This document shows, in pieces, positions 1 to 64,000 of a DNA stretch of 64,000 nt. The position numbers and the translations under genes are program-made. The DNA is taken from assembly GCA_002839675.1 (NCBI GenBank), contig PGYM01000004.1, positions 124,001-188,000 of the forward strand, given 5' to 3'. The notes beneath the pieces were generated by a model. The model was given only the letters and a program-made list of their open reading frames with translations, searched no databases and had not been told where the DNA came from. The stretch's first letter is position 1; each line of letters opens with the position of its first letter. This stretch comes from Methanomicrobiales archaeon HGW-Methanomicrobiales-1. GTDB taxonomy: Archaea > Halobacteriota > Methanomicrobia > Methanomicrobiales > Methanospirillaceae.

Positions 1-1769
1 TGGACATTGATGGAGACCGAGATGGGGGTGCCGTCTTTTCGCAACCCTTCCCCGTAACTATTTACTACCCTGCCCTCTTTTTTTAAGTCCTGCAGCATTT
101 CGTCCCTGAATTCAGGGGATGCATACAGGTTAATGGCCGGGATACCAAGGATATCCTCCTCCGAATCATATCCGAACATCCGGACGGCAGAAGGACTCGC
201 CATGTTGATGCGATCGGAAGTGTCGGTACGGAAATAGGCGTCCTGCATGGTGTCCAGGATCTTCCGGTACCGCAGTTCGCTCTCGCGAAGCACCACTTCT
301 GCCTGCTTCTTTTCCGTGATATCGCGGGCAATGCCAAGGATCGCCGGCCTCCCAAGAAATTCAACTAGATCAACGAAAAATTCCGCATCACGCACTTCGC
401 CGTTCTTCCGGAGAATCCGGGCCTGGAAAGCTGAAGATACGTGCCCACCGGCAAATCTCCGGGCTGCCGCTTCTTTCAGCCGCTCGCGATCCTCCGGGTG
501 GATGAAATCCCAGAGTTCCCGTTTCATGAGTTCTTCATGCGGGTACCCGCTGATCTCCTCGGCCTGCTGGTTGATAAAGAGAAAGTGGTTGTCCCGGTAG
601 ATGTAGATGGAATCGTGGCTGTGCTCAACAACGAGCCGGTACTTTTCCTCGGATTTCTTCAATGCTTCTTTTGCCTGCCGCTGTTCGGTTACATCATGGG
701 AATAGATTGCGACCGCATCGGCATCTCCCTCCGACCCGGCGACCGGGTAGAGATGGTTCTCATAGGATCGCCCGGTCCGGTTGTCAAGATATACCAGCGG
801 TTTCCGGGTTGCGATCGCTTCGTTGATTTTCATCCGCCGCAGGTTGGCAAGGTCAGGGGAGATGAGCGTAAACGCATCCATACCTTTGAGGCGATCCACC
901 GGCAGGCCAAACCGGATCGTAGCTGCATGATTGGCAGTAAGAATGATCCCATTTCTGTCGACCATAAAAGAGACATCAGGAGGTGCATTGAGGAGGGCAT
1001 CGATGGTCTGCTGCGCCCTTTTCTGCGCCGTTACATCAAAGGACTGGATGTAGACAAGCTCCTGCCCATGAACCTTTACCCGGGTCATGGAGGTGAGCGT
1101 GGACCAGGTCCGGCCATCCGGGATCCTGATATTCAGCTCGGCATTCTGGATGGTTCCCTCCCGCTCGAGTTGTTCGAGGATGTGGGATTTCTGGACAGGA
1201 TCAAGGATCACACCGAGTTCAGTGCCGGTCTTTCCCAGGACATCCTCTCGGTGCATGCCGATCTCTTTGAGGAGGCGATCATTGACATCAATAATCTTGC
1301 CGGTCGAATAATCGAAGATCAGCTGGTTGACAGGACTTGCATTGAAGAATGTAACGAATCGTGCTTCTGATTCCAGCCGGGCATCCATGGCCCGTTTGCG
1401 TTCCACGGCCATATGGATCTTGTGCGCAAGCTCGGCAAACTGGCTTTTGGGATCCCCGCCTTTCTGGAGATAAAAATCCACGCCGTTATTGATCGCCTCG
1501 ATCACGACATCCTCGCGTCCGCGCCCGGTAAAAAGAATGAAGGGGGTATCACCATACCGCTCGCGGACGGTTTTTAACAGGGCAATGCCGTCAATGCCCG
1601 GCATCTGGTAGTCCGAAACGATCACATCGCAGGTGCTGATAAGCGGGGAGTCGAGCGCTTCCTGTGCTGAAGTCCGGGTTGTTACGCAAAATTCCGGGGA
1701 CTGTTCCAGATAAACCCGGGCCAGGTCGAGAAGTGCCTTTTCGTCATCGATATAAAGGACATTATACAT
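1..1769 (-). CDS. Response regulator / multi-PAS sensor protein, C-terminus off the window
   Basis: The reading frame is open from an ATG at 1769 to the window edge (about 589 residues), so the C-terminus is missing. Residues 1-120 form a receiver domain: the acidic pair lies in IDDEK, Asp53 sits in VSDYQMPG, and there is an FTGRGRED and FYLQKGGD segment. At least three PAS/PAC units follow, seen as repeated ISGYPHEEL, GYDSEED and DITEKKQAE-type blocks. Proteins of this build relay a signal from PAS domains to a histidine kinase or partner; whether a kinase domain follows cannot be seen. The receiver closely resembles that of the kinase at 12904-16125, so the two are probable paralogues. It is divergent from rubrerythrin across a shared TATA-like sequence. 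Confidence 0.9.
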   Translation of the reverse strand, partial: MYNVLYIDDEKALLDLARVYLEQSPEFCVTTRTSAQEALDSPLISTCDVIVSDYQMPGIDGIALLKTVRERYGDTPFILFTGRGREDVVIEAINNGVDFYLQKGGDPKSQFAELAHKIHMAVERKRAMDARLESEARFVTFFNASPVNQLIFDYSTGKIIDVNDRLLKEIGMHREDVLGKTGTELGVILDPVQKSHILEQLEREGTIQNAELNIRIPDGRTWSTLTSMTRVKVHGQELVYIQSFDVTAQKRAQQTIDALLNAPPDVSFMVDRNGIILTANHAATIRFGLPVDRLKGMDAFTLISPDLANLRRMKINEAIATRKPLVYLDNRTGRSYENHLYPVAGSEGDADAVAIYSHDVTEQRQAKEALKKSEEKYRLVVEHSHDSIYIYRDNHFLFINQQAEEISGYPHEELMKRELWDFIHPEDRERLKEAAARRFAGGHVSSAFQARILRKNGEVRDAEFFVDLVEFLGRPAILGIARDITEKKQAEVVLRESELRYRKILDTMQDAYFRTDTSDRINMASPSAVRMFGYDSEEDILGIPAINLYASPEFRDEMLQDLKKEGRVVNSYGEGLRKDGTPISVSINV

Positions 1770-1802
1770 TGCTTACGATGCTCGAACCAAGGTCTGAAAT
1801 GC

Positions 1803-1833
1803 AATATATATAAATCAGCCGAAAACGGGCTGA
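1803..1833. promoter_or_regulatory. Bidirectional TATA with operator-like dyad, rubrerythrin/PAS promoter
   Basis: An AT-only stretch reading ATATATATAAA (about 1804-1814) is nearly symmetric and could serve as TATA box for both divergent genes. For the minus gene it predicts a start near 1782, a leader of about 13 nt. For rubrerythrin it predicts a start near 1834. A dyad TCAGCC (1815-1820) / GGCTGA (1828-1833) lies exactly between this TATA box and that predicted start, a typical repressor position in archaea. This is inference from position only. Confidence 0.4.
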
Positions 1834-1940
1834 TGAAAGGATTATTCCCCCGGGACAGGTATACAACTGGTACCAGGCTTCCCGCTCCGGAGAAGAATAC
1901 AGAGCGGACAGGAATGGTTTTTTTGAGGAGTGAGTCAACC

Positions 1941-2513
1941 ATGGAGTTCAAAGGAAGCAAAACCGAGAAAAACCTGCTCGCCGCATTTGCCGGTGAGTCA
2001 CAGGCGCGGAACCGGTACACGTTTTTTGCCAGTGCAGCAAAAAAAGAAGGATACGAACAGATTGCAAGTATGTTCCTGCAAACGGCTGAAGAGGAGAAAG
2101 AGCATGCGAAACTTTTCTTCAAAGAGCTCAAAGGCGGGGATGTGGAGATCACCGCAGCCTACCCGGCGGGTATGATCGGAACAACAAAAGAGAACCTTGC
2201 TGCTGCTGCTGCGGGCGAGAAGATGGAGTGGGGCACGCTCTATCCGGGTTTTGCTGCAACTGCAGAGAAGGAGGGTTTCAAAGAGATTGCCCACCTCTTC
2301 AAGATGGTGGGAAAAGTTGAGGCTCACCATGAGGCCCGGTATGCAAAACTTCATGCAAATATGGTAAAAGGAACCGTATTCAAGGCCGAAACTCCGGTGA
2401 AATGGTACTGCCGGAACTGCGGATTTGTCGAGAGCGGGAAAACCGCCCCGGCAAAATGCCCGGTCTGCGATCACCCTCAGGCATATTACGAGATTGCGGC
2501 TGAGAATTATTAA
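1941..2513 (+). CDS. rbr: Rubrerythrin
   Basis: This 190-residue protein is a standard rubrerythrin, a peroxide-scavenging cytoplasmic non-haem iron protein that protects anaerobes. The N-terminal ferritin-like di-iron domain shows ExxH pairs (EEEKEHAKLF and KVEAHHEARYAK) and the opening FAGESQARNRY. The C-terminal rubredoxin-like domain has the iron-binding cysteines in WYCRNCG and CPVCDHP. An in-frame upstream extension exists, but the ATG at 1941 follows a GAGGAG Shine-Dalgarno and gives the family length. It is monocistronic and faces the flavoprotein at 2625-3293, which may serve related redox defence. Confidence 0.96.
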   Translation: MEFKGSKTEKNLLAAFAGESQARNRYTFFASAAKKEGYEQIASMFLQTAEEEKEHAKLFFKELKGGDVEITAAYPAGMIGTTKENLAAAAAGEKMEWGTLYPGFAATAEKEGFKEIAHLFKMVGKVEAHHEARYAKLHANMVKGTVFKAETPVKWYCRNCGFVESGKTAPAKCPVCDHPQAYYEIAAENY

Positions 2514-2624
2514 TTATTTTTTAGAACAAAAGTTTTTTAAATTTTTTTTTTGTAACTGAATGCAAAGATTCCCTTCGTTGCAGGAATCCGAACGGGATTT
2601 TTCTGTTTGGACGGACTGAATTTT
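2514..2624. terminator. Convergent T-rich termination region
   Basis: Between rubrerythrin (plus) and the flavoprotein (minus) lie several T-runs, including one of ten T at about 2542-2551. Archaeal transcription stops at such U-rich tracts. No strong hairpin was seen. Confidence 0.45.
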
Positions 2625-3293
2625 TTATTTGATCCAGCCCATCCGCATCCACCGCTCGTACTCTTCGGTGCGGAAATCCCGGTTCTCGATAACAATATCC
2701 CGGAAAAATTCCCGGTTTCCGGCAATCTCTTCTTCCTGTTCCGGATCGGAAAAACCATCCCGGATCGCTTCTGCGAGTTTCTTCCCAAGCGCCCGGGCGG
2801 AAGGTTCCGCAGCGTCAATGGTCTCTGCGTTCCCGGCCGTTGCGATACTGATACCTCCAACTGTAATCACGCCAAGATAATTCAGCACATGGTTCTGGTA
2901 CGCCACAACCTCATCGCCACCAGAGGTGTGCGTGCTTGCAACAGAGCAGCCGTATTTTCCTGCAAGTACCTGGTAATGGATTGCATCTGCGAGCCGATCA
3001 AAAAAGATCTTCATCTGGCCGGAGACATTGTCGATGTACACCGGTGACGCGAACACGATCCCGTCCGCTTCCTTCATCCGCTCAACGATAATCGGGACAT
3101 CGTCATCATTCACGCATATGCCATTAAACGAGCAGGCATCGCAAGCCGTGCAGGGGGTGACCCGTACATCGCAGAGATCGATCATCTCCGTTTCTGCACC
3201 GGCTTCTGCGGCTCCTTCAAGCACAAAGCTTGCGAATTTTCGCGTAGTGCTCCGGATTGTCCGGGGGCTGCCGTGGATGGCAAGGATCTTCAT
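2625..3293 (-). CDS. Iron-sulfur flavoprotein (NADPH-dependent FMN reductase family)
   Basis: This 222-residue protein begins with the flavodoxin-like phosphate-binding loop HGSPR (residues 7-11) followed by the compact cysteine cluster C48-x2-C51-x2-C54-x5-C60. That arrangement is the hallmark of methanogen iron-sulfur flavoproteins, which bind FMN and a [4Fe-4S] cluster, act in electron transfer and reduce O2 or H2O2. The segment FASPVYIDNVSGQMKIFFDR is the usual FMN-site region. The C-terminal 40 residues are charged and specific to this subfamily. The physiological partner (ferredoxin in studied relatives) cannot be told from the sequence. Its neighbour is rubrerythrin, facing it. Confidence 0.9.
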   Translation of the reverse strand: MKILAIHGSPRTIRSTTRKFASFVLEGAAEAGAETEMIDLCDVRVTPCTACDACSFNGICVNDDDVPIIVERMKEADGIVFASPVYIDNVSGQMKIFFDRLADAIHYQVLAGKYGCSVASTHTSGGDEVVAYQNHVLNYLGVITVGGISIATAGNAETIDAAEPSARALGKKLAEAIRDGFSDPEQEEEIAGNREFFRDIVIENRDFRTEEYERWMRMGWIK

Positions 3294-3928
3294 GGTCTGG
3301 TATGCTCCTGATCAAGAGTTGGGCGGCGGGGGTAATGAGGATGCGGGATAAAAAAGGCTGATCTCTGGTCAGGTTATGGGGATTACAAGGACATAACTGC
3401 GATTTAAAACACATTATATCACCCTTTTTTGGTTTTAATCTCTTTTTTATTGCTGCCCGGGAAGAGGGTTTATTTTCGGGCAACATTGTATTCCGGAAGC
3501 AGGATGCGGCTCCGGATGACCTGTAATATTGTGCCATTTTCCCGGCCCATCCAAAGCCCGCTAAATTGCACGGTTTTTTTCGGATTAAAACGGCTATTTT
3601 TCGAAAATAACGATTTAAACAAAGAATTTTGTCGGGCGTTGGCACCACTTCCACTGGAGAATTTCCCGGGCAGGTTTCTTTGTACGGGTCTCCGTCGGAG
3701 AATAGATCGTGAAAAGGCTGGAGTATTTTAGAGGTGGTTCCGGCACCCGCATTAAGAAGAAGCTGAATTTTCTGCCCGGGAAACATCCCTCCAAAGGGGC
3801 AATTCCTGGAGAGGGAAATGATGAAAAATATGCAAATCCCCCCAAAAGGTTTCAGACAGGCTGGAAAATTTCTCCTGGACTATCCGTGAAAAAAGGATTT
3901 GGGATTTTTATTTTCCCGGCACTGCTGA
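3294..3928. other. Non-coding stretch, no gene seen
   Basis: About 635 bp lie between two minus-strand genes. Frames here are interrupted and their translations look like noise. A TTTAAA-containing AT-rich patch near 3402-3420 could be the promoter of the flavoprotein gene. A small dyad TCTCCG/CGGAGA occurs at 3689-3701. Nothing else was recognised. Confidence 0.5.
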
Positions 3929-4672
3929 TCACGCTGTTGTTGCCGGGGTACTATTCGATACTAACCCGATGACAATCAGCGAGAAACCGGCAGCAACGAA
4001 TGTGCCGATCACCGGCAGGACCGGGTTTGCGATAAGGAACATCTCCCGGAGCGGGTAGATCAGGAACGCAATCACAAAGAGGAGTATCCCGGCAAGGATT
4101 TTCGGGTGCTCACTTAACGAGTGGTTCAGCCCGGTAATGACCAGCGATCCGCAGGCAAAGAAGTAGAGCAGCGTAACCAGTGCAGCTGCACTGATGCCTG
4201 TTGTCACCAGCACACCAACGGGAATTGCCAGAGAGAGGATAAGAATCCCCAGCAGGATATGCGGTGCGATCTGTTTCCGGGGAAATCCTTTCTGGATTGC
4301 GATCGAGAGGATCATGATCGAAGCGATAATGCCCATATCGATCAGGCTCGGGAAAACTTCGTTTCTCAGGCCCATGAGGATGTTTATGTACCAGACGATG
4401 TTTGAAATCCCCCAGAGCCCGAGAGCACCCGCAGCATAGAGCAGGTATTCCGGTCCGCCGTCACGGTGCCAGACATACAGGAGCACCAGGGCCCCGGCAA
4501 TCGCGGCAATGATCTGGAGGTAGTTGCTGAGCGCAAGAAAGAGCTTGTCGGGAAGGAGCAGGATCATCAGGGCAAGCAGGACTGCTGCACCAAGGATGAT
4601 CCAAAAAAAGCCGGTGATCAGCTTCAGGGCGGGACTGTTCCGGTGCCCGGCCGTAAATTCAGATGTATCCAT
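3929..4672 (-). CDS. Polytopic membrane protein, unknown function
   Basis: The frame extends further upstream, but the ATG at 4672 (MDTSEF) gives a 247-residue protein with an N-terminal soluble stub and about seven or eight hydrophobic helices filling the rest. The residues upstream of this Met look unlike protein. There is no signature motif, and acidic or basic residues within membrane spans are rare. It resembles the many uncharacterised integral membrane proteins of Methanomicrobiales. The downstream end is Ala/Thr-rich. It lies downstream of the 4824-5198 gene on the same strand with a 151 bp gap, so co-transcription is uncertain. No function is assigned. Confidence 0.72.
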   Translation of the reverse strand: MDTSEFTAGHRNSPALKLITGFFWIILGAAVLLALMILLLPDKLFLALSNYLQIIAAIAGALVLLYVWHRDGGPEYLLYAAGALGLWGISNIVWYINILMGLRNEVFPSLIDMGIIASIMILSIAIQKGFPRKQIAPHILLGILILSLAIPVGVLVTTGISAAALVTLLYFFACGSLVITGLNHSLSEHPKILAGILLFVIAFLIYPLREMFLIANPVLPVIGTFVAAGFSLIVIGLVSNSTPATTA

Positions 4673-4823
4673 CCATAGGTTTTCCCGGTAATCCGCAAAA
4701 AAGATTGTGAAAAATTTCAGGTAATTTTTACCGCGAATAAAAAAAAGAGCGCCAGAAAACCGGGGCTTCATCTTTTTCGCGCGACAAGGAAAAGCCGGAT
4801 GATGGCTCCCGTCTCCCCCGCGA

Positions 4824-5198
4824 TCATCTCGCATGGGGATTCGTATAATCATCCGGTCCCCACCATTCAATCTCAGCAACCGAGAGATCATAAACAATGA
4901 GCCGGCGCCAGACCCGTTCGTGCTGGGTGCGCAGCCAGAGCTCCCTGAGGATAAACTGCGGGAACGGCAGCAAGCGCAGGCCCGCAACCTCGTCCGGGAA
5001 CTGCTGGTCGTAAAAGCCGTTCGGATCGATATGATACCGGGTCTGCCTTACTTTCACTACACGGAATGATTTGGGCTTGAAGATCTGGAGATCATAGGGT
5101 AAGTCTTCAAGGGAATTTTCCATCCAGCGATATCCCATCCGCTCTGCAAATGTTTTGGCCTCTGCAATCGCCGCTTCCGGTTTTTTCCCGCGGGTCAT
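4824..5198 (-). CDS. Hypothetical protein, 124 residues
   Basis: The start at 5198 (MTRGKKPEAAIAEAKTFAERMGYRW) was chosen because the longer frame upstream has unlikely composition and because GGGAAGG lies about ten bases before this ATG. The protein is soluble and rich in aromatic and basic residues, with Arg/Trp-rich blocks such as RELWLRTQHERVWRR and VAEIEWWGPDDY. Its character suggests a small conserved archaeal protein, but I recognise no family. It could form a unit with the membrane protein downstream. Confidence 0.65.
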   Translation of the reverse strand: MTRGKKPEAAIAEAKTFAERMGYRWMENSLEDLPYDLQIFKPKSFRVVKVRQTRYHIDPNGFYDQQFPDEVAGLRLLPFPQFILRELWLRTQHERVWRRLIVYDLSVAEIEWWGPDDYTNPHAR

Positions 5199-5433
5199 GG
5201 ACAGGCAACCTTCCCGTAACGGGATTTTCTCTTGCGCAGCATTTTCTCCATCTTTTTGGTAAAACGCAGACTCTTGAATGCCTTGTGGTCGGGTTTTTCC
5301 GGAAATTTTTTTACAATGACGGACACGCGGCAAAACCCGGGAAAATTACCCGCGGACTGGATCAATTATTAAAGAGGGAAACAGGCACCGGTCAACAGAG
5401 AAACCTGACCATGAAACAGATGTAAAAAAAGAA

Positions 5434-5625
5434 TTATTTTTTGGGGGACGATGCGTCATCGTGATGGATTAACCTGCACTTGTTAACGCACTCCCAGTTC
5501 TCGGGCAGGAATTTCCCGTCAGCACCGGGTTTCATTACCGCGTTATGCTTTGCCCCGCACACAAGGCATTCCATAAGACCGGTTGATTCGTCAACAACTT
5601 TCATCACGTGTTCTTTCTTTGTCAT
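5434..5625 (-). CDS. Small four-cysteine protein
   Basis: This is a 63-residue protein starting at MTKKEHVMKVVDES. It contains CLVC and, after about 25 residues, CVNKC, so four cysteines are placed to bind zinc or another metal as a single knuckle-pair ribbon. The segment GADGKFLPENWECVNKC resembles small zinc-ribbon proteins. A longer frame starting upstream at 5691 is possible but adds a non-conserved-looking stretch. It ends in a Lys-rich tail close to a T-run. Function unknown. Confidence 0.65.
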   Translation of the reverse strand: MTKKEHVMKVVDESTGLMECLVCGAKHNAVMKPGADGKFLPENWECVNKCRLIHHDDASSPKK

Positions 5626-5982
5626 ACATTTCTTTTCATCACTCAGACGGATAAAAGCATTGAGTGGGAACACGACCCTGCGCACCGGCACTCATTGCGG
5701 GGGTGAGCATTTCCTGCCATATGTCCGGCCAACCGGAACATGAGACTTTTCAGGATCACGGGGGAATTTCCTGTAAAAATTCCTGGTCAACAACAGGATA
5801 TGACCGGCACTGCACACGATCACTGGCCCGATAGACCGGGTATTATAAAAAAATATTTTGCCGGGTTTTTTTTATGAATGGTTACTTCATCTCATACAAC
5901 CAATAATAGTATGATAACACGTTCACAGGTTCCTGCACAGAGGGAAATCTGTATGCGGTTAATCCAATAACGAGGTTGAATT
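5626..5982. other. Divergent intergenic region
   Basis: These 357 bp separate a minus and a plus gene and show no coding frame. A TATAAAAAAATAT block near 5848-5860 and the AT-rich segment around 5900-5915 are the best TATA candidates for the plus gene at 5983. Nothing else was recognised. Confidence 0.4.
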
Positions 5983-6252
5983 ATGGAATCGATATCATTT
6001 GAAGCCCCGCAAGTCTTTGTGCCTGATCCTATCCATATTCACATTCTACAGGCAGTCGGTGATAACCAGGGATGTCATATCACCCATGTCGTAGAGCAGC
6101 TTCTCCCCAATCATGGCGAGAGCAGCATCAGGTCAAATGTCCGTATCTTACTCTCCAAGCGCTATCTCGATGGGGGAAAATCCAGCAAGGAGATCGTACT
6201 CCGGCTTACATCGAACGGTCGTCTCCTGCTCCAGAAAGCAGCAGCCGTTTAA
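5983..6252 (+). CDS. Small winged-helix-like protein
   Basis: The 89-residue product has the pattern of a winged helix-turn-helix: a helix (PDPIHIHILQAVGDNQ), a recognition region (HVVEQLLPNHGESSIRSNVRILLSKRYL) and a wing followed by LTSNGRLLLQKA, which matches the end of PadR- or MarR-like DNA-binding domains. It therefore probably binds DNA as a small transcriptional regulator. GAGGTTGA lies a few bases before the ATG. There is no effector domain. Its target is unknown and no operon partner is adjacent. Confidence 0.7.
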   Translation: MESISFEAPQVFVPDPIHIHILQAVGDNQGCHITHVVEQLLPNHGESSIRSNVRILLSKRYLDGGKSSKEIVLRLTSNGRLLLQKAAAV

Positions 6253-6363
6253 TCATATCTTTGTGTGCTTACCCATCCGGGATAAACTTCCCTGACCCTT
6301 TTGGTAAGTGCTCATCTCGAGCCGGTTTTTAAGAAAAAAAAGTCCGGTGGTACTCGATCCTGA

Positions 6364-6537
6364 TCAGGTCAGCGTCACAAAGTGCTGCCGACAGGGTTTC
6401 GTGCCGATAACCCGGGCCGGGTGTCCTTTTCCGGCAACATCCTCTGCAAAGAGGACATCCCCTTTACCTGACGGTCGTTTTTCCCCGGTGCAATCGTGTA
6501 CCGGGAAGGGGAAAAGCAGTGCTTTTTTCAGGAGGGG
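6364..6537 (-). pseudogene. Coding-like open frame without a start codon
   Basis: Read on the minus strand, 58 codons stay open with normal codon choice and end at a TGA (6364-6366). The translation contains GDVLFAEDVAGKGHPARVIG and ends in RQHFVTLT, which looks like real protein. No ATG, GTG or TTG lies in a suitable place, and the frame begins inside the end of the peptidase gene. It may be the tail of a decayed gene. Family not recognised. Confidence 0.25.
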
Positions 6538-7277
6538 TTACAGGAGCTGCCCGGTACGGCAACAACATACGCCCGCTCCCGCATATTCTCCGGGAAATAA
6601 TGGGCATCGAACCACATGGCATCGAACTGACCGTAGTTCGCATACGTGATTCCATCCACCCGGTCATCGTGGCAGTCCACGGAATCGGCAAAGATGATCA
6701 CATCGTCCCAGACCGTTTCAGTTCCCCGGGTATCATACCCGACAACAACCACCCAGTGCCCGCCCCAGTCCATCCATTCCACCATGGTCGGGATACCGTT
6801 TTTCAGGTTGTTGCGCAGCATCTCGCCGGTCCCGCCGGTTCCCCAGCTCGCGTTCATGCCCTGCCGGTTGAACCATGCCGCAAGCTGTTCCGGGTTGATG
6901 CCGGTTTTTTCAGAAACGTTGATGTACATTTCCCGGGCAATCCGTTCCTCATCGGCATCGGTATTATTTACCGGATGTTTGTACCAGGACATCACCGTCA
7001 TCGCGGCTGCTGCTCCGCAGCTGTAATTGGTCACCTGCTGGCGGTAACCTTTCAGCGGTATGACCGTGAGATGATCATTCGATTTCAGCGTATCAAAATC
7101 AACACCGGTATAGTACCGGGGGCCGGGGAGGGGGGTATCAAGGGCATATTTCACATCCCCAGCAAGTGGACTCGCGGGTGCAGGTACCAGAGCCGGGCTC
7201 GTGAGGATCAGTACAGCGGCCAGAAGAACCAGGATACCAAAGATACTCGCAATGACCAGAAGATGAAGCGGACGCAT
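6528..7277 (-). CDS. Membrane-anchored C39-like cysteine peptidase
   Basis: Starting at the ATG at 7277, which follows GAGAGGAA, the product has 249 residues. Residues 5-28 form an uncleaved signal anchor, followed by a Pro/Ala linker and an extracytoplasmic papain-fold domain of the peptidase C39 type. The probable catalytic residues are Cys87 in NYSCGAAAAMT, His174 in GGHWVVVVGYD and an Asp in IFADSVD. Gln81 could form the oxyanion hole. C39 domains cleave after double-glycine leaders when fused to ABC exporters, but free-standing C39_2 proteins like this have no established substrate. Its neighbour upstream on the same strand is an AN1 zinc-finger membrane protein. Confidence 0.85.
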   Translation of the reverse strand: MRPLHLLVIASIFGILVLLAAVLILTSPALVPAPASPLAGDVKYALDTPLPGPRYYTGVDFDTLKSNDHLTVIPLKGYRQQVTNYSCGAAAAMTVMSWYKHPVNNTDADEERIAREMYINVSEKTGINPEQLAAWFNRQGMNASWGTGGTGEMLRNNLKNGIPTMVEWMDWGGHWVVVVGYDTRGTETVWDDVIIFADSVDCHDDRVDGITYANYGQFDAMWFDAHYFPENMRERAYVVAVPGSSCNPS

Positions 7278-7370
7278 GGAACCAAATTCCTCTCGTGTGA
7301 ATAATGGGACTCCGGTAATTATCAAAGCGGGGGATCGATGCCGCCCGGCGGGAGCATAAAAAGAGGAAAA

Positions 7371-7706
7371 TTATTGCAGCGGGTACCCGCTCAGCACAAG
7401 CCCGGCGAGCCCAAGAAGGATCAGGACAATAATTGCGATCATGATCTTCAGGTACGGGATCCCTTCTGCCCGTTTCTTTTCCAAAGAGCGTCGCGGGCCT
7501 GCAATATACCCGCCGCCTGTGGGAGTTGCCCTGCCGCCTTTCCCGTAGGATATTCCGACAGCGGGGCCGGGCTTGCTGTTCCACAGCGCGATATTGACGC
7601 AGTCATGGTTGGGCGGCAGCCGGCACTCTGCGCAGTAGTTTCCCCCGCAGTACTGGCAGGAGAACGGGAGCGCCACTTCGTTTCCACAGCGATCGCACCG
7701 GGCCAT
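7371..7706 (-). CDS. AN1-type zinc-finger protein with C-terminal membrane helix
   Basis: This 111-residue protein opens with an AN1-like finger: C4, C7, C17, C20, C25, C28, H34 and C36, with the typical spacing and the phrase YCAECRLPPNHDC. A Gly-rich, basic linker follows, then a single hydrophobic helix at about 87-108 that leaves almost no tail, so the zinc finger faces the cytoplasm. AN1 fingers bind ubiquitin or protein partners in eukaryotes; in archaea their role is not settled. It sits 93 bp upstream of the C39-like peptidase on the same strand. Confidence 0.85.
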   Translation of the reverse strand: MARCDRCGNEVALPFSCQYCGGNYCAECRLPPNHDCVNIALWNSKPGPAVGISYGKGGRATPTGGGYIAGPRRSLEKKRAEGIPYLKIMIAIIVLILLGLAGLVLSGYPLQ

Positions 7707-7950
7707 TACTGTTCAATGGGATGCCGGGGCATTAAGGATTCTGTTATTTCGTTAATGGGAGGCTCCACTCAAGGTTATCGACATTTCTCCCTGATTTTAA
7801 ACAGGCGAAGTATGCTCCTTTTTCACCGTGTACCGATATTCCTGAGTCACTCTCTGCTTCTCATATTCGCCATGCAATAATATCTGGCAAATATTGATTA
7901 TTCTCTCTGTTGGACTACTTTTCAACCCCCGGTGGGGGAGGAGTTGTTCT

Positions 7951-8352
7951 ATGCAGAATACAGTAGCAGCACTTGCAAATAAAAACAATATTGAACGGTG
8001 GAAAAATGTTGTGAATCTTGAAAAGTTCGGGCAGCCGGCAACAGAATTCCTCATCCAGGCACTCGGCGATGAGGACCGCTGGGTCAGGTACCTTGCAGCC
8101 GATGCACTGGCAAATATTGGTGCCACCCATTCCGTGGATCACCTGATATCACTCCTGAGAGATCCGGACCAGGACGTTCGCTTCGCAGCGGCAGCAGCAC
8201 TGGGGAAGCTTGGGGATCCTAAAGCTATACAGAACCTGCAGGAAGTCCTCAAAAAAGATAACGGCTATGTAAAAGTGGCTGCAGAAGAAGCACTGGAGAA
8301 GATATCCCCCCGGCCAGCGGGGTCGAACCCTACGGGATCTCCTTCACACTGA
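7951..8352 (+). CDS. HEAT-repeat protein (PBS lyase type)
   Basis: The 133-residue product starts at 7951 after a strong GGGGGAGGAG ribosome site. It contains three or four short HEAT repeats: GQPATEFLIQALGDEDRWVRYLAADALANIG, then VDHLISLLRDPDQDVRFAAAAALGKLG, then AIQNLQEVLKKDNGYVKVAAEEALEKI. Such alpha-solenoid domains mediate protein-protein contacts and are abundant in this group of methanogens. There is no lyase active site. The C-terminus is a Pro/Ser/Gly tail. The partner is unknown. Confidence 0.87.
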   Translation: MQNTVAALANKNNIERWKNVVNLEKFGQPATEFLIQALGDEDRWVRYLAADALANIGATHSVDHLISLLRDPDQDVRFAAAAALGKLGDPKAIQNLQEVLKKDNGYVKVAAEEALEKISPRPAGSNPTGSPSH

Positions 8353-8524
8353 TATTTGACATCGCCTCAAATACCATAATTTTATTTTCTTCTTCAGAAT
8401 GTTCTGACAAATTTTGCTTTAAGCCTCTTTACGGATTTCCTTTCCATCCGGCTACGTGCAAAATTATTTGCTGATCCGGTTTCCCGATTGCTGCTGACTT
8501 AATTTACATATGACCTGATACCAC

Positions 8525-10999
8525 TTAGCGCCGGTGAAGTACTTGTTGCCTGAACATCCGGTTTACATCAGATTTTTTCCTGTCGGCAATGTTTTGGGCA
8601 ATGGTGGAAATACCAATAATGTGGCCTTCTTCATCCTTGATGGGGGAAATGGTGACGCACACTTCAATTCGCGATCCATCTTTCCGCAGCCGTAACGTAT
8701 CAAAACGGTCGATGGTTTCTCCGGTTCCAACCCTCCGGAGGAAGAGTGAGAGCTGATCACGTAATTCCGGCGGAACAATTAGATCAATGGACTTTCCGAT
8801 CACCTCTTCTGCGAGGTAACCGTAATATCGTTCCGCAGCTCTGTTCCAGCTCAGGATAGTACCGTCAATTCCTTTCCCGATAATTGCGTCATTTGATGAA
8901 TTTACAATAGAAGCAAGGACGGAACGGAGCCGGTCTGATTCAGCTTTATCGGTCAGGTCTTCGTACACAATAAATTGTTCGCCACTTGCAAGAGTAATCG
9001 GGCAGAAATGGATCTGGCGAACCGTCGCGTCTTTGCACGTGACCGGAAATATCAGCGGCCGTTCATTGTTCCACCCGACATGCCCGCGATACTGTTTCCA
9101 GGTACGGATTGCGTTAATGCGATCAGTAATATCGGGAAATCCCTTTAAGAACCAGACATTTTCGGTAGGAATATCTTCAATGGTATACCCGAAAAGGAGT
9201 TCGAATTTTTTATTCAGGTACTGGAAATCGCCAGAACTGTCAATAAAGGATATAGGAAACGGGGAGAGTTCGGTCATCATGCGAAAGCGTTCTTCACTTT
9301 CACGGATTTTCTGGGCCTGTTCATGCTTTTCGGTAGTGTCGCGGCCAACGGACTCGTATTCTGTGATGTTTCCTTCTGCATCAAAACATGCATGATCTGT
9401 CCAGGTGTGCCACCGTATTTTTCCCTCATGAAGGAGTATGCGGTGTTCGATCGTACCTGATGGGTTTTGCGGGGTTAAAGATGCCAGATGTTTTTTCATT
9501 AATCGGGTATCTTCAGCGGGTAAAAGCACCTCGTGGACTTTTCCTATAATGGTTCTTTTGTCTAATCCAAAACACCGGCAGTAGGCATCGTTGACAAACG
9601 TGATGATGCCATCTGGAGTGAACCGGCAGATAAATTCAGTCTGGTCTTCCACCACATTCCTGTACCGTTCTTCACTCTCCCTTAGTGCCCTTTCTGTCTG
9701 TTTCCGTGCAGAAATATCTCTTAAAATTCCTTCAATCCCGGTTACATTCCCCGCGGTATCACACACAAGCTGGCTGTTTATGGACACAATGGCCGTTGAC
9801 CCGTCCATTCTTTTTATGGTTCCCTCGTAATCGGTAACTTTTTTCTCACGGTAAATTGTGGTCAGAAATTTATTCCGGTTTTCCGGGAAAAGAGCCAATT
9901 TTTCAGTAATTTTATACCCGATAAGATCGTTGAGAGAGGAAAATCCTGTCAATTTTAATAGTGATGGGCTTGCCATGATAATTTTGCCATCTTTATCACA
10001 GCGATAATAAACATCCTGGATATTATCGAGAATTGTCCTGTATAACAATTCACTCTGACGGAGTGCTTCCTGTGACCGTTTAAGCTCGGTTATGTCCCGC
10101 CCTACAGACTGGCATTCGATAAGGGAGCCGTTATTTTCAAATATCCCCCGGGTATTCCATTGGTACCAGCGGTACTGCCCGGATCTGTCCAGTAGCCGTA
10201 TCTCCATTGACTGGACCTGCCGGTTTTTGTTTATCAGGGCAATACTTTCCTGTGCAAGGATTTGATCTTCAGGTAAAATATAGGAAAAAAAGCTCTGCCC
10301 GCATATGGCAAGGCAGGTGATTCCGATATACCGGCTCATGGACTCGTTGATGAACGTGATAGAGCCATCAGGACGCCACCGGCAGATGAACTCGGTCTGG
10401 TCTTCAACAATGGCACGGAACCGAGCTTCAGAGACCATCAGCCGCTCTTCAAACCGGATCTGATCTGTGATGTCTTCTCCGATAATCGTCATCCCTTCTT
10501 CCCGGTTATCAAATACCGTAGGAATGAGCCGGACCCGGTAATGGTAATCTTTGTTCTGCCGGGTTACGACAAATTCCCGCTGGACTTCCCCGGTAATCTG
10601 GATCTCCTCAAACACATCCGGGATTGAGAGGCGGGAGATGAGGGGAGAGTCAAGCTCTTCCACTCTTTTGCCAATCAGATCTGTTCTGGATAATCCAAGA
10701 ACGGTGAGAGCATTCTCGTTTACATCGAGAAAGCGCATTTCCTGATCGATCATAATGATGAGATCCGCAGAAAATTTGAGCATGGCCGATACTGGCATCT
10801 TGTGCGAGATAGTGTAGACCTTTGCAGGTCCGTACGCACTGAGTGCCACATCCCCCGAAATGAGGAGCATTTCAAGATATTTTGCAGTAGAGTTCCGGTT
10901 AAGCTTTAATTTTTTTGCAATATCAGTTATCGTAAGCCCGGTATGATGAAGCCGAAGGAGAGTTTTAATTTTTTTTAAGGGCTCCGGGGGGTTATCCAT
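8525..10999 (-). CDS. HTH protein with six PAS domains and no kinase
   Basis: The 824-residue protein begins with a winged helix-turn-helix (residues 1-65, TITDIAKKLKLNRNSTAKYLEML) directly joined to six PAS/PAC units at about 70-185, 190-308, 315-435, 441-562, 570-690 and 695-815. The PAC ends are marked by IGEDITDQ, VGRDITELK, LRDISARKQ, VGRDTTEKH, YEDLTDKAE and AQNIADRK. It stops shortly after the last PAS with no histidine-kinase, GAF or effector domain, so it is best read as a one-component sensor-regulator. PAS ligands cannot be inferred. A TTTTATAA box centred near 11025 is about 26 bp before the ATG, which predicts a leaderless mRNA. Confidence 0.92.
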   Translation of the reverse strand: MDNPPEPLKKIKTLLRLHHTGLTITDIAKKLKLNRNSTAKYLEMLLISGDVALSAYGPAKVYTISHKMPVSAMLKFSADLIIMIDQEMRFLDVNENALTVLGLSRTDLIGKRVEELDSPLISRLSIPDVFEEIQITGEVQREFVVTRQNKDYHYRVRLIPTVFDNREEGMTIIGEDITDQIRFEERLMVSEARFRAIVEDQTEFICRWRPDGSITFINESMSRYIGITCLAICGQSFFSYILPEDQILAQESIALINKNRQVQSMEIRLLDRSGQYRWYQWNTRGIFENNGSLIECQSVGRDITELKRSQEALRQSELLYRTILDNIQDVYYRCDKDGKIIMASPSLLKLTGFSSLNDLIGYKITEKLALFPENRNKFLTTIYREKKVTDYEGTIKRMDGSTAIVSINSQLVCDTAGNVTGIEGILRDISARKQTERALRESEERYRNVVEDQTEFICRFTPDGIITFVNDAYCRCFGLDKRTIIGKVHEVLLPAEDTRLMKKHLASLTPQNPSGTIEHRILLHEGKIRWHTWTDHACFDAEGNITEYESVGRDTTEKHEQAQKIRESEERFRMMTELSPFPISFIDSSGDFQYLNKKFELLFGYTIEDIPTENVWFLKGFPDITDRINAIRTWKQYRGHVGWNNERPLIFPVTCKDATVRQIHFCPITLASGEQFIVYEDLTDKAESDRLRSVLASIVNSSNDAIIGKGIDGTILSWNRAAERYYGYLAEEVIGKSIDLIVPPELRDQLSLFLRRVGTGETIDRFDTLRLRKDGSRIEVCVTISPIKDEEGHIIGISTIAQNIADRKKSDVNRMFRQQVLHRR

Positions 11000-11020
11000 T
11001 AAGTGGAACAGGGGGTGTAA

Positions 11021-11028
11021 TTATAAAA
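11021..11028 (-). promoter_or_regulatory. TATA box of the HTH-PAS gene
   Basis: On the minus strand this reads TTTTATAA and is centred about 26 bp before the ATG at 10999. In archaea transcription starts about 25-27 bp downstream of the TATA centre, so the transcript should begin at or next to the start codon. Confidence 0.45.
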
Positions 11029-11197
11029 GAATATGCCATGCAATACTGCAAGGTAATATTAGATTTTATTGACATAAAATGAATGTTAAAATCTTGTGAT
11101 ATCAGAAAAAAATAATTTTAAATTTTTTAGTGATTTTTATTTTTGATCTCTGCGTTCTTTTTATTTTGTTTCCTGCAAATCACGGTACCATTTCCCA

Positions 11198-11638
11198 TTA
11201 ATAGTCACTATCTTTCTTACACTCCGGATTAGTCTCCCGGCCTGTTTCTTTGGAAACCGTGTCCTGTGAAAACTTCGGATTATAATATTTGCCGGCCTCC
11301 TCATACCGGCCGATCGCCACCCAGTACCGGCCCATCGCCTCTTCGTACCTGCCAATCTCGTACAGGCGATTCCCAATTTCCTGAAGTGCACGGCTGTAGT
11401 AGATGCTTGCTTCTTCCTGCTGGCCAAGTTCATACAGGCAGTTCCCTATCTCGTGCAGTGCGTGCGTATAGTTCGGTGCAATTTCAATGGCTTGTTTGAA
11501 ATACTGCAACGCATCCTCGGTCTTTCCCTGGTTTGAAAGTTCAGATGCCCGCTGATAAAGACGCTGTGCATCGGGGGGGATCCCGTGGGGGCCAGAAACT
11601 CCGCCATTTTTTCTGTCGGGAATTAGACTGTCCGGCAT
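11198..11638 (-). CDS. TPR-repeat protein
   Basis: From the ATG at 11638 the product has 146 residues (a GTG four codons upstream is an alternative). Two clear tetratricopeptide repeats are present at about 25-58 (AQRLYQRASELSNQGKTEDALQYFKQAIEIAPN) and 59-88 (HALHEIGNCLYELGQQEEASIYYSRAL), with a third degenerate one to about 115. The remainder is a charged tail. TPR modules bind peptides or partner proteins; none can be named. It lies upstream of the HTH-PAS gene on the same strand with a 198 bp AT-rich gap, so it is probably transcribed separately. Confidence 0.85.
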   Translation of the reverse strand: MPDSLIPDRKNGGVSGPHGIPPDAQRLYQRASELSNQGKTEDALQYFKQAIEIAPNYTHALHEIGNCLYELGQQEEASIYYSRALQEIGNRLYEIGRYEEAMGRYWVAIGRYEEAGKYYNPKFSQDTVSKETGRETNPECKKDSDY

Positions 11639-11813
11639 AGATATTCCCACGATATTCTGAAAGATTTTTATTTAGGGATTTGCGATGCACATCTGCTATG
11701 CAGATGATGGCGCAAATCCCTTTTCCAGCATTTTAGGTTAACTGATACTTATTCAGGGATGCCGAGGGGGTCACATGTACCAGAATCCTCGTCAAAAAAA
11801 AGGGGAGTTTCTA

Positions 11814-12365
11814 TTACAATTGCACAAACGGCAGTACCCCTTCCCGGGCGAACGCAATCGCTGCAAAACCAAAGAGCACCAGTACAAAAAACAGGGTTGA
11901 GATTACGCTGCGGACCGCCCGTGAGCGGTGTGCTGTTTTGTGGAGCTCCTCCCATGCATGAGCTTCAGTGAGGTGGAGGATAAGGGTGCAGAGGAGGTAC
12001 GTTGCGTAGATGGCAAGCATTACGCCACAGACCAACCCCCAGTTGAGCGCTGCGGCAACAAGTGCCCAGATGCCGAGCGCAAGATTTGCGTACCCTACCT
12101 CGAGCTGGAATTCGGGATGATCCTGCCGCCAGCCCATCCGGATCTGGTCGGACCGGTAGTACACGGAATGGCGGATGAAACTGATGAACCCCACACACCC
12201 GACAAGAATCGCTGCGGCAACCCTGATCGTGGTGTCAATGTTGATAAACATAAAAAAAATGCCAAGGAATATCCCGATCATGGATATCGCCATGGTTGCT
12301 CCCATCAGGAGCGACGCCTCATGCGCTGTTGGTGCAGCTTCTCCCACTGTATCAGTTTTTCTCAT
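11814..12365 (-). CDS. Membrane protein with five predicted helices, unknown function
   Basis: The ATG at 12365 was preferred over that at 12380 because AGGA lies seven bases before it. The 183-residue product has a short polar N-terminus, two helices (about 20-60), an amphipathic segment (RHSVYYRSDQIRMGWRQDHPEF), two helices (about 88-130), a charged stretch (EAHAWEELHKTAHRSRAVRS) and a final helix. I recognise no family with confidence. It is divergent from the MazF-like gene with 97 bp between start codons. Confidence 0.75.
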   Translation of the reverse strand: MRKTDTVGEAAPTAHEASLLMGATMAISMIGIFLGIFFMFINIDTTIRVAAAILVGCVGFISFIRHSVYYRSDQIRMGWRQDHPEFQLEVGYANLALGIWALVAAALNWGLVCGVMLAIYATYLLCTLILHLTEAHAWEELHKTAHRSRAVRSVISTLFFVLVLFGFAAIAFAREGVLPFVQL

Positions 12366-12462
12366 GGTGTGTTCCTGCATGTGAATGAACCACGCGGGAA
12401 GAAAAATCCTGCGTTTGACGGATCAATCGGCTTATGCCCGATGGTGCCGGATTACTTAGGAT

Positions 12463-12828
12463 ATGGGGCGTTACCTGCGGGGCGATGTCATCCTTGCACC
12501 GGTTGCTTTTGAGGAGCGGGGCGGGGCAAAGACGCGCCCGGCCATCGTGATCTCGGCAACAGAAAACGGGAACGTGCAGATCTGCCCGGTCAGCAGCCGG
12601 CCACCGACCGATGCACCGTGCATACCAATCTCACTGGACGATTTTTCCGAAGGCGGGCTCGATCTTTTTGCAGAAAGTTACGTTCTTACCACCCGTATCC
12701 GGACCATCCGTGTCGGAGATGTTGTTGGCAAGCGGGGGAGGCTCACGCAGGAGTCCATTGCCGAAATTACTGCACAGGTTCCGGAACCGGCAAAAGACCA
12801 TAAACCGGCAAAAAAGAGATTCGGGTAA
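12463..12828 (+). CDS. MazF/PemK-like endoribonuclease toxin, no antitoxin seen
   Basis: This 121-residue protein carries the MazF/PemK fold signatures: the N-terminal RGDVILAPVAFEERGGAKTRPAIVIS (GD...KTRPAIV), the PVSSRPPTDAPCIPI strand, and TTRIRTIRVGDVVGKRGRLT. MazF enzymes cleave single-stranded RNA and are normally paired with an upstream antitoxin gene. Here the upstream neighbour is a divergent membrane protein and the downstream gene is the kinase on the other strand, so no antitoxin is adjacent. It ends with a short Lys/Pro-rich extension. Endonuclease activity is inferred from the family only. Confidence 0.85.
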   Translation: MGRYLRGDVILAPVAFEERGGAKTRPAIVISATENGNVQICPVSSRPPTDAPCIPISLDDFSEGGLDLFAESYVLTTRIRTIRVGDVVGKRGRLTQESIAEITAQVPEPAKDHKPAKKRFG

Positions 12829-12903
12829 TTCCCGGTTTTCTCACGAAATGCACTGGCTGGTTCTTACGGCATACCGGCATCGTGAACGCAGGCATTGAAA
12901 TGT

Positions 12904-15900
12904 TTAGGATCCCGTCTCTTTTTCTGCAAAGGGATCATTCGGCACGATCCGGAAGGTGCCGTTCGGGACATAGATCTCGAACCGTGCACCCTTCCCGTGT
13001 ACCCCGGTCTCAAGGATGGACATGCCCGTGATGGCAAGCACCTCACGGGCTAAAAAGAGTCCAAAGCCGGTATGTTTCCCGAAACCTTTGTCAAAGATTT
13101 TCGTTTTCAGGGACAGCGGGACTCCGGCACCGTTGTCTTCAACAACGATGAGAATCCCGTTTTCCGCCTCCATGCACCAGATTGCGATCCGGGTCACGTG
13201 ATCGCCATGCCGGATCGCATTGTCAAACAGGTTTACAAAGACATTTTCCAGCATCTGGTCCGAAAAGATCTCAATGTTCCTGCTGTCATTGATGAACTCG
13301 ATGGTTTTCGGAGCCGCACGGTCAACAAGCTTGCGCAGGTCCTGCCACTGGGGATCCTTGAGACCGAGGTCCTGGTACATGCGGGTGAAGTCCAGCTGGC
13401 GGGTGATATGACTCCCGGCCACCTCCGCCTTGCTGAGGAAATCGGTCACCATCGGATCGGTGTTCTGCATCCCGGCGATCTGGATATACCCCAGCAGGGC
13501 ATGAACCTGGTTGTTCACATCGTGGCGGGTGACACTGTTGAGCAGGCTCAGCTTGGCATTTGCCCGTCTCAGGGAATCTTCCACGCGTTCGCGATCGGTA
13601 ATGTCACGCAGTGCGATGATATTGGCCGACTCTCCGCGATACGTTATGCTGGTACCGACAGATTCTATCAGGATAGAAGTCCGGTCTTTCTTCATTGCCT
13701 TGTATTTCTGGATGTGGCCGCCCCTGCCGGCAATGACATTCTGCATATCACGCATCACCATGGTCCGGCTTTCCGGGGCAACCAGGGATAATGCATTCTG
13801 CCCGAGGATCTCTTCTGCGCCGGAAAACCCAAACATGCTTACAATACGGGGGTTGGCATAGAGAATCGTTCCGGAAAAGTCCTGGACCATTACCCCGTCA
13901 AATGCATGCTCCGCGAGGACACGGTACCGCTGCTCGCTTTCAATCAGTGCTTTTTCCGTATTCTGCCGTACCGTGATGTCCTGTATAGCCGATACATGGA
14001 CATTATTTCCTTTCCAGTTAAACACGCGCCCGTGAATCGCCACAGGAAATACTTCCCCGCTCTTCCTGCGGTGGTAGCACAGGGGGATCACTTCGGTGCC
14101 CGGTGGGGGGTTGATGGTGACCTGCACAGTCTGCTCCGGCTCAGCCAGGAGATCTGCATTGCGCATCTGCAGGAGTTCTTCCCGGGTATAACCGTACATC
14201 TCCGCGGCCCCGGTATTTGCAGCAAGAATAGCGCCGGTAGCCTTATCAAAAAGGAAGATGGCCTCGCCGCCCAGCTCAAAGAGTGCCTGGTACCGTTCGT
14301 GACTTTCGAGGAGGGCGTTTTCCGCTGCTTTTTTCTCGGTGATATCAATCCCAACAGACAATACACCGGCAGGATTCCCGTTCTCGTCCAGGATGGCGCG
14401 GTTTGTCCATTTCATCCAGATCCGCGAACCGTCTTTTTTTATGTTTTCATTTTCATTGTTGCGGAATTTTTCAGGATCTGCACTGATATCCTGGAGATGC
14501 TGGACAAGATCCCTTCCCGTAGATTCTACCGGAGGGACAATCGTGCCAACAACCTGCCGGCCGATCAGCTCGTCGAGAGTATAGCCAAAGAACCGTTCTC
14601 CAAATTCATTGATGAAGGTGATGGCCCCCCGGTTGTCCCGGGTGAGAATAACGGAGTTGACATTTTCCACCAGCTCGCGGTACTTCTCCTCGCTCTTCTT
14701 GAGCGCCTGTTCCGTCCGGCGTTGTTTGATGACCTGCCAGAGGCTTTGCATGAGAAGCGTGAGTTCCTGGACATCCCCCTCGGTATAATCTGCAGGTTTG
14801 TTTGCGACACCCGCAATGAGAACAATGTGTCCCTCGTCCATGATCGGGACATTCATGTGCCGGACGATCTCGGGGTGTCCAGCCGGGTATCCTTTCTTGG
14901 CCGGGTTCGGGGCAGCATAATCGTTGGTGATCACTGCACGACGCTGTCGCACCGCCTCGCCCCAGAGACCAGTCTTCTCGGTTTTGTATGTGATGGGCTT
15001 GTCCCGGATAGAACATTCCTTCATCGCCGTCTTCGACCAGGCATACATGGTCAGTTCGCTCTCATCATCACTGAGAAAAGCAAGGTACCCGATAGGGCTG
15101 CCGGTCACTGCGCCTGCGCCCTCAACGGCATAACCGAGAAGTTCCTGCTCGGGGCCCCGGGTCTTCTCGTAGAAACCGATCATGAACCGGTGCCGTGCCT
15201 CGCTCTCGCGGATCTTCTTCTCGCTCTCTGCCAGCACATCGAGCTGTCCGCGGAGCTCCTCCTCGCTTGCGGTGATCTGCTCGTACGCGGACCGCAGCTC
15301 ATCTTCAGCTTTCTTCCGCCCGGTGATATCACGGATGGCCTCAATGGCACCGGTGATCTCCCCTTCACGGTTATAGAGCGGGCTTGCCCTGGCAAGGACC
15401 GTGATCGGGCTGCTTTTCGGGTGAGGAAGATTTGTTTCTGCGGTCAGGGATACACCTTCACGCAGTATATTCGAGTAGAACTTTGAGATCTCATCGTCCG
15501 ATGAAAAGATCAGGTCAATGAGGATCGGGCACCGCTGGCTGTAAAAAGGGATTGCATATTCATAGTCGCCTTTTCCGAGCATTGCTGAAGCGGGACAACC
15601 GGTCATCTCCTCGATGGCGCGGTTCCACGCGATGATGAACCCTTCGCGGTTGATCGCAAACGTGGCATCGGGCAGGAAATCAATGATATCGGCAAGGCGC
15701 TTTTCCGACTCGACCAGGGAATGCTCAGCCTGCCGCCGGGCCACTGCCTGCCGGATCTTGTGCGAGAGTTCGGCAAACTGTGACTTGACGTCCCCGCCCT
15801 TCTGGAGATAAAAGTCTGCCCCGTTATTGATGGCTTCGATTACAACTTCCTCCCGACCGCGGCCGGTGAAGAGAATGAACGGGATATCCCCGAATTGCTT

Positions 15901-16125
15901 GCGGACGGCTTTTAAAAAGGCAATACCATCCATTACCGGCATCTGGTAATCAGAGACAATGATGTCAAATGCCCGGTCTTTCATTGTACGGAGGGCATCC
16001 TCTGCAGAGAGTGAAGTGCTGACAGAGAAATCTTCGTTTTTTTCGAGAGAGATCTGAGTAATGTCTAAGAGTGCTTCCTCATCATCGACATAGAGAATGG
16101 AGATCCTGTGCACCGGACTGGACAT
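12904..16125 (-). CDS. Hybrid REC-PAS-GAF-PAS3 sensor histidine kinase
   Basis: A 1073-residue cytoplasmic signalling protein. The N-terminal receiver (1-125) has D14/D15 and phospho-acceptor D59 in VSDYQMPVMDG. Then follow a PAS at about 145-268, a GAF at about 300-470 (RDKPITYKTEKTGLWGEAV, RHMNVPIMDEGHIV), and PAS units at about 478-605, 608-725 and 732-850. The kinase core has an H-box NSVTRHDVNNQVHALLGYI of the type common in methanogens, N-box ENVFVNLFDNAIRHGD, G1 VEDNGAGVPL and G2 GKHTGFGLFLARE, so it should be an active kinase. No membrane segment is present. The receiver is paralogous to that of the gene at 1-1769. TCTGGACAA-like repeats lie upstream. Confidence 0.95.
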   Translation of the reverse strand: MSSPVHRISILYVDDEEALLDITQISLEKNEDFSVSTSLSAEDALRTMKDRAFDIIVSDYQMPVMDGIAFLKAVRKQFGDIPFILFTGRGREEVVIEAINNGADFYLQKGGDVKSQFAELSHKIRQAVARRQAEHSLVESEKRLADIIDFLPDATFAINREGFIIAWNRAIEEMTGCPASAMLGKGDYEYAIPFYSQRCPILIDLIFSSDDEISKFYSNILREGVSLTAETNLPHPKSSPITVLARASPLYNREGEITGAIEAIRDITGRKKAEDELRSAYEQITASEEELRGQLDVLAESEKKIRESEARHRFMIGFYEKTRGPEQELLGYAVEGAGAVTGSPIGYLAFLSDDESELTMYAWSKTAMKECSIRDKPITYKTEKTGLWGEAVRQRRAVITNDYAAPNPAKKGYPAGHPEIVRHMNVPIMDEGHIVLIAGVANKPADYTEGDVQELTLLMQSLWQVIKQRRTEQALKKSEEKYRELVENVNSVILTRDNRGAITFINEFGERFFGYTLDELIGRQVVGTIVPPVESTGRDLVQHLQDISADPEKFRNNENENIKKDGSRIWMKWTNRAILDENGNPAGVLSVGIDITEKKAAENALLESHERYQALFELGGEAIFLFDKATGAILAANTGAAEMYGYTREELLQMRNADLLAEPEQTVQVTINPPPGTEVIPLCYHRRKSGEVFPVAIHGRVFNWKGNNVHVSAIQDITVRQNTEKALIESEQRYRVLAEHAFDGVMVQDFSGTILYANPRIVSMFGFSGAEEILGQNALSLVAPESRTMVMRDMQNVIAGRGGHIQKYKAMKKDRTSILIESVGTSITYRGESANIIALRDITDRERVEDSLRRANAKLSLLNSVTRHDVNNQVHALLGYIQIAGMQNTDPMVTDFLSKAEVAGSHITRQLDFTRMYQDLGLKDPQWQDLRKLVDRAAPKTIEFINDSRNIEIFSDQMLENVFVNLFDNAIRHGDHVTRIAIWCMEAENGILIVVEDNGAGVPLSLKTKIFDKGFGKHTGFGLFLAREVLAITGMSILETGVHGKGARFEIYVPNGTFRIVPNDPFAEKETGS

Positions 16126-16205
16126 GAAAAAATATACCTTATGGCAGTACCTGACTCTTCACATTTTTTCACATGGGGTAAGTAAGCACTCTGGCAAACC
16201 GGGTG

Positions 16206-16293
16206 TTGTCCAGAGCACTCCCATCGGGCAATACATAGTACAGAACGATTTTACAGTATTAAAATATCCTTATTTGGACAGGAGTCTGGACAA
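16206..16293. repeat. TTGTCCAGA / TCTGGACAA inverted repeats upstream of the kinase
   Basis: TTGTCCAGA at 16206-16214 and its exact reverse complement TCTGGACAA at 16285-16293 flank the upstream region of the kinase gene. Related words TTGGACAGG (16274-16282) and TCTGGCAAA (about 16191) lie nearby. They may be binding sites for one regulator. Seen by eye; significance untested. Confidence 0.35.
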
Positions 16294-16311
16294 AAAAGAT
16301 TAAAACAGGGT

Positions 16312-16833
16312 TTATTCCGGTTTAAGATAGAAACGCCATTTACAGAACAGTTCTTTGGGATGGGGATCGGGCGGTGCAAACACGCATTCCACGCAGATGC
16401 GTTCATCGATCATCCGGGCAAAGCTCGTGAACTCTGCACGGTGCATCTCGCGGCAGACATACTCTCCCAGTCCCCGTTTGAGCCGGGCTTCCTGCGTGGG
16501 GCATGACGGCACGGTGATGATCACTTCATCCTCTTTTTCCTCAATCGTATAATCGACGATGATCGCCCACGGGAACAACCGGAGTGCTTTGACAAACCCG
16601 GAGAGTCCCTTCTCGGCAATGCCGAACCGCTGCACGAGATCCTTTGCTGCCATCCCGCCGGCTTTGCCCCACACCTGCTCATTGATCTTCTCGGCAACCG
16701 GCTGGCCGTACTGTTCGGCAACATAAATGAACCAGAATGCGTCTACGACCCGGTAGTGCCAGAGCAGGAAATCCAGGTATTCGCGTTTCTCTTCATCGGT
16801 CATTCGGTCAAAGACTGCGGGATTTGTCATCAT
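16312..16833 (-). CDS. DUF6125-like / ATC-hydrolase-like protein
   Basis: The 173-residue soluble protein has a helical N-terminus ([33 protein letters not shown]) and a C-terminal region with conserved-looking cysteines in [28 protein letters not shown] and [17 protein letters not shown]. This layout resembles methanogen DUF6125 proteins and, more distantly, L-2-amino-thiazoline-4-carboxylate hydrolase-like proteins. Whether it binds a metal or has catalytic activity is unknown. An alternative start is the second Met at 16830. It stands alone between the kinase and the ABC locus. Confidence 0.75.
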
Positions 16834-17029
16834 CGGTCAGTGAGAGATTGCCCGGAAAGGTAAAAGAGTGTGCGGTAACCGGCCAGACCTGCCATGAGGT
16901 GCTGATGCGCATGTCATTAGAATCCCTCTTGCGATCCTTAAAAAAACTCAAAAAAAATCCGGATATAAAGGTAATCTTTGTCTCTTATATCTTCACCTTC
17001 ATTGAAAAAAATCGGGTGAACCCTGACGG

Positions 17030-17920
17030 TTATTTCCCGATCTTGACCAGCATCTCTTCAAGCGACGGGTATCGCGACTCAATCTTCTCGACCTTGCCCC
17101 CCGCTTCACCAATGAGCCCGGTGCATTCATTGAGTTCGGCCATATTCTCCGCATCGCACACAAAGAGTCCCTCTTCCTGCCGGTAGGTCTTGGAATGCCC
17201 GATAAGTTTGCCGGGATTATCGACAGAAAAGAAGATCGTATACGTCAGGGAGCCGAACTGCTCGCGCAGCTCCTTCATGGTACCGAATGCGACCATCTTC
17301 CCGCGTTTTAAGATCATCACCTTATCACAGATAGCCTCTACCTGGTAGAGGTTGTGCGCCGAGAGCACGATCGTCTTGCCCTCATTCTTGAGCGTGCGCA
17401 GGTAATCGGCAATGAACCGCGAGGTCATCGGGTCAAGGCCGCTGGTGGCTTCGTCATAGACAAGGAAGTTGGGTTCATGGATGAGCGACCGGGCGATCGC
17501 GACCTTCCTTTTCATCCCCTTGGAAAACTCCCCGATCTTTTTTCCCTCCGGTTCCAACGACAGTGCAGCAAAGAGCTGGCTTGACCGGACGCGAATCTCC
17601 TGCGGGGAAAGTCCGTAGATCTCACCGAAGAATGCGAGGTAATTCTCCGCAGTCATCGTCTCATAGAGCCGGGACTCTTCAGGAAGGTAGCCAAGATTTT
17701 CCTTGAGCGCGATCGGATTTTTCACTACATCGATCTCATTGATCAGGAGTTCTCCTGACGTGGGAGCAATAAGACCGGATATGATCTTGAGCAGCGTGGT
17801 CTTGCCCGCCCCGTTATGCCCGATGATGCCGAAGATCTCACCGTCTTCGAACTCGAAACTGACACCATCCAGTGCCATAAAACCATCAAAATTCTTGGTG
17901 AGGTTGCGGGCGGTTATCAT
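17030..17920 (-). CDS. ABC transporter ATP-binding protein
   Basis: Starting at the ATG at 17920, after GAAAGGC, this 296-residue subunit has Walker A GHNGAGKTT (34-42), Q-loop region GYLPEESRLYETMTAENYL, signature EFSKGMKRKVAIARS, Walker B NFLVYDEATSGLD and H-loop VLSAHN. It is the natriuretic/multidrug exporter type (ABC-2 class; CcmA/NatA-like). A C-terminal domain of about 80 residues follows. The likely permeases are the two genes at 18246-21127, transcribed divergently, which is unusual because ATPase and permeases are normally in one operon. Energy coupling at the inner face of the membrane is assigned from family. Confidence 0.93.
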   Translation of the reverse strand: MITARNLTKNFDGFMALDGVSFEFEDGEIFGIIGHNGAGKTTLLKIISGLIAPTSGELLINEIDVVKNPIALKENLGYLPEESRLYETMTAENYLAFFGEIYGLSPQEIRVRSSQLFAALSLEPEGKKIGEFSKGMKRKVAIARSLIHEPNFLVYDEATSGLDPMTSRFIADYLRTLKNEGKTIVLSAHNLYQVEAICDKVMILKRGKMVAFGTMKELREQFGSLTYTIFFSVDNPGKLIGHSKTYRQEEGLFVCDAENMAELNECTGLIGEAGGKVEKIESRYPSLEEMLVKIGK

Positions 17921-18245
17921 GCGTGGTTGCCTTTCAATCAGATGTGGGTGGACTGAAAGATATAGATTGGGATGGCGTACCCGATCAGGTTCAGGAACCG
18001 GGATCGGGATCTTCTCCATGAACCGTCAGGTGCTCTCATGGGGAGCCGGGCAGAGAGCAAAAGTATTACCGGAACTGCAATGACGGGAGATTCACGGGTA
18101 GTGCGTCACCGTCCCCCTGTGGGGAAACCTGCAACCCCGTATCTGCACCGAGTACTATTTGTGTAATCCCAAATACTACACTGTACTATAACTACCGCGG
18201 GAACATTGCAGAAAAACCGGTGAATTTTAAGGAGTTATACCTCGT
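17921..18245. promoter_or_regulatory. Divergent promoter region of the ABC locus with a 10-bp dyad
   Basis: These 325 bp separate the ATPase and the first permease. An inverted repeat, GTACTATTTG (18152-18161) / CAAATACTAC (18170-18179), matches at nine of ten positions across an 8 bp spacer. It lies just upstream of a TACTATA box (18184-18190) that would start permease transcription near 18213. AAGGAGTT (about 18228-18235) is the ribosome site for the ATG at 18246. The dyad's position just upstream of the TATA box suits an activator site. Confidence 0.45.
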
Positions 18246-20051
18246 ATGGGCAGGCTTACCGACATCTCGACCATAGCGCGATGGGAAGTGAAAAAATCCT
18301 TCACCATGATGAGCCGGGATGTACTGCCGTTTGCCATTATTCTTTTTGTCCTGCTGGTTGCCGTAACCGGCTTTGCCGCCCAGACGGGCATGCATCTCCA
18401 GGACGGCATGTATGTCGTTGGCGTGGAGGATCCCAAGATCGCAGAACTGATTGCAAGCGATGCCCGGTTCTCCGTATACCAGGCAGATGCATTCACCCTC
18501 GTGAACGACAGGAACTCCTATGACCTGATCATTTTCAACGGGCAAGTGTACACCAGCCCGACAGAACGGGCAAAAGCGGCACAAAAAACGCTTGAACGCG
18601 ATTATGCCAAATACGTCAACACGGTCTATAACCGGGAGACGGACCTCTTCGCCGCGTACCCGCTCTGGATCGATGTCCAGACCGTGAAGAGCGAACTCAG
18701 CTTCTTATCCACCCAGTCAGGCCAGTACGTGCAGGCTGCCCCCAGTCGTGCGGCACCGGTACCTGAAGGCGCTATTAGTACCGTTCCCACACCGTCACCC
18801 TCTCTGGATTTTACCAAGGAGGAACTCCGGCAGGAACTGGTCAAGACCAGCGCAAAGAATACCCAGATCTCGCGCTACACCGAAGTTCTCTCATCGGAGA
18901 GCACCATGGGCAGCTTCAAGACTCCATCGCAGCTCTCGCCCCCCCTGCCGTTTGACTCCATTATCCTCGTCTTCGTGTTTATCTTCCCGCTCTACTTTAC
19001 CTCGCAGTTCTTCATGATGAGCATCATGAACGAGCGCATTGAACGAAAAGGCGAAGTCCTGCTCTCAACACCCGTGGCTTCCTCATCGATCATCCTAGGA
19101 AAGATGATCCCCTACTTTATCGGCATGGTGGCCATCTGCACTGCGCTCACGCTCTACGTGCGGGCGCCCCTCATCATCATTCTCCCCCTCATACCGGTCA
19201 TCATCTTCTTCCTTGCAAATGCGCTCCTGATCGGCATGGTCTCGCGGAGCTTCAAGGAACTCTCGTTCATCTCGATCTTCTTCTCGACCGTTGCTACGTC
19301 GTACCTGTTCTTCCCCAGCATCTTTGCAAACGTGCACGTCATCTCTCTCATCTCCCCTTTGACCCTGATCGTGCTTTCTGTCCAGAACACCCCCTGGACC
19401 GTCACCGACTACCTGTATTCCACCTCGCTCTTCTGGCTGACCGGGGCGGTGCTCTTCTATATCGGGATGAAAAATTTCAAAGAGGAGCGGCTCTTTTCCG
19501 AAAAACAACTTCTCCCGCGGATCCGCGAGTTCCTCTCTGAGATCATTTCCCGCAGGCACCCGTTCCTCTCCCTCTTCCTGCTGACCGGGTTCTCCATACC
19601 GTTTGTGTTCATGCTGCAGCTGATGAGCCTCACGCTCTTTTTCAACCTGCCCATGCCGTATTCCCTGGTGCTCCTCCTCATCTTTGCCGCATTTATCGAA
19701 GAATGCGCAAAAGGTGTTGGCATCTACACCCTCTATGCCCAGGATCCGGCATTTTTTACCTGGAAGAACCTGATCGCTGCCTGCGCAGCAACGGCGATCG
19801 GGTTCCTGGTTGCAGAAAAACTGCTCCTCTTCATCACGCTCGCCCAGATCACCGAATCGGTCTTTGGCAGTATCCTTTTCCTGTCATTGGGCGTACTCTG
19901 GATGCCCCTGCTCCTGCATTTTGTGGGCGTGCTGATCGTTGCGTGTTCACTGAAATTCTGGGGGCGGAAAGGATTGGCCATCGGGCTTGTGCTCGCTACT
20001 GCCGTTCACTGCCTGTATAACCTTTACTTTATCCTGGGGTGGCTCGGATGA
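18246..20051 (+). CDS. ABC-2 permease fused to a PrsW-like intramembrane protease domain
   Basis: A 601-residue membrane protein. Residues 1-410 form an ABC-2 permease: helix at about 27-46, a large extracytoplasmic domain (50-235) with a Pro/Ser-rich linker, then six helices, the first cytoplasmic loop carrying ERIERKGEVLLSTPVASSSIILGK. Residues 440-601 add further helices with all anchor residues of the PrsW glutamic/metal-dependent protease family: E485-E486-x2-K489, G519...E524, H558-x2-G561 and H588-x3-N592. The two parts are joined by an RRHP-containing amphipathic linker. The stop overlaps the next gene by ATGA. The coupled ATPase is probably the divergent gene at 17030-17920. Protease activity is inferred from motifs. 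Confidence 0.88.
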   Translation: MGRLTDISTIARWEVKKSFTMMSRDVLPFAIILFVLLVAVTGFAAQTGMHLQDGMYVVGVEDPKIAELIASDARFSVYQADAFTLVNDRNSYDLIIFNGQVYTSPTERAKAAQKTLERDYAKYVNTVYNRETDLFAAYPLWIDVQTVKSELSFLSTQSGQYVQAAPSRAAPVPEGAISTVPTPSPSLDFTKEELRQELVKTSAKNTQISRYTEVLSSESTMGSFKTPSQLSPPLPFDSIILVFVFIFPLYFTSQFFMMSIMNERIERKGEVLLSTPVASSSIILGKMIPYFIGMVAICTALTLYVRAPLIIILPLIPVIIFFLANALLIGMVSRSFKELSFISIFFSTVATSYLFFPSIFANVHVISLISPLTLIVLSVQNTPWTVTDYLYSTSLFWLTGAVLFYIGMKNFKEERLFSEKQLLPRIREFLSEIISRRHPFLSLFLLTGFSIPFVFMLQLMSLTLFFNLPMPYSLVLLLIFAAFIEECAKGVGIYTLYAQDPAFFTWKNLIAACAATAIGFLVAEKLLLFITLAQITESVFGSILFLSLGVLWMPLLLHFVGVLIVACSLKFWGRKGLAIGLVLATAVHCLYNLYFILGWLG

Positions 20052-21127
20052 AAGCACGTCACTTGTCCATTATTGCAAAGAAAGAGTTCCGGGGATTGTT
20101 CAACGAGCGCACGATCCTGCTGGCAGTCCTGCTCCAGCTCTTCATCGCCCTGTTCTCATCGTTCCTCATGGTCGGGCTCACCTCCATGTATGACCCCTCC
20201 TCGCTCTCGAAATATTCACATTACAAGTACAACATCGCCTATGCCGGCAATGATTCAGGAGTGCGTGAATATCTCGAGAGCAGCCCGGATTTCCGGGTCT
20301 ACCCGATGGATCTCTCTACCGGGGTTGCTGCGTTAAAAGAGCGAAAACTTTCCGCAGTGATCTATGTTCCCGATACGTCCCCGTCAGCGGATGAACCGGT
20401 CAAGATCACGCTCTATTCGCTGACCAATGATCTCCAGAGCGCGATCGTTGATGTGAAACTCAAGGATATTTTCCTGAAATATGAAAAAGATCTCCGGGCA
20501 GTACGGGCGTTCCGGCTCAGCGAGCAGCCGGTCCCGCTCCAGGTTCCCAAAACCAGCGGGGGCGGTGACTTCTACGAGTTCGTGTACGGGCTGTTGATCC
20601 CCCTGCTGGTCTTCATGCCGGCAATCATTGCATCCGCGCTGGTCATCGATCTCATCACCGAGGAGTACCAGCACGAGACCTTGGAGACCCTGATCTCGAC
20701 TCCCATCACGTTCTCCGAGATGGTCTGGGGTAAGGTACTGGCCTGTGAACTGCTGGTGCCCATTCAGGCAGGGGCATGGTTGCTGCTCCTCATGGCCAAT
20801 GGCATTGCCATCGAAAACGCCGGGCTGATCCTGGTACAGGTCGTGGTCACTTCACTCATCCTGATCCTGCTGGGTGCCCTGACTGCTCTGCACTACCGCG
20901 AGCGGACGGCAGCACAGTTCATCTTCTCTACTGCACTGGTAGTCGTGATCCTCTTTACCCTGGCCCTGCCCTCAAACCCGCTCAACCTGCTCACCCGGCT
21001 TGCCGTTGGCACTGCGGGTCCCGAGCAATGGCTGGTGCTCGCGGCAACGGTAGGTATCATCGTCATCCTGGGATTCCTGACCCAGAAATATGCGGAACGG
21101 GTCGGGAAATCACACCACGCGGGATGA
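20048..21127 (+). CDS. ABC-2 type permease, second subunit
   Basis: This 359-residue permease begins at the ATG overlapping the previous stop (ATGA), so the two are translationally coupled. An N-terminal helix (about 18-43) is followed by an extracytoplasmic domain (about 45-180), then six hydrophobic helices. The cytoplasmic EEYQHETLETLISTPITFSEMVWGK segment is the typical ABC-2 coupling motif, and the order of features mirrors the first permease without its protease tail. The two probably form the heterodimeric channel of an exporter. The substrate is unknown. Confidence 0.92.
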   Translation: MKARHLSIIAKKEFRGLFNERTILLAVLLQLFIALFSSFLMVGLTSMYDPSSLSKYSHYKYNIAYAGNDSGVREYLESSPDFRVYPMDLSTGVAALKERKLSAVIYVPDTSPSADEPVKITLYSLTNDLQSAIVDVKLKDIFLKYEKDLRAVRAFRLSEQPVPLQVPKTSGGGDFYEFVYGLLIPLLVFMPAIIASALVIDLITEEYQHETLETLISTPITFSEMVWGKVLACELLVPIQAGAWLLLLMANGIAIENAGLILVQVVVTSLILILLGALTALHYRERTAAQFIFSTALVVVILFTLALPSNPLNLLTRLAVGTAGPEQWLVLAATVGIIVILGFLTQKYAERVGKSHHAG

Positions 21128-21144
21128 GGATAAAAAAAAGAATA

Positions 21145-21624
21145 TTAAACGAATGTAATGATCATTGGCCGGTCGATAGCCTTGTAGGTCTTTCCCGCGC
21201 TGCTCACAAAGACCTCGACCCGGTCGCTTCCCCTTGTGCCCTGTATCACCAGCTCATCGCCGCGCCGGGGTTTTCGCTGTCCGTCATTCATGTACTGCTC
21301 AATGACCTGTCCATCAGACAGGGTGACCTTCATCATAATTTTCTGGACTGATATCTCTCCTTTCCCGCCATTATACAGCAGGTGCAGGGTATAGTCGGGA
21401 CGCTCTTTGGTAAGCTGGAGATCAACAAACTGTTCGGGGGGAAGCGTATCAACGGTAATGGGAGTGGTCACCCCGGTTGTCTGGGAAGTGGTGACATCAG
21501 AGGTTGGCAGAGGGGTGAGGGTGACTTCGGGTTTGATCTCTGCCTGGGTCGGACTCGTACAACCGGCAGAGAGCGCACAAAATACGAGCATGAGTGCGGC
21601 AAGCAGGAAAAGGGCATTTTTCAT
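21145..21624 (-). CDS. Predicted lipoprotein
   Basis: The 159-residue product, taken from the ATG at 21624 (a TTG five codons upstream is possible), has a signal peptide ending in the lipobox LSAGC, a Thr/Pro-rich linker typical of surface proteins of this group, and a beta-rich domain (EQFVDLQLTKERPDYTLHLLYNGGKGEISVQKIMMKVTLSDG). It should be anchored outside the membrane by a lipidated Cys. It faces the second permease across only 17 bp. Function unknown. Confidence 0.82.
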   Translation of the reverse strand: MKNALFLLAALMLVFCALSAGCTSPTQAEIKPEVTLTPLPTSDVTTSQTTGVTTPITVDTLPPEQFVDLQLTKERPDYTLHLLYNGGKGEISVQKIMMKVTLSDGQVIEQYMNDGQRKPRRGDELVIQGTRGSDRVEVFVSSAGKTYKAIDRPMIITFV

Positions 21625-21819
21625 AGGAATTGCTTTCAATTTGTATATATTTCTGATTTGCGCTCGGGAATGGAGCTGATACGAACCAGACTGCCAAGAT
21701 ATCGGTTTTCCTCAATCTCTGGCTGATCCGGCATGGAAAAAACAGATAAAATACAAGGAAAGAACAGTTAAATTAAAAAGGACACCCGGTTTAACGTTAT
21801 GTATCAGGAGTAACAGGGA

Positions 21820-22428
21820 ATGTTCTGTCCTAAATGTGGAAAAGAGACCGATGCATCGGGAAAATTCTGCCAGTGGTGCGGGTTTGATATCGCATCCCTT
21901 CCGGTAAAGCCCGTCATCGTTCCTGAAGAGGAAGAGGGGCCGGAAGTCGGCGTGTATGCGGGTCTTGGCAGGCGGTTTATCGCGTTCATTGTGGATGCAA
22001 TCCTCATCCTCCTTATTGGAATTGTCACGATCACCTTCTTCTCAATGACGAATGGTATCAAGTACGCGTATTATATCGCTGCGCAGGGCGCTCCGGTATC
22101 GGAACTCACCGAAGCGGGTACCGCGGATGCCGCCTTTGGCCCTATCGTTGCGGCCCTCGGTATGCTCATCATCGTGATACCGTGGCTCTACTTTGCCGGG
22201 TTCGAATCCTCCCGCAGCCAGGCAACACCCGGAAAAGTGCTGATGCACATCATGGTAACCGATATGGAGGGCAACAAACCTACATTTGCGCGGGTCACAC
22301 TCCGCCACTTCGGGAAATTTATCTCCGCCTTAATCATCTTTATCGGTTTTTTGATGATTGGGCTTACCCAGAAGCGGCAGGGACTGCACGACAAGATCGG
22401 CAGCTGCCTCGTGCTTCTTGAGGACTGA
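21820..22428 (+). CDS. Zinc-ribbon RDD-family membrane protein
   Basis: The 202-residue protein starts with a zinc ribbon, C3-x2-C6 and C17-x2-C20 (MFCPKCGKE, KFCQWCG), then an acidic linker and an RDD domain with three membrane helices. The RDD hallmarks are visible: LGRRFIAFIVDAILI at the first helix, and SQATPGKVLMHIMVTDMEGNKPTFARVTLRHFGK after the second. RDD proteins have been linked to ion exchange and stress tolerance, but the function of this form is not known. It is monocistronic. Confidence 0.9.
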   Translation: MFCPKCGKETDASGKFCQWCGFDIASLPVKPVIVPEEEEGPEVGVYAGLGRRFIAFIVDAILILLIGIVTITFFSMTNGIKYAYYIAAQGAPVSELTEAGTADAAFGPIVAALGMLIIVIPWLYFAGFESSRSQATPGKVLMHIMVTDMEGNKPTFARVTLRHFGKFISALIIFIGFLMIGLTQKRQGLHDKIGSCLVLLED

Positions 22429-22536
22429 AATTTCCCCCTATAGTATCCCGTAAATATCTTTTTTAAAAAATTTAACATTGAATCTTTAGAGATTTTCAGG
22501 ATCCGGGTCCGTTATCAGACCGTTATTAAATAAAAA

Positions 22537-22791
22537 TTATTTGTACCGGACCTTCAGGCCAAGCAGCACAAGAACCAGGACAAACGTGATCGCGTTTGCC
22601 GCTATAACAGGCAGTGATTCGATCCATATCCCGTAACAGGTCCAGAGCAGGATACCTGCTGCAAAGAGTATGAGCATGGTAAGCGAGAGATCCCGGGTCT
22701 CCTTAAGCTTCCATGCCCGGACTACCTGCGGGACGAATGCGATTGTTGTAAGCGCCCCGGCAATGTAACCGATGAGAACAATGGTATCCAT
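22537..22791 (-). CDS. SemiSWEET-like PQ-loop transporter
   Basis: An 84-residue protein with three membrane helices, forming one PQ-loop repeat. FVPQVVRAWKLKETRDLSL is the classic PQ motif followed by the charged loop, and the third helix carries an Asn (AANAITF) that lines the sugar path in SemiSWEETs. Such proteins dimerise to make a small transporter, usually for sugars, though in archaea the substrate is unproven. It is flanked by unrelated genes. Confidence 0.88.
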   Translation of the reverse strand: MDTIVLIGYIAGALTTIAFVPQVVRAWKLKETRDLSLTMLILFAAGILLWTCYGIWIESLPVIAANAITFVLVLVLLGLKVRYK

Positions 22792-22866
22792 GAATGATCT
22801 TCTTAATTTTGAACCCTGAAATGATTAATACCGCTGGCATCTGCAGGATTTTTTATTCATCAGTAC

Positions 22867-23274
22867 TTACGAACCCGGGGGTTCCGGTGAGAACTGGTCG
22901 GCAACAACAAGCCATCGTCCCGATTCCCTGACAAGGAAGAACATGTCCCTGCCTTTCATTGTCACGGGTTGTCCGCTCATGGTGAACGAGATAGTGAACC
23001 GGTACGTAACAACCGCACTGGACCCGCACGCGTGGATCCGTATGCGGTGATCGCTCTCATCCCAGGAGTGGATCGTTACCGCTTCGACAAAACCTCTCCA
23101 CCCGGCAACATAAGCATCCTGCCCCTCGAGAACCCCGGGGGTGGTGGGCACGATGGCGACTGCTTCGGGATGAATATATTCCCGGAACCGTGTCTCGTCC
23201 CACGATTCCGTCCAGCACCGGTTCATTTCCCGGATGGTTGTTTTGATTGCTTGCATTTCCACAGATTGGTCCAT
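22867..23274 (-). CDS. NTF2-like (SnoaL/DUF4440) protein
   Basis: From the ATG at 23274, preceded by GTGGAGAT, the product is 135 residues. It has the cone-shaped NTF2 fold pattern: a helical start (MQAIKTTIREMNRCWTESWDETRFREYIHPEAVAIVPT), then GQDAYVAGWRGFVEAVTIHSWDESDHRIRIHACGSSAVVTYRF and a final WLVVADQFSPEP strand. This fold hosts diverse small-ligand enzymes and binding proteins, and no catalytic set can be assigned. It lies 117 bp downstream of the methyltransferase on the same strand. Confidence 0.82.
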   Translation of the reverse strand: MDQSVEMQAIKTTIREMNRCWTESWDETRFREYIHPEAVAIVPTTPGVLEGQDAYVAGWRGFVEAVTIHSWDESDHRIRIHACGSSAVVTYRFTISFTMSGQPVTMKGRDMFFLVRESGRWLVVADQFSPEPPGS

Positions 23275-23390
23275 CAGTAAATCTCCACTAATTAGGGATG
23301 ACTGGAATAATAAAAAGGGCATCGGGCACGCGACGCGAAAGTGTGGAGGTTCGGGGGCCAAAGATAACGGAGATCTTTATAGTCCCCCCT

Positions 23391-24197
23391 TTATTTCCGG
23401 GCGGTTGCTTTGAAGAACGTGTAGCAGAAGACTCCATCCTTTTCGGCTGTCCGGTAAAGCGCAGTAATCCCCCGTTCCCATGCATCCTGGCTCATCAGCC
23501 CCTGCAGGTGAACTTCATCAGCCACCCCTTCGACCATCGCGGTAAAGGTCAGTTTCGTGAATCCCTCAACAAGCCCGGGGCGGGAGGCATCCACGTACAC
23601 CATCCGGGGTGAAACATGGACATCCTGGTACCCTGCACCGCTGACCAGCGGGTAGAGTTCCCTCCCGATCAGGGCATTGCCACCCATCTGCCGCTGGAGT
23701 TCGACAAGACACTGTACCGCCTTGTGGGCATCCGCATTCTCCGGGTGGAAGAAGGTGGAGCCGTGATCTCCTTCAATCACCGTGAGGGTCCCGCCATCTT
23801 TGAGAAGCGGACGAAGCTGTTCCAGTGCCCGCTGCGGTTCAGCGAGATGTTCCAGCACGAAACAGACAAAGATGTGATCGAAGCTCGCAGGCTCGAAGGG
23901 TAGCTGGAAGATATCCCCATGCTGGAACGTCACGTTGGTGATCCCTTCCTGCCGTATCCTCTCTTCAGCCCGCTTAATCGAGTCCTCCGAAATATCAAGC
24001 GACGTGATCAAGGCGCCGGGGCTATTCCGTGCAAGAATTACAGTCTGGGCACCGATGCCGCAGCCTGCTTCGAGTACCCGGGAACCTCCGGGATAGTGGG
24101 TATCATCATGCAGGAGCCCCGTGAGGGTCTGTGCCTGGTCGGCGAGCCGTTCCGACTCGCGGGGTGAATAGCCGTGAACATACTTGTGGTGTGCCAT
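23391..24197 (-). CDS. Class I SAM-dependent methyltransferase
   Basis: This 268-residue enzyme has motif I VLEAGCGIGAQT, motif II SLDISEDSI, motif III HGDIFQLPFEPASFDHIFVCFVLEHL and post III LKDGGTLTVIEGDHG. It belongs to the UbiE/Methyltransf_11-like group. The C-terminal 110 residues form a substrate-binding cap of unknown specificity. The ATG at 24197 follows CAGGAT. A small-molecule substrate is probable but not identifiable. Transcription would start downstream of tRNA-His, which is on the same strand. Confidence 0.92.
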   Translation of the reverse strand: MAHHKYVHGYSPRESERLADQAQTLTGLLHDDTHYPGGSRVLEAGCGIGAQTVILARNSPGALITSLDISEDSIKRAEERIRQEGITNVTFQHGDIFQLPFEPASFDHIFVCFVLEHLAEPQRALEQLRPLLKDGGTLTVIEGDHGSTFFHPENADAHKAVQCLVELQRQMGGNALIGRELYPLVSGAGYQDVHVSPRMVYVDASRPGLVEGFTKLTFTAMVEGVADEVHLQGLMSQDAWERGITALYRTAEKDGVFCYTFFKATARK

Positions 24198-24373
24198 ATG
24201 AATCCTGACAAAGGCTGTAACTGTCAGTTGTGCAGCCGTTTATTGTACATTTTTGTTAGTTGCTGTACAAAAATGTACTGTAGTCTGGCTGGTAACCCGG
24301 GCCTACAGAACAAAAACCTGAACGGAATGGACGGCTCAATACACGACAGCCAGAAAACCCAATGAAAAGAAAA

Positions 24374-24446
24374 GGCCGGGGCCGAGATTCGAACCCGGGT
24401 CGGAGGATCCACAATCCTCTAGGATGACCAACTACCCCACCCCGGC
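24374..24446 (-). tRNA. tRNA-His (GTG)
   Basis: On the minus strand the acceptor GCCGGGG (from 24446) pairs with CCCCGGC, the anticodon stem GAGGA/TCCTC closes a TTGTGGA loop with anticodon GTG (24410-24412), and the T-loop is TTCGAAT. The discriminator is C (24374), as expected for tRNA-His. The base before the acceptor is T, so the essential G-1 is not encoded, and no 3' CCA is encoded. Confidence 0.95.
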
Positions 24447-24745
24447 AATTTGCTCTTTTACATTTGCACTTCACTTTGATTAATCTATCCTTCCTGATCC
24501 TTCGGCGTTTATCCCACGGAACGGGGTCCGGCACAGGCCCGGTTTTTCTGCCGGTGCATTGCTTTGGTCAACACCCTCACGGTAACAAGGGGACTATTAA
24601 TAGGGTCGGACATCCATTACATATCAGGTGGCTCTGAACAGTATTCCTTAACAGTGTGGCGTGAAAGCGCACACGCGGTAATACACAAAAAGCGGGAACT
24701 TTTTTTTCCGCATTAGAGCTGATACACAAGGAAAGGTGAGGGTAT

Positions 24746-26524
24746 ATGGCGGGAAACCCGAAGGTAAGGACGCCGATTGTCTGCGTTATGGGGCACGTGG
24801 ATCACGGCAAAACTTCGCTGCTGGACCGGATTCGCGGGTCTTCGGTCGTAAGCTCAGAAGTTGGTGCGATCACCCAGCACATCGGCGCAACGATCGTTCC
24901 CATCGATGCAATCCGCTCTTTGAGCGGTAAGATGGAAAAAGTACCGATCAACATCCCCGGACTGCTTTTCATCGATACACCCGGTCATCACGCATTCACG
25001 ACACTCCGTGCACGCGGCGGAGCACTTGCTGACATGGCAATCCTTGTTGTGGATATCAACCAAGGATTCCAGCCGCAGACTATTGAGGCACTCCAGATCC
25101 TGCGCAACTGCAAAACACCGTTTGTGATCGCTGCAACCAAGACCGATCGCATCCATGGGTGGAGGGTCTTTGAGAACGAATCGTTCCTTTCATCGTTTGC
25201 CAAGCAGAATGAGCGGGTCCAGGGCGTGGTTGAGAACAAAACCTACGAAGTGGTAGGGAAGTTATCCGAACTGGGGTTCTCCGCAGACCGGTTCGATCGG
25301 GTCTCGGATTTCCAGCGCAATCTTGCGATTGTACCCGTCAGCGCTCACACGGGCGAGGGCATCTCTGACCTCCTGATGGTCATGATAGGGCTTGCCCAGC
25401 GTTACATGGGAGACGCACTTGTCCTCGAAGTCGAAGGGCCGGGTGCCGGCACCGTTCTCGAAGTAAAAGAAGAGCGGGGGCTGGGGACAACCCTGGACGT
25501 GATCCTGTATGACGGGACGCTCTCGATCGGCGATGAGATCGCAGTCGCTACGCAAGGGGATGTGATCTTTACCAAGGTGCGGTCACTCCTGAAACCCCGG
25601 CCCATGAAAGAGATCCTTGTTGAGGACCGGTTCGAGCGCGAGAAGACCGTAGTCGCAGCAGCAGGGGTCAAGGTCACCGCACCCGATCTGGAAGGGGTCA
25701 TTGCAGGCTCCCCGTTCTTTGTAGTCCGGGGTAACCGCGACGAGATCGAGGCAAAGATCAAAAAGGAGATGACCGAGATCCATGTCAACCTTGCTGAAGA
25801 GGGCATCGTCATCAAGGCTGATACCATCGGGGCGCTTGAAGCGCTCTGCAAGGAACTGGAAGGAAAAGAGATCGGGGTGATGCGGGCGGAAGTCGGGCCG
25901 GTGAGCCGGCACGACCTGATAAACACCGAGACCATGAAGAACCCGGTATTCCGTGTCCTGCTCTCGTTCAATACGCCCCTGCTTCCCGATGTCGCAGAAA
26001 TTCTCAAAAACCCGCTGTATACCCAGGTGAAAGTCTTCGAAGGCCGGGTGATCTACCAGCTGATCGACCAGTATATTGCATGGCGGGATGAGCAGAAGCG
26101 CCTCCAGGACAAGCAGCGGTTCGAGCACGTGGTGATGCCGGCAAAAATCCGACTCATGCCCGACTGTGTCTTCAGGCAGAGCAACCCGGCCGTGGTGGGC
26201 GTACGGGTTCTCGGGGGCAAGCTGCGCAACGACGTGAACCTGATCAAGCTGGACGGCAAAAAAGTGGGGCATCTCAAGTCCATGCAGCTCCGGCAGGAAA
26301 ACATCCGGGAAGCAGATGCCGGGCTCGAAGTTGCAATCTCAATCGAAGGGGCAACAATCGGGAGACAATTGAACGTGGGCGAAGACCTGTTCGTGGATGT
26401 TCCCGAGCGCCACGTGAAAGTGCTTGAGAAGGAGATGCTCAAGTCATTGAACACGAGCACGCAGGAGATCCTGGAAGAGTACACGTCGATGCGAAGGAAA
26501 ACCGAACCCTTCTGGGGCAAGTAA
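24746..26524 (+). CDS. infB: Translation initiation factor aIF5B (IF-2 homologue)
   Basis: The 592-residue GTPase promotes ribosomal subunit joining and initiator tRNA placement. GTPase motifs are G1 GHVDHGKT (16-23), G3 DTPGHHAF (78-85) and G4 TKTD (131-134; the usual reading is NKxD, so the first residue differs). Domain II, III and the C-terminal domain IV follow at the lengths expected for archaeal IF5B, without the long N-terminal extension of eukaryotes. AAGGTGAGG precedes the ATG. The next gene is ribosomal protein S6e, 168 bp away with its own AT-rich promoter area. Confidence 0.97.
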   Translation: MAGNPKVRTPIVCVMGHVDHGKTSLLDRIRGSSVVSSEVGAITQHIGATIVPIDAIRSLSGKMEKVPINIPGLLFIDTPGHHAFTTLRARGGALADMAILVVDINQGFQPQTIEALQILRNCKTPFVIAATKTDRIHGWRVFENESFLSSFAKQNERVQGVVENKTYEVVGKLSELGFSADRFDRVSDFQRNLAIVPVSAHTGEGISDLLMVMIGLAQRYMGDALVLEVEGPGAGTVLEVKEERGLGTTLDVILYDGTLSIGDEIAVATQGDVIFTKVRSLLKPRPMKEILVEDRFEREKTVVAAAGVKVTAPDLEGVIAGSPFFVVRGNRDEIEAKIKKEMTEIHVNLAEEGIVIKADTIGALEALCKELEGKEIGVMRAEVGPVSRHDLINTETMKNPVFRVLLSFNTPLLPDVAEILKNPLYTQVKVFEGRVIYQLIDQYIAWRDEQKRLQDKQRFEHVVMPAKIRLMPDCVFRQSNPAVVGVRVLGGKLRNDVNLIKLDGKKVGHLKSMQLRQENIREADAGLEVAISIEGATIGRQLNVGEDLFVDVPERHVKVLEKEMLKSLNTSTQEILEEYTSMRRKTEPFWGK

Positions 26525-26692
26525 AACCGCTTTGTCCGGAGGGACACGAGGATTTAATAGCGTACCAGTATAATTAAATGGGTACTTCTCATGTCTAGGC
26601 GATCGAGCCGGCAGTTCGAGACGTGAAATTCAGACGTGAAAAGATCCATAATAAGGATTTTTTCCGAAAAAAAACAATAAGGAGAGATTTGA

Positions 26693-27124
26693 ATGGTGGA
26701 CTTAAAAGTCGTATTATCAGACCCCAAGACCGGTCGCGCCTACAATGTCGATGCCAGCGGTGGCGCGGCAGGGTCGATCGTTGGCAAGCGTATCGGCGAT
26801 GAATTAGATGCAGCCCCCATCGGGCTTGCAGGATACCGGATCAAGATCACCGGTGCATCCGACAGGACCGGTATCCCTGCAAAGAAGGGTATTCCCGGCG
26901 CAGGACGCAGGAACCTGCTCCTTGCCGGCGGAATCGGTTTTCACCCCACCATGGAAGGGGAACGCCGGAGAAAGACCATCCGCTCCAGCGAGATCACCCA
27001 GGATTTCGTGCAGATAAATGCCAGCGTAACCGCCTACGGAGAGAAATCCTTAGACGAGATCTTCCCGAAAGTCGAAGGGCAAAAGGAAGAAAAAGCTGCA
27101 GCAAAAGCCCGCGGCAAGAGATAA
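26693..27124 (+). CDS. rps6e: Small ribosomal subunit protein S6e
   Basis: The 143-residue product matches archaeal S6e throughout, with the family signature GASDRTGIPAKKGIPGAGRRNLLLAGG and the short archaeal length. It lacks the phosphorylated C-terminal tail of eukaryotic S6 and ends with a Lys/Ala-rich segment. AAGGAGAG precedes the ATG at good spacing. The genome neighbourhood aIF5B-S6e is common in euryarchaea. Confidence 0.97.
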   Translation: MVDLKVVLSDPKTGRAYNVDASGGAAGSIVGKRIGDELDAAPIGLAGYRIKITGASDRTGIPAKKGIPGAGRRNLLLAGGIGFHPTMEGERRRKTIRSSEITQDFVQINASVTAYGEKSLDEIFPKVEGQKEEKAAAKARGKR

Positions 27125-27172
27125 GATACCAATTCTTTTTTTTTAGATTTTATCAAGCGTTAAAAAAAGGGA
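27125..27172. terminator. T-run between convergent genes
   Basis: TTCTTTTTTTTTAG (about 27133-27146) follows S6e directly and is the likely termination site. On the other strand a poly-A/T patch serves the converging gene. Confidence 0.4.
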
Positions 27173-27697
27173 TTATACCGGTGAGTTAATACTCACTTCA
27201 CCGTAAGCCGAGGAATTCTTGGCAAACTTGAGTGCCTTGCCATCCTTGTAGATCTCCACGGTTATATCGTGGCGGGTGGAACCGTCTTCCTTGTGGAATG
27301 TTGCAGATACAGATCCGGTCGTAGCATTCAGAGAATACACACGGTCGCCGGAATCCTTCACCTTCACCATCTCTCCATTAATACCATAGGTGCCGGCAAA
27401 ACTTCCAATGTAACTCACCCTGACATATGCCCCGGTACCCGGCACGGTGACTGTGGGAACTTCCTTGATCGATTCCGGGTTTATTCCCGTTCCTGATGCA
27501 GATGTTGGCTGGGCTGAAGTTCCCAAAGGCACCTGTGTTGCCTGGGGAGTCGTGCTTTGCCCTGGTGTTGACGACTGCCCGGCAGTGTTCCCGCTTCCCA
27601 AAAAAAATACGAGGGCTATGATAACAACGGCAATGATCCCCACTACTGCTGCAATACTCACCCACGGTTTATCCCACGGATCGTTTCTTCTTCTCAT
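27173..27697 (-). CDS. Membrane-anchored extracellular protein, unknown function
   Basis: The 174-residue product has a cytoplasmic basic start (MRRRNDPWDKPW), one membrane helix (about 13-34), a Ser/Thr/Gln/Pro-rich stalk (35-80), and a compact beta-rich domain (GTGAYVRVSYIGSFAGTYGINGEMVKV to the end) that sits outside the cell. The domain is similar in style to many Methanoregula-type surface proteins, but I do not recognise the family. Confidence 0.78.
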   Translation of the reverse strand: MRRRNDPWDKPWVSIAAVVGIIAVVIIALVFFLGSGNTAGQSSTPGQSTTPQATQVPLGTSAQPTSASGTGINPESIKEVPTVTVPGTGAYVRVSYIGSFAGTYGINGEMVKVKDSGDRVYSLNATTGSVSATFHKEDGSTRHDITVEIYKDGKALKFAKNSSAYGEVSINSPV

Positions 27698-27813
27698 AAA
27701 CTAACTCCGGACTTTAATAAAGATAGATTTTGAGTAAATGAGCGAAATACTTTGTGCTCTTTTGATTCAGGAGTTGATCCGGGTAAATCAGTTCAAAAAA
27801 AATAAGTATGGAT

Positions 27814-28275
27814 TCAGCCTTTTTTCACACCCTGCATAAGCGCTTCGGACAGATCCTCAAAGGGGACCTGATATTTTTTGGCGAGAAACACGAGCGCAGC
27901 CGGTGGCAGGAGATGACTGTCGAACCCGTCCCTGATCGTCCGGTTCATCTCTGCAACAATATCGATCTCCTGCATATTTTTAGCCGTTGCAATCCGCCGG
28001 ATAAGTTCCTGGGCCGGATCATTGCGTTCAAAGATGGCGGATGTAGGTTTGAAGCCTATGGGGATCGTGATAGCAGTAAGATCGAACCGGGGCGTAAAGA
28101 TCCCATTCTCCAGGCTCAAAAAGCCCTCTTCTTCCGCTCTCCGCAGAAGCTGGTTCGCCTGGTCGGTACTCATCCATTTCCGGTCGAGCGCGTAATAGTA
28201 GACCAGTTCGTTTTTTCTCATACCGGTCTTGCGGGTATGCTTGAACGGTGCTGCGATCGTAACCTGAAGCGTCAC
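27814..28275 (-). CDS. DUF2240 family protein
   Basis: This 153-residue protein matches DUF2240 in its N-terminal phrase APFKHTRKTGMRKNELVYYYALDRKWMSTDQANQLLRRAEEEGFL, a winged-helix-like region, followed by an archaeal-specific helical C-terminus. DUF2240 is restricted to euryarchaea and is probably nucleic-acid binding, but this is not established. Its ATG overlaps the stop of the upstream gene (ATGA), so the pair is translationally coupled, and S8e lies just upstream of that pair. Confidence 0.82.
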   Translation of the reverse strand: MTLQVTIAAPFKHTRKTGMRKNELVYYYALDRKWMSTDQANQLLRRAEEEGFLSLENGIFTPRFDLTAITIPIGFKPTSAIFERNDPAQELIRRIATAKNMQEIDIVAEMNRTIRDGFDSHLLPPAALVFLAKKYQVPFEDLSEALMQGVKKG

Positions 28276-28694
28276 TTGGTAGTACCCAGAAGAATATTTT
28301 TCATATCGAGCGCATCCAGTCCTTCGCCGCTGCCATCCTTGGCGATATCAACGTCCGTGCGGGACACCTGGTCGGTCAGGCGAAGGTAGAAGACATCATT
28401 TGCTATGGGAACTTTTCCCCCACCGCGCAGGGCAAGCGCGAGCACAGAACATTTCAAATCGACAGCTTCGGTGATTACCCCGGGACGTAAAACATCCGGC
28501 GTTATATCCCCGAACGATGCCCGGTCAAGAGCAATTTCTACCCGGGTCTTGACCCGGACCAGCTCTTTTCCGGTTGTTTTGGTCGTCTCATGATCATTCA
28601 GATCGGCGATATAACTGAGCGTCTCGTTAAACGGCATCCCCATCGCAAATGAGAGATCCACCCGCTGGGGGAAACGATAACAGATCCTTCGCAT
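28272..28694 (-). CDS. Conserved-looking protein coupled to DUF2240
   Basis: The 140-residue product is a soluble protein of mixed alpha/beta pattern (KTRVEIALDRASFGDITPDVLRPGVITEAVDLKCSVLALALRGGGK, then VFYLRLTDQVSRTDVDIAKDGSGEGLDALDMKNILL). I do not recognise it. The start is uncertain: Met codons at 28643 and 28637 follow a GGTGG and give a shorter protein. It sits 50 bp downstream of S8e and overlaps DUF2240 by four bases, so a role linked to translation or RNA is possible but unproven. Confidence 0.68.
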   Translation of the reverse strand: MRRICYRFPQRVDLSFAMGMPFNETLSYIADLNDHETTKTTGKELVRVKTRVEIALDRASFGDITPDVLRPGVITEAVDLKCSVLALALRGGGKVPIANDVFYLRLTDQVSRTDVDIAKDGSGEGLDALDMKNILLGTTK

Positions 28695-28744
28695 AGCTAG
28701 AATATGCAGGTCTGGATGAAAAAAGATTGCTGGTCTGATATTGA

Positions 28745-29122
28745 TTATGCGAGCAACACTGCGTTAATAACGCCGTCCTGGCCCGGGCGGCTCATAATGC
28801 GGGCGTGTCCAATCTCGGTCTTGATAACTGCGCCCTTGGTGAGCAGGTTTCTCCGGACAAAGTTCGGGTTTGCAGTGTTCTTCTCGACCGTCTGGATCTT
28901 CACTTTTTTGGTTTCGCCATTTGCGGGATTGGTGACATTTGCAAAGGCTGCCCGGAGCGCCCGGACCTTTTCGTTTCCACCAAACGTGCGGATGATCTTC
29001 TTGCGGTCTTCCCCGATATGGGTGTCTGCCGGTGCAAGACCGATTTCTGCTCTTCGCTTCATCGCTGCCGGGCGGCGCCTGCCACCGGTTACCTTACGTA
29101 CTGATTCTCCCTGCCACTGCAT
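28745..29122 (-). CDS. rps8e: Small ribosomal subunit protein S8e
   Basis: This 125-residue protein is archaeal S8e: it opens with MQWQGESVRKVTGGRRRPAAMKRRAEIG, contains VRALRAAFANVTNP and ends with NPNFVRRNLLTKGAVIKTEIGHARIMSRPGQDGVINAVLL. It binds 16S rRNA in the small subunit. Length and motifs are typical. It is the first gene of a probable three-gene unit with the two genes downstream. Confidence 0.97.
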   Translation of the reverse strand: MQWQGESVRKVTGGRRRPAAMKRRAEIGLAPADTHIGEDRKKIIRTFGGNEKVRALRAAFANVTNPANGETKKVKIQTVEKNTANPNFVRRNLLTKGAVIKTEIGHARIMSRPGQDGVINAVLLA

Positions 29123-29305
29123 GGTGTCACTCTCTATAAAATCTTCCCGGAACTAACTTCCTCAAAGATGGTGCTCTATATATTCCCTTCAGAATTATTT
29201 ATAGTACTTCCCGATTGCATTTTTCTGCTGCAAGGCCTTTTAAAAAAGAGGTCCGAATTTTTCCTGCCAATTCGGACTGTCGGAACGGATGAAAATCCAC
29301 AAAAA

Positions 29306-29953
29306 TTATGCAAGAATACTGTCGAGCAGGGCTGCTACGCCATCACCGGTTTTCAGGTTTGTCCGGAAGACCGGCATCGAAGGATTATACCGCTTGATAT
29401 CCGATTGCATCCTGTCGAGATTTGCCCCGACAAGCGGTGCCAGATCGACTTTATTGATAACCCCGATCGTGCAGTCCCGGAACATCATCGGGTGCTTGTT
29501 CACCACATCGTCTCCTTCCGTGGAACTCACCACTACGATCCGCTTCTCGGCACCGAGCCGGAAATCCGTGGGGCAGACCATGTTACCCACATTCTCGATG
29601 AAGAGGACATCGATATCATCGAGAGGAAGTTGGTCGATTGCGTGTTCCACGAGATGAGCATCGAGATGGCATTCTTTGCCGGTGTTCGCATTGAACGCCG
29701 GAATTCCGAGTGCAACAATGCGCCGGAAGTCATCGTCCCCATATACGTCCCCGGCAATCGCACCGGCTTTTAATCCTTTTTTGTTGAGCAGCGGGACAAG
29801 GCGTTCGATGAGCGCAGTCTTACCTGAACCGATCGCCCCGAGGAGGTCAAACGCCCGGACCCCGTGAGCCTTCAGATGCTGCGCATTCTGGCTGGCCAGG
29901 GCGTTATTGACGTCGTACACATCCTTCTCAATCCTGACGTCGATATGATGCAT
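29306..29953 (-). CDS. hypB: Hydrogenase nickel-incorporation GTPase HypB
   Basis: The ATG at 29953 gives 215 residues. HypB is the GTPase that helps insert nickel into [NiFe] hydrogenases. Visible are the P-loop GAIGSGKT (39-46), the metal-binding TGKECHLDAHLVEHA region with the Cys-His pair, switch II FIENVGNMVCP, and the guanine motif NKVD. There is no His-rich N-terminal metal store. A TATA box (TATAAACA on the minus strand near 29988-29995) predicts a leader of about a dozen bases. It is divergent from SRP19. Confidence 0.96.
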   Translation of the reverse strand: MHHIDVRIEKDVYDVNNALASQNAQHLKAHGVRAFDLLGAIGSGKTALIERLVPLLNKKGLKAGAIAGDVYGDDDFRRIVALGIPAFNANTGKECHLDAHLVEHAIDQLPLDDIDVLFIENVGNMVCPTDFRLGAEKRIVVVSSTEGDDVVNKHPMMFRDCTIGVINKVDLAPLVGANLDRMQSDIKRYNPSMPVFRTNLKTGDGVAALLDSILA

Positions 29954-30009
29954 GTAAACATATGTGGGAGCGTACACTGTTTATACCTTGACCCACAAAT
30001 CTTCATGCA

Positions 30010-30285
30010 ATGGTGGAAGGGGAGTGCATTCTTTATCCCTGCTACTTTAATGCAGGGTTTACACGGGCTGAGGGCAGGAGAGTTCCGCGCAGCCTGGCAG
30101 CCAAGGGGCCGGTTCTTATGGATATTGAACGCTCCCTTCGGAAGATGGGAGTGACCTTCCGGGCTGAAGAGCAGCACCATCCTGCACACTGGGAACGCCA
30201 TGAAGGTCGTATTATTGCCGAATGGACCGATAAAAAAGAGATACTCATAAAAAAAGTTGCCCAGAAGATGGATAAAGGGCGGTAA
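30010..30285 (+). CDS. srp19: Signal recognition particle protein SRP19
   Basis: The 91-residue protein shows the SRP19 signature ILYPCYFNAGFTRAEGRRVPRSLA, which binds 7S RNA helices 6 and 8 and allows SRP54 to join. Length is typical of archaea. It is followed after five bases by the PHP-domain gene, so the two are co-transcribed. Confidence 0.95.
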   Translation: MVEGECILYPCYFNAGFTRAEGRRVPRSLAAKGPVLMDIERSLRKMGVTFRAEEQHHPAHWERHEGRIIAEWTDKKEILIKKVAQKMDKGR

Positions 30286-30290
30286 TTGCC

Positions 30291-30935
30291 ATGTATGACC
30301 TGCACACCCACACGATCCTCTCCGATGGGGAAATGCTCCCGACAGAATTAATCCGGCGGATGGCCGTGATGGGTTACACGACCGTTGCAATCGCGGATCA
30401 TGCTGACGCATCCAATATCAAAGAGATACTTACAACCCTGACCCGGGTCCGTGAGACTGCACAGATTTATGGGGTGAAACTCCTTTGCGGGGTTGAGCTC
30501 ACCCATGTTCCACCCACCCGGATCGCGGGTCTGGCAAAATCTGCAAAGGTGCTCGGGGCAGATATCGTTGTTGTTCACGGGGAAACAACAGTAGAACCGG
30601 TTGCTCCCGGGACAAACAATGCCGCTTGTAAGTGCAGGTATGTCGATGTGCTCGCCCACCCGGGACTCATCTCGATCAAGGATGCGCGGATTGCTGCAAA
30701 GAACGGGATTGCCCTTGAACTTACCTCACGGGGCGGGCACAACCGGACGAACGGTCATGTGGCACAGATCGCACAGCAGGCAGACTGCCAGCTCGTGGTT
30801 GACTCTGATGCGCATGCTCCTCAAGATATCCTGACAGAAGAGGCAAAATTTATCGTGGCAAAAGGGGCCGGACTGACCGATGCTCAGTGCAAAGAGGTCC
30901 TATCTTTAAATATCGACCAATTCCTGGATTCCTGA
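30291..30935 (+). CDS. PHP-domain phosphoesterase
   Basis: The 214-residue protein has all four PHP metal motifs: DLHTHTILSDGE at the start, IADHAD near 37, GVELTH near 68, VVVHGET, LAHPGL and DSDAHAP at the end. This type (histidinol-phosphatase-like, PolC-like PHP) hydrolyses phosphoester bonds with a trinuclear metal centre. The substrate is not deducible. It is in an operon with SRP19. Confidence 0.92.
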   Translation: MYDLHTHTILSDGEMLPTELIRRMAVMGYTTVAIADHADASNIKEILTTLTRVRETAQIYGVKLLCGVELTHVPPTRIAGLAKSAKVLGADIVVVHGETTVEPVAPGTNNAACKCRYVDVLAHPGLISIKDARIAAKNGIALELTSRGGHNRTNGHVAQIAQQADCQLVVDSDAHAPQDILTEEAKFIVAKGAGLTDAQCKEVLSLNIDQFLDS

Positions 30936-31038
30936 AAATTCTATTTATACTTTCACGGAATGTTTAAATACCGTCGTGTCGCACATATATAGATTACTAA
31001 AATATTTCAACATTATTTGTGTTCGTGAGGTTGTTTAA

Positions 31039-31263
31039 ATGAAGGTTGTTGGTCGAGCGATGAGCACCGTTGGCAGCCGGATGCTCATTATCCAGTGCGA
31101 TGCCGGCCAGCTCCCCGCATTGTACAGTGAAGTAACTGACAAGCGGATGAAACCAGTGGGAAAGATTCTGGATCTTTTTGGCAATGTAAAAGCACCGTAC
31201 GCTGCAGTTCTCTGCCGCGAAAAATGCGCAGTCCTGCCCAACGATAAACTCTTCACAAGATAA
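31039..31263 (+). CDS. gar1: H/ACA RNP protein Gar1
   Basis: The 74-residue product has the Gar1/Naf1 core ([46 protein letters not shown]), which joins Cbf5, Nop10 and L7Ae in guide-RNA-directed pseudouridylation. TTTAAATA at about 30964-30971 upstream is a good TATA box. The TFB gene follows 62 bp downstream, a common archaeal arrangement of Gar1 with TFB. Confidence 0.93.
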
Positions 31264-31325
31264 GGACGCACAGGCACGAATGTACCACCTTTGGCAATCA
31301 GAAAAAACAGTATCGGGGAATACGG

Positions 31326-32330
31326 ATGACAGAAATTGAGAAGTTAAAAACCCTCCAGACTGAGAGAGAAGCGCTTAAGTCGCGGACAAAGCAGAAAGAG
31401 ACGGAGAAGAAAGCAGAGAATCACACCGAAACAGTCTGTCCCGAGTGCGGCGGGCGACAACTGGTTCACGACTACGAGCGGGCCGAACTGGTCTGCCAGA
31501 GCTGCGGGCTGGTGCTCGATGATGATTTCATCGACCGGGGTCCCGAATGGCGTGCATTCGACCATGACCAGCGCATGAAGCGCTCAAGGGTCGGCGCACC
31601 GATGACCTTTACCATCCACGACAAGGGTCTCTCGACCATGATCGACTGGCGCAACCGCGACAGCTATGGAAGGGCAATCTCCTCCAAGAACCGGGCACAG
31701 CTCTACCGGCTCCGCAAGTGGCAGCGCCGTATCCGTGTCAGCAATGCAACTGAGCGCAACCTCGCATTCGCCCTTTCAGAACTTGACCGGATGGCATCGG
31801 CTCTCGGCCTCCCGCGAAACGTCCGTGAGACGGCAGCAGTCGTGTACCGTGATGCGGTGGACAAGAACCTGATCCGCGGGCGGAGCATTGAAGGTGTGGC
31901 AGCAGCCGCCCTCTATGCAGCCTGCAGGCAGTGTAGCGTGCCAAGAACCCTTGACGAGATCGCCGAAGTGTCGCGTGTATCCAGAAAAGAGATTGGCAGA
32001 ACCTACCGTTTCATCTCCCGTGAACTCGGATTAAAACTCCTCCCGACATCCCCCATCGATTACGTGCCGCGTTTCTGCTCGGGACTTACCCTGAAGGGCG
32101 AAGTCCAGAGCCGTGCCGTGGAGATTCTCCGGCAGGCCGGGGAACGAGAACTTACCAGTGGCCGGGGCCCGACCGGTGTGGCAGCAGCCGCAATTTATAT
32201 CTCATCAATTCTCGGTGGCGAGCGGCGCACTCAGCGTGAAGTGGCAGAAGTAGCTGGTGTTACCGAAGTCACCATCCGCAACCGGTACAAGGAACTTGCA
32301 GAGAAGCTCGACATCGAGATCATTCTCTGA
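31326..32330 (+). CDS. tfb: Transcription initiation factor TFB
   Basis: The 334-residue factor has a 35-residue charged N-terminal extension, a zinc ribbon (C38, C41, C57, C60), the B-finger region [25 protein letters not shown], and two cyclin repeats (about 140-225 and 235-325) with [20 protein letters not shown] and [28 protein letters not shown]. It recruits RNA polymerase to TBP-bound promoters and contacts the BRE. Its start at 31326 lacks a strong Shine-Dalgarno but is the first good Met. Confidence 0.97.
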
Positions 32331-32392
32331 TACAATCATTTTTTCACGTCGTCTTACCCCACAGTCTGACGTCGTTTGCGTTTCGGGATAGC

Positions 32393-32428
32393 AACAACTA
32401 TATTCCCTGCGCTGGAAAATTGTATGCC
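32393..32428 (+). promoter_or_regulatory. tRNA-Ala(CGC) promoter, matching that of tRNA-Ala(TGC)
   Basis: AACAACTATAT starts at 32393 and GTATGCC starts 29 bp later at 32422. The same two words with exactly the same 29 bp offset occur upstream of the second tRNA-Ala gene (33981 and 34010). The first contains the TATA box, and the second is at the expected transcription start. Confidence 0.6.
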
Positions 32429-32438
32429 ACAAAAAGGC

Positions 32439-32510
32439 GGGCTCGTAGATCAGGGGTAGATCGCTACGTTCGCAACGTAGAGGCCGCGGGTTCAAATCCC
32501 GCCGGGTCCA
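32439..32510 (+). tRNA. tRNA-Ala (CGC)
   Basis: The acceptor GGGCTCG pairs with CGGGTCC (with two G-U pairs) and A is the discriminator. The anticodon stem CTACG/CGTAG closes a TTCGCAA loop with anticodon CGC at 32471-32473. The T-arm GCGGG/CCCGC has the TTCAAAT loop. No CCA is encoded. Confidence 0.95.
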
Positions 32511-32714
32511 TTTTCCTGTTTTTGATTACTCTTCTCTCATAGTCAGACGATTGCAGGTTTGGCCCCGTAAAAATGCGTGATTGCCATTACCCGGGTTTTT
32601 TAAAATTATTTTCAGGGCCGGATGGTACCGCGTGCCAAAACGGATTTATCAGACCTCCTGACAACGTACTTACTTACATACCGGCAGTCGGCCGGAGGAC
32701 AGGAAGAGACGCAC

Positions 32715-33893
32715 ATGCCACGAGGAAGAGGATACCATATTCTAGCAGCAGTAATTTTCTTTGCAATCCTGGCCATACTACCGGTCAGCGCCTATAATGT
32801 CACTATTTACAGCACCTCTTCCGGGTTTGATGCTGCGCTTCACAATGATTCAGTAGTGGTCATCCGGTCGATTCCGGGATCCGCAGGAACCGAACTTGAC
32901 AGCAATGTTAACCAGTTCATCCAGCCATCGGTGGATGTGATCATCCTGGGGGGCAACGATACATTCTCCCGGTCAACAGCGGCAACACTGGAAGCAGCAG
33001 TTGCGGAAGGAAAGATCCTTGTTGTCACGTATCCCGGAAACCGCCTGTTCAATGCAAGCCTGCCAGGATCCAATAACGGAACTGCAACAGGGGGGCAGTA
33101 CCTGGAAGTATCCGATCCCACTGCTGCCGTTTCCCGGGAACTTTTCGCGGGGCTGCCAGCCCGGTTTTCCGTTCAGGGCGCTGTTCCTGACCGGGAGCAG
33201 GTGTTTGCCCGGGACAGTTCTGTTACGGTATTGAGGTATGATGATGGCATACCTGCCCTTCTGTATGGTAAGTACGGCAAAGGGTACGTGATCGAGTGGA
33301 CAACACCCCCCGTCCCATCATACCTGAGTAGCAGGGACGCTGATATGATCCTCGACCGGCTGATCTCCCGGTTACTGCCGGCACCGGTATCCGTTCCAAC
33401 AACACTCGCCACAACACAGATAACCCCGACCACCCTGCCGGTAACAAACATCACTACTGCACCCGGCCCGGTTGCCACAGAAACAATCCCGCTAACGACA
33501 GGGAACGTGACAGTGTATTCATCCCCATCCGGGGCCAGTATCCTCATTGATGGGGTATATTACGGGACTACCCCGGTGAACCTGACCGGTATCCTGCCGG
33601 GGAACCACATCCTCCGGCTTACCCAGAGCGGGTACTTTGATTACGAGGGGAGTATCTACGTGATTTCGGGTCAGACTTCACATGCCTTCGGCACTCTTCC
33701 CCCTCTAAACCAGATCCAGGCATTGGCGACACCGGTCTCGATTATTGTCCCGGTTGTAACAGCAGAGCCTACGCAGGCCAAGGGATTGTTTGAAAACTCA
33801 AGTGTCATTGTTGCGATAATCGGGATAATTACTGCAATGATTGCAGCGGGAGCCACAATTTTTTCCCATATAATGAAAGCAAAAAAAGAGTGA
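32715..33893 (+). CDS. PEGA-domain cell-surface protein
   Basis: From the ATG at 32715, preceded by AGGAAGAG, the product has 392 residues: a signal peptide (about 7-23), an N-terminal region resembling a glutamine-amidotransferase-like fold (SVDVIILGGNDTFSRSTAATLEAAVAEGKILVVTYPGNRLF), a Thr/Pro-rich stalk (about 220-265), a PEGA domain (VTVYSSPSGASILIDGVYYGTTPVNLTGILPGNH), and a C-terminal membrane helix (about 360-382) with a Lys-rich tail. Such proteins are anchored outside the cell and are common in this order. It is placed between the two tRNA-Ala genes. Confidence 0.85.
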   Translation: MPRGRGYHILAAVIFFAILAILPVSAYNVTIYSTSSGFDAALHNDSVVVIRSIPGSAGTELDSNVNQFIQPSVDVIILGGNDTFSRSTAATLEAAVAEGKILVVTYPGNRLFNASLPGSNNGTATGGQYLEVSDPTAAVSRELFAGLPARFSVQGAVPDREQVFARDSSVTVLRYDDGIPALLYGKYGKGYVIEWTTPPVPSYLSSRDADMILDRLISRLLPAPVSVPTTLATTQITPTTLPVTNITTAPGPVATETIPLTTGNVTVYSSPSGASILIDGVYYGTTPVNLTGILPGNHILRLTQSGYFDYEGSIYVISGQTSHAFGTLPPLNQIQALATPVSIIVPVVTAEPTQAKGLFENSSVIVAIIGIITAMIAAGATIFSHIMKAKKE

Positions 33894-33980
33894 GTGTCGG
33901 ATCTTTCGTGAAGGACAATTTTTCCCGGGAAGAGCCCGGATCTTATTCAAAAATTCCCTGGTTTTCACCCAAACCACAGT

Positions 33981-34016
33981 AACAACTATATGGAATTGAC
34001 GGAAAAATAGTATGCC
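33981..34016 (+). promoter_or_regulatory. tRNA-Ala(TGC) promoter
   Basis: AACAACTATAT at 33981 and GTATGCC at 34010 repeat the arrangement upstream of tRNA-Ala(CGC). The mature tRNA begins 24 bp after the second word, so a short 5' leader must be removed by RNase P. Confidence 0.6.
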
Positions 34017-34033
34017 GCAAGAGCGCTTGCAAA

Positions 34034-34105
34034 GGGCTCGTAGATCAGGGGTAGATCGTCACGTTTGCAACGTGAAGGCCACGGGTTCAAATCCCGTCGA
34101 GTCCA
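34034..34105 (+). tRNA. tRNA-Ala (TGC)
   Basis: The acceptor GGGCTCG pairs with CGAGTCC (all seven pairs, one of them G-U), with A as discriminator. The anticodon stem TCACG/CGTGA closes TTTGCAA, anticodon TGC at 34066-34068. The T-arm is ACGGG/CCCGT with TTCAAAT. It is highly similar to the tRNA-Ala(CGC) gene 1.6 kb upstream. No CCA is encoded. Confidence 0.95.
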
Positions 34106-34181
34106 TCTTTCTTTTGGGAATTTTTCTGATTACCGTAAGGTAATATTCCGAAACTCTTTGTTGCCGCATCGTGCGGTTGGG

Positions 34182-34257
34182 GGGACCCCCAGGGGGTCCC
34201 TGCCCCTTGCGTGAAAAATAAGCCACCCCCCTCTCATGACTCTGAGGGGGTACCCCC
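34182..34257. repeat. Two GC-rich palindromes downstream of tRNA-Ala
   Basis: GGGACCCCC (34182-34190) and GGGGGTCCC (34192-34200) form a 9-bp dyad around a single A. About 45 bp on, GGGGGTACCCCC (34246-34257) is a perfect 12-bp palindrome. Both lie in a non-coding, very G/C-skewed stretch (34175-34265). They could be REP-like elements or strong RNA hairpins. Confidence 0.6.
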
Positions 34258-34300
34258 ACCCCCCGATAAAAATCGTCCGGTGTGAATGATGGGATTTTTG

Positions 34301-34352
34301 TCACATGTACATGTGATTAGCGCTTGTACATGCTACAATCACATGTACATGT
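34301..34352. repeat. Three TGTACA dyads at exact 19-bp spacing
   Basis: TCACATGTACATGTGA (34301-34316) is a perfect palindrome centred at 34308.5. TGTACA follows centred at 34327.5, and CATGTACATG (34342-34351) is centred at 34346.5. The outer two also form a perfect 16-bp inverted repeat (34303-34318 with 34337-34352). The region lies between the 3' ends of a tRNA gene and a minus-strand gene, so it is not an obvious promoter. Confidence 0.7.
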
Positions 34353-34457
34353 TACTCGTGTTTTTGGATTTTTTTTTAAAGAGGTCTCCAAGTGTCCGCA
34401 GATATCAAGCGCACAGCGGGAAAACAGAATTTCAAAAGAGCTGAAAGTATAAATAAA

Positions 34458-34904
34458 TCAATCAACCCAGTCAAGAAGATGACTGGAATGGTCCTGATCA
34501 CTCTTCTGGATCAGCCGGGTTTTGACTTTTTTTACCGCTTCGGTTGCAGGGGACGACTGCTGCTCGAACTGCCCGTAATCCATATAATCCCGGGAAATCC
34601 GATCCTCCACTTCCACCGTAATCTCCTGAATGAGAGGGGAAGATTCTTCCGGCATGCCGGTCGAAGAGGAGTCTGCCTGCCGGATATTCTGTTCGCTCGC
34701 TACAACCAGCGGGGTATCCTGCAGAATTGGCGTCATAACAGGAATCACCGGAGGTACTAGTTTCGCAGCCGACGGGTTCACCACAGCCGGGCCGGAAACG
34801 CCCTGCAAGGTACCTGAACGGTAGAGCAGGAAATCCACAAAGTCTTCAACCTCCCTGCGCTGTTCGGGGGATAACCGGTCCAGTTTGCTTTCCAGTGATT
34901 CCAT
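34458..34904 (-). CDS. DUF2281-like protein with long acidic tail
   Basis: Starting at MESLESKLDRLSPEQRREVEDFVDFLLYR (34904), the 148-residue product has a short DUF2281-like helical N-terminus, often seen in antitoxin-like proteins, followed by a Pro/Val/Thr/Glu/Ser-rich disordered region to the end. No toxin gene is adjacent. The function of the tail is unknown. It lies 73 bp downstream of the end of ThiL on the same strand. Confidence 0.7.
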   Translation of the reverse strand: MESLESKLDRLSPEQRREVEDFVDFLLYRSGTLQGVSGPAVVNPSAAKLVPPVIPVMTPILQDTPLVVASEQNIRQADSSSTGMPEESSPLIQEITVEVEDRISRDYMDYGQFEQQSSPATEAVKKVKTRLIQKSDQDHSSHLLDWVD

Positions 34905-34977
34905 ATCGTGCCTGTAATTGTATGTAGGGAAATGTCTCGTGTTGATCGTAATTAATGCGCCGATAGCTTTGGGGGGA

Positions 34978-35841
34978 TTATTCCCACCGGTGCTGGTACC
35001 CGCGTTTTGCAAGCGGACGGCCATCAACGGTAACCGTTTGTTCTGTCACCACGGTCCCGATAACCGTGGAAGGCACTCCGGAAACAGGGAATTTGTCGGG
35101 AACCAGAGTGAAAATCAGCTCATAATCCCCGCCGCCATGGAGCGCGAGTTCGCGTGCCTGTTCCGGGGGGATCCCGGCGGCGAGAGGCAGTTTTGCGGAA
35201 TCGATTGCAAAACCGCACCCGTTCACGCTCATCAGGTCATACAACGAGAGTGCAATCCCATCGCTGTCGTCCATCATGGCACTGACACCGGCCCGACCGA
35301 GACACTGGCCCTCCTCCACCCGGGGCTGCGGCTCAAAGAGCGCCTTTTCAAACTGGAGATACCCGTCAAGCCTTGCCTGCGCCTGCCCGGGCGTGCCGGT
35401 AATGCAGACCAGATCGCCCGGTCGGGCTCCTTTCCGCCGCACGATGGATTCCCTGCCGACAATTCCCAGGCCGGTTGTTACAACGGTCAGCTCCCCGTGC
35501 CGATCGATATCGCCTCCGATGATAGTTGCCCCGTATTTTTTGCAGCAGTCCTGTGCTCCCTGCATCACTCCTGACAGGGACTTCCAGTCATCGAGTCCTA
35601 CGGCAATCAGCAGATATTTCGGCACGGCGCCCATGCCCGCAATATCAGAGAGGGTGACTGCTGCACTCATCCAGCCGGCCTGCCAATCGGTCATACCCTC
35701 GACAAAATCAGTAGTCCGGTGGAGCATATCGGTCGTCACTACCATGATCTCTTCGCCAAATGGCAGCTCGGCGCAGTCATCCAGCAGGTTCTCCCGCCCG
35801 ACAATCCCTGCTACCACATTCAGGAGCTCGCGGTCATCCAC
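34978..35841 (-). CDS. thiL: Thiamine-monophosphate kinase ThiL
   Basis: The 287-residue enzyme phosphorylates thiamine monophosphate to thiamine diphosphate. It has the ATP/Mg site pattern DDCAELPF, VVTTDMLHRTTDF, WMSAAVTLSDIAGMGAVPKYLLIAVGLD, GGDIDRHGELTV and MDDSDGIALSLYDLM, plus HGGGDYELIFT near the end. Its ATG overlaps the end of the DUF460 gene by eight bases. It is a housekeeping enzyme whose coupling to DUF460 and RIO2 is an operon feature rather than a known functional link. Confidence 0.94.
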   Translation of the reverse strand: MDDRELLNVVAGIVGRENLLDDCAELPFGEEIMVVTTDMLHRTTDFVEGMTDWQAGWMSAAVTLSDIAGMGAVPKYLLIAVGLDDWKSLSGVMQGAQDCCKKYGATIIGGDIDRHGELTVVTTGLGIVGRESIVRRKGARPGDLVCITGTPGQAQARLDGYLQFEKALFEPQPRVEEGQCLGRAGVSAMMDDSDGIALSLYDLMSVNGCGFAIDSAKLPLAAGIPPEQARELALHGGGDYELIFTLVPDKFPVSGVPSTVIGTVVTEQTVTVDGRPLAKRGYQHRWE

Positions 35842-37801
35842 TCTTTTTTACCTCCTTACCCCGTTCGCTCTTATACTCCTTGAAGATGTGCTCGATCATT
35901 TCGGTCTTCTTCTCCCGTTCATGCCGGACCTGCACACCCTGCCACTGGAGCAGTGCCTGATCCAGTGTCTCCTTTCCGCAGAGTCCCTGCTTTCCACGGA
36001 TCTGGACACCGGCCTCCTTATCAGTAAGAATCGGCAGACCGGCTTCGCGAAACGCAGGCAGGATCTGCGGATCGCTGCCGGCAAGAACTGCAGCCCCGAT
36101 AACCACTGCTTTCACCCGCATATCAGCGAGATCCTTGACAACGCTCCTCCCCCAGCCATCGATCCGGGTGATAAAAATAATGTCACCCTCATCGATTCCC
36201 ACATCGTCTGCGAGCCTCCGGAGAGCGTCTTTTGTCAGCGAGTCCATCACTTTTACCGGCAGCACCTCGCCATCCATGGAGAGTTCCGCGAACTGTTTAA
36301 TCCGTGCCAGGCGTTTGACGAGGTTCCGGTTATGGCGTTCCTCTTTTCGTAAATGTTTTTTCAAACTCTGGATAATTGCATCCTTTTTCACCACTTCCGT
36401 ATCTTTTGCCAGCTCGGCATCACGGTTCGTCTGGACCTTCCGGATGCGTACCTGGAGGCGGTGAATCTCGTACTCTTTCCCTTTGATCTCTTCCTGCAGT
36501 TCCGCAACAAACGTGCGAAGTCGCTTGACCATCCCGTCCAGCATCCGCACCCGTTCATCGTGCTTTTCATCAACCCGGACGGGGGGTGCTTCCCGTTGGG
36601 GGGCTGGGGTTGCACCGCCGTGCATCTCACCGAGCGCCTGCTCTAACGACTGCCCGCGGATCACCCGTGCACGGACTTCATCGAGATCGTGCCCCGTGGG
36701 TATCCGCTTCAACAGGTTCTGGAACTTATGCCGGTACTGGCGGTACGCATCGAGCGCTGCGGAGAGTGCATCCCGCTCATGATCATTTCCATACGGAAAG
36801 GGTGCAGCAAGCTCCAGCTTGGTCTCGACACTCACATCCTGCTTTGGAGTATAGGCTACCGCGCTGAACGCACGACGGATCTTCTCCACGGAAAAAGGCA
36901 TGTCCTGCACATCGGACGCGATGATAAGGGGTTTTCCGATTTTGTAGAGAGCTTCGATCACATCTCCCATGTTCATCTGACGGGAACTCTGGAGGTGCAG
37001 GAGATTGCCGTCAAGATCCAAAGCAGCAAAGGCTGTTGTCGTTCCCGGGTCAATCCCGACAATAAGGTACCGCGGTTTTCCTGAAAGCGGGCGGAACCGG
37101 ATCCGTTCGAGCCGCTTGCCATTGATACGCACCTGAACGTCAGCACCACGGTACGTGGAGACGGGTACCTGGTCCCGGGTAGTAAACACACGGAATACCA
37201 CCCGGCTGCACCCGCCAAATGCCCGGGTCTCCTTCTTCTCGTACCGCTGCCCGGCTGCGACCAGGGCCTGCTCGATCTCCCGCCCCTTGAACTGGACCGC
37301 CCCGTGGATCTTACGCACGTACCGGTTCTGGCTCCACCCGCCCTTACCAGGAGAGCGATGACGGCTCACGATGATCTCGCTCTCGTTCTCAAACGCGATC
37401 ACTTCGGCGCCGGCACCCAGGGTAGCGACCTGTGCGGAGGTCCGGGCTTCAGCAAAAGGATCGAAGCGGTTGAAACTGATATTGTACCGGGCGGCAACCT
37501 TCCCGAGCGTCTCCTTGCGCTCACCACCGGTTACCTGGACGAGCCGGGTCTGGGGGGGCAGGCCCTGTAAAAAGAAGTAGAGTTCGCGCTGGTCAGCCGC
37601 GATCTCCTGCAGGCTGTCCACGGCGAGGATATCGGGCTGGTCCTCCCGTAGCATCCGAAAGAGCCGGAACATCGAGACTTCGGATTCGCTGATGATCGTC
37701 TGGCCTTCCATCCGGATCAGGGCATAGACCGGCCTACAGGTACGGGACCTTACTGATCCCTTGATGATATCGAGGCCAAAGACACTCAGCCGGTCACGCA
37801 T
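35834..37801 (-). CDS. DUF460 protein with RNase H-like (RuvC/YqgF-type) fold
   Basis: The 655-residue protein belongs to the archaeal DUF460 family. An N-terminal domain (1-235) precedes an RNase H-like domain with GIDPGTTTAFAALD (D251), IIASDVQ (D297) and DHERDALSAALDAY (D344), the Asp set of RuvC/YqgF-type nucleases. Then come a coiled coil (about 420-505, rich in Arg/Lys/Glu) and a C-terminal domain with GRSVVKDLADMRVKAVVIGA. Nuclease activity is inferred. The gene overlaps ThiL by 8 bp and RIO2 by 16 bp. Confidence 0.9.
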   Translation of the reverse strand: MRDRLSVFGLDIIKGSVRSRTCRPVYALIRMEGQTIISESEVSMFRLFRMLREDQPDILAVDSLQEIAADQRELYFFLQGLPPQTRLVQVTGGERKETLGKVAARYNISFNRFDPFAEARTSAQVATLGAGAEVIAFENESEIIVSRHRSPGKGGWSQNRYVRKIHGAVQFKGREIEQALVAAGQRYEKKETRAFGGCSRVVFRVFTTRDQVPVSTYRGADVQVRINGKRLERIRFRPLSGKPRYLIVGIDPGTTTAFAALDLDGNLLHLQSSRQMNMGDVIEALYKIGKPLIIASDVQDMPFSVEKIRRAFSAVAYTPKQDVSVETKLELAAPFPYGNDHERDALSAALDAYRQYRHKFQNLLKRIPTGHDLDEVRARVIRGQSLEQALGEMHGGATPAPQREAPPVRVDEKHDERVRMLDGMVKRLRTFVAELQEEIKGKEYEIHRLQVRIRKVQTNRDAELAKDTEVVKKDAIIQSLKKHLRKEERHNRNLVKRLARIKQFAELSMDGEVLPVKVMDSLTKDALRRLADDVGIDEGDIIFITRIDGWGRSVVKDLADMRVKAVVIGAAVLAGSDPQILPAFREAGLPILTDKEAGVQIRGKQGLCGKETLDQALLQWQGVQVRHEREKKTEMIEHIFKEYKSERGKEVKKSG

Positions 37802-38640
37802 TGAATCGCATCCTCGCGGTTGTACGTGAGTTTGTATTTTCGTTTAAAATACGTGAGGATGTTATCAATATCCCGGTAAAGGATGACTTCTGCATTCGGA
37901 TGAGAAGTCTCGGTCCACTGGGGCCAGTCAATGAGCACGCACCTGCTGTCTTCCATGAGGATGTTATATTCGGAGAGATCGGCGTGGATGAACCCGGCCT
38001 GGTAGGCATTGCGGACATTGAGAAGGATCTCGTCGAGCACCGCAGCAGGAGCCTCCAGCTTGCAACGGTTGAGGTTTGCCCCCTGGATCAGCGCCATCAC
38101 CACCGTATGCCGGTTCTGTGCAATGGGAAGCGGCACGCTGACCTTCGGGTGAAGGGCCACAAGCGCCTTGTACTCCCGTTCGGCAGAGAGCTTTGATGCA
38201 ACGAGCCAGGGGCAGTGCCCATCGACCATATACTCCCGGTTGACCCGGGCAGAATTGAAGGAACGCCCCCCGATCCGGTGGAACTTGATGGCAACCGGCC
38301 CGAGACCGAGCGCCTCGTAGACAATCGACTCCTTGCCTTCACCCAGCTGTGTTCCCAGTGCCGATATGATCCCTTTGCGGGTGAGACTGGCGAGTGCCAG
38401 GGTGTCATACCCCCCAAAAACAAGGGCATACCCGTCGTAAGGGACCGGGTTGAACCGCACCATTCCCCACTCGATCAGGCGTGCTAACCGGTAATTCACT
38501 TCGGATTCTGCAAACCCGGTACTGGTGACTAATTGTTCGAGAGGGACCCAGGCATACCGGGACATCTGGCGCTCAAGCACTGAAAGAATCGTTTTTTCAT
38601 ATTTATGCAGGGTGCGGATGTGTTCCGCAGAGACAGCCAT
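37786..38640 (-). CDS. rio2: RIO2-type atypical protein kinase
   Basis: From the ATG at 38640 the protein has 284 residues. It has the RIO2 N-terminal winged helix (HKYEKTILSVLERQMSRYAWVPLEQL), an ATP-binding loop LGEGKESIVYEA with Lys in VAIKFHR, the catalytic motif FIHADLSEYN and the metal motif LIDWPQW. RIO2 acts in 40S/30S subunit maturation. It heads the overlapping RIO2-DUF460-ThiL operon, so a link of DUF460 to ribosome assembly is possible (inference). Confidence 0.94.
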   Translation of the reverse strand: MAVSAEHIRTLHKYEKTILSVLERQMSRYAWVPLEQLVTSTGFAESEVNYRLARLIEWGMVRFNPVPYDGYALVFGGYDTLALASLTRKGIISALGTQLGEGKESIVYEALGLGPVAIKFHRIGGRSFNSARVNREYMVDGHCPWLVASKLSAEREYKALVALHPKVSVPLPIAQNRHTVVMALIQGANLNRCKLEAPAAVLDEILLNVRNAYQAGFIHADLSEYNILMEDSRCVLIDWPQWTETSHPNAEVILYRDIDNILTYFKRKYKLTYNREDAIQCVTG

Positions 38641-38752
38641 AATCGTTAGAGTGGTTATGTCCCGGACTATAAAACCACTCCTTACCGGCACAAGAACCGA
38701 AACAGCATAACCTTAAACATCTTTTATTCTCCAGAATAAAACAGGTCAGATA

Positions 38753-39625
38753 ATGCAGTGCAGCAAATGCCACCGGGATGAAATTATTTTCCAGTCCTAT
38801 TCGGGAATGCATCTCTGCGGCCCGCACCTGATCGCCGATATTGAAGCCAAAGCAAAAAAGATGATACGGGCTCAGGGCTGGCTCAGGCCCGGCGATCACA
38901 TTGCTGTGCTTCTCTCGGGCAACCAGAGCAGCAGTGCACTCCTGTTTTTTTTAAAACAACTCACATCAAAACGCCGCGACATACGGATCAGCGCAATTAT
39001 CATCGCAGACAGAACAAGTGACAACAGCGACATCTCGCGTGCGAAAGGGATCGCAAAGGCTCTGGATACGGAAGTGTTTGAGGGGTCGTTGCCGGAATCC
39101 AGGATCCTTTCGAGTGCAGACACGGAAAAAAATCTGAATATCACATCACTGCCATTATCCAAACCACCCCGTTCGATCCTGATCGACAGGATGGCACAGC
39201 AGCACGGGATCACCAGTATTGCATGGGGCCTTTGCCTTGATGATGCAGCCGGTGTAGTACTCGACAGCTTCATCCGGGGGGATATGGACATAGTAGTGAG
39301 GGGCAATTCCTGTAAGGACACCATCCTTCGGATCTGTCCGTTTATTTCAGTTTCTACCGAGGAAGTATCCCTGTATGCGGCCCTTTGCGGATTTCCCGAT
39401 GAACAGACATCCCATCCGGAACCGGGAGATGCGCTGCACAAGGATACGGTCGCGATGCTGGAAGGGTATACGGGCAATCACCCTGCCACAAAATACGCAC
39501 TCCTGAACCTGGGAGAAAACCTGGCGGGGTCCTCTTCGGGGATTGCAGGACTTATCCAGGCATGTGAATGGTTCGGGGAATACAAACACAGTGCGCCAAT
39601 GACGGCACATGAGAGATTGAGGTGA
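38753..39625 (+). CDS. TtuA/NcsA-like PP-loop protein with altered ATP motif
   Basis: The 290-residue protein has the overall plan of the tRNA thiouridine-forming TtuA/NcsA (TIGR00269) family. Its N-terminal zinc site is C3, C6, C22, H25; the PP-loop position is at 55-60; AWGLCLDDAAG replaces the usual GHNLDDEAQ; and RICPFISVSTEEVSLYAALCGF matches the end motif. The PP-loop reads SGNQSS instead of SGGxDS, losing the second Gly and the Asp, so ATP-dependent adenylation is doubtful. Extra cysteines (near GNSCKDTILRIC) may hold a cluster. It is followed after 3 bp by a K+ channel. Confidence 0.82.
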   Translation: MQCSKCHRDEIIFQSYSGMHLCGPHLIADIEAKAKKMIRAQGWLRPGDHIAVLLSGNQSSSALLFFLKQLTSKRRDIRISAIIIADRTSDNSDISRAKGIAKALDTEVFEGSLPESRILSSADTEKNLNITSLPLSKPPRSILIDRMAQQHGITSIAWGLCLDDAAGVVLDSFIRGDMDIVVRGNSCKDTILRICPFISVSTEEVSLYAALCGFPDEQTSHPEPGDALHKDTVAMLEGYTGNHPATKYALLNLGENLAGSSSGIAGLIQACEWFGEYKHSAPMTAHERLR

Positions 39626-39628
39626 AGG

Positions 39629-41338
39629 ATGGCGCACACTAAACGCGGGCAGGTATGGCGTGTAATCAGGAACTCACCGGGAATTCAGATCACGATCTAT
39701 TTCCTGGCATTTGCCATGCTCATCGCACTCTACACGTACATATTTTATACGGTATATCCGGTGTTTGAGAACAAGCCGATCTCATGGCCTGATGCACTTC
39801 TTTTTGTGGTCGAATCAATGACAACGGTGGGCTACGGCTGGCTGCTCCCGTTTACTAACGATTACACCACATTCCTTACGATCCAGATTATGTTGTCCGG
39901 GGTGATCATGATCTTTGTCGTCATCCCGCTTCTCCTCGCCCCGTTTCTCACGGTTCTTCTTGCACCCGCTCCTCCACGAAAAACCCCCCATATGCTGTCG
40001 GGGCATACCGTTGTGATGGGATATGATGAGCTCACGCGTTCTGTTATTGACAGCCTCACAATCTCAGAACATGATATCCTGATCATTGAACAGGACAGGA
40101 CAACCGCCCTTGAAATTGCCACATATTACCGGAAACGTGCCTATGTGATCTGGGGAGATTATAACGATCCCGGCACATGGGCTGCAGCACATATCGATAA
40201 GGCAAAGAACATTGTTATCTGCAAGGATGAGCGGCAGACAGCCAGCATCGTTCTTGGCATTCGTGAACAGGTTAAAGGAAAGATCATTTCCATTGTGGAC
40301 AAGCTCTCCTTTGAACGGTATCTCCGTTATGCGGGAGCAGATTACGTACTGTCCCCCAAACACGCAACCGGGAGGATCCTGGCACGACACGCTGTTCTCA
40401 ACCCGAGCGGGGATGCAGAGCCGGATATTCCCGGACTTGACAGGATTAACATCAACCTCGAGCACAAGGCAGAGCAGGAACTCAGGCTCATCAACATCCC
40501 GGTGGTTTTCGGGTGCAGGGCGGCATTCAAATCCCTTACAGGTCTTCAGCTCTTTGAACGATTCGGTATCATCGTCCCATTCCTCTGGAAAGCCGGAAAA
40601 TTCATTCCAGAACCCGGTCACGATATCATTGTCGACAACACGACATCCCTCTTCCTTTTTGGCAGGGCCGAATCCATTGTCACTGCGATCCGTGAAGAAT
40701 TCGATATCAACGGGTGTGCAGATGCATTCGCGGTGATCGCAGGATTCGGGGATGTTGGTTCTGGTGCGTACCAGGAACTCCAGGCTTCCGGCGTCTCCTG
40801 CATTGTAGTGGACTCGAAACAACAGGGAGTGGAGCAGGTTGTCGGCAATGCCGAAGATGAAGCGGTGTTGAAAGAAGCCCGTATAGAAGAGGCACGGTTC
40901 TGCGTTGTTGCATTGAACGATGACGATGTGAATATTTTTACTACCCTCATGGCCCGGAACCTCAACCCGGTCATACGGATCCTTGCCCGTGCCAATGAGC
41001 CTGCTACTGTTGAAAAACTCTACCGGGCGGGAGCAGATTATGTTGCTCTCCTGCCCATGATTGGGGGCCAGACAATCGCAAGGATCATTCTTGCTGAAAC
41101 AGCCACCATTCTCCTTGAACTGCCAAATAACGATCTGGTGATACTCAAACATGCCCATAAGAACTATTCAAAACCCCTGAAATGGTTCACCCGGAAAACC
41201 GGGGTCCGCATCATCGGTATCGAGAGTCCAAACCGGTCTATCATCGCCCCGTCTCCAGAGGAGATCATTTTAGAAGGCGATGCTCTTATCGCGGTGGGGG
41301 ATACCGAACAGTTGAAAAAATTCATTCACCTAGTATAA
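39629..41338 (+). CDS. Two-RCK potassium channel / TrkA-N protein
   Basis: The 569-residue protein has two membrane helices with a pore loop and selectivity filter TTVGYG (65-70), the arrangement of MthK-like K+ channels. Two RCK (TrkA-N) domains follow: the first from about 125 (GHTVVMGYDELT), the second from about 367 (FAVIAGFGDVGSGAYQEL). The first has no canonical GxGxxG, whereas the second does. A TrkA-C-like domain lies between them and another at the C-terminus (VLKNY-like NRSIIAPSPEEIILEGDALIAVG). It should be a ligand-gated channel. It forms an operon with the PP-loop protein. Confidence 0.92.
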   Translation: MAHTKRGQVWRVIRNSPGIQITIYFLAFAMLIALYTYIFYTVYPVFENKPISWPDALLFVVESMTTVGYGWLLPFTNDYTTFLTIQIMLSGVIMIFVVIPLLLAPFLTVLLAPAPPRKTPHMLSGHTVVMGYDELTRSVIDSLTISEHDILIIEQDRTTALEIATYYRKRAYVIWGDYNDPGTWAAAHIDKAKNIVICKDERQTASIVLGIREQVKGKIISIVDKLSFERYLRYAGADYVLSPKHATGRILARHAVLNPSGDAEPDIPGLDRININLEHKAEQELRLINIPVVFGCRAAFKSLTGLQLFERFGIIVPFLWKAGKFIPEPGHDIIVDNTTSLFLFGRAESIVTAIREEFDINGCADAFAVIAGFGDVGSGAYQELQASGVSCIVVDSKQQGVEQVVGNAEDEAVLKEARIEEARFCVVALNDDDVNIFTTLMARNLNPVIRILARANEPATVEKLYRAGADYVALLPMIGGQTIARIILAETATILLELPNNDLVILKHAHKNYSKPLKWFTRKTGVRIIGIESPNRSIIAPSPEEIILEGDALIAVGDTEQLKKFIHLV

Positions 41339-41347
41339 CAAAGAGAG

Positions 41348-42100
41348 ATGTGCATGGCAGCAGAGCTTGGGTGCAGGTTGGGACAGATTGAGCAGATGAT
41401 CCGGTATGCTTACTGGAACAGTGGATGCACGGGTATCGTTATTGGGGTCAGCGGGGGTGTTGATTCTGCGGTGGCAGCAGCGTTCTGCTGCCGGGCGATA
41501 GGCCCTGAAAAAGTTCTCGGGCTTTCGCTTCCCTCAGCAATAAGCAATCCTGAAGATTGTAAGGATGCTGCGACACTCTGTACCCGGCTTGGCATGGAGC
41601 ACCGGATAGTCAGTATCGAACCGATGCTTGAAGGCTTCAAGGCCATGACAGGATATACCGGGTCCCGGTACCTGACCGGGAACCTTATGGCGCGGATCAG
41701 GATGGCAGTTGTCTATTATCAGGCCAACATCGACCACCGGCTCGTATGCGGCACATCCAACCGGAGCGAGTATATGCTCGGCTACTGCACGAAACACGGT
41801 GACAATGCAGCAGACATACAGCCGCTCCTTCATTTGTATAAAGATGGAGTCTATGAAGCCGCACGGGAACTCAACATTCCGGATTCTATCCTGAAAAAAG
41901 CCCCATCTGCAGGGTTATGGGAGGGCCAGAGTGACGAGAGCGAGATCGGGCTTTCCTATCCCGAGATCGATGCATCATTGAGGGCTCTTGAACTGCACGA
42001 GTGGAAAGCAGCAACCCCGACCGAAGAAAAAGTCCTTGCACTGGTGAAAAAAAGCGAGCACAAGCGGCTCCCGGCACCTAATCTTTTAGCAACTCTGTAA
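41348..42100 (+). CDS. nadE: NAD+ synthetase NadE
   Basis: The 250-residue ammonia-dependent enzyme converts deamido-NAD to NAD+. The ATP-pyrophosphatase motif SGGVDS (35-40), GTSNRSEYMLGYCTKHGD, and the ending SGLW-type SAGLWEGQSDESEIGLSY are all present. Met at 41354 is an alternative start with better spacing from AAAGAGAG. The last 23 bases overlap the 3' end of the convergent glucose-6-phosphate isomerase gene. Confidence 0.95.
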   Translation: MCMAAELGCRLGQIEQMIRYAYWNSGCTGIVIGVSGGVDSAVAAAFCCRAIGPEKVLGLSLPSAISNPEDCKDAATLCTRLGMEHRIVSIEPMLEGFKAMTGYTGSRYLTGNLMARIRMAVVYYQANIDHRLVCGTSNRSEYMLGYCTKHGDNAADIQPLLHLYKDGVYEAARELNIPDSILKKAPSAGLWEGQSDESEIGLSYPEIDASLRALELHEWKAATPTEEKVLALVKKSEHKRLPAPNLLATL

Positions 42101-42785
42101 AAATACCTGGATATTTTTCCGGGAAATTGAGAAACCTGAGCATCGACTCATTCCCGATTTGTGAGTAAAGGGGTCCCGCACAGAACCCGTGCATTGCAGA
42201 TCTCCATTGCGTACCGGGATACCTGACTTCAGGTATCTTTGGGTAATGGGGGTTTTTCTGCAGGCTGCCATTACTCATTGCATAATACGCTGCCCCGTGG
42301 AGCGTCTCGTATTCGCCGTACTCGCTCTCAAATGCAGTAGAGACGATATTTGCCATGGCAAGGGTCTTATCAGCAGAAGGATTGATGGAGATGTGCCCAT
42401 ACTCCGGGGGGATGATAACGATATCCCCGGCATGTGCAGAGATCATCACCACATCATCCAGTATCCGCGACTGGAGCAGGTATTTCGCCTCGCCTTCCAG
42501 TACTTCGTAAACTTCAGGATACCCGATCCCGGCCGGGTTTTTCGGGTGATAATGTCCCTTGGTCTTCACCAATTCGCCGCAGAGTGTGCAGGGGGGAATT
42601 ACCGTGAGATCATAGCGCAGCTTCTGGCTCTGCAACCACTGGCGATCCACATCTGACTTCGCCAGATCGCGGTACATAAAATAAAGAGGGGCGTGACCCT
42701 CGCACGAAGAGTCGGCAAGGACTGGCCGCATCTCCGCAATTGTCCGGACCGAAGGCAAAGGGAGAGCCCCATCCCATCCAAGCAT
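42078..42785 (-). CDS. pgiA: Archaeal cupin-type glucose-6-phosphate isomerase
   Basis: This 235-residue enzyme is the cupin-fold metal-dependent PGI of euryarchaea, converting glucose-6-P to fructose-6-P. The cupin metal ligands are in GHYHP (His78, His80), GYPEVYEVLEG (Glu) and PEYGHISIN (His). The ATG at 42785 overlaps the stop of the upstream surface-protein gene (TGATG). It converges with nadE and overlaps it by 23 bp. Confidence 0.94.
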   Translation of the reverse strand: MLGWDGALPLPSVRTIAEMRPVLADSSCEGHAPLYFMYRDLAKSDVDRQWLQSQKLRYDLTVIPPCTLCGELVKTKGHYHPKNPAGIGYPEVYEVLEGEAKYLLQSRILDDVVMISAHAGDIVIIPPEYGHISINPSADKTLAMANIVSTAFESEYGEYETLHGAAYYAMSNGSLQKNPHYPKIPEVRYPGTQWRSAMHGFCAGPLYSQIGNESMLRFLNFPEKYPGIFTELLKD

Positions 42786-44074
42786 CACTTCTTCTTTCTC
42801 ATTACAAGTAAATAATACCCGGCGCCAATGCCAATAATTACGATAACAAGGATTACCGGAAGCATCGAAACAAGACCACTTGATGCTGGTTTTGGCTCTA
42901 CTGAAACCGGCACCTTGAATGTGTCCGAGACCTGACTGTTGTCCAGTGCATCCCGGTACCGTATCTCTGCATCCAGCATATACGTCTTGATCTCTGCTTC
43001 TTCACCGGCATGTATCTGATACCGGGCTGTAACATTATCCCCGGGTTTTAAGTCCCCGATATATGCGGTATCATCAGAGCTGGTAAAAGGATCAACTGCG
43101 GAGATCCGTGCCTGTGAATGGTAGGCTGTTGTATCGCCGTTATTCCTGTACTCGACGGTAATCACATTATCCGAACCGGGAGTGACACGGGCAGGTGCTG
43201 AAATAACTGAAAAAGAAAGTTTCCCCCCTATGGGAATACCTACAGTATCTGTCGATGAGGTGACAATATCACCGTCGCGGTTTTCATAGGTGACGGCAAC
43301 ATCGACCGGGTAGGTCTGCTGTGCGGCATCGCCCGAAACAGATACCTTGTACCTGCACGTAACGGTTCCATTGCGCGGGAAGTCCCCAACAAAGACACTG
43401 CTGTCAGTCGGAATGATCGGGCTTTGGCCGCTCCGAAGTATCTTAACCGTAGCTTTCTTCCCGTCTTCATACCCGGTATTTTGAATTGTCAGGGTGAGAT
43501 ATCCACCGCTTCCGACATTCAGGTTTTCCGGAATTGCTTCGATCACATCGATTTTTACCTGGGGCTTGATCATGACCGTTAACGGAAATGTTTCGCTTAC
43601 AGTGCGGTAATGGTTTTGAAGGGTGCCAGCCTCATCATTGTCAGCCGATTCAAGATATGTATACTTGACTGTGAGAGGGAGCGAATATTCCCCTAGAGAA
43701 GCATTAGACAGGACTTTTGCCAGGATGGGGACCGTTGCAAATCCCTGCGTGGTTATATCGCCGATATTCTGGGGATCTGATTTGATGATGACCGGTGCAC
43801 TTCCCGGTGCGAGAGATACAGTGACCATCTTGGCAGTGGTCGGCAGATCGTCGCGATCGATCGTCCCTTTGGTAACATATTTTACTGTGTTCAATCCGCG
43901 GTTCTGGACAAGGACATTTATGGTCATATCCTGTCCCGCGGTATATTCATTGACGCCCGAGATTACTGCTGACATCTGGGGAGCGGACCCCTGGTAGGTA
44001 TCCACAGCCAGAACCGGCATGCTGCATCCGAAAAACAGGACCAGGATAATAATAATAAATTTGCGATATTCCAT
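42785..44074 (-). CDS. COG1361-type surface protein (S-layer-like)
   Basis: From the ATG at 44074, the 429-residue protein has a signal peptide (about 5-23), three or four CARDB/COG1361-like beta domains in tandem (each with an EYTAGQDMTINVLVQNRGLN, GSGGYLTLTIQNTGYEDG or GSDNVITVEYRNNGD-type strand pair), and a C-terminal membrane helix (about 402-424) with a MRKKK tail. It is a surface protein of the S-layer-associated kind. It is divergent from TrmB, and the stop overlaps PGI's start. Confidence 0.88.
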   Translation of the reverse strand: MEYRKFIIIILVLFFGCSMPVLAVDTYQGSAPQMSAVISGVNEYTAGQDMTINVLVQNRGLNTVKYVTKGTIDRDDLPTTAKMVTVSLAPGSAPVIIKSDPQNIGDITTQGFATVPILAKVLSNASLGEYSLPLTVKYTYLESADNDEAGTLQNHYRTVSETFPLTVMIKPQVKIDVIEAIPENLNVGSGGYLTLTIQNTGYEDGKKATVKILRSGQSPIIPTDSSVFVGDFPRNGTVTCRYKVSVSGDAAQQTYPVDVAVTYENRDGDIVTSSTDTVGIPIGGKLSFSVISAPARVTPGSDNVITVEYRNNGDTTAYHSQARISAVDPFTSSDDTAYIGDLKPGDNVTARYQIHAGEEAEIKTYMLDAEIRYRDALDNSQVSDTFKVPVSVEPKPASSGLVSMLPVILVIVIIGIGAGYYLLVMRKKK

Positions 44075-44085
44075 CAGTGACCCCG

Positions 44086-44107
44086 TGTTGTTATTATTAT
44101 AACAACA
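44086..44107. promoter_or_regulatory. Perfect 9-bp dyad, likely TrmB operator
   Basis: TGTTGTTAT (44086-44094) and ATAACAACA (44099-44107) form a perfect inverted repeat with a TATT spacer. It lies between the start codons of the divergent surface protein (44074) and TrmB (44140) and just beside ATTTAATAT (44107-44115), which reads as a TATA box on both strands. The dyad would cover the surface-protein start site. Confidence 0.65.
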
Positions 44108-44139
44108 TTTAATATTGCAGGATATAAAGTGATGTTCCA

Positions 44140-44919
44140 ATGAGAGCCCCCTTACCCAGCTCCGCAAGGGTTGTTGAATGCCTCAAATCACTTGGTTTGA
44201 CAAAATACGAGGCGTTGGTATATATTGCTCTTTTGAAAGTTGTGAGTGCGACTGCGAGTGAGATCCATGAAATATCCACCGTCCCGCGCGCATCCGTATA
44301 CCCGGTACTTGATCAACTCCAGGAGAAAAAACTCATATCTGTTGCCCGTTCAACCCCAAAACGGTTTGCTGCCCTCTCTCCTGAGGAAGGAGTGACAATA
44401 ATGATGAGCAGGATCGAACACGATGCTGCCGATGCCCGCGAAATCCTGTCAGCGATCCACCGTGAACGAATCGATCATGAACAGAGCAGCGAGGAGCTGA
44501 TATGGAATGTCTATGGTATCGAAAACATACAGAGGAAACTCACCGATATCGTCGCTGATGCCAGCCATACCATAAGGATAATCGCCCACCCCCAGATCAT
44601 TTCACCGGAAATTAAAAAGATACTTGAGGATAAGGCAGAACATTCAGATATTGAGATTGTCACCCACCAGTGGGAGGGTAGCCATACGGGAAAAGTGCGG
44701 GTCTATGTCAAGAAGCACCCGGAAATGCCGCAGGAACTTGACCGTGTGAAGGATATGATGGCCGGGGGTATCTGCATTGTCGATAACCGGCGCGTACTGG
44801 TCATCCTGGGGACCGGGAAGGAGGATGCCGTCGCACTCTTCTCAGAAGCAGACGGGTTTGTCCGGTTCTTCTCACGGTATTACAACCTGATCGCGGACTG
44901 GGCAAAAAAGCCGGAATAA
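44140..44919 (+). CDS. TrmB-family transcriptional regulator
   Basis: The 259-residue protein has the TrmB winged helix (ARVVECLKSLGLTKYEALVYIALL... HEISTVPRASVYPVLDQLQEKKLI) at 8-85 and a C-terminal effector domain (VYGIENIQRKLTDIVADASHTIRIIAHP), the phospholipase-D-like TrmB ligand-binding module. A TATA box centred near 44112 predicts a nearly leaderless transcript. It is divergent from the surface protein, and the dyad between them is a probable binding site. Confidence 0.9.
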   Translation: MRAPLPSSARVVECLKSLGLTKYEALVYIALLKVVSATASEIHEISTVPRASVYPVLDQLQEKKLISVARSTPKRFAALSPEEGVTIMMSRIEHDAADAREILSAIHRERIDHEQSSEELIWNVYGIENIQRKLTDIVADASHTIRIIAHPQIISPEIKKILEDKAEHSDIEIVTHQWEGSHTGKVRVYVKKHPEMPQELDRVKDMMAGGICIVDNRRVLVILGTGKEDAVALFSEADGFVRFFSRYYNLIADWAKKPE

Positions 44920-44931
44920 GATAAAAAAAAG

Positions 44932-45696
44932 TTAAAAATCCCTGATCTCATCCATCTGCTGGATCTCCATGAGACCCTTCATTGCCTGTATCTGAACCCA
45001 GCGCCCCCCTTCCCGGATCGCTGCCATGGGATTGGTACCGCCAATGGCTGCAATCGCAACATACTGCGGGCTGACAGGTACACCCAGGAGCGACAGGTTG
45101 GGCATGCCCACTTCAAGGATCCCTGAATAACTGCTGCTCGAAAGTTCATCAAGCACATTGCCAACCAGGTGCTCTGATTCCATATGGAACTCCCGGATAT
45201 TTGCAAGAATGTTGCCACTCCCCCGCCGCATAACATTGGTTATGGACGTGGTCTTCTGGGAGATGAGTACCTGCAGGGGATCAATGGTGGTATGTTCGTA
45301 CAGGATGATATGGGTGAAGCGGATCGGGGTCCGGTTTTCAATTTCCACGACCCCGCCACCAATCGGGTTGATGGGGATACCCCGCCGGATAAGAAGCCCG
45401 TCAAACGTGATGCTGCACATCGTGCAGATGCCTGTACAGCCTTTGGGGATTACAAAATCCGCAACTTTTTCACCCGATGAAAAAAATTTGACCATGCCGC
45501 TGACACTGATACCGGTTTTGTTGGCATCCTTGAGAACAGAAATTGCATAATCAAGATCTTCGTTTTTTATCAACGAGAGATTGTATACAACTTTTCCATC
45601 TCCCGCAACCGGATCGAATGTTACCTGGATGGCAAAATCTTCGATATTATGGTTGACAAACTTCAGCGGGAGGTTCATTATACTAATCTCGGACAT
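44932..45696 (-). CDS. DUF128-only (NrpR-type) regulatory protein
   Basis: The 254-residue protein matches one DUF128 unit, the effector domain of the methanogen nitrogen-regulator NrpR, including KGCTGICTMCSITFDGLLIRRGIPINPIGGGVVEIENRTPIRFTHIILYEHTTIDPLQVLI and PEVGMPNLSLLG-like LEVGMPNLSLLGVP. NrpR proteins have a winged helix at the N-terminus; none is present here, which matches the separate NrpRII form that pairs with an HTH-bearing partner. 2-oxoglutarate sensing is inferred from the family. It shares a 42 bp intergenic region with the gene at 45739. Confidence 0.86.
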   Translation of the reverse strand: MSEISIMNLPLKFVNHNIEDFAIQVTFDPVAGDGKVVYNLSLIKNEDLDYAISVLKDANKTGISVSGMVKFFSSGEKVADFVIPKGCTGICTMCSITFDGLLIRRGIPINPIGGGVVEIENRTPIRFTHIILYEHTTIDPLQVLISQKTTSITNVMRRGSGNILANIREFHMESEHLVGNVLDELSSSSYSGILEVGMPNLSLLGVPVSPQYVAIAAIGGTNPMAAIREGGRWVQIQAMKGLMEIQQMDEIRDF

Positions 45697-45738
45697 TACA
45701 ATAGAAAAATTGTTCTATAAGAGTAAGGCAATTTATGT

Positions 45739-46701
45739 ATGATGGAACACGATATGCGGGAAAAAGCCAAGAATGCGATGCGACTCATTCTTGAAGCGGC
45801 ACGGTACGAGGTTGAAGAGGTTGATGACCCTCTCGACCTTTCAGCGGTTCGTGACAGCACCTGCCTGCTGGTGCTCTGTTCGAACGAGAAAGACCTGATC
45901 GGACAGTTCGATAAGACCAATTACAGCCTCATGATCGATGACCATGAGATGAGCTGCAAGAAACTGCTCTTCTCTCTCGATAAAGAGATCTCCACCGAGA
46001 ACTGCATCCAGTGGGGAATCGATGAATTTGTACGATATACCGGAGAGGCGGTTCTTGCCGATATCCTTGATCGTGAACTGGCACTTGATCTCACGCCGGG
46101 AAAATCTAAGAAAGCAGCAGTAATCGCAGCTGCTGCAGCCGCAGCCAAAGAAGAAGAGCCTTCGGGTATCACGATACCCCACCTCCCCATAAAGATCACC
46201 GAGCAGGCTGCGATCCGCACCGCCGGGGTACAGGGCGCGGCAAAACTGCGATTCATTCCTCATTTCCTGTTCCACTACACGAGCAGCGGAGAGCAGGTGT
46301 ACAAAGACCGCAGAATTCCTTTTGATGCAGATGGGTGGGGCGCAATCAACGCGATCAACGGGATAAAGATCGACATTGACGGCAAACTGGTTGAGGATAC
46401 CGAGATTCCCGGGGGGGCTGAAGTGTGCGATTCCCATATCCGCAAGGATGAAGCCTCCGAGCGTATCATCAACGAACTGATCGAACGGCTCACCCAGAAA
46501 GTCCGGATCAAGCAGGAGAAAGGCGATGCGATCTTCTATGAAGAGAAGATATTGAAACCCGACAGGAAAAATATCACCGTTGATTCCAAGCAGGTCTATA
46601 TCCCGGTCTGGCAGATTCGGGGCAAGAAGATTGTCGAAGTGAACGCATTCACCGGCGAACTGCTCTCAGAACCGATGGACGAAGGCTGCGAAGTCTTCTA
46701 A
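45739..46701 (+). CDS. Uncharacterised protein divergent from DUF128 gene
   Basis: The 320-residue soluble protein begins with MMEHDMREKAKNAMRLILEAARYEVEEV (a second ATG follows immediately), and a domain with CLLVLCSNEKDLIGQFDKTNYSLM, then an Ala-rich linker (KKAAVIAAAAAAAKEEE, about 130-147), then a larger domain ending VYIPVWQIRGKKIVEVNAFTGELLSEPMDEG. The first domain has an endonuclease-like or DUF-type pattern that I cannot name. The long Ala run is a clear linker. Its position opposite the DUF128 gene suggests co-regulation. Confidence 0.78.
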   Translation: MMEHDMREKAKNAMRLILEAARYEVEEVDDPLDLSAVRDSTCLLVLCSNEKDLIGQFDKTNYSLMIDDHEMSCKKLLFSLDKEISTENCIQWGIDEFVRYTGEAVLADILDRELALDLTPGKSKKAAVIAAAAAAAKEEEPSGITIPHLPIKITEQAAIRTAGVQGAAKLRFIPHFLFHYTSSGEQVYKDRRIPFDADGWGAINAINGIKIDIDGKLVEDTEIPGGAEVCDSHIRKDEASERIINELIERLTQKVRIKQEKGDAIFYEEKILKPDRKNITVDSKQVYIPVWQIRGKKIVEVNAFTGELLSEPMDEGCEVF

Positions 46702-46765
46702 TCAGGAACCGGGGCGGGTCTCATAAGCGGAGATCCCGTTTCTTAAAAACCCAGATTTTTCTCTT

Positions 46766-48118
46766 ATGACAGACAGAAATCCCATGATCGTTGTTCTTGG
46801 GGGCGGCCCTGCGGGCAGGATTGCATCAATCCGGCTCGCATCCGCAGGAAAAGAGGTCCGGCTTATCGAGGGCGGGGGTATCGGGGGACAATGTCTCCAT
46901 TTTGGCTGTATGCCGGTCTGTGCCCTGAATGACGTGGCCCGGACGGTTCACTCTATCCAAAAATTCCAGCATCTCGGCGTGATGGATTCTTCTCCCGGGG
47001 TTAATTTTCCCAGGATGCTTGAGGAGATGCACGCAATCCAGGCAAAGATCGCGTCTGTACTTGATGAGGAGACAAAATCTGCCGGTGTGGATATTATCTA
47101 CGGGAAGACCGGCCGGCTTGAGGGAAAAGCAGTTTTTCTGGATGATGAGAAGATCGAGGCGGATACGATAATCGCTGCTACGGGATCCCGTCCCCGGATT
47201 CCGGCAATTCCGGGCATTGATCTGCCGAAAGTATACACCCCTCACACCCTGTTTACAATAAAGAAGATCCCAGAGAGACTCTCAATCATCGGAGGGGGTG
47301 TGATGGCTGCCGAATTTGCGTATATTTTTAGCACATTCGGCAGTAAGGTAACTCTCCTGTGCAGGAGCACACTTTTGAAAGAGATCGATACTCACCTCCG
47401 TGCACTGGCAGTAAAAGACCTTTCATCGGTAGATATACAGGAAAATACTCAGGTTCAGTCAATAAACGAGAGATCCGGTGCAAAAACTCTCACACTGGCA
47501 ACTGGGGGAAAGACCACCACGCTTGAAACTGATGCCGTACTGATCGCTGCAGGACTCGTACCTCGTTCTGAGATGCTCAATGGCATCAATAAAGGACCGG
47601 TTGGTGAAATCATCGTTGATGAGCGCATGCGCACCAGTGTTCCGGACGTGTATGCCTGCGGGGATGTGATCGGTCCTCCCTACCTGACACCGGTTGCCCG
47701 GCACCAGGGGATTGTAGCCGCGGACAACATTCTCGGGATTCCCCGAACCATGGACTACCGGTTCATCCCGCAATCGATCAACCTTTCGCAGGAACTGGCA
47801 TTTTGCAGCTCGGTTACTGAGAACACGGCATCACTGGCAATCCCGGGGCCGGCCGGGCCGGGCACATTCTGGTCAGTCCCTTCGGGCGACACCGGCCTTG
47901 CAAAGATATTTGTCAACCGCAAGGATGGTGCGATCGATGGCGTTTGTGCCGCGGGTCCGGGCGGGGGCCTTATTGCGGGATATATGGCATTTCTCATGAG
48001 CCGCCATTTTTCCGTCCACGACTTTGAGGATTTCATTGAAGTCCACCCTTCCACTGACGGGGTATATGGGCTTGCAAAATATGCTTCAGGAAAACTCAAA
48101 ACGCGGAAAGGCGAATAA
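46766..48118 (+). CDS. Pyridine nucleotide-disulfide oxidoreductase
   Basis: The 450-residue flavoprotein has FAD motif VVLGGGPAGRIAS, the redox disulfide GQCLHFGC (C43, C48) followed by a third Cys (C52), NAD motif LSIIGGGVMAAEFAYIFSTFG and the FAD-site GDVIGPPYLTPVARHQG. The C-terminal dimer motif reads HPSTDG, with the conserved His but Asp in place of Glu. It is of the dihydrolipoamide dehydrogenase type. Without a 2-oxoacid dehydrogenase nearby, its disulfide substrate (lipoamide, thiol, mercuric or CoA-type) cannot be told. Confidence 0.9.
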   Translation: MTDRNPMIVVLGGGPAGRIASIRLASAGKEVRLIEGGGIGGQCLHFGCMPVCALNDVARTVHSIQKFQHLGVMDSSPGVNFPRMLEEMHAIQAKIASVLDEETKSAGVDIIYGKTGRLEGKAVFLDDEKIEADTIIAATGSRPRIPAIPGIDLPKVYTPHTLFTIKKIPERLSIIGGGVMAAEFAYIFSTFGSKVTLLCRSTLLKEIDTHLRALAVKDLSSVDIQENTQVQSINERSGAKTLTLATGGKTTTLETDAVLIAAGLVPRSEMLNGINKGPVGEIIVDERMRTSVPDVYACGDVIGPPYLTPVARHQGIVAADNILGIPRTMDYRFIPQSINLSQELAFCSSVTENTASLAIPGPAGPGTFWSVPSGDTGLAKIFVNRKDGAIDGVCAAGPGGGLIAGYMAFLMSRHFSVHDFEDFIEVHPSTDGVYGLAKYASGKLKTRKGE

Positions 48119-48276
48119 CCAAGACTTCTTTTAACTTCCCTGTTTTCCGATCAGAAGTTATCAGAGTTAGAAAATAATTCGTTTTTTTTAAGAGATAAAT
48201 GTAAAAAAGGTATTATTACCACCGGAACCGCATATTTACGATACACGAGTATCCTACTCACCGTGGTGCTTTCAAG

Positions 48277-49818
48277 ATGACCGGTCCCCTCGAAAATGTT
48301 CCATTTGAAATAACAAGGCTCGATAAAATAACCTCACTTAAGGAGAAAGGGATAACGATCTTTCCTCCCGCGTTCGACCGTAAGGATACCATTTCTGAGA
48401 TTAAGACCCGGTACGCTGACATAACGCACGACAAGAGTGCAGAGTGTGTCACGACCGCAGGAAGGATCTACATTGTCAGGAACCATGGCAAGACCATCTT
48501 TGCCGACCTCGGGGATGAAGCAGGCAAGATCCAGCTCTACATCCGTAAGAATGATCTCGGAGAAGAGCAGTTCGAGCTCTTCAACCAGTATATCGAGCGG
48601 GGCGATATCATCGGGGTCACCGGCCATGTATTCCGGACCAAACTCGGCGAGATCACCATCTGGGTGGATACTTTTACCCTGCTGTGCAAAGCGGTCTGCT
48701 CGCTTCCCGAGAAGTTCCACGGACTCACGGATGTGGAGAAACGTTACCGCCAGCGGTACGTAGATCTCATCACCAATGAGGAAAGCCGCCAGACATTCCG
48801 TGACCGGAGCCGGATTGTTGCCCTGATCCGCCGGTTCCTTGATGACAACGGATTTTTAGAGTTCGAGACCCCGATCCTCCAACCGGTGTATGGGGGAGCC
48901 AATGCCCGACCGTTCACCACCTACCACCACTTCCTCGACCAGAAACTCTTCCTGCGGATAGCTCCCGAGCTCTACCTTAAGCGTCTCGTAGTGGGAGGAT
49001 TCGAAAAAGTCTTTGAGATCGCCCGTAACTTCCGGAACGAGGGTGTGGACACCAACCACAACCCGGAATTCACCATGGTGGAGATCTACTGGGTGTACCA
49101 CGATTTCAATGATATGATGGGCTTTACCGAAGATATTGTCTCTTCGATCGTAAACGCAGTTCACGGGAAATTCGAGATACCCTATGGCGATACCCCCCTG
49201 AATTTTGCCAAACCCTGGAAGAAACTCTCCATGGCAGACGCAGTAAAGGAGTATGCCGGCATCGATATCTTTGCCCACAGTGTTGATGAGCTCCGCTCAA
49301 TGGCACTGCAAAACAAACTGCCGGACTCCGGAAAGCCACAGTCCCAGCGGGAATTCCTCGTCTACTTCTTTGAAGGGCTTGTTGAGGAGAAACTCATGCA
49401 GCCCACGTTTGTTTATGACTTCCCGGTGGAGAACTCCCCGCTGGCAAAACGCCACCGCACCAAAGAAGGATTCACCGAGCGGTTCGAGCTCTTTATTCAC
49501 GGGATGGAAGTGGCAAACGGGTTCTCGGAGCTCAATGATCCTGTCGACCAGAAGGCACGGTTCGAGGCGCAGGACGAGAAACGGAGAATGGGCGATGTTG
49601 AAGCCCAGATGATCGATTACGATTTCATTAATGCTCTCGGGTACGGCATGCCACCGACGGGCGGTGTCGGAATCGGCATCGACCGGCTTGTCATGTTGCT
49701 GACCAATAATAATTCCATCAAGGAAGTGATCCTCTTCCCCTCGATGAAGACTATTCAGCCGGGCGATGAGAAAACAGAAGACGAGGCCAGGGAAGCAATA
49801 CCGGAGCCCGGGAACTAA
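48277..49818 (+). CDS. lysS: Lysyl-tRNA synthetase, class II
   Basis: The 513-residue enzyme is a class II LysRS: an OB-fold anticodon domain (about 55-150), motif 1 (FLDDNGFLEFETPILQP), motif 2 (FEIARNFRNEGVDTNHNPEFTMVEIY) and motif 3 (GVGIGIDRLVMLL). Many archaea have only the unrelated class I LysRS; the class II form here may have been acquired from bacteria. The start at 48277 gives the family length. It is monocistronic, with its own promoter area. Confidence 0.96.
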   Translation: MTGPLENVPFEITRLDKITSLKEKGITIFPPAFDRKDTISEIKTRYADITHDKSAECVTTAGRIYIVRNHGKTIFADLGDEAGKIQLYIRKNDLGEEQFELFNQYIERGDIIGVTGHVFRTKLGEITIWVDTFTLLCKAVCSLPEKFHGLTDVEKRYRQRYVDLITNEESRQTFRDRSRIVALIRRFLDDNGFLEFETPILQPVYGGANARPFTTYHHFLDQKLFLRIAPELYLKRLVVGGFEKVFEIARNFRNEGVDTNHNPEFTMVEIYWVYHDFNDMMGFTEDIVSSIVNAVHGKFEIPYGDTPLNFAKPWKKLSMADAVKEYAGIDIFAHSVDELRSMALQNKLPDSGKPQSQREFLVYFFEGLVEEKLMQPTFVYDFPVENSPLAKRHRTKEGFTERFELFIHGMEVANGFSELNDPVDQKARFEAQDEKRRMGDVEAQMIDYDFINALGYGMPPTGGVGIGIDRLVMLLTNNNSIKEVILFPSMKTIQPGDEKTEDEAREAIPEPGN

Positions 49819-50036
49819 GATTCCCGGAGGATTCTTTTTTATCTCGTTTAACGCTCTTTTCGAAAATCTGCAGGATATTGCGTCAATACCATTTGGACTG
49901 CCGGTTTCCTGCGAGTTGTATTCTCCTGATGCCCGTTCTCCTTATGGGAGTAATGGACACGACAATTGCCTGAGGAAGAGGGGACAATTAACAAAAATGT
50001 GACAAAATAAAAAAGACGGGGATTAAGATCCCAATC
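49819..50036. other. Intergenic region
   Basis: These 218 bp after LysRS hold T-runs for termination and a very short frame at 49929-49973 whose translation MPVLLMGVMDTTIA resembles the start of a DHA2-type transporter. No other feature was recognised apart from the hairpin next to the microprotein gene. Confidence 0.4.
50008..50034 (-). terminator. Hairpin plus T-run after the microprotein gene
   Basis: Read on the minus strand, GGGAT-CTTA-ATCCC forms a short hairpin just after the stop codon at 50037, followed by CGTC and a run of six T. This placement supports a transcribed gene at 50037-50132. Confidence 0.45.
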
Positions 50037-50132
50037 TTACACTTTTTTCACATCTACCTTCCAGTAATCGGGCAGGAACAGGTCGCAGGCACTGGCAATA
50101 AGGGAGAAATCTTTTTTGAACGGCCTGCCCAT
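50037..50132 (-). CDS. Probable 31-residue microprotein
   Basis: The ATG at 50132 opens a 31-codon frame, MGRPFKKDFSLIASACDLFL followed by PDYWKVDVKKV. Codon use (G/C-rich third positions) is like the neighbours, and a hairpin with a T-run directly follows the stop. No ribosome binding site is seen, so it may be leaderless. It is amphipathic with an aromatic centre. Function unknown. Confidence 0.45.
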   Translation of the reverse strand: MGRPFKKDFSLIASACDLFLPDYWKVDVKKV

Positions 50133-50209
50133 AACAAACAATCAGAAAAAATGGCATGTCACAAGGCCAGGAAAATCCCTGTCAAATCACCCCACCCGGT
50201 GTTTCTACT

Positions 50210-51715
50210 ATGATGGAACCGAAAGAGACCTTAAGTGAGGACGATGTAACAAAAGGGCTCTCTTATGTATTGAGGGACGGACTCGCCACACAGGCCATGG
50301 TCACGTTGACCAGTGGGATCTTCCTTGTTGCATTCGGTCTCCAGCTGGGCGCTTCCAATACAGTAATCGGTCTGCTTGCGGCAATCCCCCCGCTTGCCGA
50401 GCTGATCCAGATGCCTGCCATCTCCATTGTGGAAAGGGTCCGCAACCGGCGGCTGATCTGTGTTGGTGCTTCGATTGTCGCACGGCTCTTCTGGCTTGTC
50501 ATTGCCTTTATCCCATTCCTCTTTGGCCCGGCTGCCGCTGTACCGGTCCTGATTCTGTCACTCATCCTGTACGGGTGCGTTTCTGCCATCTCTCATTGCA
50601 GCTGGAATTCCTGGATGCGCGACTTAGTGCCACAGGAGATCCTGGGCAGCTTCTTCTCCCGTAGAATGTCCCTGTCTCTTGCTCTTGGGATTGTACTGTC
50701 ACTTGGTGCCAGTTTTCTTATCGATTTCATTGAGAAGAATCCGGCTTATCCCCCGGGCACAGCCTACTCGGTCATCTTCCTTGGGGGCTTTGTCGCCGGT
50801 CTCATGGGGATCTGGTATATGTCACGGATCCCTGAACCTCTGATGACAGAGACTCAAAAAGTCCCGCTCCTTGATCAGGTCCGGTCAACATTCCACGATA
50901 TAAACTTCTCCCGGCTGATCGCATTTTTAGGAGCATGGAACTTTGCGGTCAACCTTGCCGCTCCGTTTTTTACGGTCTACCTGCTGGTCATGCTCAACTT
51001 CGATATCTCGATTGTCATTGCATTTGCCATTCTCAGCCAGCTATCCAGTGTGCTTTCCTATGGCATGTGGGGCCGGATTGCGGACCGGTTCAGCAACAAA
51101 TCTGTCCTGCGGGTCTCAGGACCCCTCTTCATGATCTGCATCCTTGGCTGGACGTTTACTACCTTGCCTAACCGGCACCTGCTGACCATCCCGCTCCTGA
51201 TCATCCTGCATATCCTGATGGGTGTGTCAACAGCGGGAGTCACACTCGCATCGGCGAACATAGGGCTCAAACTTGCACCCCATGGAGGCGCAACCGCGTA
51301 CCTTGCCACGATCAACATTACCAACTCCCTCGCAGCCGGTATCGCACCGATCATAGGGGGGTTGTTTGTCGATTCGTTCAAAGCGACTGAACTCTCACTT
51401 ACCCTGAACTGGAAAAGTCCGGGGGCTGTTTTTGCCATCCAGACACTGGACTTCCAGTACTGGGATTTTTTCTTTGTCTTTGCGTTTCTGATTGGGATCT
51501 ACTCGATCCACCGGCTCGCTTATGTCAAAGAGGCCGGGGATGTAGAGGACCGGCTTGTTGTCAGGGAGATGATAGCGCAGGTCAGCCGTGAGATGCGCAA
51601 CCTGTCTACGGTCGGGGGGCTGCGGTACATGCTCAGGTTCCCGACGCTGGGAAGCTCTGAAACAGGAAAGGATGAAAAATGTGAACGGGATAACGAAGGC
51701 CCGGTGCAGAAATGA
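50210..51715 (+). CDS. MFS transporter
   Basis: The 501-residue protein (from the ATG at 50210; an ATG at 50156 adds 18 residues and cannot be excluded) has about twelve membrane helices in two halves, with a typical MFS motif-A-like loop RIADRFSNKSVL between helices and a central polar loop (RIPEPLMTETQKVPLLDQVRS). It resembles MFS exporters of the kind common in archaea but with a long cytoplasmic tail (about 440-501). Substrate unknown. Confidence 0.88.
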   Translation: MMEPKETLSEDDVTKGLSYVLRDGLATQAMVTLTSGIFLVAFGLQLGASNTVIGLLAAIPPLAELIQMPAISIVERVRNRRLICVGASIVARLFWLVIAFIPFLFGPAAAVPVLILSLILYGCVSAISHCSWNSWMRDLVPQEILGSFFSRRMSLSLALGIVLSLGASFLIDFIEKNPAYPPGTAYSVIFLGGFVAGLMGIWYMSRIPEPLMTETQKVPLLDQVRSTFHDINFSRLIAFLGAWNFAVNLAAPFFTVYLLVMLNFDISIVIAFAILSQLSSVLSYGMWGRIADRFSNKSVLRVSGPLFMICILGWTFTTLPNRHLLTIPLLIILHILMGVSTAGVTLASANIGLKLAPHGGATAYLATINITNSLAAGIAPIIGGLFVDSFKATELSLTLNWKSPGAVFAIQTLDFQYWDFFFVFAFLIGIYSIHRLAYVKEAGDVEDRLVVREMIAQVSREMRNLSTVGGLRYMLRFPTLGSSETGKDEKCERDNEGPVQK

Positions 51716-51784
51716 CCATCCATCTTCCGGGCAGGTCAGGGGGGCTAAATTCCCCACTAAAGTAAACTCCCCCTGAAATTTCGG

Positions 51785-52156
51785 CTATTCCTTATCGGGT
51801 ATCGGGATTCCTGGAACCCCGGTCTTTCCACCAGCCATCGAACATCCTTCGGGCACGTAATACCGCTTCCCGCCACTCAGGGCTTTTCCACAAAAGTCCC
51901 GGCAGGTGGCCGGACGGGTCTCATAGATTGCACAGCCCCACTTCTGTATGCCGGTGTCATCCGGCTCCTCTTTCTTCAGGTGCTGACAGGGAGAATCGGC
52001 AAGGAAATAGCCCCCTTCTTCTTTGAGTCCGCGCTCGCGCAGGTAATGCAACTGATGGGGTTTACATTGCCAGACAAGGATTATGGGGAGCCAGCGACAG
52101 CACTCACCGCAGTGGTTGCAGGTGCCGGTTGCCGTAACGGATTGGGAAGGTTTCAT
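51785..52156 (-). CDS. YkgJ-family cysteine-cluster protein
   Basis: The 123-residue protein has the YkgJ/Fe-S cluster signature: TCNHCGECCRWLPI (C-x2-C-x2-CC) near 13-20, then C57 in DSPCQHL, GCAIYETRPATCRDF and a later Cys. Eight or so cysteines probably bind zinc or an Fe-S cluster. The function of the family is unknown. It lies between MFS and RlmH genes, on the same strand as RlmH, 43 bp downstream of it. Confidence 0.88.
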   Translation of the reverse strand: MKPSQSVTATGTCNHCGECCRWLPIILVWQCKPHQLHYLRERGLKEEGGYFLADSPCQHLKKEEPDDTGIQKWGCAIYETRPATCRDFCGKALSGGKRYYVPEGCSMAGGKTGVPGIPIPDKE

Positions 52157-52199
52157 TATAGTACCTCAGTGTACCGGAATGAACAAATTTCCGTATGGG

Positions 52200-52679
52200 T
52201 TATTTGTGATACGGCTCACCCCGGAGTATCCGGAATGCCCGGTATACCTGCTCGACAAGAAGGAGCCGGGCCAAGGGATGGGTAAAAGTCATTTTTGAGA
52301 GGGAGAGGCGAAGGCTGCTCCGAACGAGTACTGCCGGGGACAGCCCGAGATCTCCCCCGATTACAAAGGCCAGCTGATTCTGCCCGGACAGTTCCCATTC
52401 GCGGAACGAAGTGGCCAGCTCCTCGCTCGACCAGCTCTGCCCCTTCACGTCAAGTGCGATAACAAAGGAGCCTTCAGGGATAGCAGCAAGAATTCGCTCC
52501 CCTTCCTTTACCTTTGCAGCAGACTCAATCGCCGGTGACGCAGACAGAGGACGTTTCTCCTCTGTAATCTCGACAATCTGCACCTTTGCGTACGGGCGCA
52601 GGCGTTTCTCATACTCGGCAATACCCTCCTGCAGGTATTTTTCCTTGATCTTTCCCACCGCTATAATCCGGATCTGCAT
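52200..52679 (-). CDS. rlmH: 23S rRNA pseudouridine-1915 N3-methyltransferase RlmH
   Basis: The 159-residue SPOUT-class enzyme methylates m3-pseudouridine in helix 69 of 23S rRNA. It starts MQIRIIAVGKIKEKYLQEGIAEYEKRL and has the SPOUT knot with FVIGGDLGLSPAVL and the ending TFTHPLARLLLVEQVYRAFRILRGEPYHK. Length and motifs are typical. Its presence in some archaea is known. The YkgJ-family gene follows. Confidence 0.95.
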   Translation of the reverse strand: MQIRIIAVGKIKEKYLQEGIAEYEKRLRPYAKVQIVEITEEKRPLSASPAIESAAKVKEGERILAAIPEGSFVIALDVKGQSWSSEELATSFREWELSGQNQLAFVIGGDLGLSPAVLVRSSLRLSLSKMTFTHPLARLLLVEQVYRAFRILRGEPYHK

Positions 52680-52760
52680 GGTTTACCCTGCGAGATAGTT
52701 AAACATTTGAACATATGACAGGCTAAAAGAATAAAAGGAGAACGGGTGGAAGAAAGTTAC

Positions 52761-53075
52761 CTATGGATTACTCTTGGACTCTTTTGTTTCAATTTTCTGG
52801 TGCGATAGCACATCGATAAGCACTTCTTTCATCATATTTTTCATGAGTTCCCGGCCCTCATCTGATGACATGTAGTCCTTGAACAGCTCCTTAAACTGTC
52901 CCATATCGTGGTGATTATCGACGAAGCTTAATAAAGCTTGCGTGATGCAGTCAGAGACCGTAGAGAACTTCTTTTCATCATATACGAGTTTATTGACCTT
53001 CTCGTAGATATTAGGGGGCATTTTATAGGATATTGCCACACGTTCCCCGCGGGTCGCCGGTATCTTCTCTGCCAT
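52761..53075 (-). CDS. Ribbon-helix-helix DNA-binding protein
   Basis: The 104-residue protein has a ribbon-helix-helix N-terminus (ERVAISYKMPPNIYEKVNKLVYDEKKFSTVSDCITQALLSFVDNH, CopG-like: one beta strand then two helices) and a C-terminal helix with a Lys/Met-rich region. Such proteins bind DNA as dimers and are often autoregulators. A dyad CCCTA/TAGGG lies immediately before the ATG. Its target is unknown. No toxin partner is adjacent. Confidence 0.82.
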   Translation of the reverse strand: MAEKIPATRGERVAISYKMPPNIYEKVNKLVYDEKKFSTVSDCITQALLSFVDNHHDMGQFKELFKDYMSSDEGRELMKNMMKEVLIDVLSHQKIETKESKSNP

Positions 53076-53076
53076 T

Positions 53077-53142
53077 CCCTAAAAACTAGGGCTAAATACT
53101 ATAAATAGCCTGTTAATCGCCCGTTATAATCCATAGGGATTA
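53077..53142. promoter_or_regulatory. Repeated dyads at the RHH gene promoter
   Basis: CCCTA (53077-53081) / TAGGG (53087-53091) directly abuts the start codon of the RHH gene. TAATCC (53127-53132) / GGATTA (53137-53142) is a second dyad containing TAGGGAT. A CCCTTATA word follows near 53160. Such spaced half-sites fit an RHH autoregulatory operator that also reaches the plus gene at 53233. Confidence 0.45.
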
Positions 53143-53232
53143 CAATTTTTTCTTTTGTATCCCTTATAGCATACATATGGAATCCTTTTTATAGCGCGGT
53201 GGGTAATAAGAGATCATTCCGAGGTAGACCAG

Positions 53233-53715
53233 ATGAACGAAGTGATCCTGTTACTCTTGGCAGTTGTAGGTATATTTTCAATTGCCTGCAGCGTGGCGCT
53301 CATTGCTCTTGGTAAAATAATTGATAATTTCCCCATGGAAAATGAAGAAAACCGGACCCGGGGTATTTCAAGTCCTGAAGCATCAACAAAACTCTCCGTG
53401 GTATTGTTCTGGGTACTCTTCTTTCCCGGTGCCTGGGCCGTTCTTCAGGAAGGGATATTAACCCGGATTATGGGAATTACCGCCCTCTTTTCAATATGCT
53501 TATTCATGTTCACCGCACTGGTGTTCTCATTTGCCGTACTCAGTGCTATGAGGGGACGGAAGAACGCAATTGATGAAACGATCGTGCGTACAGGTTCACC
53601 GGCTCCTGCAGTAAGCTCATTGACACCCGTCATTACCCAGAAATCAGCGGTTAGTCAAAAAGGGCGAAAAAATCCACTCTCAAATATAATGGTAAATGCC
53701 CTGCTGAAAAAGTGA
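53233..53715 (+). CDS. Small membrane protein
   Basis: The 160-residue protein has three membrane helices (about 3-27, 53-72, 78-105) separated by a polar loop (NFPMENEENRTRGISSPEASTK), and a Lys-rich cytoplasmic tail of about 55 residues. GAGGTAGACC precedes the ATG. No family was recognised. It shares a promoter area with the divergent RHH gene and may be its target. Confidence 0.7.
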   Translation: MNEVILLLLAVVGIFSIACSVALIALGKIIDNFPMENEENRTRGISSPEASTKLSVVLFWVLFFPGAWAVLQEGILTRIMGITALFSICLFMFTALVFSFAVLSAMRGRKNAIDETIVRTGSPAPAVSSLTPVITQKSAVSQKGRKNPLSNIMVNALLKK

Positions 53716-53721
53716 AGAAAA

Positions 53722-54939
53722 TTACCCGAAAATCTTTTTTGACTGTTCGAGAGCATCGACAGCAGGGAGTTTCTTGCCGGTAAGGAATTCGATACAAGCA
53801 CCGCCACCTGTCGAGATATGCGTGAAATCCTTCTCGATACCGAGTTTTTCAATCACCACAGCAGTATGTCCCCCGCCGACTACAGAGAATTCCACTTTGG
53901 ATGCCGCCCGGAGCAGTTCATAAGTCCCGGTAGCAAAATCTGCATCTTCAAAAACACCGGCGGGTCCATTGAATACGACCGTGCCGGATTTCTTTAACAC
54001 CTGAACAAATGATGCAAGGGAATCCATACCGAGATCGAGAACCGGAGCATCATCGGGGATCTTATCAACTGCATACTCTACCCGGTGATTATCCTGTCTC
54101 ACGGCAACAAATTCCGGCATCACCACGCGATCCCTGAACCGGGAGAGGATCTCTTTTGCCTTTTCAATTTCCGGCTGGTATTTGAGCTGGGCAATCAGCT
54201 GGGTGGAGGGTTTGCCGATATTGTACCCGGCGGCGATCAAAAAAACATTGGCAACAACACCGATAACAATAACCGTGTCTGCAATACCATTTTCCAGTAC
54301 GTGCCGGGCGACATCAATGGAGTCATCTACCTTGGTGCCGCCCAGCACCATGCAGACCGGACGGGGTGCACCCGTAAAAACTTTTGACAGGGTGGAGACT
54401 TCCCGTTCCATGAGAAGTCCCGCCGCGGACCTTAAAACCAGAGGAAGCCCGACAACCGTAGGTTGCGAACGATGGGCCGTGCCAAACGCATCATTGACAA
54501 AGACATCAGCCATTGCGGCCAGTTTCTTAACCAGGTGCGTCTTTTTGGCTTCTTCGGGTTTTAAGGTCAGGTTCTCCTCTGCATTGAACCTGACATTCTC
54601 CAGCATCACGACACCTCCGATCTTCATCGCGTGAACGGCTTCGCGGGCATGCCGCCCGAAAATACTGTCCACGTACGTGACCGGTTTTCCGAGGAGCTGT
54701 TCAAGCTTCTCGGCATGAGCTTCTAATGGAGTGAAATCTTTTTTCCCGGGACGACTCTGGTGTGTGACTATCACGACACGGCTGTTTGAGAGAGCGTGGA
54801 TAGTGGGAAGATGTTCCCGGAAACGTTTGTCATCAAGAATAAGATTGGAGGTGGGATCGATCGGGGAGTTGAGATCAAGCCGGAGGAGCACGGTCTTTCC
54901 CTCACATCCCAGTTCCCTGATGGTTCCAATCGGCATCAT
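53722..54939 (-). CDS. pgk: Phosphoglycerate kinase
   Basis: The 405-residue enzyme transfers phosphate between 1,3-bisphosphoglycerate and ADP in glycolysis/gluconeogenesis. The signature RLDLNSP near the start, ENVRFNAEENL, VFVNDAFGTAHRSQPT, LGGTKVDDSIDV, NGPAGVFEDADFATGT and GGGHTAVVIEK with STGGGACIEFL are all present. It begins 13 bp after the last ATP synthase gene, so it is probably transcribed with it. Confidence 0.97.
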   Translation of the reverse strand: MMPIGTIRELGCEGKTVLLRLDLNSPIDPTSNLILDDKRFREHLPTIHALSNSRVVIVTHQSRPGKKDFTPLEAHAEKLEQLLGKPVTYVDSIFGRHAREAVHAMKIGGVVMLENVRFNAEENLTLKPEEAKKTHLVKKLAAMADVFVNDAFGTAHRSQPTVVGLPLVLRSAAGLLMEREVSTLSKVFTGAPRPVCMVLGGTKVDDSIDVARHVLENGIADTVIVIGVVANVFLIAAGYNIGKPSTQLIAQLKYQPEIEKAKEILSRFRDRVVMPEFVAVRQDNHRVEYAVDKIPDDAPVLDLGMDSLASFVQVLKKSGTVVFNGPAGVFEDADFATGTYELLRAASKVEFSVVGGGHTAVVIEKLGIEKDFTHISTGGGACIEFLTGKKLPAVDALEQSKKIFG

Positions 54940-54952
54940 GACCTCAAAAAAA

Positions 54953-55582
54953 TTATGCGGTGTTTCGGGATTTGATCTTCTTCATCCGGAAGAGTTCTTC
55001 TCTCTCCATCTCGTCAAGACGCATCTTGATGAAATCACGGGCCGCGGTGAGTTCGGGAATTACCTTGAACTCCAGCGCGTTGACACGGCGTTTGGTCTTC
55101 TCGATCTCATCGAGCAGGCGCTTCATCGTAGTCTCGATCTCGGCACTCTCGATGATCGATTCCACGAGTTCCTCAAAGGCAGAAGCAGTCTCGTCAATAA
55201 CCGTTGATGTGCCAAGCACGCCATACCCGCGATCGACCAGACTCTTTCGTACCTTGGATGACTCGATCTGGGGAACGACCACCCCCATGATGTTCTTGCT
55301 CTTCAGGGTGATCTCGGGCACTTCTTTGACCGAGAAGGCGGCTGACTTCACACCGATTGCTCCTTCAACCGTGTTAGCCAGTGCCATCATCTCGACTGCT
55401 TTTGCATACTTTCGGAGGAGGTCGCCCCGAGTGTCCTTGGCATTTGCCAGGATCTTGAAAAATTCAAGGATCAGTCCATCGCGCTTCATTTTAAGGATCT
55501 TGTAGCCACGTTCCGAGAGCTGGATCTTCCGCTTTAAGTTGATCAGTTCGGAACGGGTTGGCTTGATATCGCGCAGGGCCAT
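54953..55582 (-). CDS. atpD: A-type ATP synthase subunit D
   Basis: From the ATG at 55582 the 209-residue subunit is the central-stalk coiled coil that fits in the A3B3 ring. The start MALRDIKPTRSELINLKRKIQLSERGYKILKMKRDGLI and the C-terminal RRVNALEFKVIPEL are typical. It follows subunit B after 7 bp and precedes pgk by 13 bp. Confidence 0.97.
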   Translation of the reverse strand: MALRDIKPTRSELINLKRKIQLSERGYKILKMKRDGLILEFFKILANAKDTRGDLLRKYAKAVEMMALANTVEGAIGVKSAAFSVKEVPEITLKSKNIMGVVVPQIESSKVRKSLVDRGYGVLGTSTVIDETASAFEELVESIIESAEIETTMKRLLDEIEKTKRRVNALEFKVIPELTAARDFIKMRLDEMEREELFRMKKIKSRNTA

Positions 55583-55589
55583 GGACTCT

Positions 55590-56978
55590 CTACTCCTTCT
55601 TTGCACCAGTGCTGAATTTCGGGTGGTACTTGTTGATGGTATCGCGATCGATACGGGTCAGCTGTTCTACCGGTAAGGTCGAGAGCAGTTCCCAGGCAAG
55701 ATTTAAGGTATCATCAATCGTCCGGTCCTCGTCATATCCCTGGCGGACAAACTTGTTCTCGAAGAGATCGGCAAACTCGAGAAGCAGCCGGTCACGTTCG
55801 GAAAGTGCATCCTTACCAACGATAGCAACGAGTCCACGGAGATCGTTACCTTCTGCGTACCCTGCGTACATCTGATCGGAGACCTTCTTGTGGTCTTCAC
55901 GGGTTTTTCCTTTCCCGATACCGAGATTCATCAGACGGGACAGCGATGGCAGCACGTTGATGGGCGGGTAGATACCCTTGCGGTGAAGATCACGGTTGAC
56001 CACGATCTGGCCTTCAGTAATGTAACCGGTCAGGTCGGCGATCGGGTGAGTGATATCGTCACCAGGCATGGTCAGGATTGGGATCTGGGTAACTGAACCC
56101 TTCTGTCCTTTGATCATACCGGCACGCTCGTAGAGGTTAGCAAGATCCGTGTACATGTATCCCGGGTAGCCACGGCGACCGGGCACTTCTTCACGGGCTG
56201 CACCGATCTGACGGAGCGCTTCACAATAGTTGGTCATATCCGTAAGGATAACGAGCACATGCATACCGAGCTCGAAAGCAAGGTATTCGGCAGTAGTGAG
56301 TGCCAGCCGCGGGGTGATGATACGCTCCACAGCCGGGTCATCTGCAAGGTTGAGGAACACGACCGCTCGCTCAAGCGCACCGGTGCGCTCGAAATCCTGC
56401 ATGAAGTAGTTCGCTTCTTCCTTCGTGATACCCATTGCAGCAAAGACTACCGCGAAGTTCTCGGTTGAGCCGGGCACCTTTGCCTGACGGGCGATCTGCA
56501 GCGCAAGTTTGTTGTGCGGAAGACCTGCACCCGAGAAGATCGGGAGTTTCTGACCACGGACAAGGGTGTTGGTCCCATCGATCGTGGAGACACCGGTCTG
56601 GATGAAATCCGCCGGCATGCCCCGGGCATACGGATTGATTGCAGCACCGTTGATGTCGAGGCGCTTCTCCGGGACAATGTCAGGACCGCCATCGATAGGC
56701 TTACCGCCACCGGACAGGATACGTCCGAGCATTTCCCTGCCGACGGGCATCTTGATAGTCTCGCCCGTGAACCGGACACCGCTGTCTTTTCCGATACCGG
56801 CAGTGGTCTCGAAGATCTGGACAACAACAAGTTCATCGCTCGTGTCGAGCACCTGACCGCGCTTGGTTGTGCCATCGGCAAGAATTATATTAACGAGTTC
56901 GCCGTAGGCAATCGGCTCGGTCTTTTCAACAAAGACCAGCGGCCCGGCAATCTTGCTTATCGTCCTGTATTCCTTCAT
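55590..56978 (-). CDS. atpB: A-type ATP synthase subunit B
   Basis: The 462-residue regulatory, non-catalytic ring subunit has the family start [50 protein letters not shown] in place of a P-loop, and [21 protein letters not shown]. Its ATG overlaps the stop of subunit A by four bases, so the pair is coupled. Confidence 0.98.
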
Positions 56979-58741
56979 GCTGCCGACCTCAGTGTATTGA
57001 ACTCATCGTCCATCTGTTTCATAATCTTCGCCAGTTCAGGTACGTAGTCCTTGATGAACTTGATCTGGGCCAGTTCGTTCTTGGCCTTGACCGCATTGAT
57101 CTGAGCAGGGCTGACACCGACAAGCTGGGCTGAGTACGACAGTTCGGCGTACGTCTTGATCGCCTTCATCATGGCATACTGTTTCTTCATGTCACAGAAT
57201 GTGTCGACTGCGTCGTATGCATTCTGCTGGAGGAAGATCTCACGGATCATACGGGCGACTTCGATCGTCACCTGCTCTGATTCGGGCAGTGCATCGGAAC
57301 CGACGAGCTGCACGATTTCCTGAAGTTCTGCCTCTTTCTGGAGGACTTCCATGGCCCATGACCGTATGGTGTTCCACTCGGGAGAGACTTCCTTGTCATA
57401 GTAGTCCTGGAGAGCTTCGAGATACAGGGAGTACGAGTTCAGCCAGTTGATGGCCGGGAAGTGCCTGCGCTGGGAGAGTTTTGCGTCCAGTGCCCAGAAG
57501 ACCTTGACGATACGCAGGGTGTTCTGGGTGACGGGTTCTGAAAAGTCTCCACCGGGGGGGGACACTGCACCGATAACCGAGACGGAACCACGGGCCCCGT
57601 TTAAGGTCTTGACAAGGCCGGCACGCTCGTAGAACTCCGAGAGCCGGGCTGCAAGGTAGGCCGGGTATCCTTCTTCACCGGGCATCTCTTCGAGACGCGA
57701 GGAGATCTCACGCATTGCTTCTGCCCACCGGGAGGTCGAGTCTGCCATTAAGGAGACATCGTATCCCATGTCACGGAAGTATTCCGCAATGGTGATACCG
57801 GTGTAAACCGATGCTTCACGGGCTGCCACCGGCATGTTGGACGTGTTTGCAATGAGCACGGTCCTTTCCATGAGGGGCTTGCCACTCTTCGGGTCTTCGA
57901 GGTGCGGGAATTCGGTAAGAACTTCCGTCATCTCGTTGCCGCGTTCTCCGCAGCCAATGTAGACCACGATCTCAGCATCCGACCACTTGGCCAGCTGCTG
58001 CTGGGTAACCGTCTTGCCGCTCCCGAACGGGCCGGGAATTGCGGCGGTGCCACCTTTCGCGATCGGGAAGAGACCATCGAGGATACGCTGACCGGTGATC
58101 AGCGGAATCGTCGGATTCATCTTCTCTTTCACGGGGCGGGGGACACGAACCGGCCAGCGCTGGATCATCGGGTACTCGCGACCGTCTTCGAGAATACAGA
58201 TGATCTCGTCGATGGTGTAGTCTCCGCTCTTGATCGTCTTGACTACTCCCGCTTTTGCGTTCGGGGGCAGCATGACCTTGTGGACGATGTTGGTTTCCTG
58301 GACTTCTCCAAGAATTGCGCCGGGCTCTACCTTGTCACCGGTCTTTACGAGCGGCTTGAAGGTCCATTTCTTCTCATGGGAGAGACCGGGTGCTGTTACA
58401 CCACGCTGAATGAAGTTGCCCATCTTGTCCACGAGGACTTCCAAAGGACGCTGGATACCATCATAGATACTGGTCAGCAGACCCGGACCGAGTTCAACTG
58501 CGAGCGACAGGCCCGTGTTTGAGACCGGTTCGCCGGGCCTGATGCCCGAGGTATCTTCGTACACCTGGATGATGACACTGTTACCCTGGATCTTGATGAC
58601 CTCACCCATCAGCTCTTCTTTGCCGACCTTCACCACATCGTACATGTGGGCGTCAAGGTTGACTGCCGTCACGACAGGGCCGGCGATTCTTTTCAGAACC
58701 CCTTGTTTCTTTTCCTTTGCTTGTTTGGTTGTTACTTCCAC
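56975..58741 (-). CDS. atpA: A-type ATP synthase catalytic subunit A
   Basis: The 588-residue catalytic subunit has the P-loop GPFGSGKTV, the catalytic [11 protein letters not shown], the insert region between about 120 and 230 typical of A/V-type subunits, and [30 protein letters not shown]. It hydrolyses or makes ATP in the A1 sector. It overlaps subunit F by 10 bases. Confidence 0.98.
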
Positions 58742-59037
58742 AAATCAACACCCACCGATCTCTTGATTCTCTCCCGCATGGAGAGTCCGCCTTCTTCTTC
58801 GCCACCAATGGCGATTACGGTCGGCTTCACGGAGTTTTCCAGCCTCTCGCGAAGCTTTCGGGGAACCTTCTCCATGTCGCTGCTGTTGAGGACAAGGATT
58901 CCAACCTCGCCGTCCTGCAGCACGCTGGTGATATGCTCAATGAGCTTGCCGTCGTTCTCCGCTGCATAGGTCTTGCGTATCCCTGCCAGCCGGAAACCGA
59001 GGATAAACTCACTGTTACCGATTACTGCGATCTCCAT
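58732..59037 (-). CDS. atpF: A-type ATP synthase subunit F
   Basis: The 101-residue stalk subunit starts [24 protein letters not shown], the diagnostic F motif, and ends with the charged helix [14 protein letters not shown] that inserts in the central stalk. It abuts subunit C with no gap. Confidence 0.97.
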
Positions 59038-60087
59038 TTACATCACCAGGTAATCCACAATCTTCTCCGACGGGAGTTTTGATTCCTTGCCCCGTGCAAG
59101 CGCCCGCAGGTTGAAGACTTCGTATTTCTTCTTCTCAAGATATACGAGGATGGGGTGAATGGAGAACGGGTTTCTTTTGGACATCTTCTCCATCTGCGCC
59201 AGCTGCACACGGGTGAGCTGTACCTCGATATCATGGGCGCTTTTGTTTGCCTTCAGTTCATCAAGGAGCGTATGCAGGGTATCATTCCTGATGTTCGCCC
59301 TGATCATATCGACGAATTCATTCTGATCCTTAATGTTACTCAGGCTGGTAAAGTTCATGAGGGTAAGACTGCCACCGGGGATAAACATGTCACGGGAATC
59401 CTCCTCAATGCTATCCGCACGAAGCCGGAAGAGGGTCTTGACATTCTTGATGTCTATCTCCAGCTGGATGTAGGCAAGGAACGAAGCCCCGCCTTTTACA
59501 CCGCCTTTGGCATCCCCGATAATATTGGCATAGAGGTGCTTGTAGAGCTCATTTTCCATGTGGGAGAATGATCCACTTTCCTTTGCCGCGGGATATTCAC
59601 GGGCAAGGACCGGGTACATACGGTGACCCTTTAGCATCTCGATGATCCTGTCTGAACTCTCTTCAGTGAGCATCCGGTCCAGCACCGTCTTATCAAGGCT
59701 GCCGGCAGGGATAAGAATCTCCTTGATCTTGCCGGGCTTTTCACCCTGCATCTTACCGCGGAGGATCGTCAGGACATTCTGGATATCCCAGCGGCGGAGG
59801 TATACCTGCGTGAACTGCTTTAAGTTCCCGGGGGTGATCTCCTGGATCTTCTGGTATTCCTTTGCCAGATTCCAGCTAAGGCCGACTTCGATTAAGTCGA
59901 TTCCCTTAAAGGTGGTTCCGAGCTCATCGATCTCCTGTTTGTATTCAGTTTCTCCAATGACACGGGTGATTTCAGAAACGCTCATGTTGAGCATCCGCAG
60001 GTACTCCTCCTTGGGGAGGAGTTTTGCCTTCCTCATCCGCATCCTGGTACACACGTAAATGTACGGTGCTGATATATTCACACCCAT
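59038..60087 (-). CDS. atpC: A-type ATP synthase subunit C
   Basis: The 349-residue V-type d/C-like subunit links the central stalk to the rotor ring. It has YIYVCTRMRMRKAKLLPKEEYLRMLNMSVSEITRVIGET and a three-domain helical pattern typical of the family. GGAGGG precedes the ATG at 60087. Confidence 0.96.
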   Translation of the reverse strand: MGVNISAPYIYVCTRMRMRKAKLLPKEEYLRMLNMSVSEITRVIGETEYKQEIDELGTTFKGIDLIEVGLSWNLAKEYQKIQEITPGNLKQFTQVYLRRWDIQNVLTILRGKMQGEKPGKIKEILIPAGSLDKTVLDRMLTEESSDRIIEMLKGHRMYPVLAREYPAAKESGSFSHMENELYKHLYANIIGDAKGGVKGGASFLAYIQLEIDIKNVKTLFRLRADSIEEDSRDMFIPGGSLTLMNFTSLSNIKDQNEFVDMIRANIRNDTLHTLLDELKANKSAHDIEVQLTRVQLAQMEKMSKRNPFSIHPILVYLEKKKYEVFNLRALARGKESKLPSEKIVDYLVM

Positions 60088-60099
60088 ACGTGGCCCTCC

Positions 60100-60678
60100 T
60101 TATCCAAACAGGATATCTGAAGCATCTTTCAACCCGGATTCCCAAACCTTCGCAAGGAATGTGCGGTAGCTGTAATCAATCTGCAACGCGCCCCCCTCAC
60201 CTTCAACCAGGATACCCCCGTCGATTCCGACAGGTTCCCCGACCGTGAATTTCGAGAACTCTGCATGCTCTGCGATAATTGCCTTTGTGATGGCGACATC
60301 GCGGGCATTGCAGTAGATCTTTCCGGAGGGGATCTCCTTTTTTGCCTCGGTGAGGAGTTTCTTGATGGCTTCACGATGGAAGCTTTCAGGGAGGGCTGCG
60401 ATATCCTTGCGGGTAGCTTCGTAAACCTGATCGAGAAGCGCCTTCTGGGCGTTGAGAATCTCACGCTTGACAAGGAGGTTTGCAGCAGATACATCCTGGC
60501 TTACCAGGTGTTCTGCCTGCTTTTTGACTTCCTCTTCTGCTGTAAGCTTGATCGCTTCGGACCGCTTGGTTGCGGCAGCTACGATCTGGTCAGACTCAGC
60601 CTGTGACTCTGACCGGATCTTCTCCGCTTCGGATCTGCCTTTTGCCCTGATTTCTTCGACTACTGCTTCCAGTCCCAT
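60100..60678 (-). CDS. atpE: A-type ATP synthase subunit E
   Basis: The 192-residue peripheral-stalk subunit is taken from the ATG at 60678, preceded by GGAGAGAAC. The N-terminal long helix (GLEAVVEEIRAKGRSEAEKIRSESQAESDQIVAAATKRSEAIKL) pairs with subunit H, and the C-terminal GGILVEGEGGALQIDYSYRTFL is typical. An upstream in-frame stretch to 60864 overlaps subunit K out of frame and is not part of the gene. Confidence 0.96.
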   Translation of the reverse strand: MGLEAVVEEIRAKGRSEAEKIRSESQAESDQIVAAATKRSEAIKLTAEEEVKKQAEHLVSQDVSAANLLVKREILNAQKALLDQVYEATRKDIAALPESFHREAIKKLLTEAKKEIPSGKIYCNARDVAITKAIIAEHAEFSKFTVGEPVGIDGGILVEGEGGALQIDYSYRTFLAKVWESGLKDASDILFG

Positions 60679-60691
60679 TGTTCTCTCCGTT

Positions 60692-60955
60692 TTATAAGAA
60701 CAACAGAAGGAGACCGACGACGAGACCGAAAATGACGATGGTTTCCGGGATAACGGTAAAGAGCAGACCAAGACCGAAGAAGTCCTTGTTCTCGGCGATT
60801 GCGCCGACTGCTGCTGCTCCGATACCCATCTCAGCGACACCGGTACCGATACCGGTAAGACCAACGGCGAGTCCTGCGCCGATTGCCTTCATTCCAACCT
60901 GCTGTGCCTGGATCATTGCGAGATCTGTTGTTGCTACTGCTAATTCTGCTGCCAT
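60692..60955 (-). CDS. atpK: A-type ATP synthase rotor subunit K
   Basis: The 87-residue proteolipid has two membrane helices. The ion-binding carboxylate is probably Glu71, directly followed by Thr72 in IPETIVIF, in the second helix; Glu42 in GVAEMGIG is in the first. The Glu-Thr pair resembles Na+-binding rings, but this cannot be settled from sequence. The polypeptide is the short single-hairpin form, not the duplicated form. Confidence 0.96.
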   Translation of the reverse strand: MAAELAVATTDLAMIQAQQVGMKAIGAGLAVGLTGIGTGVAEMGIGAAAVGAIAENKDFFGLGLLFTVIPETIVIFGLVVGLLLLFL

Positions 60956-60958
60956 AAT

Positions 60959-62944
60959 TTAATCCTCTGTAAATCTGCGTTTCATCCCGAAGGGGATGTA
61001 CTTCTTGCCTCCACCTTTGTAGAACTTGGTGAAGAATTCAACATAGTGCAAACGAATCGAGTGGAGCCCGCCACCCAGCAAACTTAATGCGATATTGAGG
61101 GTATGCCCGAAGAGGAATACCCCCAGGCCTATGAGGATCATAACGATACTCATAATCGTAAAGTTCTCCAGTGCCGGATTGATGAACATCGTAAAGGTCA
61201 TGTAATTCACGACCATGGCGATGGCAACACCCGAAAGACCGACTGCGACGAGACGGGCGTACGAGAGCACATGGGAAACGATAGTGGGCAATTCAATAAT
61301 TTCTAAAACGGATTCCCGTGCAATGAGGATGATACCTACAAGAATGAGAATTCCGCCGATAATGGTTGCAGGATTCAATCCGAACCCGACACCCGGCACG
61401 GTCAGGACAACTGGTAGCCCGGTAAGATTGGGCATCAGGGGTACTGCGGCGACCGACCAGATGGCGAGGATGATCCCCCACATCACGGAAAGCCAGCCGA
61501 AGTTTGCCATAACTGCGAGAGTCCGGTGGTGTCCGTGGTCCTGCTTTGCATGGTTATACATGCCGATGAGCCTGCCCAGCGTAATGTGCAGGATACCAAT
61601 CCAGATTGACAGGACCATCAGTTCCGGGATGTTTGGACCATGTCCCCCGTGCTCAGACATGAGGTGACGGGAGTACAGGACCGGGTTCCATCCCGGTATG
61701 GGAAATCCAAGGAATTCGCTGAAAACGAGACCAAAGAAGATAGCCGAAATACTGGCATTCCTGAGAACGGTAAGAAGCATGCGGCCCTCATCGCCTTTCA
61801 GGAACTTCCGGAGTCCCAGGGCCATAGCGAGGAATATCAGGCCGTACCCGACATCCCCGACGATCAGTCCGAAAAAGATGGGAAACACGATAGAGATCAT
61901 CAGTGTCGGATCGAGTTCCGTGTACTTGGGTCGGGAATAAACATCCATGAGCACTTGCGTGGGTTTTGCAAAGCCCGGATTGTTGTATTCTACCGGTACG
62001 GTATCGTGCTCGAAGTCGATTGGCAATGCCGTGACATAGATCTTCCCTCCGGTAATCTTGACGAGAGAATCGGTCACAGCATCCACCTTGTCAGAAGGTA
62101 CCCAGCCTTCTGCAACAAAGGTCTGCTTTGTTGTTGCAAACCGGAGCGGGGCTTCGGTCTGCTCGACTTCTGCTTTTAAAAATTCCTCGCAGGAGACAAG
62201 GAATTCCGTGTGCTTTTTCCTGACATCCTCGAGCTTTGTATTAATTTCTGCTATTTCATTATTCAGGGAAGTTATCAGGCCGGAATAATGATCGATCCGG
62301 GTCTGAGGCATACCTGACTCGTCCGGGACGGAAACCGACTGGAACGCTGCATCCGCAAGCGCACGCTCAACTTCTGTCTTCTGCTCGGACGGGAAAATGA
62401 CTACAAGGAAATTCTTCTCTTTCCCTTTCGAGAAATACATCTCATTAGGGACACTTAAGGTAACTTCGCGGGGAACGTAACCGGCAATTGTCGTGAATCT
62501 CGTGTAACCGTGATACAGATCCAGATCTACCGGTACGGTGACGAACGGGGTAATCTCGGCAATCTTCTGCTCGTACTCTTTCGCCCTCGTATGAAGCTTT
62601 GAGCGCCTGACGGTCAATTCCTCAACTTCCCGCTCAAGTCCAGGAAGTTCCCGTTCGATCTGAGTCTTTAATTCAGCCTGAGAACAGGTTTTTGCTGAAT
62701 CAACATCATCCTCGGCAACGGATATGGCGCTGGTGATAGCCCGTATTTTGATAAGATCTGCGGACTTTTCACTGGCTCCTGAAAGAGGCGTGCCTATCTT
62801 AAAGCCCTCGTACCCTTCAGCTCCTGCTTCAACGAACTCCTCGATATGAAACAGGTGATGATGATAGAGTTCCGCAATAACCGGAGCCATCTGGTCCCGG
62901 GAAGCGGCGATGAGCAGCCGGCTCATCTGCTTAGGCGCTAACAT
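60959..62944 (-). CDS. atpI: A-type ATP synthase subunit I
   Basis: The 661-residue V-type a-like subunit has a soluble N-terminal half (coiled coils at about 80-125 and 225-255) and a C-terminal half with about eight helices containing the ion path. The conserved Arg of the a-subunit is probably in SYARLVAVGLSG near 570. It is followed after three bases by subunit K. Its N-terminal gene end overlaps subunit H by 14 bases. Confidence 0.96.
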   Translation of the reverse strand: MLAPKQMSRLLIAASRDQMAPVIAELYHHHLFHIEEFVEAGAEGYEGFKIGTPLSGASEKSADLIKIRAITSAISVAEDDVDSAKTCSQAELKTQIERELPGLEREVEELTVRRSKLHTRAKEYEQKIAEITPFVTVPVDLDLYHGYTRFTTIAGYVPREVTLSVPNEMYFSKGKEKNFLVVIFPSEQKTEVERALADAAFQSVSVPDESGMPQTRIDHYSGLITSLNNEIAEINTKLEDVRKKHTEFLVSCEEFLKAEVEQTEAPLRFATTKQTFVAEGWVPSDKVDAVTDSLVKITGGKIYVTALPIDFEHDTVPVEYNNPGFAKPTQVLMDVYSRPKYTELDPTLMISIVFPIFFGLIVGDVGYGLIFLAMALGLRKFLKGDEGRMLLTVLRNASISAIFFGLVFSEFLGFPIPGWNPVLYSRHLMSEHGGHGPNIPELMVLSIWIGILHITLGRLIGMYNHAKQDHGHHRTLAVMANFGWLSVMWGIILAIWSVAAVPLMPNLTGLPVVLTVPGVGFGLNPATIIGGILILVGIILIARESVLEIIELPTIVSHVLSYARLVAVGLSGVAIAMVVNYMTFTMFINPALENFTIMSIVMILIGLGVFLFGHTLNIALSLLGGGLHSIRLHYVEFFTKFYKGGGKKYIPFGMKRRFTED

Positions 62945-63260
62945 GCAGCTGCTCCTTAAACCGCAAAACCAGCAGCTGCACTGCTTTTGAAAGGTTCTTC
63001 TCCCCTTTCTCTTTCAATGCTGCTGCGCGCTGATTGCCACTTTTTATGATTTCAGCGTGCTTAAGTGCCGCCTGGTTCCGTGCTTCTTCCAGTTTCAGCT
63101 TTTTGTATTGTTCAGAATTGCTCTGCGCTTTTGCGACCAGATTATCAGACTCCAGCTCTGCCTGAGAATGCTTATGCTTCTTCTCATCCTGAGCTTTGCT
63201 GATCACCGATTGGTACTCTTCTTCAGCGTTCTTGATGTCTTTTAGGACCTCAGTCTTCAT
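62931..63260 (-). CDS. atpH: A-type ATP synthase subunit H
   Basis: The 109-residue peripheral-stalk subunit starts at the ATG at 63260 after GGAGGG. Nearly the whole length is one charged coiled coil (EVLKDIKNAEEEYQSVISKAQDEKKHKHSQAELESDNLV...) that pairs with subunit E. It heads the ATP synthase operon. Confidence 0.94.
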   Translation of the reverse strand: MKTEVLKDIKNAEEEYQSVISKAQDEKKHKHSQAELESDNLVAKAQSNSEQYKKLKLEEARNQAALKHAEIIKSGNQRAAALKEKGEKNLSKAVQLLVLRFKEQLHVSA

Positions 63261-63384
63261 CCAACCCTCCACTCACGGCAGTACAATAATTGGTGAAAAA
63301 AGGAATATATGTATTGTTATTTACGATCTGGTAATCAGGTACCATAAGTCAGATTCAATAAAACAGGATCAATACCGGTGAAAT

Positions 63385-63858
63385 TCAGGCAGACCCTGTT
63401 TTGATATGGCATTTTATCTTTTGATGGGTAGTACCCGCCGGAACCGGGGATATTTCCACACCCTCACCTGTACCTTTGAGGGTTATGCCGGCAAGCTCCT
63501 CGCTTGAACAGACCAGATGCTGTTCCGGGTGCGTCCCCCGCTGAATGGAACAATTTGTGGATATTTCAGGAGCTACAGAAACAAGATAGGTAAACCGTTT
63601 TGAGCCCGGATGGTCTTTCGGGAGAACGATTAAAGGGAGGTGATACGTCCTGACAAATTCGATGAGCATCATTGCAGGTTCTATCGCACCGCCTTCCGGT
63701 GCAGAGACCACAACAAGATCGGTGGGCTCTACTGTCTGGCAAAATTCGTTGGTTGTTGTTTCAATGCACAATCCGAACAGGGCATTTACTTTGGCAACCA
63801 GTAAAAAAGAGCGCCCTCTTCTGATAAGCAACAGCTCATCATCCAGAGGAAATATCAT
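63385..63858 (-). CDS. Uncharacterised protein upstream of the ATP synthase operon
   Basis: The 157-residue soluble protein has alpha/beta stretches (FLLVAKVNALFGLCIETTTNEFCQTVEPTDLVVVSAPEGGAIEPAMMLIEFVRTYHLPLIVLPKDHPGSKR) that suggest a Rossmann-like layout with no clear motif. Its ATG overlaps the stop of the next upstream gene (ATGA), so the two are coupled. A 124 bp AT-rich gap separates it from subunit H, so it may have a separate promoter. Function unknown. Confidence 0.72.
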   Translation of the reverse strand: MIFPLDDELLLIRRGRSFLLVAKVNALFGLCIETTTNEFCQTVEPTDLVVVSAPEGGAIEPAMMLIEFVRTYHLPLIVLPKDHPGSKRFTYLVSVAPEISTNCSIQRGTHPEQHLVCSSEELAGITLKGTGEGVEISPVPAGTTHQKIKCHIKTGSA

Positions 63859-64000
63859 ATTTCTGTAACGTTATCTGACTCGCAACTGGGACAGACGGGT
63901 TTTCTGTTCGGGTTGATATGGGAGAATTTTTCATCGCATTCATTGCAGCGGTATCTCTTTCCTTTCACCCGATCGTCATCGAAATTCAGATCGCCCGTAG
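63855..64000 (-). CDS. Zinc-ribbon protein, N-terminus off the window
   Basis: Forty-seven residues of the C-terminus are visible: a linker (TGDLNFDDDRVKGKR), then CNEC, 18 residues later CPSC, and a short acidic end. The four cysteines make a rubredoxin-like or zinc-ribbon knuckle pair. The stop overlaps the ATG of the next gene by four bases. The N-terminal domain is outside the window, so nothing more can be said. Confidence 0.7.
   Translation of the reverse strand, partial: TGDLNFDDDRVKGKRYRCNECDEKFSHINPNRKPVCPSCESDNVTEI

Follow-up and report, generated by a model that had tools for sequence, protein, structure and literature searches.

A PrsW-like domain fused to an ABC-2 permease is conserved with its exporter partners across an archaeal phylum

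Introduction

Why would a subunit of a membrane exporter carry a domain that resembles an intramembrane protease? The question is raised by a gene in the 64,000-nucleotide stretch of archaeal DNA that we analysed (the window), which comes from a methanogen near Methanoregula. The gene encodes an ABC-2 permease that continues into a second membrane domain, which the original prediction, made from the sequence alone, assigned to the PrsW family. PrsW proteins are poorly understood beyond one Bacillus signalling pathway, in which B. subtilis PrsW cuts the anti-sigma factor RsiW (PMC4602095). Moreover, few substrates are known for archaeal membrane proteases (PMC9263693).

Results

The fused gene reads from an ATG at position 18246 to a stop codon that ends at 20051, and the closest relatives of its product share 88–92% identity with it. 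Residues 27–407 match the ABC2_membrane_3 model (PF12698) with 41.1 bits (E = 1.5e-10), the curated cut-off being 31.6 bits. In an AlphaFold2 model, this half is predicted to comprise a first transmembrane helix (TM1), an extracellular domain at about residues 48–235 and a transmembrane bundle at about 236–410. Predicted helices of the PrsW-like domain lie at about 439–465, 472–499, 506–532 and 552–597. Table 1 gives the coordinates of these parts and of the two partner genes.

Table 1. Features of the fused gene and of its exporter partners in the window.
Feature	Coordinates	Strand	Details
Fused gene, ABC-2 permease + PrsW-like domain	18246..20051	+	601 aa
ABC-2 permease half	18246..19475	+	residues about 1–410; PF12698 and AlphaFold2 secondary structure
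PrsW-like domain	19557..20048	+	residues about 438–601; hhalign, PF13367 in orthologues, structural model
Motif 1, EExxK (E485, E486, K489)	19698..19712	+	conserved in 88/88 and 41/41 proteins
Motif 2, GFxxxEK (G519-F520...E524-K525)	19800..19820	+	E524 and K525 in 41/41
Motif 3, PxxxH (P554, H558)	19905..19919	+	both in 41/41
Motif 4, HxxYN (H588, Y591, N592)	20007..20021	+	H 41/41, Y 40/41, N 37/D 4
Second ABC-2 permease	20039..21127	+	362 aa; 13-base overlap with fused gene
ABC ATPase	17030..18019	-	divergently transcribed; ABC_tran (PF00005), 2.4e-30

Is the tail of the protein related to PrsW? On its own, the tail of the window protein matched no relevant Pfam model, PrsW included, in a single-sequence search, and it is therefore missed by annotation of that kind. 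Among orthologues, the PrsW model (PF13367) was matched by 20 of 36 tails from the same order (best 6.4e-8) and by 23 of 47 tails from across the phylum (best 2.8e-9). The curated cut-off of this model is 23.5 bits; the window protein falls below it and several orthologues lie above it. Indeed, a search over 120 genomes placed several fused loci above the cut-off, with 35.1, 33.2 and 28.9 bits. When a profile of the 47 tails was compared with 21 stand-alone archaeal PrsW proteins, hhalign aligned the two with a probability of 94.7% (E = 5.8e-8) over 153 columns, with EExxK, GFxxxE, the single His and HxxYN all in register.

The control comparisons gave a different picture. The match between the permease half and the tail was confined to 18 columns that the two profiles share by construction, and the reversed tail reached 0.6%. 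None of the orthologous tails, 36 at the level of the order and 47 at the level of the phylum, matches the ABC2 model. A tail that scored as an ordinary permease repeat had been set beforehand as the outcome that would overturn the PrsW assignment; these controls point away from it, and the proposed kinship with PrsW stands. Membership of the CPBP family was also considered and rejected. Against CPBP proteins from the same phylum, hhalign gave 6.5% over 28 columns, and the CPBP model (PF02517) weakly matched 2 of 36 tails (best 0.01). The CPBP/Rce1-like motifs EExxxR and FxxxH are absent, and the tail has EExxK and FxxxE in their place.

In a midpoint-rooted tree, the tails form a clade of their own relative to 21 sampled PrsW proteins (support 0.84). 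As judged by these sequence comparisons, the protein very probably joins a permease to a PrsW-homologous tail, and this tail is most aptly described as a diverged branch of the PrsW family that is linked to a permease.

The published motifs of PrsW are EExxK, a His in the fifth transmembrane helix and HxxxD, and the extra His of the fifth helix is not found in CAAX proteases (PMC4602095). The fused tail carries EExxK, GFxxxE, the fifth-helix His (H558) and HxxxN/D. Residues E485, E486, K489, E524, H558, H588 and N592 are identical in all 88 full-length orthologues. In 41 proteins that span the phylum, E485, E486, K489, E524, K525, P554, H558 and H588 are invariant, F520 and Y591 are each retained in 40, and N592 is Asn in 37 and Asp in 4. 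Few positions of the protein are kept as strictly as the presumed active-site residues.

Other positions set the fused tails apart from stand-alone PrsW. All 21 stand-alone archaeal proteins have EExxK, the motif-2 Glu, the Asn that follows it and the motif-3 His, whereas all 41 fused tails have Lys (K525) at the position of that Asn. The motif-2 Tyr of stand-alone PrsW is replaced in the fused tails, mostly by Leu, and an FD...DG stretch that is invariant in the sampled stand-alone archaeal proteins is missing. The use of these three features (Asn, FD...DG and Tyr) as a criterion for PrsW is our own and is unpublished. G561, which had been counted among the PrsW anchors, is variable in the phylum-wide set of 41 sequences (16 Thr, 14 Gly, 4 Ala and others). 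Hence, the original prediction that every anchor of the family is present held for the seven residues that are identical in the 88 orthologues; it failed at G561, and it overlooked the substituted Asn, the missing FD...DG stretch and the lost Tyr.

The structural model of the tail, a predicted helical bundle, is confident (pLDDT 94.1, pTM 0.88), and that of the full-length protein is moderate (pLDDT 70). Do the Glu and His residues face the lipid, as a non-enzymatic tail might have them? Helical-wheel analysis answers weakly: E485, K489, E524, H558 and H588 all sit no more than 30 degrees from the conserved face of the helix to which each belongs, but the one-sidedness is significant in the last helix alone. 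No PDB fold matched the full-length model significantly, the best match being a long mycobacterial efflux permease (E = 0.03, TM 0.23). A fold search of the PDB with the tail alone was likewise without a significant match; its top row was APH-1B (E = 1.8), and a sequence search of the PDB returned nothing relevant. APH-1B and PrsW have been assigned to one superfamily (PMC4602095).

How widespread is the fusion? The fused protein is present in single copy, and nearly always at full length, in 113 of 150 Methanomicrobiales genomes (30 of 35 genera). Across the phylum, a profile search recovered it from 144 of 295 genomes, which represent 60 of 107 genera and include haloarchaea. Among the matches in these 295 genomes there was no tail-less homologue, except at contig ends and in one frameshifted gene. 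A scan of a genome collection with one protein, the reach of which is close relatives, returned Methanomicrobiales-type records only, and a scan of a plasmid collection returned one haloarchaeal match. In Haladaptatus salinisoli, a plasmid operon (LIX00_RS22150–22140) holds the same three genes as the window, the fused one included. The fused protein encoded there is 29% identical over 96%, has intact motifs and is annotated merely as “ABC transporter permease subunit”; the ATPase gene of this operon is co-directional, whereas that of the window is divergent. On the evidence of these sequences, the fused gene is of ancient origin and has been conserved throughout the archaeal phylum.

The source genome of the window has no stand-alone PrsW in a PF13367 search, and the fused domain is the only known PrsW-like protein there. 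The same genome has one CPBP-type protease (C1:714461-715102).

The second permease lies immediately 3ʹ of the fused gene in all 41 loci compared, and in the window it matches PF12698 with 61.7 bits (8.7e-17). The true start of the ATPase is probably at 17920 (residue 34, MITARNL), about 33 codons after the called start, because orthologues align mostly from residue 32–34. Clustering of the 41 loci recovered the fused gene in 39, the second permease in 36 and the ATPase in 33; a direct search located the ATPase in 38. These three are the only families conserved around the locus phylum-wide. The system thus has what defines an ABC-2 exporter, namely two permeases above the cut-off, an ATPase and a conserved gene set. 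The permease pair is fixed in its arrangement; the ATPase gene is divergent from it in loci of the methanogen type and co-directional with it in those of the haloarchaeal type.

Complete genomes of the order without the fused gene are also without the second permease and a close ATPase; seven genomes were compared, and their ATPases are only distant ones. The three genes are inherited and lost together. Distances between permeases and between tails are correlated (r = 0.894, a value reached by 0 of 999 permutations), a correlation that shared vertical descent alone would give. In one genus, the fused gene is absent from the sampled genomes, several of which are 97–99% complete, and the whole three-gene system is absent from the five of them that were searched for the partners.

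Adjoining the operon in the window is a gene for a DUF6125-type protein (16312–16833, minus strand; PF19620, 1.7e-25). A lipoprotein open reading frame lies at 21145–21639 on the minus strand, opposite to the fused gene. This lipoprotein had been put forward as a possible substrate, a suggestion that finds no support here: it is outside the neighbourhood conserved in the 41 loci. Nor is any substrate gene conserved beside the operon in these loci. We also considered dependence on the archaeosortase system and set it aside. TIGR04125 is found in 235 of 235 well-assembled genomes of the phylum, those without the fused gene included, and its co-occurrence with the fusion is therefore uninformative about the substrate.

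Discussion

What might a PrsW-type domain do in an exporter? The catalytic-type residues are strictly retained and the link to the exporter genes is unbroken, which argues for an active protease that works with the pump. The tail is likely to be an active enzyme. We propose that the two permeases and the ATPase form the pump of a three-gene ABC-2 exporter, and that the C-terminal PrsW-like domain is held within the pump complex. The domain would cut a membrane-anchored peptide or protein within the bilayer or at its edge, by means of the Glu-Glu pair, the Glu of motif 2 and the two His residues. The pump would extrude the product, either releasing it in matured form or clearing the remnants of cleavage from the membrane. 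We give this combined mechanism of cleavage and export a rough probability of 0.45; both the proteolysis by the domain and the cleavage and export of one and the same molecule are steps that we infer. More tentatively again, the system may be an ancient archaeal machine, spread across the phylum, whose PrsW-type protease joins an ABC-2 pump in one complex that cuts membrane-anchored substrates and then extrudes the product.

An alternative explanation is that the fusion serves regulation. The pump would sense either a compound or stress on the envelope, and its PrsW domain would cut a regulator or a partner subunit in a site-1-like manner, such that cleavage and export concern different molecules. 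The one PrsW that has been studied well acts in signalling as a site-1 protease (PMC4602095), and fusion and co-inheritance fit a regulatory role equally well. However, none of the gene families conserved beside the operon in the 41 loci is a regulator. To our knowledge, sigma/anti-sigma pairs of the RsiW kind are absent from archaea. We regard the regulatory explanation as unlikely, although it is the strongest competitor of cleavage coupled to export.

It is less likely still that the domain is non-catalytic, binding a membrane-embedded substrate or lipid and feeding it to the pump much as APH-1 acts as a scaffold in gamma-secretase. APH-1B, which is generally held to be a non-catalytic relative, is the top structural match of the tail, albeit not a significant one, and the Lys in place of the PrsW Asn beside the motif-2 Glu would suit a domain that has lost its activity. 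On the other hand, the four motifs, the Glu-Glu pair included, are invariant phylum-wide, which is unexpected for a mere scaffold. That the tail is an ordinary permease extension or repeat with chance Glu and His residues is very improbable: the efflux permease that best matches the whole model does so weakly, and the tail aligns with PrsW rather than with the permease half, in a comparison that the reversed control fails and without any ABC2 match in the tails.

If cleavage and export are indeed coupled, the PrsW protease of these archaea is built into the transporter, which could then serve methanogens and haloarchaea generally as a way to rid the membrane of peptides or to release them. A PrsW-type domain is tied to one transporter across both groups, yet it is unannotated. 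Haloarchaea carry the fusion and some of them are genetically tractable; hence, the link between proteolysis and export is directly testable.

How does the fused protein compare with known systems? With stand-alone PrsW (PF13367, MEROPS M82) the tail shares the four motifs and an all-helical membrane domain. It differs in its fusion to an ABC-2 permease and in the Lys that replaces the motif-2 Asn, and it has neither FD...DG nor the motif-2 Tyr. In arrangement, the closest parallel comes from the streptolysin S cluster, where SagE, a suspected leader protease, is paired with SagGHI, a dedicated ABC exporter (PMC4513790). As in the fused system, a membrane protease of the CAAX superfamily accompanies an ABC exporter that is built from two permeases and an ATPase. 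Unlike in the fused system, the Sag components are separate proteins, the protease is of the CPBP type, and the cluster includes a set of peptide-modification genes, of which none was seen here.

The nearest precedent in architecture is the NCBIfam model NF041647, “ABC transporter permease subunit/CPBP intramembrane protease”, which has the same order of parts and a protease of the same superfamily. Permeases match this model at positions of about 3–394 and stand-alone CPBP proteins at about 420–635; its protease half is thus CPBP, whereas that of the fused gene is PrsW-like. No match to NF041647 was obtained with the window protein or with its 36 aligned orthologues, and the equivalog cut-off of 435 bits was exceeded in none of 60 genomes of the phylum. 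The partner permease alone matches the permease half (1.9e-12), far under the cut-off. The original prediction knew of no characterised example of such a protein. This agrees with the literature in so far as no PrsW–permease fusion is described in the open-access papers that we searched, subscription literature being outside our scope, but it passes over the permease–CPBP fusion that NF041647 already models. The joining of a permease to an intramembrane protease therefore has a precedent in annotation.
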